Assembly (NCBI GenBank): GCA_002731275.1
Contig: PCBK01000111.1
Coordinates: forward strand, 1-34,183
Source: Deltaproteobacteria bacterium
Lineage (GTDB): Bacteria; Myxococcota_C; UBA6777
Length of the DNA: 34,183 nt
Reading direction: 5' to 3'
A program made the translations under genes and the position numbers. The notes beneath the pieces are model-generated. The model was not told where the DNA came from. It saw only the letters and a program-made list of their open reading frames with translations, and searched no databases. Below, in pieces: positions 1 to 34,183 of this stretch (within the stretch, counting starts at the first letter, position 1; each line of letters begins with the position of its first letter).

Positions 1-120
1 CAGTGAAAACAGGTTCTCCCACGAAGGAACCAGTGAAAGCAGGTTCTCCCACGAAGGAATCAGTGAAAACAGGTTCTCCCACGAAGGAACCAGTGAAAGC
101 AGGTGTCCCCACGAAGAAGG
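1..120. repeat. 30-bp tandem repeat, four copies, open at the left edge
   Basis: Four head-to-tail 30-bp units begin CAGTGAAA and end near GAAGGAA. Units 1 and 3 are identical; units 2 and 4 carry GCA where 1 and 3 carry ACA, so there is a higher-order 60-bp period. Unit 4 is the most diverged. The period is a multiple of three and an open frame runs through it, so the repeat is probably protein-coding. The array continues off the window. Confidence 0.9.
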
Positions 121-197
121 CAAAGAAGTACAAGATGAGATTCCCCCGTAGGGTCGGGGCTTGTCTCCGACCTCGATATCATATGAGCTTCCCCTGA
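3..197 (+). CDS. C-terminal part of a Lys/Pro/Thr repeat protein (partial)
   Basis: An open frame enters from the left edge and encodes 10-residue repeats of the form VK(T/A)GSPTKE(P/S), then a basic stretch (KKAKKYK), and stops at 195-197. The last 18 codons run through two REP-like hairpin elements, so the natural C-terminus may have been replaced or extended by them. The frame is open at position 1, so the true start is outside the window; the GTG at position 3 is only a repeat codon. No domain can be recognised. The repeats look like a low-complexity linker or tail. Coding status rests on the open frame and a period divisible by three. Confidence 0.4.
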   Translation: MKTGSPTKEPVKAGSPTKESVKTGSPTKEPVKAGVPTKKAKKYKMRFPRRVGACLRPRYHMSFP

Positions 198-319
198 AGG
201 GTCGGGCCTTGTCTCCAACCACTGTGTTGTGCGTTTTTTTGGCAGGGTGGAGGCTTGTATATGACATCCATTCGCTGTGTCATATGTTTTCCCCGTAGGG
301 TCGGGGCTTGTCTCCGACC
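141..319. repeat. Three REP-like hairpin elements
   Basis: A roughly 30-nt motif of the form TTCCCC-GTAGGGTCGGGG-CTTGT-CTCCGACC occurs three times, with hairpin cores at 152-172, 200-220 and 299-319. The cores of copies 1 and 3 are identical: GGTCGG pairs with CCGACC, the inner bases extend the stem, and the loop is about 5 nt. Copy 2 has CCAACC and one mismatch in the stem. T-runs preceding GGCAG follow copies 2 and 3 (about 233-239 and 332-339). The spacing is irregular (48 and 99 nt), unlike CRISPR. They sit between the end of one gene and the end of the CoA-binding gene, a usual place for REP elements. Confidence 0.7.
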
Positions 320-352
320 ATAACATCGCCCCTTTTTTTGGCAGAGGATGTG

Positions 353-760
353 TTACTGATGTTGGAGAAGGCGTGTGTGTTCTTTTTTGATACAGAGATC
401 AGACGTGACAGTGATACCAGCGTCTCTTGCTTTTTGCTCTGCCTCTGTGTGGGTGACACCTTCTTGTAGCCAGAGCCATTTGACATTGTGTTTGATCGCC
501 TGTTCAACGATCTCTGGGACGTATTGGGAAGCCCGAAAGACATCGAGGATCTCGATCGGCCCAGGCGCACTTGCTACATCTGGAAAACATGGAATGCCAT
601 CGATATGATCGACGCCTGGACGAATACCAATCACCTCATAGCCGTGCGCGACAAGGTACATGGCGACTTTATGACTCGGACGCTCGGGTTTTGGACTGAT
701 GCCAATCATGTGGACGCGTTTGTATTGGCTAAGCATTTGTTTTCGCGCTGAATCTTCCAT
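353..760 (-). CDS. CoA-binding protein, YccU family
   Basis: A 135-residue cytoplasmic Rossmann-type protein. The N-terminal IGISPKPERPSHKVA segment and GYEVIGIRPG are the nucleotide/CoA-binding loops of the CoA_binding_2 (YccU-like) family. ILDVFRA, LWLQEGV and the C-terminal ARDAGITVTSDLCIKKEH complete the fold at normal family length. The fold resembles the CoA-binding domain of succinyl-CoA synthetase; no catalytic activity is established for the family. The start is the ATG at 758-760, preceded by AAAGGAAG. It is divergent from the histidine kinase gene, and the shared 306-bp gap holds an FNR-type box. Family call is firm, cellular role unknown. Confidence 0.9.
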   Translation of the reverse strand: MEDSARKQMLSQYKRVHMIGISPKPERPSHKVAMYLVAHGYEVIGIRPGVDHIDGIPCFPDVASAPGPIEILDVFRASQYVPEIVEQAIKHNVKWLWLQEGVTHTEAEQKARDAGITVTSDLCIKKEHTRLLQHQ

Positions 761-857
761 TGGAGCTTCCTTTCAATTGGACATTTGATACATTTGCTGA
801 GATAGTACGTATATCTATCTGACAGGACAAGGTGTTTGTGCCTTGTTAGCCCTATTG

Positions 858-871
858 TTGATCTAGATCAA
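858..871. promoter_or_regulatory. FNR/CRP-family binding site (perfect TTGAT-N4-ATCAA)
   Basis: TTGATCTAGATCAA is an exact match to the TTGAT-N4-ATCAA consensus of FNR/ANR-type regulators. It lies in the gap between the divergent CoA-binding gene and the histidine kinase gene, 195 bp upstream of the kinase start. A T-rich segment about 30 bp downstream (TTTACC, 892-897) could be a -10 placing the box near -41, but that is inference. The match is seen directly; which regulator binds is not known. Confidence 0.65.
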
Positions 872-914
872 TGTACAGACCTTGTGCATCCTTTACCTTT
901 ACAGTATCGAGCTT

Positions 915-932
915 TGTAAGAATATTCTTACA
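915..932. promoter_or_regulatory. 18-bp perfect palindrome, candidate operator
   Basis: TGTAAGAATATTCTTACA is a perfect 18-bp palindrome, 43 bp to the right of the FNR-type box and upstream of the histidine kinase. Length and symmetry fit a dimeric repressor or activator site. I do not assign it to a known regulator. Confidence 0.5.
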
Positions 933-942
933 TTTTCGTTTG

Positions 943-966
943 TTTGTGGATATACTACTCCACAAA
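943..966. promoter_or_regulatory. 8-bp inverted repeat in the kinase upstream region
   Basis: TTTGTGGA and TCCACAAA flank an 8-nt AT-rich centre. It is the third symmetric element in about 110 bp. It may be a second operator or a 5' UTR hairpin, depending on where transcription starts. Confidence 0.4.
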
Positions 967-970
967 TGCA

Positions 971-1001
971 CCTTTTGGCGCTTTACGCCGGAGGTTTTTT
1001 T
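971..1001 (+). terminator. Terminator- or attenuator-like hairpin before the kinase gene
   Basis: A CC/GGCG stem pairs with CGCC/GG around a CTTTA loop, and seven T residues follow directly. The stem is short and has an internal bulge. It lies about 65 bp before the kinase ATG on the transcribed strand, so if real it would act as a leader attenuator or stop readthrough. Confidence 0.3.
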
Positions 1002-1066
1002 GTAAAAAGCTCAGGAGTTTTTAAGCCGTTGAACCTCTTGGGCAGACACACCGCAGACAGGATCAG

Positions 1067-2140
1067 ATGATGAGCGCGGACATGATAGGGCAATTGGCGA
1101 ACGAGTCAGTTGTCGCGTTGTTTGATGTTTTAGGGGAGGGGATTGTGCTCTTTGATGAGCATCAAATCGTCCACTACTGTAATGAAAAAGCTAAGAGAAT
1201 TTGCGAGGGAATGTTGGAAGAGTGTGTTGGGCACCCTTGGCCTGATGACATGATGTTTTCGTTACCTTCGTTGTCTGGGAGCCTTTCATCGCAGCCTGCG
1301 TTGCAATTTTCACACAAAGAAGAGCTCTTTCAGGCTAGTTTTTCGACATTACGTGATGGGAAACTGGACAAAGAGTTTGGTGTGTGCAAGATCTTGCCTT
1401 TGCCCCAACTCGACACGCTTTTAAAGGAACGAGATCGACTGTTCCAGCTCGCGACACTCAACGAGATGTTGCCTGCGATCTTGCACGAACTGCGCAATCC
1501 CCTTGCGGCGATCGATACAATGGTACAGTTGCTGTTGGAGGAGACAGAGAGCGAGGAGATTGGTAACGATCTACACGCGATTTTGTCAGAGGTGCGCAGG
1601 ATGAACCTGACGCTCAAAGGCGTTGGTTCTGTGAGTCACGATCTGATCTCTTCCAAAAACCACGCGGTCGACTTCGCGATCGAAGAGGTCGTGAGGGTCA
1701 TGGACAGCCTAGCAGGACGTGCGGGCATCACGATCCGCTCTGACGTTGCGATTATGCCACTGTTACCGATCGATCCTTCAGTGATCAGTGCCATTGTCTT
1801 CAACTTGCTCAACAACGCCATTGCGGCGAGCGAGGTGAACTCACAGATTGAGATCAAGGCCCGACTACACGATCGAGCGACGTTTGAGCTGAGTATCACC
1901 GATGAAGGGAAGGGGATGACACCCGAGGTCCTCACCCGCTGTCGCGAGTTGTTCTTTACAACCAAACGCAAAGGAAACGGGATCGGTTTGGCGCTGTGTT
2001 CACAAACGGTTGAAAAGTCAGGTGGAGAGTTTCTCATCGAGAGTGAAGTTGGGAAAGGGACGAGCATCACGATGCGTATTCCAGTCACCAAATCTCAACG
2101 TCCACAAACGCAACTACGGAGTGTGTCTTCAACCCTCTGA
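1067..2140 (+). CDS. PAS-type sensor histidine kinase
   Basis: A 357-residue soluble histidine kinase. The N-terminal part (about 12-110) has PAS-like features (LGEGIVLFDEHQIVHYCNEKA). A short helix leads to the dimerisation domain, where the H-box is ILHELRNPLAAI with phospho-accepting His140. The HATPase_c domain follows, with N-box NLLNNAIAAS (about 247-255), G1 DEGKGM (279-284) and G2 GNGIGLAL (303-310). There is no membrane segment, so the signal is read in the cytoplasm or through a partner. The ATG at 1067 follows an AGGATC segment; an adjacent ATG at 1070 is equally possible. It is the first gene of the cassette, 11 bp before the receiver-PATAN gene, its likely phosphotransfer partner. 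Confidence 0.93.
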   Translation: MMSADMIGQLANESVVALFDVLGEGIVLFDEHQIVHYCNEKAKRICEGMLEECVGHPWPDDMMFSLPSLSGSLSSQPALQFSHKEELFQASFSTLRDGKLDKEFGVCKILPLPQLDTLLKERDRLFQLATLNEMLPAILHELRNPLAAIDTMVQLLLEETESEEIGNDLHAILSEVRRMNLTLKGVGSVSHDLISSKNHAVDFAIEEVVRVMDSLAGRAGITIRSDVAIMPLLPIDPSVISAIVFNLLNNAIAASEVNSQIEIKARLHDRATFELSITDEGKGMTPEVLTRCRELFFTTKRKGNGIGLALCSQTVEKSGGEFLIESEVGKGTSITMRIPVTKSQRPQTQLRSVSSTL

Positions 2141-2151
2141 GGAGTGGGATC

Positions 2152-3255
2152 ATGCAACAAATTGTGTCGGAAATAGAGTCCCAAACAGAGAGCGTGACGA
2201 TCCTCGTCGTCGAGGACGAGCCTGTCTTACGCTCGTCCATTGTACGTGGTTTGTCCAAGCTGCCTGACGCCGATGTCGTCAGCGCGAGCTCGGTCAACGA
2301 AGCTCGTCAATTGCTCAAAGCGATCACACCACGTATCATCCTCTCAGACTTACAACTTCCTGATGGGATCGGTGTAGAGGTCTTGGGTTTTCTTCGGGAG
2401 AGGCAACTGCACATCCCCGTGATTTTTGTCTCCGCATACACCCAAAGCTATCGGCATCAAATCCCCCTGCACAAAGATATCGAGGTCTTTGAAAAGCCAG
2501 TGTCCCTCGATATGTTGAGAAAAAAAGTGCAGGACAAGCTTCAACTCAACCCAACCCCAGAAGCGCTCCCTTTCTCCCTCGTCGACTACGTACAGCTCGC
2601 TTGTTTGGGCAATCACTCCATTGAGATCCTGTTGGAGCTTGATGGAAGCCCCTCTGGTCGGATCTTGATCGTCGATGGCGTGCTCTGGTCTGCGAAAGAC
2701 CGCAGTGGCCTTGGAGAAGAAGCCCTGCGACGTGTCCTCTTCTCCGAAGACACCATCGCGCGTTGTCGTATTTTTACAGGAGAACCCGGACAACGCGACA
2801 TTTTCGAGCACTGGGAGGGTGTCCTGCTCGAAGCAGCGCGTATCTTCGACGAAGCCGATGAGTTCCTACCCCAAATCAACACCGTCGGTAACTCGATGGA
2901 GATGTCAGCGCTGCATCCCGGCCCAGATAATCACGATTTGCTCTTCGATATCGACGACGATGACGAAGAACAATTACTTGGAATGCTCAACGAAGTCCCA
3001 AGCGGTGCCTTCGAAGAACACACACGCGAAAGATCCCCATACGAAGCCGTCGAACCAGCTCCCCCTCCCATCCCTCTTGATGCAACCGCCAGACGCGAGC
3101 TGTTCGAAGAACATTACGATCTTGGGATCGAAAAACTGCTGGACAAGGATTTCCCTGGCGCACTGAACGCATTTCGCGAAGCCGATCGTCTCTCTCCCGG
3201 AGAAGCGAGTGTTACTGCGAACATACAACGTTTACGGGAGATGGGTTACGAATAA
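2152..3255 (+). CDS. Response regulator: receiver + PATAN (DUF4388) + TPR-like tail
   Basis: A 367-residue protein. The receiver (about 15-130) keeps the acidic pocket (Glu21-Asp22), phospho-acceptor Asp66 (ILSDLQLPDG), Ser94 and Lys115 (FEKP), so it should be phosphorylated. Residues about 138-225 form a PATAN/DUF4388 domain (LVDYVQLACLGNHSIEI, then GRILIVDGVLWSA), a module of PatA-like and deltaproteobacterial signalling proteins. An acidic Pro-rich linker follows, then a C-terminal TPR-like helical hairpin (YDLGIEKLLDKDFPGALNAF). There is no DNA-binding domain, so output is probably by protein contact. The start follows GAGGAGTGGGATC. The gene lies 11 bp after the kinase, pointing to a cognate pair. 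Confidence 0.92.
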   Translation: MQQIVSEIESQTESVTILVVEDEPVLRSSIVRGLSKLPDADVVSASSVNEARQLLKAITPRIILSDLQLPDGIGVEVLGFLRERQLHIPVIFVSAYTQSYRHQIPLHKDIEVFEKPVSLDMLRKKVQDKLQLNPTPEALPFSLVDYVQLACLGNHSIEILLELDGSPSGRILIVDGVLWSAKDRSGLGEEALRRVLFSEDTIARCRIFTGEPGQRDIFEHWEGVLLEAARIFDEADEFLPQINTVGNSMEMSALHPGPDNHDLLFDIDDDDEEQLLGMLNEVPSGAFEEHTRERSPYEAVEPAPPPIPLDATARRELFEEHYDLGIEKLLDKDFPGALNAFREADRLSPGEASVTANIQRLREMGYE

Positions 3256-3304
3256 GCGACCAGAGATGCCTGACACTGAACAGAGAAAGCACACAGCTAC
3301 CATG

Positions 3305-3337
3305 TCGGCCTTGGCTAGAAAAAGTCACCATGGCCGA
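3305..3337 (+). promoter_or_regulatory. Intercistronic hairpin before the roadblock gene
   Basis: TCGGCCTTGG (3305-3314) pairs with CCATGGCCGA (3328-3337), 9 of 10 positions, around a 13-nt A-rich loop. It sits 22 bp before the roadblock ATG and has no T-run, so it looks more like an mRNA processing or stability element than a terminator. Confidence 0.4.
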
Positions 3338-3359
3338 AGAGCAACCGGAAGGATAGAGC

Positions 3360-3725
3360 ATGTCACGTGTACAACAACTAAATAAAATCTTACGAGCACT
3401 TCAAAGTGGTTCACCAGATGTCGAAGCGAGCGCGTTAATCTCCGAAGATGGTTTGATGATCGCCAGCGCGCTCCCTGCACATATCGAAGAAGGCCGCGTC
3501 GCAGGGATGAGCGCGACTCTTCTCAGCCTTGGCACCAGAGCCTCTTTGGAGTTAGAGAGGGGAGATGTTCGCGAAGTGCTCGTGCGTGGAACAGAAGGCT
3601 ATGTCGTGATGCTCTCAGCAGGGCAGGGGACATTGTTGATGGTGTTGACCAACTCCGTCGCGAAATTGGGACTCATTTTCTTAGATATGCGCCGCGCAGT
3701 CGACGATATCAAGAGCGTACTGTAA
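3360..3725 (+). CDS. Roadblock/LC7 domain protein (MglB-like)
   Basis: A 121-residue single-domain roadblock/LC7 protein of normal family length. Diagnostic features are an N-terminal helix (QQLNKILRALQ), an ALISEDGLMIAS strand pair, GMSATLLSLGTRASLEL, the EVLVRGTEGYVVML strand and the C-terminal KLGLIFLDMRRAVDDI helix. Family members such as MglB form homodimers that act as GTPase-activating or scaffold partners of small Ras-like GTPases, or bind kinases. No small GTPase gene is visible in this window. The ATG at 3360 follows GGAAGGATAGAGC. It lies between the receiver-PATAN gene and the ODP gene, so it probably works with them. Confidence 0.92.
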   Translation: MSRVQQLNKILRALQSGSPDVEASALISEDGLMIASALPAHIEEGRVAGMSATLLSLGTRASLELERGDVREVLVRGTEGYVVMLSAGQGTLLMVLTNSVAKLGLIFLDMRRAVDDIKSVL

Positions 3726-3740
3726 GGGGAGAGAGAGACA

Positions 3741-4496
3741 ATGCCAAATTCCATTCTTTTCGATGAAGGTTCCCATCGCAACGTCCTCCTGGAAGACTTT
3801 GGCCACGGCCTCGCGGTCCAGGCCAACCAGCACGTCATCGTCCACAACGGCGAAGGTATGATCCTCGATCCAGGCGGTCATAAGGTCTACTCAAAAGTCC
3901 TGACAGAGACGACCATGTTGCTGCGTGGTAGCAAACTCAAATACCTCTTCCTCTCACACCAAGACCCCGACATCATCGCTGCAGCCAATGGTTGGCTGAT
4001 GACGACAGATGCGACCGCGTACATCTCCTCGATTTGGGTTCGCTTTGTCCCACACTTTGGCCTGGATCGCCTCGTCGAAGATCGCCTCCTCCCGATCCCC
4101 GATCAAGGCATGACACTCGAACTTGGTGGACTTCCACTGCAAATTATTCCAGCGCACTTTCTCCACTCATGTGGGAACTTCCACATCTACGATCCCGTCT
4201 CCAAGATCTTGTACACTGGCGATCTCGGCGCATCCCTCGGCATGGACTATATCTTCGTCGAGGACTTCGACGAACACCTCCAGTACATGGAAGGATTTCA
4301 TCGCCGTTATATGGGCGGAAATGCTGCACTGCGTGTATGGGCTTCGTTGATCCGCGATCTCGACATCGAGATGATCGCACCACAACACGGCGCCTTGTTC
4401 AAAGGCAAAGAGCTCGTACAAAAGTTCATTTCCTACATGGAACAACTTAAGTGTGGCGTCGATCTCATCGAAGAATTCTCCGGTCTCAACCGTTAA
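3741..4496 (+). CDS. ODP-type oxygen-binding di-iron protein (metallo-beta-lactamase fold)
   Basis: A 251-residue protein of the flavodiiron/ODP branch of the metallo-beta-lactamase fold, lacking the flavodoxin domain of full FprA/ROO enzymes. Metal ligands can be read off: His73-x-Asp75-x-Asp77 (LSHQDPDI), His139/His142 in PAHFLHSCGNF, Asp161 in YTGDLGAS and His216 in PQHG. HQDPD, PAHFLHS-GNF and SKILYTGDLGAS are typical of ODPs, which bind oxygen or peroxide at a di-iron centre and serve as sensors in chemotaxis systems (known for Treponema). Here it sits 15 bp after a roadblock gene and among receiver proteins, which favours sensing over detoxification. The ATG at 3741 follows AAGGGGAGAG. 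Confidence 0.88.
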   Translation: MPNSILFDEGSHRNVLLEDFGHGLAVQANQHVIVHNGEGMILDPGGHKVYSKVLTETTMLLRGSKLKYLFLSHQDPDIIAAANGWLMTTDATAYISSIWVRFVPHFGLDRLVEDRLLPIPDQGMTLELGGLPLQIIPAHFLHSCGNFHIYDPVSKILYTGDLGASLGMDYIFVEDFDEHLQYMEGFHRRYMGGNAALRVWASLIRDLDIEMIAPQHGALFKGKELVQKFISYMEQLKCGVDLIEEFSGLNR

Positions 4497-4527
4497 ACCT
4501 GGCCTCTTCTGATATGTCTCTTTATCT

Positions 4528-4541
4528 TTGATATACGTCAA
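4528..4541. promoter_or_regulatory. FNR/CRP-type box (TTGAT-N4-GTCAA)
   Basis: TTGATATACGTCAA matches TTGAT-N4-ATCAA with one mismatch. It lies in the 172-bp gap between the ODP gene and the second receiver-PATAN gene, 127 bp before the latter's ATG. A second such box in the same cassette suggests that the cassette has an internal promoter under the same regulator. Confidence 0.45.
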
Positions 4542-4668
4542 TATCCTTCCCTTTGAAGAAAGTAACATATCATGTCGAGGTCCGTGGGTTTTGGTCGTGC
4601 TCTATGCACCAAAATCACGAGGAGTTGTCTCCTCAAAGTTCCTGTGGTTGTGAGATAGGAGGTTATTG

Positions 4669-6051
4669 ATGTCCGGCACATCATTATCGATGTCGATGCG
4701 TGCGTCTGTCTTGATCGTTGAGAAAGCGCCTGTCATACGTTCTATTCTGCGGCATGAAGTCGCAGAAGCAGTTCGCGCACATGTCGATGTCGCGAAAAAC
4801 CTGAAAGAGGCGCACCAGATCATCGAGACAACGTTGCCCCGCCTGATCATCGCGGGGACGTCATTTGATGATGGCTTGGGGCTTGAGTTGCTTCAAATCT
4901 TAGAAGACGTCGAGCTGCAAGTGCCGATCATCTTTATCACCTCCAAAACACCGAGTAAAGAGAAGGTGTGCTTTTGGCACCCCGAGATCATCTCATTTCA
5001 AACCCCCCTCGCCCTCGGGATGTTGCGCGACGTCATCCAGAAAAAAGTCGAATACTCACCCGGTGAATGGACACGAAGCATCTCCATCCCCTTATATCTG
5101 AGCCTCGCGCGTATTGGCCATCACTCCCTTGAGATCGTGATGGAGCACGAAGAGCATCCCGCAGCCCATGTCATCGTCCATGACGGCTCGATCTGGTCCG
5201 CCCAAGATCACAGCGGTAATGGCGAACAAGCCCTCAAGCGCCTGCTCTTTTCAAACTACACCGTCAAACAAATCCACGTCCTAGACAAAGAGCCCGAAGA
5301 GCGCGATGTCGACATCGACTGTGAAAGCTTACTCAAGGACGCACGCGAAACACTCGCACAACAAGAGCAGCTCCAGCGCAAAAGCGCGACACTCGAAGCG
5401 GCCCACATCTCCTCCAAACATCCACTGTTTCTTGAGGATGAAGAGAACGAAAACGCTGAACTTTTAGAGCTGTTTCTCGCAGAACCTGACACACAACAGA
5501 GCGAACCTGTCGGTACAACATCTCCCCGAGAAGCCGTCCGACAGGAAGATCTCTCCTTGCTCGTCGGTGAAGATATCGCGAGCACTACTTTTGGGGATAT
5601 TCGCTCCTCACTCGTAACTGCAAAAGAAGAAGACCTCGCAGCGACACCTTATGGCGCGTGGGAGTCTGTCATCGACTGGGGGCCGGTCGAGCCCACAGAA
5701 AAACCTTTAGAGAGCTCGGATTCCTGGTCTCGTATACGTACACAATCATCCAAACACAACACAACCTCTTACTCACAAGAACGTGAACACTCAGCTTCAG
5801 CCTCTTTTTTGGGGGAGCTTCATACACACGACCCATTCACGTTACCCAAGACGCAAACGAAGCGGCTCTCTAACAAAGAACACTTCGAGCAGCTCTACGA
5901 CGCAGGTATCGAGGCCTTGCTCGACAAAAAGTACGAACAAGCATACGAGTCGTTCACCAAAGCGAAAGAGATACGACCAGAAGAACGTAAAGTTTACGTC
6001 AATATCCAACGACTTCGTGAATTAGGCTACGGAGCACACGACGTCGATTGA
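4669..6051 (+). CDS. Pseudo-receiver + PATAN (DUF4388) + TPR-like protein
   Basis: A 460-residue paralogue of the protein at 2152-3255 with the same architecture: receiver-like domain (about 10-125), PATAN domain (about 140-225; LYLSLARIGHHSLEI, HVIVHDGSIWSAQD), a long Ser/Glu-rich linker and a C-terminal TPR-like hairpin (YDAGIEALLDKKYEQAYESF). The receiver is degenerate. Aligned with its paralogue, the acidic-pocket Asp is Lys19 (IVEKAP), the phospho-acceptor Asp is Gly63 (IIAGTSFDDG) and the conserved Lys is Thr112 (FQTP). Phosphorylation at the usual site is therefore not possible. The ATG at 4669 is chosen because AGGAGG ends 6 nt before it; an in-frame TTG at 4666 is too close. Confidence 0.9.
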   Translation: MSGTSLSMSMRASVLIVEKAPVIRSILRHEVAEAVRAHVDVAKNLKEAHQIIETTLPRLIIAGTSFDDGLGLELLQILEDVELQVPIIFITSKTPSKEKVCFWHPEIISFQTPLALGMLRDVIQKKVEYSPGEWTRSISIPLYLSLARIGHHSLEIVMEHEEHPAAHVIVHDGSIWSAQDHSGNGEQALKRLLFSNYTVKQIHVLDKEPEERDVDIDCESLLKDARETLAQQEQLQRKSATLEAAHISSKHPLFLEDEENENAELLELFLAEPDTQQSEPVGTTSPREAVRQEDLSLLVGEDIASTTFGDIRSSLVTAKEEDLAATPYGAWESVIDWGPVEPTEKPLESSDSWSRIRTQSSKHNTTSYSQEREHSASASFLGELHTHDPFTLPKTQTKRLSNKEHFEQLYDAGIEALLDKKYEQAYESFTKAKEIRPEERKVYVNIQRLRELGYGAHDVD

Positions 6052-6099
6052 CGCACCACCACGAAGCAGTCGACGTCGTAGACACAAAAGGAGACCCTC

Positions 6100-6849
6100 A
6101 TGCAAGTCCACGAAGAGACGATGCTCTCACGCATGGAAAACGTTTCGTTTTACGTTCCCATGTTGACGGCAGTCATTGGGGTGGTTTGTTTTCACTATGG
6201 TGTGGTGTCCTACACATCCCAGCCCTCCACCCACTCAACAACCGCCCGCACGCAAAAAGCGATGGAGAGGGAACGTCCGACTCCATCACGTCCTCCCAAC
6301 GAGCGTACACAACCTGAGACACGCAAAGCGACCCCCAAGACAGACATACGCAAGGTTACACCGAAGCCTTCGACAACATTGACTCCAAAACCTACAAAGA
6401 AGGTCAAGACACAAGCGCTGGTCCAAAGCGCCCCCAAAAAGGCCATCAAGAAAAAGCCGTGCCCACCTGTATTTGAAGTGTATTTTGGTGTCAACAGGAG
6501 ACAACCCCGACGCATCTCCAGACGCAAAATGAGGCGTTTGATGCGTTGGTTGTCCCGTCACAAACGCACCTCCTTGATCGTGCAAGGACACACAGATAGC
6601 CGAGGAAAAGCCGAATACAACTTGCTGCTGAGTTTTCGCCGCGCCAACGCCGTGGCAGCCCTATTCATGAAACAAGGGCTGTCCAAAAAACGGCTTCGCG
6701 TCCGAGCCCTTGGAGGTGAACACCTCTCAGCAAAGCAAACACGCCGTCGCAAAGGTGACCAAAAGCGAAGAGTCTCTTTTCGCGTGGTCGCAGGAGCGTC
6801 CTTTCGACACTGCGCCTCGGTGATTTACAAAGATAAGGATGAGACATGA
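6100..6849 (+). CDS. Inner-membrane-anchored OmpA-domain protein
   Basis: A 249-residue protein with one N-terminal membrane helix (about 18-37), a Pro/Thr/Lys-rich linker (about 40-120) and a C-terminal OmpA/MotB-type peptidoglycan-binding domain (about 124-230). The core GHTDSRGKAEYNLLLSFRRA is clear, as are RVRALGGEHLS and QKRRVSF. The topology of short cytoplasmic tail, helix, linker and peptidoglycan domain resembles MotB-type anchors, but there is no MotB ion-channel signature. The start follows AAAAGGAGACCCTC. It overlaps the next gene by 4 bp (ATGA), so the two should be translationally coupled and may form a complex at the cell wall. Confidence 0.85.
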   Translation: MQVHEETMLSRMENVSFYVPMLTAVIGVVCFHYGVVSYTSQPSTHSTTARTQKAMERERPTPSRPPNERTQPETRKATPKTDIRKVTPKPSTTLTPKPTKKVKTQALVQSAPKKAIKKKPCPPVFEVYFGVNRRQPRRISRRKMRRLMRWLSRHKRTSLIVQGHTDSRGKAEYNLLLSFRRANAVAALFMKQGLSKKRLRVRALGGEHLSAKQTRRRKGDQKRRVSFRVVAGASFRHCASVIYKDKDET

Positions 6850-7634
6850 CGATCACCACCATCGCATTTTCTGCGATAGGCTCTGTCTTGCTACTGCTCT
6901 CCGGATACATATGGGGAGCCAAACAAGGCAAAGATGAACGCGAGACGCTGCGCAATACGCTCGAAGAGAGAGAGCGTGAGTTGACACAGCTACGAGACGC
7001 ACAAGGGCCTCAATTTGACGCCCTACGTGCACATATCGACACCGTCTTGCAGCCCCTTACACAGGGCGTCGACCAAAGCAAACACATTGAGCAAGATCTC
7101 AAACAGATTATGGACTCACTGTCGCTCAAACAAGAACACGATGCGTCCATCAAACATACCCTGGAGAACGTCCTCGCGCCCATGGTTGAACGCGAACGAC
7201 GTCAGTTTGAACTCTCACAAATCCCCGCCGAAGATATCTCCGATCGCCGCGGACTTCCATTGCTCCTCGACGCGATCTCTGAAAAAGGCGGATTCTCGAC
7301 TGTCCTGCTCAGCGATGAAGTTGGACTCCCACTCGCCGCGAGTAAATCCTCCGAACACGTCGATATTATCTCCGGAATGTCTGCGCTCCTCCTCTCTCTC
7401 TTCGAGCGGATCGCGAAAAACGGTATGCCCATGCCCTCAGCCGCGGTCTTTCGCGATGAAGCCAACCAGATCATCGTCCACCGCGCCTTCCAGTTGCGCG
7501 ATGAACAGTACGTCCTCACGGCAGTCAACAAGGGCAACCTGCTCGCTCCCGACGCCCTCGATCCAGCCCTCACTTCTATCGAGCAAGCGCTCAACCGCGA
7601 AGCCTGGGATGATGACGCATCCGACGCTGCATAA
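6846..7634 (+). CDS. Membrane-anchored coiled-coil protein with roadblock-like C-terminal domain
   Basis: A 262-residue protein. A membrane helix at 5-24 is followed by a long charged, heptad-like segment (about 26-125), then a domain (about 134-245) resembling roadblock/LC7: LPLLLDAISEKGGFSTVLLSDEVGLPLAAS, SGMSALLLSLFERI and DEANQIIVHRAF (listed as separate pieces of the fold). The domain call rests on pattern similarity, not on a database match. The start overlaps the stop of the OmpA gene by 4 bp. As a second roadblock-like protein in the cassette, tethered to the inner membrane, it could dimerise with the soluble one or recruit it to the envelope. It is the last gene of the cassette. Confidence 0.7.
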   Translation: MTITTIAFSAIGSVLLLLSGYIWGAKQGKDERETLRNTLEERERELTQLRDAQGPQFDALRAHIDTVLQPLTQGVDQSKHIEQDLKQIMDSLSLKQEHDASIKHTLENVLAPMVERERRQFELSQIPAEDISDRRGLPLLLDAISEKGGFSTVLLSDEVGLPLAASKSSEHVDIISGMSALLLSLFERIAKNGMPMPSAAVFRDEANQIIVHRAFQLRDEQYVLTAVNKGNLLAPDALDPALTSIEQALNREAWDDDASDAA

Positions 7635-7849
7635 CACTCAGGACGTTTTGTGTACAGGGTACCAGGACATCCCCTGACATCCCCAAAGCGCGGCTCCTCA
7701 GTTTGCCTTCCCCTCCAGTTGATCCCTTCAAGACAACTCCTCCCCAATCATCTTTCTTTTCAAGCCGTTATCATTTGCGTGTCACGTTCTGTCGCAAACA
7801 CCTGTAATTTGTTTTTTGTTTGAAGGATGTGATATACAGTGTGTGTTTG

Positions 7850-7878
7850 TGATGAGGGAGCTCATCATGCACATGATG
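7850..7878 (+). other. Two mutually exclusive hairpins
   Basis: TGATGAG pairs with CTCATCA around GGAG (7850-7867). CATCAT (7863-7868) can instead pair with ATGATG (7873-7878) around GCAC. The two stems share CATCA, so only one can form at a time. Confidence 0.4.
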
Positions 7879-7980
7879 TGAAGAGATGGTGGTTTCAGAG
7901 GTACAGATTTCGACGTTTGAATGATGCAGCGTCATTCGGGTACGCTAAGCCAACAATGGTTCACAAGGAAAGCTATTCTG

Positions 7981-8082
7981 GGTTTGCCAGCCGCGGATCT
8001 ACAACTTGCGGAACACGCAGCTGGCGCAACCAGGATAGCCTGGTTTGCGTGTTCCGCAAGTTGTAGATCCGCGGCGCAAACC
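7981..8082. repeat. Long inverted repeat (29-bp perfect arms)
   Basis: Bases 7991-8019 and 8046-8074 are exact reverse complements over 29 bp. Pairing extends outward (GGTTTGC at 7981-7987 with GCAAACC at 8076-8082, with a small bulge) and inward (CGCAACCAGG with CCTGGTTTGCG, one bulge) to a 4-nt ATAG loop. The left half also contains its own short inverted repeats (GTTTGCCAGC versus GCTGGCGCAAC). The arrangement resembles two inverted copies of a REP-like unit (REPIN) or a miniature element, placed between convergent genes. No T-run follows, so it is not a standard intrinsic terminator. Confidence 0.85.
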
Positions 8083-8213
8083 TGTGAGCCTTCCATGTCC
8101 CAAGAGATGTCAGGAAATCGATGAGACGCCATCTTTCTTCATCACAAACACACCTTTTTTCTTCATCCCTCCCCATCGAAGATACAACCCTCACCACCCA
8201 CTTTTGGCCTTCT

Positions 8214-9779
8214 TTAGAATCCAAACAAGATCGCGCTACGCACCTGCCACTGGAAGAAGAAGCCATTCTCTCCCCGGATAGGGGTGATATTGAAGCCCGC
8301 CTGAGCACCCAATCTGACCCCAATATGACGCGTAAACCACAAAGACATATCGACGTTCGTCCCAGCCCCTGCAAGTAAAATCGTATTGGTAGGTAGCTCC
8401 CCTTTGTGCTGGAATGTGAAGCCAAGGTTGAGGTAACCACCCAAGAACAATTCGAGGGTCGTGGGTCCGAGTGTAAAGGGGTACTTCCAGCCAAACTCAG
8501 GTCGCAACCATACGGAAGTCAGAGAGAAGCCTTTGTTCTCAGGAGAGCCTGTCGCGGCATGGAGTCCAAGCCCCCAAGACGTCCCCCAACGGACTTGGAC
8601 ACCACCACCAAAGTTGGTGTCTTGGATGAATGGGGCGAGGGTGTGGTGATACATACCAGAGAGCGCGACGGAGACATCCATCGGATCGGCGAGAGGTTTG
8701 GCTTCCATGTACAGCGTCCCTTTGCGACGTTGCGAGAAGCGCTGACAGGTGACCTTCTTCCAGCTCGTGTTAAGCTCGACCTCTCCACCTTTTGGGAACA
8801 TCACAGATTGACGATAACAGGAGCCACGCTGTTCGAGCATCACGGTCCCTTTTCCATCGACAACTGCGAGATGAAGAGGGCGACGCCTGACCTTGCGTTT
8901 GCTCCAAACGAAGTTGGCCACCGCAACTTTAAGCTTTCCGATGACGTTGGAGCCGATACGAAGGCGACTTCTGTAGACAGGTGCGATCGCGTAGGGGGTG
9001 CTGCGTTTGAGCATCAAAAATTGCTGGGGTCGTTGTCCCGTCTCGTGCATCACCTTTTGACTGGTATAATCGAAGAGTTCATCGACAGTAATACGCCCAT
9101 CGTGGTTGACGTCAGCAGGCCCACGCAGTCCCTTGAGCAGGTGGTGTGTGAAGACGGAGGCTTTGTACTCTTTGAGCTCCCACGAGACGCCTAGACTGGA
9201 GGCGATGATACGCATCCCTTGCTCGTGCCCTTGTTTGGGCGTGATCAGCTTGTGTAGGTCGAGCTTTCGACGCGCCCTGATACCTTTGGTTTTTCCTCGC
9301 TTGAGCAAACTCTTGTACTTCTGAAGGCTACCAAACTCACGGATAATCTCGCCACTGTAGCAAGAATCAAAGATCGCGATCTTGCGCGTCGCACGCAGCG
9401 ATTTGAAGAAAGATGTGAAGTGCTGGTAACTCAATGGGCGCTTGGTTTTGGGCCCCAAATGAAAGTAGGTTTGGTCGGCATGTCCGGTGTAATAAAAGAG
9501 GAAGGTTTTGTTTGTCGTGCGGTTGTTTGCCTTGATGCGACGAAAAGCCTGACGGACTTCGTTGGCGGTAGGGTTTTCGAGTGTCTTGACCTTAAAGCCG
9601 ACAGCCCGGAGATGTCGCGCAAGAGGTTTGAGATCCCCAGAGAGCACGTAGTCCAGGATCGGTTCACCTTTCCAGCCACGTTGGTTGGCGATAAGCAACG
9701 CGATCCGCTCTTCGGCGGCGTCGGCGTGGCTGGGAAACCAACAAAGAAAACATATCCAAAGGGCTAACAACCATCTCAT
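8214..9779 (-). CDS. Exported caspase-fold protein with C-terminal beta-barrel-like region
   Basis: A 521-residue protein. A signal peptide (about 1-21, ending near ADA) precedes a caspase p20-like domain with the catalytic dyad visible: His100 in FYYTGHAD and Cys140 in IFDSCYSG. An EF-hand-like loop (DVNHDGRITVDEL, about 223-235) follows, as often in bacterial caspase homologues. The C-terminal third has alternating aromatic/Gly strands (LGLHAATGS, ELFLGGYLNLGF, IGVRLGAQAGFNI) and ends in a hydrophobic residue plus Phe, which suggests an outer-membrane barrel-like domain. The ATG at 9777-9779 is preferred (GTGGAG upstream) over an upstream in-frame ATG at 9824. It is the last gene of the sigma/anti-sigma operon. 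Confidence 0.85.
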   Translation of the reverse strand: MRWLLALWICFLCWFPSHADAAEERIALLIANQRGWKGEPILDYVLSGDLKPLARHLRAVGFKVKTLENPTANEVRQAFRRIKANNRTTNKTFLFYYTGHADQTYFHLGPKTKRPLSYQHFTSFFKSLRATRKIAIFDSCYSGEIIREFGSLQKYKSLLKRGKTKGIRARRKLDLHKLITPKQGHEQGMRIIASSLGVSWELKEYKASVFTHHLLKGLRGPADVNHDGRITVDELFDYTSQKVMHETGQRPQQFLMLKRSTPYAIAPVYRSRLRIGSNVIGKLKVAVANFVWSKRKVRRRPLHLAVVDGKGTVMLEQRGSCYRQSVMFPKGGEVELNTSWKKVTCQRFSQRRKGTLYMEAKPLADPMDVSVALSGMYHHTLAPFIQDTNFGGGVQVRWGTSWGLGLHAATGSPENKGFSLTSVWLRPEFGWKYPFTLGPTTLELFLGGYLNLGFTFQHKGELPTNTILLAGAGTNVDMSLWFTRHIGVRLGAQAGFNITPIRGENGFFFQWQVRSAILFGF

Positions 9780-9836
9780 CAAAAAAACTCCACAAAAAAC
9801 GACGCGAAAGAGCACTCCACACACCGAGCAGAGAGC

Positions 9837-10724
9837 TCAGGGCTGCTGTGGAGACATCGAGGGGCTGTGCGCAGGTCGCTTGTGAACGAGTAAGGAGAAC
9901 ACCTGCCATGAGCCCTGAAGGGTGTGCATATCTCGCAGATCTTTGTTGGCTTGAAGATAAGCCTTTTTCAATGCACGTTCAACATCTTGAAACGAGAAAG
10001 CCCGCCGCGCATAGAGAAAGAAAAAGCGTTCAGGTCCGATATAGTCGTCGAGTTCAAGAGAGTCGGTGTTGGGGAGCTTCCCCTTGCCGGCCTGTATCTT
10101 GACGCTGCGTTTTCCCTGGAAAGGGACGATCACGTAGGACTCACCTCGTTTGTTACAGCCGACGATCATCACGTGATAAGAGACAAAGGTTTTGTACGAA
10201 AATTGAATCAGGTCGCCAGGAAAAAGCACCTGACCATTGTGAAACCAGCGACTGTACGGTGAACCCTTTCGATAGAAGAGGGCGCGAAAATGAGGCTGGA
10301 GGGTTTTGGGTTTCTTCCCTTGGAAGGTCATGCCCTCTTGCTTGGGAGGGTTGTGCGGGTCCTGTGGGAGCTCAGATGGAGGGCGCAAGAACAGCAAAAA
10401 GACCGCGAGGCCTCCGACTGTCGCGAGACCTGCCCACTGGGACCAATTGGCAAACCACGCTGTCCAGGAAAGAACGGTGGGTTGCTTTATCTCTTCTGCC
10501 TTGCGCTGTGTGAGCGCTGCGTGTCGCTGCGTCTCTCGCGTAAGGAGGGCCTCAAACCCGTGATGTTGATGGAGCTGTGCGAAGCGCTCTTTACGCGCCC
10601 TGAGCGTCTCTTCGCAGTCGGGACAGTCCTCTCTTTGTCGATCGAGCTGTGCCTGCTCTGACGGCGTTGCATCACCGACATGAAGGCGATCGAGTGACCA
10701 TCTTGATGGGCATTCCCTTTGCAT
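9837..10724 (-). CDS. Membrane anti-sigma-like protein with DUF4384-type domain
   Basis: A 295-residue protein. The N-terminus resembles a zinc-finger anti-sigma domain (CPSRWSLDRLHVGDAT, then Cys34-x2-Cys37), but the usual H-x3-C-x2-C His is Gln30. A membrane helix is at about 97-113. The C-terminal domain (about 165-270) resembles DUF4384: GDLIQFSYKTFVSYHVMIVG, then SYVIVPFQG, LPNTDSLELDDYIGPERFFFLY (pieces of one domain). DUF4384 proteins often accompany caspase-fold genes. The start ATG at 10722-10724 follows GCAGGAGACATC; an ATG at 10775 lacks a ribosome site. It lies between the sigma gene (96 bp) and the caspase gene (57 bp), so a role in regulating the sigma factor is likely. Confidence 0.75.
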   Translation of the reverse strand: MQRECPSRWSLDRLHVGDATPSEQAQLDRQREDCPDCEETLRARKERFAQLHQHHGFEALLTRETQRHAALTQRKAEEIKQPTVLSWTAWFANWSQWAGLATVGGLAVFLLFLRPPSELPQDPHNPPKQEGMTFQGKKPKTLQPHFRALFYRKGSPYSRWFHNGQVLFPGDLIQFSYKTFVSYHVMIVGCNKRGESYVIVPFQGKRSVKIQAGKGKLPNTDSLELDDYIGPERFFFLYARRAFSFQDVERALKKAYLQANKDLRDMHTLQGSWQVFSLLVHKRPAHSPSMSPQQP

Positions 10725-10820
10725 GATGTCTCCTGCCCGAAAGGGGGAATCAATACCGTTGTGACTTGGGAACAAATACGTTCACCGACATATGCGGTGC
10801 CCTTTGCGTGTACTTGTTCC

Positions 10821-11279
10821 TCATGTTGGAAATTGTTGTCTGATCTTCTCTTCCAGACGTGCGAGCTTTTTTTTCACGCCTCGATCGGATAACCCCACGA
10901 GATCAGCGATCTCATCGTATGTCATCTGATCGACATGGCGATAAATAAAAAGTTGAATGGTGTCTTCACCAAACTGCTGAACGAGCGCATCGATCATCAA
11001 TCGATTTTCAGCAGTGTGGTGACCACCAAGGTCGCCTTCGAGATGTTCGGTCAACAAAGGGAGCAGTTTTTTTTGACGACGTAACATGTTGAAGCAGTGG
11101 TTGGTGCTGCTTCGATATAAATAGAAGAGAGGTTGTCTGATCTCGCGCTTTTTGGAGGCTTCGTAGAAAGACTCGAAGACATCTTGCAGAGCATCCCAAG
11201 CTTGATCGGGATCCTTGAGGATCGCACAACATCGGTTGTACACGACCTCCATATGGCGTTTGAGTTCGTCTCTCTCCAT
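10821..11279 (-). CDS. ECF-like RNA polymerase sigma factor
   Basis: A 152-residue sigma-70 family protein with only regions 2 and 4. Region 2 (about 5-72) shows DPDQAWDALQDVFESFYEA and LFYLYRSSTNHCFNMLRRQKK; region 4 (about 100-147) shows FIYRHVDQMTYDEIADLVGLSDRGVKKKLARL, a helix-turn-helix. The open frame continues upstream to 11753, but that would overlap the divergent regulator. The ATG at 11277-11279 follows GCAGGGAAGAG and gives normal ECF length. It is first in the sigma, anti-sigma, caspase operon and is divergent from the TetR gene. Confidence 0.85.
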   Translation of the reverse strand: MERDELKRHMEVVYNRCCAILKDPDQAWDALQDVFESFYEASKKREIRQPLFYLYRSSTNHCFNMLRRQKKLLPLLTEHLEGDLGGHHTAENRLMIDALVQQFGEDTIQLFIYRHVDQMTYDEIADLVGLSDRGVKKKLARLEEKIRQQFPT

Positions 11280-11456
11280 CTCTTCCCTGCGGCGTAAGTC
11301 ATCCTGACTGCTCAGTGGTGAGAGACCACGTCGATCTCCCACTCGATACCCTATAGACAATCCAACTATACAAAAACCGAACTGCGATCCAAAAAAGATT
11401 GGGAAGCGATGAGCGGGCAGGCGATTTTGGCATCTTCTCCGCACATCGATTTGCTC

Positions 11457-11485
11457 TTGACAAAGGAGCGTGATCTCTTTACTTT
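11457..11485 (+). promoter_or_regulatory. Candidate promoter of the tetR-etfBA operon
   Basis: TTGACA (11457-11462), 17 bp, then TACTTT (11480-11485). The -35 is perfect and the spacing ideal; the -10 is weak. It is correctly placed upstream of the operator-like palindrome and the TetR start. Confidence 0.45.
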
Positions 11486-11503
11486 GTGTTTCCGAAAAGG
11501 AAG

Positions 11504-11517
11504 TGAATGTTGATTCA
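11504..11517. promoter_or_regulatory. Candidate FadR-type operator
   Basis: TGAATGTTGATTCA is a palindrome with 5-bp arms TGAAT/ATTCA. It resembles the TGAAT...ATTCA ends of Bacillus FadR sites. It lies just downstream of the candidate promoter and 47 bp before the TetR ATG, a good position for autorepression. Confidence 0.45.
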
Positions 11518-11564
11518 GTTTTTGATGATGATCGATTGAAGTGACAGAAAGTAAGGTGGAGAAG

Positions 11565-12185
11565 ATGGCGTCTAAGGCGCAAAAAAAAGCAGCAAAGACC
11601 AAAAAAAGAGAGCTGATTTTGGACGCCGCCATTGAAGTCTTGGCGGAGCGTGGATTTGCGCACACCAAGATCCGCAACATCGCTGAGGCAGCAGGCGTTG
11701 CTGATGGGACGATCTATTTGTACTTCAAAAACAAAGATGAGCTGTTGATTCATCTCTTCGAAGATGTGATGTCACGTGTCCTCGCGATGTTTCAAGAGGC
11801 GCTCGGTGATCGCACTCGGGCAGATGAGAAGCTCAAGGTGTTTTTGCAGACACAGATTCAGATGATCGAAAAAGAACCCTCTATCGCCAAAATCATCTCG
11901 GTCGTCTTGAGACAATCTTCGACATTCGTACAAGATTATAAAAACCCACTGTTTTCCCGGTATCTGCACTTGATAGAAGAGATCCTGGTTGAGGGGATTG
12001 AGCAGAAATTATTTCGCTCCGATCTCAACCCTGAGGTCTTGTCCCGTGCGGTGTTTGGTGCGGTGGATGAATTGACGTTGGCATGGTTGCTGTCTTCACG
12101 TCGTGAGGACACTTCCCTCGAACAATCAGTGCAAGTGATCACGAAACTACTGTTATCTGGACTCGCACCACAGGCCGAATCATAG
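11565..12185 (+). CDS. TetR-family transcriptional regulator (FadR-like)
   Basis: A 206-residue regulator. The N-terminal TetR DNA-binding domain is clear (about 16-62: ILDAAIEVLAERGF, then IRNIAEAAGVADGTIYLYFKNKDELL). The C-terminal ligand domain (EPSIAKIISVVLRQS, EILVEGIEQKLFRSDLNP, AVFGAVDELTLAWLL) resembles those of fatty-acid-responsive regulators such as Bacillus FadR, which bind long-chain acyl-CoA. The ATG at 11565 is chosen because AAGGTGGAG lies just before it; a GTG at 11541 has no ribosome site. It is 43 bp upstream of etfB and co-oriented, matching the fadR-etfBA association known in Bacillus, so acyl-CoA-responsive repression of the ETF genes is likely. Confidence 0.88.
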   Translation: MASKAQKKAAKTKKRELILDAAIEVLAERGFAHTKIRNIAEAAGVADGTIYLYFKNKDELLIHLFEDVMSRVLAMFQEALGDRTRADEKLKVFLQTQIQMIEKEPSIAKIISVVLRQSSTFVQDYKNPLFSRYLHLIEEILVEGIEQKLFRSDLNPEVLSRAVFGAVDELTLAWLLSSRREDTSLEQSVQVITKLLLSGLAPQAES

Positions 12186-12228
12186 ACAGTGTGTTGTGGG
12201 TGAGTGATGGAAGCAATGGGAGGAAGAA

Positions 12229-13023
12229 ATGAAAATACTCGTATCTCTCAAAAGAGTCGAGCACTGGGAATCTAAGATCAAGCTCAATGGCGACGCAAGC
12301 GGCATTGTGACAGATGGATTGACGTACGTCATCAACCCATTTGACGAGATCGCGCTCGAAGAATCTGTCCGTCTGAAGTCCGAGCACGATGACGTAGAAG
12401 TTGTCGTTGTCTCCATCGGCTCAGAAGACGCGACACAGCAACTGCGCACAGGCCTCGCGTTTGGTACAGACCGTGCCATCCTCGTCAAAACGGAAGGTCC
12501 CCTCGATCCCGATGGCGCTGCACGTATTTTGCAAGCCATCGCTGAGCGCGAAGAACCACAGATGATCCTGATGGGTAAACAAGCCATCGATGATGACGCC
12601 AACCAAACTGGACAGCTGCTCGCTGAGTACCTCAGCTGGCCACAGGCGACCTTCGTCTCCAAGATGGAATCCCTCGAATCCGATGAAGAGAAAGCCAAAC
12701 AACCCGCGATCGAGATCGAAGACGAAGTCGCAGTGGTTGTCCGCGAAGTCGACGGTGGTCTTCAAACCGCTGAGATCGATCTTCCCGCTGTTATCACAGT
12801 ACAAGACCGCCTCAACGTGCCACGCTACCCCGCGCTGCCCAACATCCTCAAGGCAAAGAAGAAGCCATTCGAGACACTGACGGTCGACGACCTTGGCCTC
12901 ACACTCGAGCCCAAAGTGACTGTCCTTGGCTACGAATCACTCCCCGAGCGCCAAGCCGGTGTCACTGTTGAGACCGTGGATGAGCTGCTCGAAAAACTTC
13001 GCAACGAAGCGAAAGTACTCTGA
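12229..13023 (+). CDS. etfB: Electron transfer flavoprotein, beta subunit
   Basis: A 264-residue EtfB of normal family length. The N-terminal KILVSLKRVEHWESKIKL and VINPFDEIALEESVRL are characteristic, as are the MGKQAIDDDANQTGQLLAEYL segment, read here as QAIDDDANQTG for AMP binding, and the C-terminal RYPALPNILKAKKKP loop that contacts partner dehydrogenases. EtfAB heterodimers accept electrons from acyl-CoA dehydrogenases and pass them to ETF-quinone oxidoreductase. The start follows GGGAGGAAGAA. It lies 17 bp before etfA in one operon with the FadR-like regulator, which places it in fatty-acid oxidation. Confidence 0.96.
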   Translation: MKILVSLKRVEHWESKIKLNGDASGIVTDGLTYVINPFDEIALEESVRLKSEHDDVEVVVVSIGSEDATQQLRTGLAFGTDRAILVKTEGPLDPDGAARILQAIAEREEPQMILMGKQAIDDDANQTGQLLAEYLSWPQATFVSKMESLESDEEKAKQPAIEIEDEVAVVVREVDGGLQTAEIDLPAVITVQDRLNVPRYPALPNILKAKKKPFETLTVDDLGLTLEPKVTVLGYESLPERQAGVTVETVDELLEKLRNEAKVL

Positions 13024-13040
13024 GAATAGGAGAAAAGAAC

Positions 13041-14015
13041 ATGTCTACTTTGTTGCTTGTAGCCGAACAATTTCAGGGAAAACTTCGCAAAGTCACGATG
13101 AACGCGATTGGCTTCGGTAAAGCCGCCGCAGAGGCGTGGGGACTTGATCTTCACCTCCTCCTCATCGGCGAAGACATCGGTGATGCTGCGGCTGAGCTCG
13201 CCAAATTTGGTGCAGCCAAAGTCCACGTCGCTGATAGCTCCGACCTCGAACATTACAACACAGAAGCTCACACACAGCTCATCGCCAAAGTCGCTGAAGA
13301 CATCGACGCAAAGGTGATCGCTGGCGCTGCGACTGTGCAAGGTAAAGACCTCTTCCCACGCGTCGCTGGACGTATGGGGCTCGGGATGGCGTCCGACATC
13401 ATCGACTACACACCCGAAATGACCTTCAAACGCCCCGTCTGGGCTGGTGCGCTGATCGCACACGTCCAAGTCGAGACCGATCGCAAAGTGGTCACCGTAC
13501 GTGGTACGTCTTTCGACGCTGCTGCACCCGGTGATGACGAATCCGAAATCGTCGAAGTCGATGTCGAACTCGACGAAGATGCGGTCGAAAAGTTCCGTCA
13601 CTCCGACCTCGAAGAAGTTGTCTCCGAGCGCCCCGAGCTGACAGAAGCGGGAACCGTCGTCTCCGGTGGTCGCGCGATGAAAGACGCTGCTGGTGTTGAG
13701 CTGATCGAAGGTCTCGCGGATGCATTTGGCGCTGCAATGGGAGCTTCCCGTGCAGCTTGTGATGCAGGCCTCGTCCCCAACGAGTTGCAGGTCGGACAGA
13801 CTGGTAAAGTCGTCGCACCAGACCTCTACATCGCTGTTGGGATCTCCGGTGCCATCCAGCACCTCGCGGGAATGAAAGGCTCCAAGGTCATCGTCGCGGT
13901 CAACAAAGACCCCGAAGCACCCATCTTCCAACTCGCAGACTACGGTCTCGTCGCTGACCTCTTCAAAGTCGTCCCCGAGATGACCGAGAAGGTCGAGAAG
14001 ATGCGCAAAGGCTAA
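13041..14015 (+). CDS. etfA: Electron transfer flavoprotein, alpha subunit
   Basis: A 324-residue EtfA. The N-terminal alpha/beta domain ([15 protein letters not shown] onward) is followed by the conserved C-terminal FAD-binding domain, with [11 protein letters not shown] (about 234), [20 protein letters not shown] and [19 protein letters not shown] as its signatures. It binds the FAD that carries electrons between acyl-CoA dehydrogenases and the quinone pool. The start follows AATAGGAGAAAAGAAC. It is the last gene of the tetR-etfBA operon. The 287 bp after it is C-rich without an obvious terminator; a small inverted repeat (GTCGA/TCGAC, 14200-14215) lies near the next gene. Confidence 0.97.
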
Positions 14016-14302
14016 GGCCACCTCGCTCCCCCAACCCCACCTCACACGACAACACACTCCCCCTCCATTCATCCATCTTCTCCATCACTTGCCTCCTCTA
14101 GAGATCCTATCTTCTCCTCTCCAGACGATTTTTTGCGCGCGGTAGGAGAATTTGTTTCTGTCTCGTCCTCGCTGTGGTAAAGTGGCATCATTGCGCTTTG
14201 TCGATAGATTTCGACGGCGACACGGCAACGGACACCTCCGCCCCACAGGCGAAGTTTGTATAGATGGATATCGGCGACAGACGAAGATAATGAGCAGACA
14301 AC

Positions 14303-16456
14303 ATGACTGAAAAGAAGTCCAATGAGTCACTTGATTCCGTGGATTCCGTCTTGGACTCCCTTTTTGGAGAAGGACAAGATGGTCTCTTCCACAAAAACAA
14401 AAAAGACTCCCCCCACGCTGGCAGTGCACGTGACCCTGAAGCACAATTTTTACAAGAGATCTTCAAGGACATCCAACCACCAACACAATCACAGGTTGAT
14501 CACCTCCCAGCCAAATCTGACCCCTCCAGAGTGACACGTGAACAAATCAAACGCGTCTCCCTCACAAACCATACCCCCAAAACACAAACCACAGACGAAC
14601 CAATCCAACTCGAAACCTCCCAACAAGACCGAAGCCTCTTCTCCCAGCCAGAACTCGATGGGGTCCTTGTCTACTCATTCTCCGACGATGACGAAGCACA
14701 ACCCAAAACGCTCCCCTCCCAAACGAGCCAAAAAGGACCCAGGCAAACCATCAAAGGCAACCCCGCCGACAGCTCGCAATTCCGCAGCACACTGTTTGTG
14801 ACAGGCGATGACATTCAAAAAGAGGTCGAGAAGAAAAGGGACACACCTCCTCCCCAACCCCCCCAAAAACAAGATATCCATCCAAAACAAGATCCCAACC
14901 GCTCGACCTTTGAGGTCAAGATGAGCGAACTCTCCAAAGCGCTCACGACACCGACCTTTGACGGCGAACTGAACACATTCCTCGAATCCGAGATCGACGA
15001 ACTGACACGGAAAGTCACCGCCTCTTCCGAACAACTGCAAGCGGTCAAAGAGTCCACCATGCCCAAAGATGGGGTGAGTCAGACAGCTCCGCTCCCGGAT
15101 GCTTCTTCATCGGACTCTTTGTCCGACGAGATGAGAAAGTTGACTCAACTCTCAGCCCAAGAGACTCCAGCACCAACACAACAACAAACACCTGCGCCTC
15201 AAAGCCCCCCTCCATCCTCCATCTCACAACCAGCAGTCCCCCCAACAGAACAACTTCACCTCCCAGAAGGAAGCGGTCCACACGCCACACATGGGCATTC
15301 ACATGTGGGCTCTCATCCCCAAATCCCCCAACCACAAGAAAGCAGCCTCCACCCAGGCACACCGAGTCAAATGCAGATGCCTATGTACTCGACGAGTCAA
15401 CCTTTCTTGCCGCAACAAAACGTCTCGCAAAGCCAGCTCCCACAAGCGACGGGCTCACAGCCTTTTCTGCCACAAAATGCGCTCCCCCAGACGGGACAAC
15501 ATCCAGCCTCTGGTCCCTACCCAAATGTCTACCAGACAGGGATGCACCAAGTCCCAAATGTCTACCAAACAGGGATGCACCAAGTCCCACAGATCTACCA
15601 AACAGGCATGCATCAGGTCCCCTTTCAACAAACCCAAACAGGGGTCTTTCGGATCGTCCAACAAGACGGTAGCCACGCAACAGTCACGGGTGTACACACC
15701 TTCCCCCCTGGCTGGCAAGGAGGACAAGCGCCTCCACCACAAGATCAGTGGGTCTCACGTGGTCCTCTCCTGCTCGCATTTTTTGGCTTCTTTTTGCTGA
15801 TCCTTACAGCGCTCATTTGGATGGGCTGGTATTACGAGCCGTGGGGAGAGTACCGACGGGGTGGGTATACCAACCCGTTCTCATCAAAGCGCGTCGGGAG
15901 CATTCGCATCTCTTCGGTCCCAAGAGGTGCACAAATCTACCTCGATGACGTAGGGACCGGAAGACGCACACCCGCAACGCTCCGCTTGGCACCAGGAAAC
16001 TACACACTGGAATTACGGGCCAAAGGCCATAAGCGACGTGTCAAGCGTGTTGAGCTCAAGCCCAAACAAGAGGTCTTTTTGGACTTTTCGTTGCTCAAAG
16101 AGAACGTCACACCAAAGCAAAGGCCACAGACAGAGGGCAAAAAGGCGACGTTGTTCGTCACATCCCGTCCCAACAACGCACAGGTCTGGCTCGACGGACG
16201 AAAGCTTGACATCTCAACACCTGCAGTGCTCAAGATCGCCCCCGGCCCCCACATCATCAAGCTCACGCGCCGATATCACCAGGATAAATTCTTGGAGTTA
16301 AAGATCAAGTCCGCACAACAGCGACATATTCAGCTCAACCTCAAACGTATACGATATCGACGCAGACGTTCCAGAAGACGCCGACGTCGTCGAACAAAAA
16401 AACGACGCGTACGCATTCTCCCACCACGTGTTCGCCTCAAACCCCTTCGTCGATAA
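14303..16456 (+). CDS. PEGA-domain membrane protein with long low-complexity cytoplasmic part
   Basis: A 717-residue protein. Residues 1 to about 480 are low-complexity, rich in Ser, Gln, Pro and Thr, and include three 11-residue repeats. One membrane helix (about 486-510, LLLAFFGFFLLILTALIWMG) precedes two PEGA domains (about 530-598 and 613-680; ISSVPRGAQIYLDDVGTG and VTSRPNNAQVWLDGRKL). The last 35 residues are extremely Arg/Lys-rich. PEGA domains are surface or periplasmic modules common in Myxococcota, often attached to Ser/Thr kinases; no kinase domain is present here. The start ATG has no clear ribosome site, so it is less certain than most. It converges on the SEC-C gene, 23 bp away. 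Confidence 0.85.
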   Translation: MTEKKSNESLDSVDSVLDSLFGEGQDGLFHKNKKDSPHAGSARDPEAQFLQEIFKDIQPPTQSQVDHLPAKSDPSRVTREQIKRVSLTNHTPKTQTTDEPIQLETSQQDRSLFSQPELDGVLVYSFSDDDEAQPKTLPSQTSQKGPRQTIKGNPADSSQFRSTLFVTGDDIQKEVEKKRDTPPPQPPQKQDIHPKQDPNRSTFEVKMSELSKALTTPTFDGELNTFLESEIDELTRKVTASSEQLQAVKESTMPKDGVSQTAPLPDASSSDSLSDEMRKLTQLSAQETPAPTQQQTPAPQSPPPSSISQPAVPPTEQLHLPEGSGPHATHGHSHVGSHPQIPQPQESSLHPGTPSQMQMPMYSTSQPFLPQQNVSQSQLPQATGSQPFLPQNALPQTGQHPASGPYPNVYQTGMHQVPNVYQTGMHQVPQIYQTGMHQVPFQQTQTGVFRIVQQDGSHATVTGVHTFPPGWQGGQAPPPQDQWVSRGPLLLAFFGFFLLILTALIWMGWYYEPWGEYRRGGYTNPFSSKRVGSIRISSVPRGAQIYLDDVGTGRRTPATLRLAPGNYTLELRAKGHKRRVKRVELKPKQEVFLDFSLLKENVTPKQRPQTEGKKATLFVTSRPNNAQVWLDGRKLDISTPAVLKIAPGPHIIKLTRRYHQDKFLELKIKSAQQRHIQLNLKRIRYRRRRSRRRRRRRTKKRRVRILPPRVRLKPLRR
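15524..15622 (+). repeat. Three 33-bp in-frame tandem repeats inside the PEGA gene
   Basis: Three 33-bp units encode (N/Q)(V/I)YQTGMHQVP. Copies 1 and 2 are almost identical in DNA and copy 3 is more diverged, as expected for recent in-frame duplication. They lie in the low-complexity region before the membrane helix. Confidence 0.9.
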
Positions 16457-16479
16457 GTCCCCCAAAGCTCCCAAACATC

Positions 16480-19329
16480 TCATCTCCGCCCAATAGAGAG
16501 GGGAGGGATCTGTGCGAGATAGGTAAACAGATTGGGTGTTTGCTCAAGATATTGCCGCCTCTTCTCGATCAACTCACTCCTTGAGAGCGCTGTCCCACCG
16601 TGAACAACCACATTGCGCAACTGAGCCCACTGTTGGCACCACGCGGGCAGTGTCTCAAACATCGTCTCGACATCCTCTTCTCCAACATCGGCACCACGTA
16701 ACACCTTTTTGAATCCCTCCCACAACGTCCGATGTGCTGCTGTCACTTGCTGATTGTAAACGTACCGGACTTGTCCTGACTGTGGATCTTCGTACTCCCA
16801 ATAATCTGCGAGCAGGTAGGGAATGCTCCCTAGCGAGTAAAGATTTCCCTGTGTCGCAAGTGGCCGACCTGCCAACGCAGGCAAGTCACGCTTGGGGTGA
16901 AGCCCCAAACGAGAGAGCGCAATGCTCCCGATTGGATCGACGATTTTTCTGTTGAGAGCTTCTTCGGCTGCACGACACCATTGCAGCACAATCGGCGAAT
17001 GGTCCTGTGTCTCCTTTCCCTCAAATAAGACAAAAAGCTGCTCACCTTCTTCCAGGAATTGTCGCGCAGTGGGAGGGAGCCGCAAGAGCGTTTGTGTCGG
17101 CCAACACGCTTCCCAAAGCGTTTGAGCGTCCCCTGCCACAGACGTAAGTGTTTGTTGTTCGACCTCCTGTGTGGGTGGCAACTGTGGCTGAAGAGCAGAC
17201 GTCAGGAGCGCGAGATGTTGTCTCTCTGCACGTAAAAGCTGTTCTTTTTGCAGAAGACGATCTTCTTGAACCTGTTGTTGAACACGTAACTCCATACGCA
17301 GAGAGTCGCGCACTTGCTGCTTCCAGCTCTCGATGTTCGCAGGCGCTCCAACCTCTTTTGCCTCTTCAATCAACTGTTTGGCCGCTTGTCGTCTCAGCCG
17401 TTCGACCTCTTTGGTCTGCGCATCTGTACTGGATATGTCGGACTCGTGGGCTTGTTGTAGCGCTTCACAGAGAGAGAGCGCGTCGAGGGGCGCATCCTGT
17501 TCGAGCTGTGAGAGGATCGCGGCTTTGTACAACGCGTGGTATTGTGGCAGCGTCTGTGGAGGATATGAGCGCACCTTCGCGAAGGAGGTCTGTGCGTCTT
17601 CAATATCACCAGAGAGCCAGTAGAGCAGCGCGTCGTACGCTTGAAGCGCTGGAGACAGAGGATGTGAACGTCCCCATAGGTCGAGATGTTGACGTGCCTT
17701 TGTGTGCTCTTCTTGCTGGAGGGCTTGCGCGCAGTAGTCAGCGAGTTGTTGTGCAGAGGGGTGATGAATGAGCAGCTGCTCATACGCCTCAAGTAATTCT
17801 TTTCCGCTGGAGAGGTGTGTTTTGAGAGACCAGTACATCGGAGGGAGTTGTACATGGTCTGTACTTTTTTCGATCTCGTCGATGATATCTCGTGCGCTTG
17901 TCGATTGTTCATCGATGAGATAAGCCTCAGCGAGACGCAAACCCACGAAGATCTTTTGTGTGTCTGTGGCATGGGACCACAAAGGAGCGAGTACCTCTAT
18001 CGCACCCCCCACATCACCAGTATAAAGCAGCGCAGTCCCCCACAACATCGCCTCCCATACGCTCCGTGTCCCTTGTGACGAGGTGTGTGTAAGACGCCGC
18101 TTAAGACCTTCGAAATCACCGATGTGTTCGAGTATACTCAAGATAACAAGTTCGAGCGCAGGGGTCTCATCGGTCTGTTTGGACAGCTTCTCCAGCGCGA
18201 TATGTACGGCTTCCTTGGTGGAGACTTCGCAAAGCCAATAGAGCAGGTGAAGCCACGCGATGGGAGAGAGTTTTGTATTGTCAGGGAGTGAACGCAAGAC
18301 CTCATCGGGCGTGATCGAGGTGGGAATGTGTTGTTTGTATTGCGCGAGCGCTTCGTAGCACCTCGCGAGGGGAGCAGGTGCGAGCGTGTTCCATCTAGAG
18401 GCGTCCTGTTTGATTTGGTTCCATCGTTCAAATGGGAGCGCAAGTGTAATGCGCTGGTCGTACAGGGCGGGATCGCGCGGAGGCCTCTGGAGGAGCGCGT
18501 CAAGAAGCTCCATCGCCCTTGTCGTATGGGGCATATGGTATTGTACGCTGTTGAGCAGGATCTGTTCAAATGAGGGGAGCGCTTGTGGTGTGTGGGTGAG
18601 GGCGTGCAGCAGATGGGTGGAGAAGAGGTCATGCGCACGCTGTCTGTGTCCTTGTGCGACGTGGAGATTGGCGGAGAAGAGTAGCCAGATGGGCTCGCGT
18701 GTTCGCTCATAAAACCTCTGACAAAGCGCGTGAATGTCGTGTGTTTGTGGACATTTTGAGGTGGCTTGTAATTGTCTCCAGAGATGTGGCCATTCGGGCT
18801 GGATGTCGTTAACATGTTGAAGAGCAGTATGTGCTTCGTGCCAGTGTTCGAGTTGGTAGGCGAGCTGTCCACGAAATAACCAGTATTCGAGTGTGGAGAT
18901 AGCTTTGGGAGGGGAGGGGATGTGTTCGAGCAGATAAGACCACGCGCGCTTGAGTTGTCTGGTCGTCGGCAAAAAGGTCGCGAGCGCAAAATGATGTTTG
19001 GCCGTCTGTGCCTGCTGTTCGACGATCGGGAGGAGCTGCTTCACGAAGGCGTGTGTGCTCTGCTCTGAGGCCAACTCCAATAAACCCATCCAAGAGCTCC
19101 ACTCTTTGGGATCACAGCGCTGTTGACGTAGGAATTGGCTCGCGAGTGATGTGAGCTGTGAAGGAGGTGCTTGTTCCAGTTCTTTCCAGGATATCTGCGT
19201 CTTGATGGAGCCTGTTTGTTGTTGGCGATCTAGTTTGCGATGACAGTGTTTGTACTTCTTCCCGGAACCACAGTGGCATGGTTCATTAGGACCGAGCTTG
19301 GGTGTCTTGGAGGTGTATGTACGTGTCAT
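16480..19329 (-). CDS. SEC-C motif / TPR-like protein with possible C-terminal HEPN-type domain
   Basis: A 949-residue soluble protein. It starts with a SEC-C zinc motif: Cys18-x-Cys20-x8-Cys29-His30 in GPNEPCHCGSGKKYKHCH. Residues about 40-690 are helical and TPR-like, with paired-helix patterns such as EYWLFRGQLAYQLEHWHEAHTAL, written here as EYWLFRGQLAYQ and HWHEAHTAL. A Gln/Glu-rich coiled-coil follows. The last 180 residues form a separate helical domain with LRNVVVHGG, where Arg905-x4-His910 matches the R-x4-6-H motif of HEPN RNases; that assignment is inference. It is the last gene of a minus-strand group and converges on the PEGA gene. Function unknown. Confidence 0.75.
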   Translation of the reverse strand: MTRTYTSKTPKLGPNEPCHCGSGKKYKHCHRKLDRQQQTGSIKTQISWKELEQAPPSQLTSLASQFLRQQRCDPKEWSSWMGLLELASEQSTHAFVKQLLPIVEQQAQTAKHHFALATFLPTTRQLKRAWSYLLEHIPSPPKAISTLEYWLFRGQLAYQLEHWHEAHTALQHVNDIQPEWPHLWRQLQATSKCPQTHDIHALCQRFYERTREPIWLLFSANLHVAQGHRQRAHDLFSTHLLHALTHTPQALPSFEQILLNSVQYHMPHTTRAMELLDALLQRPPRDPALYDQRITLALPFERWNQIKQDASRWNTLAPAPLARCYEALAQYKQHIPTSITPDEVLRSLPDNTKLSPIAWLHLLYWLCEVSTKEAVHIALEKLSKQTDETPALELVILSILEHIGDFEGLKRRLTHTSSQGTRSVWEAMLWGTALLYTGDVGGAIEVLAPLWSHATDTQKIFVGLRLAEAYLIDEQSTSARDIIDEIEKSTDHVQLPPMYWSLKTHLSSGKELLEAYEQLLIHHPSAQQLADYCAQALQQEEHTKARQHLDLWGRSHPLSPALQAYDALLYWLSGDIEDAQTSFAKVRSYPPQTLPQYHALYKAAILSQLEQDAPLDALSLCEALQQAHESDISSTDAQTKEVERLRRQAAKQLIEEAKEVGAPANIESWKQQVRDSLRMELRVQQQVQEDRLLQKEQLLRAERQHLALLTSALQPQLPPTQEVEQQTLTSVAGDAQTLWEACWPTQTLLRLPPTARQFLEEGEQLFVLFEGKETQDHSPIVLQWCRAAEEALNRKIVDPIGSIALSRLGLHPKRDLPALAGRPLATQGNLYSLGSIPYLLADYWEYEDPQSGQVRYVYNQQVTAAHRTLWEGFKKVLRGADVGEEDVETMFETLPAWCQQWAQLRNVVVHGGTALSRSELIEKRRQYLEQTPNLFTYLAQIPPLSIGRR

Positions 19330-19383
19330 CGATGTGTCCTGTGAATCGGGCGATTTGGAAGCGTGGTGGGGGAGGTGGTGTGT

Positions 19384-20337
19384 TCAGTCGACCGGGCTCT
19401 GTTGGGCGAAGAGTGACGCCTTGACTTTGGGTGAGTTGACCTTGATTTTGCGAAATTGAATCGCGCCGATCTTCTTACCATCCATATAGTTATCGATATG
19501 AAGAGGGAGCTTCACACGAAGTTTTCGTTGTTTGGGGAGCGAAAACCATCGATATTTCCCGAGATACGTACTGAAGCGAACCTTGCCCTGTCCGAGTGGA
19601 CTTGGGCCTGTATAGCTGCGCTTGAGTAGCAGCTTGCGACCGCGTGTGATGTAGTAGGTGGTGCGGTTGTTCTTTGTGTCAGTAAACAGTACGATCCAAC
19701 AGGACTTTCCTCGGATCGTCCGTTTTCCGAGGAGCTTCACCTTCATCTTATCTCTACGATAACGCAGCTCGATATCTGTGCGGATCGCTTCTTCTTTGGC
19801 CATCTCGACCATCGCTTTGGGGAGCGGCAATGTCACCCCTCCCTGACGCAGCCAACCACCCACTTCGTTGAACGCCTGGACAAACAACATACTCCCAAAA
19901 CGTAGCTCTGTCCGTTGAGAATGAGGTTTGAGCATATAGGTCTTGATCTTCCCTGTGCGTTCACCAAGGGCCGTGACGGCTTGTGATGTCCCCGTACTGA
20001 GAGTTGAACGGACGTGAACGAGAGCCTTTCGCCCCCCCATACGTTTGAGCATCGCTTCGATAATCTTCTCGGCCTTTGTGAGCTTCTTGGGGACCTCGAT
20101 AAGAGCCTTCTCTTCGGGCCTGAGGACATATGCTTTGCCCTTTTTTCCCTTAGAAGATGTCTTGCGCTTTTTGTATCGTTTCTTTTTGCGCTTTGTGACC
20201 TTCCTTTTGGAGGGCTTTTTGCGCTTTGTGGCCTTCTTTTTGAGGGTCTTTTTCGCAGCAAGGGCAGGGGAGAGAGGGAGTGAGAATGTGCATGTAAGTA
20301 GGCTTACGAAGAGCCAGAGCTGGATTCGTTTGGTCAT
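19384..20337 (-). CDS. Exported LolA-like (outer-membrane lipoprotein-sorting fold) protein
   Basis: A 317-residue protein with a signal peptide (about 1-28, ending ALA-A), then a Lys/Arg-rich stretch (about 29-70) and a beta-rich domain. The domain order resembles LolA/LolB-like proteins: IIEAMLKRMGGRKAL with STLSTGTSQAV, GKIKTYMLKPHSQRTELRFG, LLGKRTIRGKSCWIVLFTD, TTYYITRGRKLLLKRSYTG and PLHIDNYMDGKKIGAIQF. Such proteins bind lipid or lipoprotein acyl chains in the periplasm. The basic insert after the signal peptide is unusual. The start has a modest GGA ribosome site. It lies 54 bp upstream of the SEC-C gene. Fold call moderate, substrate unknown. Confidence 0.6.
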   Translation of the reverse strand: MTKRIQLWLFVSLLTCTFSLPLSPALAAKKTLKKKATKRKKPSKRKVTKRKKKRYKKRKTSSKGKKGKAYVLRPEEKALIEVPKKLTKAEKIIEAMLKRMGGRKALVHVRSTLSTGTSQAVTALGERTGKIKTYMLKPHSQRTELRFGSMLFVQAFNEVGGWLRQGGVTLPLPKAMVEMAKEEAIRTDIELRYRRDKMKVKLLGKRTIRGKSCWIVLFTDTKNNRTTYYITRGRKLLLKRSYTGPSPLGQGKVRFSTYLGKYRWFSLPKQRKLRVKLPLHIDNYMDGKKIGAIQFRKIKVNSPKVKASLFAQQSPVD

Positions 20338-20585
20338 GATCTACATCGTTCCTTTTTTGATGATATGCCCTATGTTTCTGTCTGCTGAAGATGCGCTCTT
20401 ATGCCGATGATGTCAAGGAACAAACCAAGTGGCCCTTTGGTCTTTGTCCTCGCGATGGACCAAACGTGCTGTGTGGATGGAAAAGAAGAGGTTGGGGCAT
20501 TCTATCGAGGCGAATGGAAGGCGAGCTATCCGAATCTTTGTTGTTCAGGATGGATGTGGAGTGATCAAGAGGCGCCAGGGCGTTT

Positions 20586-22073
20586 TCAGCTAGCTCGCCC
20601 CCGCCTCTTTGCCTTCACTTCTTTCCAGCCCCGACAGGCACTGTTTTTGTGTACTGGGTATACAGTTCGCTTAAAGCCTCTTGGACACTTCCAACACTGA
20701 CCACCTTTACGAGGATCGAAGAACCCCCCTTGTGGGCATTTTTTGAAAAGCTTTCCTTTACTCAGGTACTTGGCTTTCACATCGACCTTTCCCCGACAGA
20801 CAAGGGGGTTGCGCTTTTTCTTTATTTTGTATCCATTGGGGCAGCTCCAGCATTGGTTTTTCTTGTCCTGATACTGGCCGTGTGCACACTTTGCACCACA
20901 TACCTTCGCACCTCCCCAGCAGCGGAGCAGGTTTTTGGGGACATTGCGTACGAGTTGACCAAAGAATTTGTTGACGTCAGCGCGGACGGTTCCGAACAGC
21001 TTGTTGTACTCGGGTTTCAAGACTTGGGAGAAGACAGCCCAGACAGACAGATTTCCACTCACCGAACAAGACACGTACACGATTGGATATGCGGCAGCAC
21101 CGATACCAGCAGTGGCCGCTGCGAGCGCTGCCGATACCGAAGATGCAGCCGTGTGAGACAACGGCTCAATCACCGTCATATCAAGAATGATCGCGATAAA
21201 TGTCGCGGTCAGACGAAAGAGCACCTCACGTGTCCCAACGGTGAGTTCTTTTTGAAAGCAGGAGCGTTTCTTCTCTCCATTGTATCGCCAGCAGTTATAT
21301 GTGACTTTGAGTGCGGCAAAACCGACAATTCGTGCGGCTGCAAAGGCGGCTGCTTTGGCGATCGCTTTGCCCATACCTGCCGCTGTTTTCTCGACGTACA
21401 TCAATCTCTTGACGGCCTTCGCGCTTTTCTTCGTCTTGAGAATCTTCAGAAGCTTCTTCTTCATCTTGGGCTTCATGAACTTCTTCGCCGCCATGATCTT
21501 CTTTTTAGCGAGCATTGCGATCTTTTTGATGATCACTCCTCTTTTTCCTTTGAAGAACTTCTTGGCCTCAGCTTCGGCTTTCTTTTTGAATGCCTTGATC
21601 TTGTTCATGTAGTCTTTCGACGTCTTCTGTTTGATCTTCGCAGTCAGTTTATCGATATTCTTTCCGAGCTTTTTGAACTCCTTGCCCAGCTTTCGGAAGG
21701 CCTTCTGTAAGCCTTTGTAGACGACATGACCAGCAGAAAGGACAGGTTTGTACTTTCCATTGATGTAGACCGCTTCTTTTCCTTTGCGCAACTTTATGCA
21801 GTGGTTGTCGTACTTCTTCGTGATGATGTTCTTCTTCTTTTTGCACTTCCCTTTGCGGAGCTTCGCCAGCAAAGCCTTCTTTCTTCTTTGATAATCATTC
21901 AGTCGCTTGTTTTTGTTAAGCGCTTTGCGGACGGCTTGGGCTCGGGCTCTCTTGATGATCTGTTGAAGTTGTTGTTGCGTGTATTTGGGGCGTGCCTCGG
22001 CCTGCAATGTGGGGAGCACAAAAAGGGAAAGAACTGCGAGGGTGATCACCCTCCATAATGGAAATGGTTTCAT
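20586..22073 (-). CDS. Basic, Cys-rich exported protein of unknown function
   Basis: A 495-residue protein not recognised from any family. A signal peptide (about 1-27) precedes a very Lys/Ala-rich helical region (to about 225). A hydrophobic, Ala/Gly-rich stretch (about 230-345) contains at least two candidate membrane helices (FAAARIVGFAALKV; TATFIAIILDMTVIEPL). The C-terminus has two Cys-rich repeats of about 45 residues with the pattern C-x-(H/Q)-G, CW-x-CP-x-G-(Y/F)-K and CRG. The order of basic helices, hydrophobic core and disulfide-type repeats could fit an envelope-inserting or surface protein, but nothing proves this. The ATG follows GAGGCTACGGAC. It is divergent from the Cys-repeat lipoprotein. 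Confidence 0.7.
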   Translation of the reverse strand: MKPFPLWRVITLAVLSLFVLPTLQAEARPKYTQQQLQQIIKRARAQAVRKALNKNKRLNDYQRRKKALLAKLRKGKCKKKKNIITKKYDNHCIKLRKGKEAVYINGKYKPVLSAGHVVYKGLQKAFRKLGKEFKKLGKNIDKLTAKIKQKTSKDYMNKIKAFKKKAEAEAKKFFKGKRGVIIKKIAMLAKKKIMAAKKFMKPKMKKKLLKILKTKKSAKAVKRLMYVEKTAAGMGKAIAKAAAFAAARIVGFAALKVTYNCWRYNGEKKRSCFQKELTVGTREVLFRLTATFIAIILDMTVIEPLSHTAASSVSAALAAATAGIGAAAYPIVYVSCSVSGNLSVWAVFSQVLKPEYNKLFGTVRADVNKFFGQLVRNVPKNLLRCWGGAKVCGAKCAHGQYQDKKNQCWSCPNGYKIKKKRNPLVCRGKVDVKAKYLSKGKLFKKCPQGGFFDPRKGGQCWKCPRGFKRTVYPVHKNSACRGWKEVKAKRRGRAS

Positions 22074-22420
22074 GTCCGTAGCCTCGAATATAACGCACCA
22101 CTCCGAACGACAAGACGTATTGCCCAGAGAGCTGCTTGTGGGTGAAAAAAGTCGGTTTTAGAAGCGCTTGTATGGGGGACTCGTTTTGTCGATTCAAAAA
22201 GTGACAGCCAGCGCATTTTTTTTCGAAAAAAACGCTCATCAAGAGAAAAACCTTTTCGGATCGACCTCTTCCAAAGAGAAGCAATTGACAAATGACCACT
22301 CTGTCTGGAGCAAGAATCCCTTCAGTTGTGCTTGATGCGTTTGGATATATGCGTTACAACATTCTGCAAATACGTATGTTTTTGATTGTGTGATGACGTC
22401 AAAGAGAGAGGTTTGGTCTG
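22074..22420. other. Divergent promoter region with an A/T inverted repeat
   Basis: 347 bp between two divergent genes for exported proteins; no gene seen. Bases 22210-22236 form an inverted repeat in which AGCG and CGCT flank T8-CG-A7, a strong hairpin or bendable operator-like element. A stretch near 22345-22390 (GGATATATG, ATACGTATG) is AT-rich and may hold the lipoprotein promoter. Confidence 0.4.
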
Positions 22421-23638
22421 ATGGGACGAAAATGGATTGTGTACTTGTTCGCCGCGCTGTGTCTGTTTGTTTGTCAGGCTTGTAGTGACAACACCAAGAA
22501 GGTGCAGGGAGAGGCCTGCCAGACCAACACAGAATGTCTCAGTGGCAATTGTGCGCTCGTCAACGGTGCGCAGATCTGCACGAACGGTTCGACAACAAAT
22601 GCCTGCACACCCGGCGCGACGCAGAGCTGTGCCTGTGTTGGTGGGACATCTGGTGCCCAAACGTGCAACGCAGATGGTCAATCCTGGGGTGTTTGTCAGT
22701 GCGTAACAGGTGGCTGCACACAGGGTGCAACACAATCCTGTGCCTGCGCAGGTGGGACATCAGGCGTCCAGACTTGCAACAGCGGGCAGTGGGGAAGCTG
22801 TCAGTGTAATGATACCAAAACAGCCTGTACACCAGGCGCGACACAGTCATGTGTTTGTGCAGGTGGAGCGTCTGGCTCACAGACTTGCAACAGTGATGGA
22901 CAGTCGTGGGGGACTTGTCAGTGTGGTGGAGCGAATGTCTGCACCCCCAACGCGACACAAGCCTGTACCTGTACAAGTGGCGGCACAGGGACGCAGACTT
23001 GCAGCGCAGATGGAAAAGCATGGGGCGCTTGTCAACAGTGTTCGACAGGATCGGGAAAACCGGATGGGCAGGGACCATGCACGAAGGCAGGCGAGGCGAC
23101 AGAGTGCCAAGGGGGATTTTGTTTGGACTTCTCCGATGGGACGACGTATTGCACGCGAAAATGTAATCTGACTTGCGGCGCTGAATACACCTGCGCACCC
23201 TATGACACGGCCGACGGAGACCACGTCTGTTATAAGATCCCCGCAAATGGAAAAGCGGCAGGAGAGGCCTGCCAACGTTCATCGGAGTGTGCGAGCGCGA
23301 TCTGTTTGACCACGAAGGTATGTTCACAGCGTTGTGACACTGGGACATCGTGTCCTTCGGGATTTGATTGTGTGTCAGCGGGCTCGAAGTTAAAGCTATG
23401 CCTCGCACAAAACAGCGGCGGGACGTGTAAAACAGCTGAGATCCAGGCGCTCAATACGTGCCTTGGTAATTGTGGTGGGGATGTCTTGTGTGAAGATAAG
23501 TGTTTCGTGAGCGAGCTGAGTGAAGCCTGTCGGACCTGCTATGTCCAGGTCGCACAATGTGGTCAACAGAACAACTGTACGCCTCTTCAGACGCCTACAT
23601 GTTGTACGTCACTGCGCAAACCTTGCTTTGGCTATTAG
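22421..23638 (+). CDS. Cys-rich repeat lipoprotein
   Basis: A 405-residue secreted protein. The signal peptide ends at a lipobox-like CQAC (lipidated Cys21; the -3 Cys is unusual). Four tandem repeats of about 31-34 residues follow at about 62-94, 99-129, 136-168 and 174-207, each with CTPGATQSCAC, GGTSG-QTCN and a W-G-C-QC ending. The C-terminal half has further Cys pairs (EGTECQGGFCLDFSDG-like, ECASAICLTTKVCSQRCD). Such disulfide-rich repeat lipoproteins are common on the surface of Myxococcota. No enzymatic motif is seen. The start ATG at 22421 follows AGAGAGGTTTGGTCTG. An intrinsic terminator lies 100 bp after the stop. Confidence 0.8.
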   Translation: MGRKWIVYLFAALCLFVCQACSDNTKKVQGEACQTNTECLSGNCALVNGAQICTNGSTTNACTPGATQSCACVGGTSGAQTCNADGQSWGVCQCVTGGCTQGATQSCACAGGTSGVQTCNSGQWGSCQCNDTKTACTPGATQSCVCAGGASGSQTCNSDGQSWGTCQCGGANVCTPNATQACTCTSGGTGTQTCSADGKAWGACQQCSTGSGKPDGQGPCTKAGEATECQGGFCLDFSDGTTYCTRKCNLTCGAEYTCAPYDTADGDHVCYKIPANGKAAGEACQRSSECASAICLTTKVCSQRCDTGTSCPSGFDCVSAGSKLKLCLAQNSGGTCKTAEIQALNTCLGNCGGDVLCEDKCFVSELSEACRTCYVQVAQCGQQNNCTPLQTPTCCTSLRKPCFGY

Positions 23639-23685
23639 AAACAGAAAAGTGTTGTAGGGGGGAAGCATGGAGAAAGGGAACTATC

Positions 23686-23705
23686 GGGGGACATGGATGT
23701 CCCCC
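23686..23705. other. GC-rich hairpin after the lipoprotein gene
   Basis: GGGGGACATGGATGTCCCCC is self-complementary: an 8-bp GGGGGACA/TGTCCCCC stem around TGGA. No T-run follows. It lies 48 bp after the lipoprotein stop, upstream of the true terminator. Confidence 0.6.
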
Positions 23706-23737
23706 AGACGCGCTGCGCTTGTCTTCCCCCTCAGTTG

Positions 23738-23770
23738 AGCCTCTTCGAGGCTATTTTGTTTTTTGTTTTT
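23738..23770 (+). terminator. Intrinsic terminator of the Cys-rich lipoprotein gene
   Basis: AGCCTC pairs with GAGGCT around TTC, followed by ATTTTGTTTTTTGTTTTT. This is a clear Rho-independent terminator on the plus strand, placed between convergent genes. Confidence 0.85.
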
Positions 23771-23788
23771 GGAGAGCTACATACATGC

Positions 23789-25291
23789 TCACAGAGGGAG
23801 GGCGTTGACATCCGAAAAGACGCCGAATTCGTTATTTCCAAAGCCGAATAAAAGTTGTTTGCGTTTGGGGTCATAAGTGCTTGTGCAGGATGACCTGAGT
23901 AGGGGGATTTGCTTGGTCTGGATTTGCTCCCAGCGTTCTTGTCCTTTGTCGAGGTGGAGGACGAAGAAGCCTTTTGCCGATGTCCTCGCGTCAGACGTCC
24001 CACCAAACAAGAAGTAGCGATTGCCGATGGGATCGTAGCCACCACAACCATTACGTCGTCCGAAAGGTGCAATCCCTTTGGGGAGAAGTTTTTTCCAGAC
24101 AGGGGGATCTTGTGCGAGGTCAAGAGACCATGTTTCAGAGTCCGCTCCCACTGGGTTTTGTGCGCTCGGCTGGCCACCACCACTAAAGATGATCAAGCGT
24201 TGGTTCTCTTGATCAAACATCGAGAAATAGCCGTATCGACCAGAGGGACCGGATTGTGCGGGGGTAATATCCTTCCAACGTTTGCCTTCGGGAGCATCAG
24301 GTGTGTAGGTCGCGGCGTTACAATGTAGAGAGCTGCCTTTGATGCCACATGCCGTGACAAAGCGCTTGCCTTTCTCGTCATAATGCATCCTCAACAACAT
24401 GCTGGCGTTTTTATCGTACGTTTCAGTGTCCTCACTCCAAGTCTTTGTCTTACTGTCAAAGATGAACATTTTTGTGTTCATAGGACCTCTCATGCTTTCG
24501 AGACCTCCGCCATAGTGAAAAGACTTGCTGCTTCCAGGCAGTGAGGCGGATGTCCCTGTGAGGATTTTGGGAGAGGCGTTGGAAGGGGTGATTTGCTCCC
24601 ATGTCTTTGTTTCGAGGTCAAATCGCCAAAGATCGTGTGTCGGTGTAAATTGTTGTGGATCAAACAAGAATCCACCAAACATCCACAATCCATCGGGGTC
24701 ACTGTCATTGATCCAGAGTTTGGGGTGTTCGCGTTCTTTGGGCGTTTGGTTTTTACCGGCGACCCAATTGCCATAGGACTTCCAGGTGAGAGCTGTCACC
24801 TCGACGTCCTGGGTATAAGAGGTTTTGGTGCCGTTGCATTCGACTTCAATCGTAAAAGAATGGTTTCCTTCGATACCATACGCAGGACGCACGATCCATC
24901 TTGATTGCTCCGGTTGGTAGGCTGCGCGCCAGTTGTCAGGAAGTTCTTTGACTCTGACGACACCACCTGCGGGTTGTGTGTCGAGTGGGATCTGGATGCG
25001 TCCACCTTCTGAGATCGTAAGCTTTGTGGGGGGTTGTGCGAGCGCACAGGTCTTTGTTTCTTCGATAGGTTCTTTTTCGGAGGGGGTCGGTTCAGGTGTG
25101 GGTTCGGGGGCGATTTCGATGCTTTTGGCTTCCTGAATGAGGCCACCATCAAGTGTCTTCTCGTTGGTTTGCTCTTTTGGTGTGGTGGGTCCACAGGCCG
25201 TCAGGAGGATGAGCGCGAGGGCAAAGATAGAAATCGAGATGAGGCGGTCAAATTGTTGCCTGTTTGGGCTCGTGTTGTGGATCGTATACAT
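23789..25291 (-). CDS. Kelch-repeat lipoprotein
   Basis: A 500-residue lipoprotein. The signal peptide ends in the lipobox LLTAC with lipidated Cys33. A Glu/Pro/Thr linker is followed by a small beta domain (about 80-170). Kelch-type repeats then run to the C-terminus: LWMFGGFLFD with DLWRFDLETKTWEQI, SFHYGGGLES with MFIFDSKTKTWSED, LIIFSGGG with ETWSLDLAQDPPVWKKL, and RYFLFGGTSD. These should form a beta-propeller at the outer membrane or cell surface, typically for protein or glycan binding. The ATG at 25291 follows GGGAGAGGTCC. The Ser/Thr kinase gene upstream on the same strand is 235 bp away. Confidence 0.88.
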   Translation of the reverse strand: MYTIHNTSPNRQQFDRLISISIFALALILLTACGPTTPKEQTNEKTLDGGLIQEAKSIEIAPEPTPEPTPSEKEPIEETKTCALAQPPTKLTISEGGRIQIPLDTQPAGGVVRVKELPDNWRAAYQPEQSRWIVRPAYGIEGNHSFTIEVECNGTKTSYTQDVEVTALTWKSYGNWVAGKNQTPKEREHPKLWINDSDPDGLWMFGGFLFDPQQFTPTHDLWRFDLETKTWEQITPSNASPKILTGTSASLPGSSKSFHYGGGLESMRGPMNTKMFIFDSKTKTWSEDTETYDKNASMLLRMHYDEKGKRFVTACGIKGSSLHCNAATYTPDAPEGKRWKDITPAQSGPSGRYGYFSMFDQENQRLIIFSGGGQPSAQNPVGADSETWSLDLAQDPPVWKKLLPKGIAPFGRRNGCGGYDPIGNRYFLFGGTSDARTSAKGFFVLHLDKGQERWEQIQTKQIPLLRSSCTSTYDPKRKQLLFGFGNNEFGVFSDVNALPL

Positions 25292-25526
25292 GGACCTCTC
25301 CCTTATGTCTGTAGGGTGGTGACAGACTGTATGTGTTGAGAGCGTCCTGGCCAGAACCGCTTATGTTTCGTGTTCGATAAAGGAGTCCGAGTGTGGTGAT
25401 GATTTTATCGCGAGGGGAGATGTTTTTTTTGTGAAAATTGGCTTATACATCTGTTATTCAAAGGAAATCAAGCGACAACAAGGATGGGCGTTTGGTGCAG
25501 GTGGTGCTGAAGATTGGGGTTGTTGG

Positions 25527-26891
25527 CTAGGAGAGGAGGTACATGGACCATTGGATGAGCTGGAAGATACCAACACCGAAGACGATTAGACCGAGGCAGA
25601 AGAGGACGACACCGAAGATGCGATGGTTATCGAGATAGTGTCCATATTCATGTGCGCCACGTTTGAGGAGGGTGGAGGGGCAATGGACACAGATCTTGCC
25701 TTCGAGATTGGATTGAAGCAGATGAAGCATCTCATCGACACTTTGGTAACGCTCGTCGGGGTTCTTCTTCATGCCTTTGCGCAAAAAGAAGCAGATCTCA
25801 CGAGGCACTGCGCCCTGGTGCTCGTTCTTGATATTCTCCGAATCGATAGGATCTTCGGTGATAATCCCAAATAACATCTCTTGCAGTGTGTTTTTGTGCT
25901 CAAGATAATGTCGAAGGTTGACGAATTCATAGAAGAGGGCAGTCAAGCTGTAGACATCGCTGCGTTCATCGAGCTCTTTGCCGAGCGCTTGTTCGGGGGA
26001 CATATAAGCCGGTGTGCCGACAATGTCGCCTGTTTGGGTCTCAAACGCTCTTTGGTTCCAGTCTTGACCGAGCTCGGCCTGCATCCTTTGTACAATTTCA
26101 CTCTCAACACTGAGGAACTTCTCGCGTGTTTCGGGGACATCACGAATACGTTTGGCGATCCCCCAGTCCATCACCTGCACCTCACCGTATTCACCGATCA
26201 TGATATTTTCGGGCTTGATATCACGGTGGATATAACCGGCTTCGTGGGCAAACTTGATAGCGTAGAGGATCTCAACGAAGAGTTGTGTGCGTCGCTCAAA
26301 AGAGAAGCGTTTGGTGTACTCGGGGTCACCATCTCGGAGCTTTTGAATGATATCACCGAGCGTTTGGCCTTGTACGTACTTCATGGTGAAGTAGTAATTG
26401 CCTTCCTCATCGAGCCCAACATCATGAAGAGGGACGATATTGGGGTGTTCGAGACGACCAACGGTCTGGACTTCTTCGGCGAAGCGTAGGAGACTCGCGG
26501 GGGCTTGTTGGTCTTCTCGGATACGCTTCATGGCGACCATACGTCGAATATCATTGTCCTTGACGAGGACAACCTCTCCAGCACCACCTTCCCCTAATTT
26601 GCGGAGCGCTTCATAGCGTTCTTTGTTGTCGATGGTGAGCTCGTGGTTATCTTCATCTTTCGCACGAGGGAGAATCGTGACGCTCCTGGAGGAACCTGTC
26701 GTGCGAAGGCCAGGCCCCATCGTGGCCTCTCCAGAGCTGGAGTCGTGGGGAGCGATTTTGAGGGAGCGGGTGCGTCTTTGTGTGAGTATACCATCCGCTT
26801 GTTTGGGGGGGGACGTTTCGAGGATGGTGGGGCCGAACAGATCTTCCTCGCTCAATGGGGGGAGGTCATTGGGATTCTCAATATGTGCCAT
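25527..26891 (-). CDS. Hanks-type Ser/Thr protein kinase with C-terminal membrane anchor
   Basis: A 454-residue kinase. An unstructured N-terminus (about 1-90) precedes the kinase domain with Gly-loop GEGGAGEVV, catalytic Lys122 (AMKR), HRD motif IHRDIKPENIM with Asp224, DWG in place of DFG (Asp242, VMDWGIAK) and SPE in place of APE (GTPAYMSPEQ). A long insert follows DWG before the activation segment. One membrane helix lies near the C-terminus (about 425-450), so the kinase faces the cytoplasm with almost nothing outside. The ATG at 26889-26891 follows AGAGAGGTAGAATC and is preferred over upstream in-frame starts. It is divergent from a second kinase, with a 296-bp shared promoter region. 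Confidence 0.93.
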   Translation of the reverse strand: MAHIENPNDLPPLSEEDLFGPTILETSPPKQADGILTQRRTRSLKIAPHDSSSGEATMGPGLRTTGSSRSVTILPRAKDEDNHELTIDNKERYEALRKLGEGGAGEVVLVKDNDIRRMVAMKRIREDQQAPASLLRFAEEVQTVGRLEHPNIVPLHDVGLDEEGNYYFTMKYVQGQTLGDIIQKLRDGDPEYTKRFSFERRTQLFVEILYAIKFAHEAGYIHRDIKPENIMIGEYGEVQVMDWGIAKRIRDVPETREKFLSVESEIVQRMQAELGQDWNQRAFETQTGDIVGTPAYMSPEQALGKELDERSDVYSLTALFYEFVNLRHYLEHKNTLQEMLFGIITEDPIDSENIKNEHQGAVPREICFFLRKGMKKNPDERYQSVDEMLHLLQSNLEGKICVHCPSTLLKRGAHEYGHYLDNHRIFGVVLFCLGLIVFGVGIFQLIQWSMYLLS

Positions 26892-27187
26892 GATTCTACC
26901 TCTCTTACTCACCACTTTGTGTTGATTCATTTTGGACGATGCCTTCGCCAAAATATGCCTGCCTCGGAATTGTATACCAATACGCTAGGGATTGGAACAA
27001 TAGATTTCAAAAAAATGGTCGCTTTTTCTTCCTTCTTCCAAGGTATTTGCTTTACGAACTTGGAGACTTCATTGGATGTCTCTTTTGGTGTGGATTTTTT
27101 TCAAAATGCTTTTCAAATCGATCGAGAGTCGATACAAAGAGGGGCAAAAGAATTTGGAATGGACGAAGCTTGGAGCATTGAAAGAGC

Positions 27188-29137
27188 ATGACGAAGGGAT
27201 CAAAGAGTATCAACGAAGCGATGGTGGAGACTTGGCACGCGATGCAGGAAAAGTGCTCCATTCACTCGACGATACGACATGATGAATCGGATGTTTCTGT
27301 GATAGAGAAGACGATCGCGCTTCCCAAGATCGCGCTCGCTCCGCATATATCGATCGACATCGCCGATGAAGAGACGGATTTGTCGCTCGGAGAGACCTTA
27401 GGAGAAGGGGGAATGGGTCGAGTATATCGCGCCCAACAACACTCCCTTCGCCGCGATGTCGTGGCCAAAGTCCCACTCTCCGAAGATTCCATGCTCAAAA
27501 AACGTCTCCTGCAAGAATCTTGGGTGATGGGGCGGTTGGAACATCCCAACATTGTACCCATTTATCAGCTCGGTGAGAACGAAGGTCGACCGATGTTGAT
27601 CATGAAGTATATCGAGGGCATTGAGTGGTCCGAGCTGCTTCACAAGGAGGCGACCCCACCACCTTTCCTCGAAGATGTTGAGCTCTCGATCGATTGGCAC
27701 ATTCGCACGCTGATCCAAGTCTGCCACGCGCTTGAATACGCCCACAGTCGCGACATCATACACAGAGATCTCAAGCCCGAAAACATCATGCTCGGCCCAT
27801 TTGGCGAGGTATACATACTGGATTGGGGTGTGGCCGTGAGTCTTCGAGACGAAGATAAGGGGTTTATCCCTCTCGCGTCGGAGCTTCGTTCGATCTCCGG
27901 GACACCGACATACATGGCACCTGAGATGCTCCTCTATGAAGAGATGCCAACGGATGCACGGACAGATGTGTACTTACTCGGTGCCATTTTGTACAGGATT
28001 GTGATGGGTGTGCCTCCTCACTTTGGGCACGAACTCCCACAGATCTTCATGAAGATCATCAACGACGCGACACGCGAATATACAGAAGACATTCCCAAAC
28101 ATCTCGTCGATATTTGTGAGCGCGCGATGGCGTTCGCTCCAGAGGAACGCTTTGCTTCTGTCAAGGATGTGCGAAAGGCATTACAAGATTACCTACAGTT
28201 TCGGGATTCTCGTAGATTGAGTGAGCGTGCGAGTAAAGGCCTCACGCAGCTCAAACGCCACCGTGCAGGAAGAAACAATCCTGAACTTACGATACTTTCG
28301 TTTGATCTGCATGAGGTCTTTATCCAGAGTCGCTTTGGGTTCCAGCAAGCGTTGGAGATCTGGCCTGAAAATACAGAGGCGCAGGAGGGTTTACAGGAGC
28401 TTCTTCAGGAGATGTTTTGGATTGAGCTTTCACACGATGAGCTGAAGGCAGCTGCGCGTATATTGTCGGAGTTGGAAGAGAGTCCGGCGACATTGGTGGA
28501 GGCATTTGAGAAGAAGAAGCAGCAGCTCGCGCAAAGAGACGAAGAGGTCGAAGCCCTCAAGCAATTGGCGTTCGAGAAGAGTTTTCACGTGGGAGCAAAG
28601 GGGCGTCGTGTTGGAGCGCTTTCGCTGGCTATTTTGTGGGGTTTGGGACCCCTGCTTGTGTGGATCTTTGAACGCATCTGGCAGCGTGAGTTTTTGGGGC
28701 ATGTCCATGTCTTTGCGATCAACGCGAGTTTTGGTTTGTTCTTGGCGGCGGCGTTTTATCTTGGTCGCAACTCGATGCTCAAGAACCAAGCGGGACGACA
28801 GCTCGCGAAGTTGTTGGTGGTGTTGTTTTTGGCGTTCCCATTGCAGCGTATTGGTTTAATGGTGATGGGGATCGCGTTCAGGCAAACGATTATCATTGAA
28901 TACACGATCTTTTCGTTATTTTTGGCGATCCTCTCTATCTTCATCGATCCGCGAATGTGGTATGCGGCGTTGTTGTATGTGGGAGCGTTCTTTCTCTCGA
29001 TTGTGTGGCCCGTCCATATCTTTTTGATCGCCGGGGTTGTTCATCTCTTTTCGATGTTAATCGTCGCGTGGTCTTGGGGCCCCAACCTCTTTCTGGATCA
29101 AAAATTCCTCTCACACATCGCAAAACAACAACATTGA
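27188..29137 (+). CDS. Hanks-type Ser/Thr protein kinase with polytopic C-terminal domain
   Basis: A 649-residue protein. The kinase domain (about 66-345) has GEGGMGRVY, catalytic Lys94, IHRDLKPENIM with Asp194, DWG in place of DFG (Asp212, ILDWGVAV) and APE (GTPTYMAPE). A helical region of about 120 residues follows, including a coiled coil (about 430-470). The C-terminal 170 residues hold about five or six membrane helices (LSLAILWGLGPLLVWIF, INASFGLFLAAAFYL, LVVLFLAFPLQRI, YTIFSLFLAILSIFI, LLYVGAFFLSIVWPV). The ribosome site before 27188 is weak, so a start at a later ATG (27221 or 27242) is possible. The gene runs toward the CRISPR array; the array is probably transcribed toward it. Confidence 0.92.
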   Translation: MTKGSKSINEAMVETWHAMQEKCSIHSTIRHDESDVSVIEKTIALPKIALAPHISIDIADEETDLSLGETLGEGGMGRVYRAQQHSLRRDVVAKVPLSEDSMLKKRLLQESWVMGRLEHPNIVPIYQLGENEGRPMLIMKYIEGIEWSELLHKEATPPPFLEDVELSIDWHIRTLIQVCHALEYAHSRDIIHRDLKPENIMLGPFGEVYILDWGVAVSLRDEDKGFIPLASELRSISGTPTYMAPEMLLYEEMPTDARTDVYLLGAILYRIVMGVPPHFGHELPQIFMKIINDATREYTEDIPKHLVDICERAMAFAPEERFASVKDVRKALQDYLQFRDSRRLSERASKGLTQLKRHRAGRNNPELTILSFDLHEVFIQSRFGFQQALEIWPENTEAQEGLQELLQEMFWIELSHDELKAAARILSELEESPATLVEAFEKKKQQLAQRDEEVEALKQLAFEKSFHVGAKGRRVGALSLAILWGLGPLLVWIFERIWQREFLGHVHVFAINASFGLFLAAAFYLGRNSMLKNQAGRQLAKLLVVLFLAFPLQRIGLMVMGIAFRQTIIIEYTIFSLFLAILSIFIDPRMWYAALLYVGAFFLSIVWPVHIFLIAGVVHLFSMLIVAWSWGPNLFLDQKFLSHIAKQQH

Positions 29138-29146
29138 TCTTGTCCG

Positions 29147-29222
29147 ACCACTCTGCAGGGAGGCGATTTTCCACTCGCTATACCACCACACTACAGGGAG
29201 GCGATTTTCCACTCCCCATACT
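29147..29222. repeat. Two 38-bp tandem repeats after the kinase gene
   Basis: Two units (29147-29184 and 29185-29222) share CAGGGAGGCGATTTTCCACTC (positions 29156-29176 and 29194-29214), with two mismatches in the preceding 9 bases and a partly conserved 8-bp tail. They start 10 bp after the kinase stop and are non-coding. Confidence 0.8.
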
Positions 29223-29242
29223 GCCGCGCTTTGCTTGGCATA

Positions 29243-29307
29243 GTGGGCTTGCCGCCCACACCCGCTCGGGGTCATCGCCCCCGAACCCCACGATGCTAAC
29301 GCATCGT
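29243..29307. other. Three consecutive hairpins between kinase and CRISPR array
   Basis: GTGGGC/GCCCAC around TTGCC (29243-29259), TCGGGG/CCCCGA around TCATCGC (29266-29284) and ACGATGC/GCATCGT around TAAC (29290-29307). All have perfect stems of 6-7 bp and lie in 65 bp. None is followed by a T-run on either strand. They may separate transcription of the kinase from the opposing array transcript, or be a REP-like element. Confidence 0.6.
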
Positions 29308-29350
29308 CTGATAGCTGGTGAGAAATAGCCTTTGGGTATACTTTCGGTTG

Positions 29351-32300
29351 ACTCCGATCTTCGTTGGAGCGACGATGAGGTGGGAAGGCGGGCAAAGTAG
29401 AGGGAAAGCACAGCCGGTGAACTGGTTTCAATCTCCGTTGGAGCGACGTTGGGGTAGGAGGGACAGCCCTATCCTGATGCTCGTCACGTTCGCGTTTATG
29501 TTTTAATCTCCGTTGGAGCGACGTTGGAGTGGGAAGCTGCCCGTGTTAAAGATCACCAAGTCTCCAAGCTGATCGTTTTAATCTCCGTTGGAGCGACGTT
29601 GGAGTGGGAAGTGGAGTGTGTCACCACCACGTACTTTGGCTTGGCGGTTTTAATCTCCGTTGGAGCGACGTTGGGGTGAGAAGCCAAAATACGAAAAGCA
29701 TCATCTACACCGTTCTTGTTTTAATCTCCATTGGAGCGACGTTGGGGTGGGAAGCCGATCCGGTGTCCAAACTCCCAAGCAAGTTGTTTTAATCTCCGTT
29801 GGAGCGACGTTGGGGTGGGAAGTCTCATAAAGCCCCGTGAGATCCATCTTCGTCACTGCGTTTTAATCTCCGTTGGAGCGACGTTGGGGTGGGAAGGCAG
29901 TTAGGGCGCAGCGGTCCCAGGCGATATCTGCTGTTTTAATCTCCATTGGAGCGACGTTGGGGTGGGAAGAAAAACATGTACTTAGCATTGTCAACAAAGT
30001 TTTCGTTTTAATCTCCGTTGGAGCGACGTTGGGGTGGGAAGACTACTCCTCTTGATGTGTAGTGGTTTGCTTTTGCTCATGTTTTAATCTCCGTTGGAGC
30101 GACGTTGGGGTGGGAAGCAAGGTAAGCGAGCACAATAGATGCAAAAAACTTCGCAGTTTTAATCTCCGTTGGAGCGACGTTGGGGTGGGAAGCACCGAAG
30201 CGCTGCCCAAGCATCTTGGCCCCATCCGTGTTTTAATCTCCGTTGGAGCGACGTTGGGGTGGGAAGGGCAGAGGATGATGGTGTGCGGTACCTCGAAAAA
30301 GATCGTTTTAATCTCCGTTGGAGCGACGTTGGGGTGGGAAGCTTGCAGAGGCTACGATCTCGATCACAAACTTCGTGTTTTAATCTCCGTTGGAGCGACG
30401 TTGGGGTGGGAAGTTCAGGAGCGTTTAGCCAAAACCGCACAAGTCCGTGTTTTAATCTCCGTTGGAGCGACGTTGGGGTGGGAAGGCCGGTGTGAAGGCC
30501 GCGCTTCGGGGATCATACAAAGTTTTAATCTCCGTTGGAGCGACGTTGGGGTGGGAAGAGCGAGACGCTGACCATCAACAACAGCGCGGACTTTGGGTTT
30601 TAATCTCCGTTGGAGCGACGTTGGGGTGGGAAGACCATTTCTCTGTCCTGAGAAGGATGCCCCCCTTGGGGTTTTAATCTCCGTTGGAGCGACGTTGGGG
30701 TGGGAAGCTGGCAGCGCCTCACCAAAGTAGCGGAGGATCGTTTTAATCTCCGTTGGAGCAACGTTGGGGTGGGAAGTCGAAGGCGACAACTGGAACCAAG
30801 GCGGTTATAGTCTTGTTTTAATCTCCGTTGGAGCGACGTTGGGGTGGGAAGTATCGGGGGGTGGGGTGGTTACGATCTCCAGCGCGTGTTTTAATCTCCG
30901 TTGGAGCGACGTTGGGGTGGGAAGGCGAATTAAAGGCCGTTCTTCCGCCGACTGGACCGCGTTTTAATCTCCGTTGGAGCGACGTTGGGGTGGGAAGACC
31001 TAAGAACGTTGTACGGGCTGTGATCTGGTGGTGGTTTTAATCTCCGTTGGAGCGACGTTGGGGTGGGAAGCGGCATGAAAAAAGACATGCACTCACCTTT
31101 TGAGGTTTTAATCTCCGTTGGAGCGACGTTGGGGTGGGAAGTCCGCTTTTCCAACCCCCCCGGTATTCGGGGGGGTTGTTGTTTTAACCTCCGTTGGAGC
31201 GACGTTGGGGTGGGAAGAACGCCTACTGTTATCGCATACATTCGAAATAATGAATGTTTTAATCTCCGTTGGAGCGACGTTGGGGTGGGAAGCGTATTCT
31301 CGACACCTTTTCCCGTTCCTGCACCGTTGTTTTAATCTCCGTTGGAGCGACGTTGGGGTGGGAAGACCGCTTTGAAAGTTGCTTCAACCTTGCGCACTGG
31401 TGTTGTTTTAATCTCCGTTGGAGCGACGTTGGGGTGGGAAGAAGAATCACATCGGCATTAAGGTCTGGCGACCTGATGTTTTAATCTCCGTTGGAGCGAC
31501 GTTGGGGTGGGAAGACGGCAACAGCGGAACCACTAGAGGCTCCGCGTGATATGTTTTAATCTCCGTTGGAGCGACGTTGGGGTGGGAAGCTTGATGATGG
31601 TCCAATCAGCCCGATATCCGGGCCTGTTTTAATCTCCGTTGGAGCGACGTTGGGGTGGGAAGGAAGGTTTCTGGCATACCTGCCAGGACTCGCTCGACAT
31701 CCCACTGAGGAGTTTTAATCTCCGTTGGAGCGACGTTGGGGTGGGAAGCTTGCGTAGTTCTTTGATGGTGGTGCCATCATGTTCGATGTTTTAATCTCCG
31801 TTGGAGCGACGTTGGGGTGGGAAGTCGTTGGGTGTTGACCACTAACCACATATCGAGGTGTTTTAATCTCCGTTGGAGCGACGTTGGGGTGGGAAGACCG
31901 ACGAATTTAACCCAGTCGTCACAACATAAAGGTTTTAATCTCCGTTGGAGCGACGTTGGGGTGGGAAGACTTCGGAAGTTTCCATGCCGGGGAAGAAAAA
32001 CGCGTTTTAATCTCCGTTGGAGCGACGTTGGGGTGGGAAGTCTATGTTGAGCGCGATGATACGCGATCCGCGACATGTTTTAATCTCCGTTGGAGCGACG
32101 TTGGGGTGGGAAGAAAATCACAGGTATCAACACGATCGCCAAGGCTCTGTTTTAATCTCCGTTGGAGCGACGTTGGGGTGGGAAGGTAGGTGCGGTAAGT
32201 GGTATCAGCCTTACTATGAGGTTTTAATCTCCGTTGGAGCGACGTTGGGGTGGGAAGTCAAATCATACCCAAAGCCCTCGATCGCGTTCTCATAGTTTTA

Positions 32301-34183
32301 ATCTCCGTTGGAGCGACGTTGGGGTGGGAAGTCCTTGGTGCGCGAAGACTCTTTGGTGATTCCCGAATCAGTTTTAATCTCCGTTGGAGCGACGTTGGGG
32401 TGGGAAGGACGCATCGAAGGAGGCAGCTGAGGCGCCTGCCGTGTGGTTTTAATCTCCGTTGGAGCGACGTTGGGGTGGGAAGCAGGGAATCCAAATCAAT
32501 CGCAATTCCATCTTCTTTCACCGTTTTAATCTCCGTTGGAGCGACGTTGGGGTGGGAAGCCCTTCAGGTCCGATGATTGGTGTGTATGCTCGAACCGTTT
32601 TAATCTCCGTTGGAGCGACGTTGGGGTGGGAAGAAAGCAATGTCAACAAACGAAAAACCATGTGTGTTTTAATCTCCGTTGGAGCGACGTTGGGGTGGGA
32701 AGCAACTTTGTCATCGAACTGTCGTCGCTCTATGTGTATGTTTTAATCTCCGTTGGAGCGACGTTGGGGTGGGAAGCTCAGTGATACCACCAATTACCAG
32801 AAAAGGGCAACCAGTTTTAATCTCCGTTGGAGCGACGTTGGGGTGGGAAGTGAGTGTCGAGATCCCTCGCATCGAGGTAAAGAGCGGAGTTTTAATCTCC
32901 GTTGGAGCGACGTTGGGGTGGGAAGTCGTGATCGGCGCACATCAAGCGACCAACCCCCTCTATGCTGTTTTAATCTCCGTTGGAGCGACGTTGGGGTGGG
33001 AAGTCGAGGAGCCGGGGGGAGACCCCGGCTATGTCGATGTTTTAATCTCCGTTGGAGCGACGTTGGGGTGGGAAGATCTGGCTGTCGATCCTTGGCCGGC
33101 TCCAATCAAAGCAGTTTTAATCTCCGTTGGAGCGACGTTGGGGTGGGAAGTCCTTGGTAGTGGAAAAGTGAGACCATTTCACTACTTGTGTTTTAATCTC
33201 CGTTGGAGCGACGTTGGGGTGGGAAGCAGAAGCCCAATCCGGTGCCCAAACTCCCAAGCGAGCTGTTTTAATCTCCGTTGGAGCGACGTTGGGGTGGGAA
33301 GTTACGTTCAATCCGAACGTGGCCAAGGTGTTGCTTGCAGTTTTAATCTCCGTTGGAGCGACGTTGGGGTGGGAAGACCAGCGCAGACAAACGCGCGCCG
33401 GGGTCGTGACCAATATTGTTTTAATCTCCGTTGGAGCGACGTTGGGGTGGGAAGAAAGAGCGCTTCGACGTGGGCGTCGATTCTGTCGAGATATGTTTTA
33501 ATCTCCGTTGGAGCGACGTTGGGGTAGGAAGCTCGAAGATTCTTCCAAGCGTCTTCCACTGACTCAAGAAGAGTTTTAATCTCCGTTGGAGCGACGTTGG
33601 GGTGGGAAGCTATGTTTTTCGCCACCCTAGCACGCTGGCAGAAGTTTTAATCTCCGTTGGAGCGACGTTGGGGTGGGAAGTTCACCCCCTACAAGCGCAC
33701 GGGCAAGATTTTGGGTTTTAATCTCCGTTGGAGCGACGTTGGGGTGGGAAGTCGCTGACTGGTTGGCCTGCGAACATGGCGTCTTCAAGAGTGTTTTAAT
33801 CTCCGTTGGAGCGACGTTGGGGTGGGAAGCACGGTGTGTGTGCTTTCGCGTTGTACGACGTAAATGGTTTTAATCTCCGTTGGAGCGACGTTGGGGTGGG
33901 AAGATACAGGCGGGAGGTTCGTGGGGGAGGGTGTCGACCATGTTTTAATCTCCGTTGGAGCGACGTTGGGGTGGGAAGACGACACAATCATCTACCTGGT
34001 GCGGTTGAATCTGGTTTTAATCTCCGTTGGAGCGACGTTGGGGTGGGAAGCCCCTTTTGTTTGTCAGCTACAAAAAGGTGTGAAAGTGGAGTTTTAATCT
34101 CCGTTGGAGCGACGTTGGGGTGGGAAGTTCCAGAGCATCAACGACCTGAGACTTTTGGGCGTTTTAATCTCCGTTGGAGCGAC
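29351..34183 (-). CRISPR. Large CRISPR array, 65 complete repeats plus one truncated at the edge
   Basis: Repeats are 37 nt; on the plus strand they start GTTTTAATCTCC, contain GGAGCGACGTTG and end GGGTGGGAAG. I count 65 complete units (starts 29351, 29425, 29500 ... 34091) and a 23-nt partial one at 34161, at an average period of 74 nt. Spacers are 31-49 nt, mostly 34-41. The first unit has about 8 mismatches and the second 3. Units 3, 4, 5, 6, 9, 20, 26 and 57 have one each; nearly all others are perfect. Decay at the left marks the trailer end. On the minus strand the repeat ends ATTAAAAC, like a crRNA 5' handle, after a CTCC-AAC-GGAG hairpin. The array is therefore read right to left from a leader beyond the window. 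No cas gene is in view; type I or III is possible. Confidence 0.98.

Follow-up and report, generated by a model that had tools for sequence, protein, structure and literature searches.

In the type I-B CRISPR-Cas system of Haloferax volcanii, crRNA and target must pair at each of the first ten bases other than the sixth (PMC4390866). In Synechococcus hot-spring mats, virus variants found under one spacer against a lysozyme/lysin gene carry mainly silent or conservative changes (Heidelberg et al. 2009, PMC2612747), so that the kind of event described below is already known. Two operons related to the one analysed here, from Oscillatoriaceae M33_DOE_052 (L041) and Candidatus Binatia (L054), share its gene order, Cas8b-Cas7b-Cas5b-Cas3-Cas6-Cas1-Cas2, and possess 37-nt repeats ending ATTGAAAC as well as full-length Cas1. 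The locus presented here likewise features a 37-nt repeat, but its Cas1 is a fragment of 112 aa, and its array stores two widely separated spacers, A and B, that are closely similar over their common length and start at the same crRNA base. We consider it probable (about 0.83) that the same coding stretch was captured twice, from two diverged members of a single phage or plasmid family.

Results

The window, the whole stretch of 34,183 nucleotides that was analysed, forms contig C100 in an assembly of 10.75 Mb, and the contig end falls within the array. The trailer-side part of the latter occupies positions 29351-34183 (minus strand), is transcribed leftwards and is built on a 37-nt repeat that reads GTTTTAATCTCCGTTGGAGCGACGTTGGGGTGGGAAG on the plus strand; it comprises 64 complete spacers and one in common with a second contig (C79), into which the array runs on and whose end overlaps that of the window exactly over 96 nt. 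Across both contigs the full array amounts to 84 spacers, with a trailer end marked by degenerate repeats (29351-29536) and a leader located on C79, directly after cas2 and adjoining the cas operon.

Several features of the array and its surroundings stand apart from the spacer pair. One repeat near the leader (L009:17396-17432, on C79; CTTCCCACCCAACG...) is short of one C, the neighbouring repeats being perfect. The spacer at 31663-31711 measures 49 nt, and the other 83 only 31-41 nt. A further spacer, at 31142-31180, consists mostly of an 11-bp hairpin (CAACCCCCCCG...CGGGGGGGTTG, -24 kcal/mol), whose probable source is an intrinsic terminator in the invader and which would form inside the crRNA as well. 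Beside the trailer side of the array lie two divergent open reading frames, at 25527-26951 (minus strand) and 27188-29137 (plus strand), which from their HRDIKPENIM and HRDLKPENIM motifs look like Ser/Thr protein kinases, and between kinase gene and trailer two tandem 38-nt units (29147-29222) are 87% alike and differ from the CRISPR repeats of this array.

The operon on C79 encodes, in order, a WYL regulator, Cas8b, Cas7b, Cas5b, Cas3, Cas6, the Cas1 fragment and Cas2. With PADLOC assignments for Cas8b (9e-121), Cas7b (6e-112), Cas5b (4e-78) and the Cas3 helicase, the system is type I-B, and the array is that of a I-B locus in that its leader lies beside the cas operon and homologous 37-nt repeats occur in ten related loci. 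A complete Cas1 and Cas2 adaptation module, although usual, was not found in the assembly, and the subtype is assigned from the effector genes. Cas7b proteins 49-59% identical to the one encoded here belong to 15 loci, spread over cyanobacteria, Binatia, Poribacteria and other groups. In ten of these loci the repeats end ATTGAAAC when followed along the cas operon, and those of this array end ATTAAAAC; the crRNA therefore reads the minus strand of the window, and the boundary common to spacers A and B is its 5' end. Repeat orientation and leader position agree in placing the handle at this common end.

Spacer A (29755-29785, minus strand; 31 nt; crRNA AACTTGCTTGGGAGTTTGGACACCGGATCGG) is the older of the two and lies on the trailer side, and spacer B (33227-33264, minus strand; 38 nt; crRNA AGCTCGCTTGGGAGTTTGGGCACCGGATTGGGCTTCTG) is newer and lies on the leader side. 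Counted from 0 at the trailer they are nos. 5 and 52, with 46 spacers between them. Aligned without gaps from their common right-hand end, they are identical at 27 of 31 positions, and the mismatches, at crRNA positions 2, 5, 20 and 29, are all transitions. The repeat that gives crRNA A its 5' handle (ATTAAAAC) occupies 29786-29822 and that of crRNA B 33265-33301 (both minus strand), placing the common boundary at 29785/29786 and 33264/33265, respectively. On the PAM-distal side, spacer A is followed by a repeat with one private substitution (29718-29754, minus strand) and spacer B by one of consensus sequence (33190-33226, minus strand); here the two spacers differ by 7 nt, at the end where spacer length varies throughout the array (31-49 nt). 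When recomputed, the coordinates, both lengths, the spacing of 47 units, the match and the boundary at the crRNA 5' end all came out as in the initial annotation. The latter had also placed the differences at positions 2 and 5 in the seed: the repeats of related loci confirm the crRNA strand on which this depends, and by analogy with the seed defined for Haloferax I-B both positions would fall within it.

The four differences do, as proposed, occupy a single codon phase, and both spacers can be read as LAWEFGHRI(G) in the crRNA frame and as PIRCPNSQAS in the plus-strand frame. The claim that they are synonymous on both strands is true of both peptides but amounts to one observation and not two, since differences in one phase are the third positions of one frame per strand. 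Moreover, third-position transitions are nearly always silent, and the informative part of the pattern is the phase in common together with the open frame. Four differences share one phase with P = 0.024, and four random substitutions left the peptide of some open frame unchanged in 3-7% of simulations. By itself the silent-site pattern is only moderately significant; it favours a protein-coding target and says neither which strand nor which gene is concerned.

Searches for the target covered viral, phage, plasmid and cellular sequences. Degenerate patterns for both reading frames found no target in IMG/VR, a peptide scan of GTDB representative genomes found none, neither the individual spacers nor the array stretch as a whole gave more than chance-level pieces in blastn against INPHARED phages and PLSDB plasmids, and a pattern search of the genome itself and of four relatives from its family recovered nothing beyond the two spacers themselves. 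With looser patterns, spacer A was matched at no more than 15-22 of 31 positions and spacer B at 16-25 of 38; these hits lay in frames that were short, unrelated or different, and were set aside as chance or as matches by design. A leader-side spacer matching Arthrobacter phages at 28 of 31 positions was dropped, as the match (E = 0.5) extends across the end of a gene. Just five genomes of the phylum are present in the collection, and its phages are thus poorly sampled.

Of the readings weighed, the one put forward in the initial annotation, in which diverged relatives each gave up a homologous site in separate captures, is the best supported, through the near-absence of change in the intervening repeats, the unrelated neighbours of the two spacers and their 7-nt difference in length. 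We propose that a type I-B array would have taken up the same coding stretch twice, 46 other acquisitions apart, the donors being two members of a single phage or plasmid family that had come to differ chiefly at silent sites of their DNA. On both occasions the acquisition machinery would have placed the crRNA 5' end at the identical base, while the distal cut fell 7 nt differently. An identical 5' boundary is what PAM-anchored capture gives, and it was presumably a PAM that set it here, in the initial annotation probably the same one both times; the target, for its part, is presumably a gene, and crRNA A would be expected to give little protection against the target of B, with which it mismatches at two seed positions (2 and 5).

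A single element with two diverged gene copies or repeated domains, such as tail-fibre repeats or paralogous transposases, would leave the same pattern of silent sites, and the phage, plasmid and viral collections searched yielded no source element that could speak for one origin or two. The 46 intervening acquisitions suggest separate encounters, although one recurring element is still compatible with them, and we regard a single source as unlikely.

The initial annotation further suggested that spacer B may answer seed escape. Under such a scenario, a sub-case of the two-capture explanation, B would have been acquired because the phage escaped A by seed mutation, possibly via priming by crRNA A. 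The placement of two of the four differences at seed positions, as well as that of B on the leader side, agrees with this sequence of events. However, the other two differences, at positions 20 and 29, lie outside the seed and bring no escape benefit, about four in ten third positions (~40%) differ where an escape mutant needs one change, and 46 spacers intervene. Primed capture, moreover, usually selects other protospacers of the same element. The suggestion is therefore unsupported and escape improbable; the differences are more simply read as a general divergence among members of the invader family. A related and rather improbable reading is that the site is an acquisition hotspot, where the adaptation machinery, or interference-driven priming by crRNA A on a target that it matches in part, repeatedly picks one protospacer from diverging invaders; if so, the array would hold an updated copy of one epitope.

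A mutated duplication within the array, which the initial annotation had set against its own reading, would account for the exact repeat boundary common to A and B. Yet only 3 of the 1739 bases that make up the 47 repeats between the two units are substituted (0.17%), as opposed to 4 in 31 (13%) in the spacers, and drift at the repeat rate would give at least 4 changes in 31 nt with P ~3e-7, or 2e-3 at a tenfold rate. Mutation within the array is thus insufficient, since the repeats have shared the DNA and the time span of the spacers and would be expected to have changed along with them. The spacers that flank A bear no relationship to those that flank B, which means that no segment was copied, and the 7-nt difference in length and the confinement of every change to one codon phase also speak against a later-mutated duplicate, which we hold to be very unlikely. 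Finally, a chance match between unrelated spacers is already refuted, as only ~2e-9 boundary-anchored pairs this good are expected among the spacers of the array, or ~2e-7 with every offset and both strands allowed. The A/B pair scores 19, against 3 for the second-best pair and at most 8 for shuffled spacers, and has no counterpart elsewhere among the 84 spacers. Ten related arrays, themselves partial, hold 312 spacers without a comparable pair; the resemblance of A and B is accordingly genuine and, judged against this small sample, uncommon.

Discussion

Preserved as an ordered record, spacers A and B belong to a system whose adaptation module appears incomplete. The cas1 open reading frame (L009:15833-16171, on C79 beside the array leader) encodes 112 aa, and its stop overlaps the start of cas2, which is intact. 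We aligned the fragment with the full-length Cas1 of six loci, namely five related I-B operons and one family relative. It spans Pfam Cas1 positions 59-162 of 283, keeping the catalytic glutamate of LLGFEG but missing half of the catalytic residues, and comprises neither the N-terminal domain nor the His/Asp half with its conserved LH and LDLMEEFRP motifs. The related operons in which cas1 is covered have full-length Cas1, split over two frames in L046, and no Cas1 besides the fragment was found in the assembly, which is 94.65% complete. The system may have lost the capacity to take up spacers, and the array is probably frozen, unless another Cas1 is encoded in the missing 5%; alternatively, an unusual minimal Cas1 may be in use. 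If Cas1 has been lost, we infer that the captures of A and B both predate the loss.

Two capture events, as we favour, would make the pair two time-separated versions of one target site and hence a small ordered sample of how an invader family diverged. The pair fixes one end of the protospacer and, together with the sequence of the invader, would reveal which PAM this bacterial branch of I-B systems uses and provide a natural experiment on how far the seed tolerates mismatches. For now it documents, neatly but in no exceptional way, that members of an invader family were met repeatedly: repeated capture of a related invader's site is a known kind of event, real but ordinary.

Compared with described systems, the locus resembles that of Haloferax volcanii (PMC4390866) in its I-B effector, and it is from there that a PAM, and a seed covering positions 1 to 10 without position 6, are known; in contrast, the operon analysed here belongs to a bacterial I-B branch, with a Cas7b 49-59% identical to those of its cyanobacterial, Binatia and Poribacteria relatives. 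With the hot-spring mats (Heidelberg et al. 2009, PMC2612747) it has in common peptide-preserving variation under one spacer. There, however, the variation was seen in viral reads, whereas here two variants are stored in one array and are known from the spacers alone.
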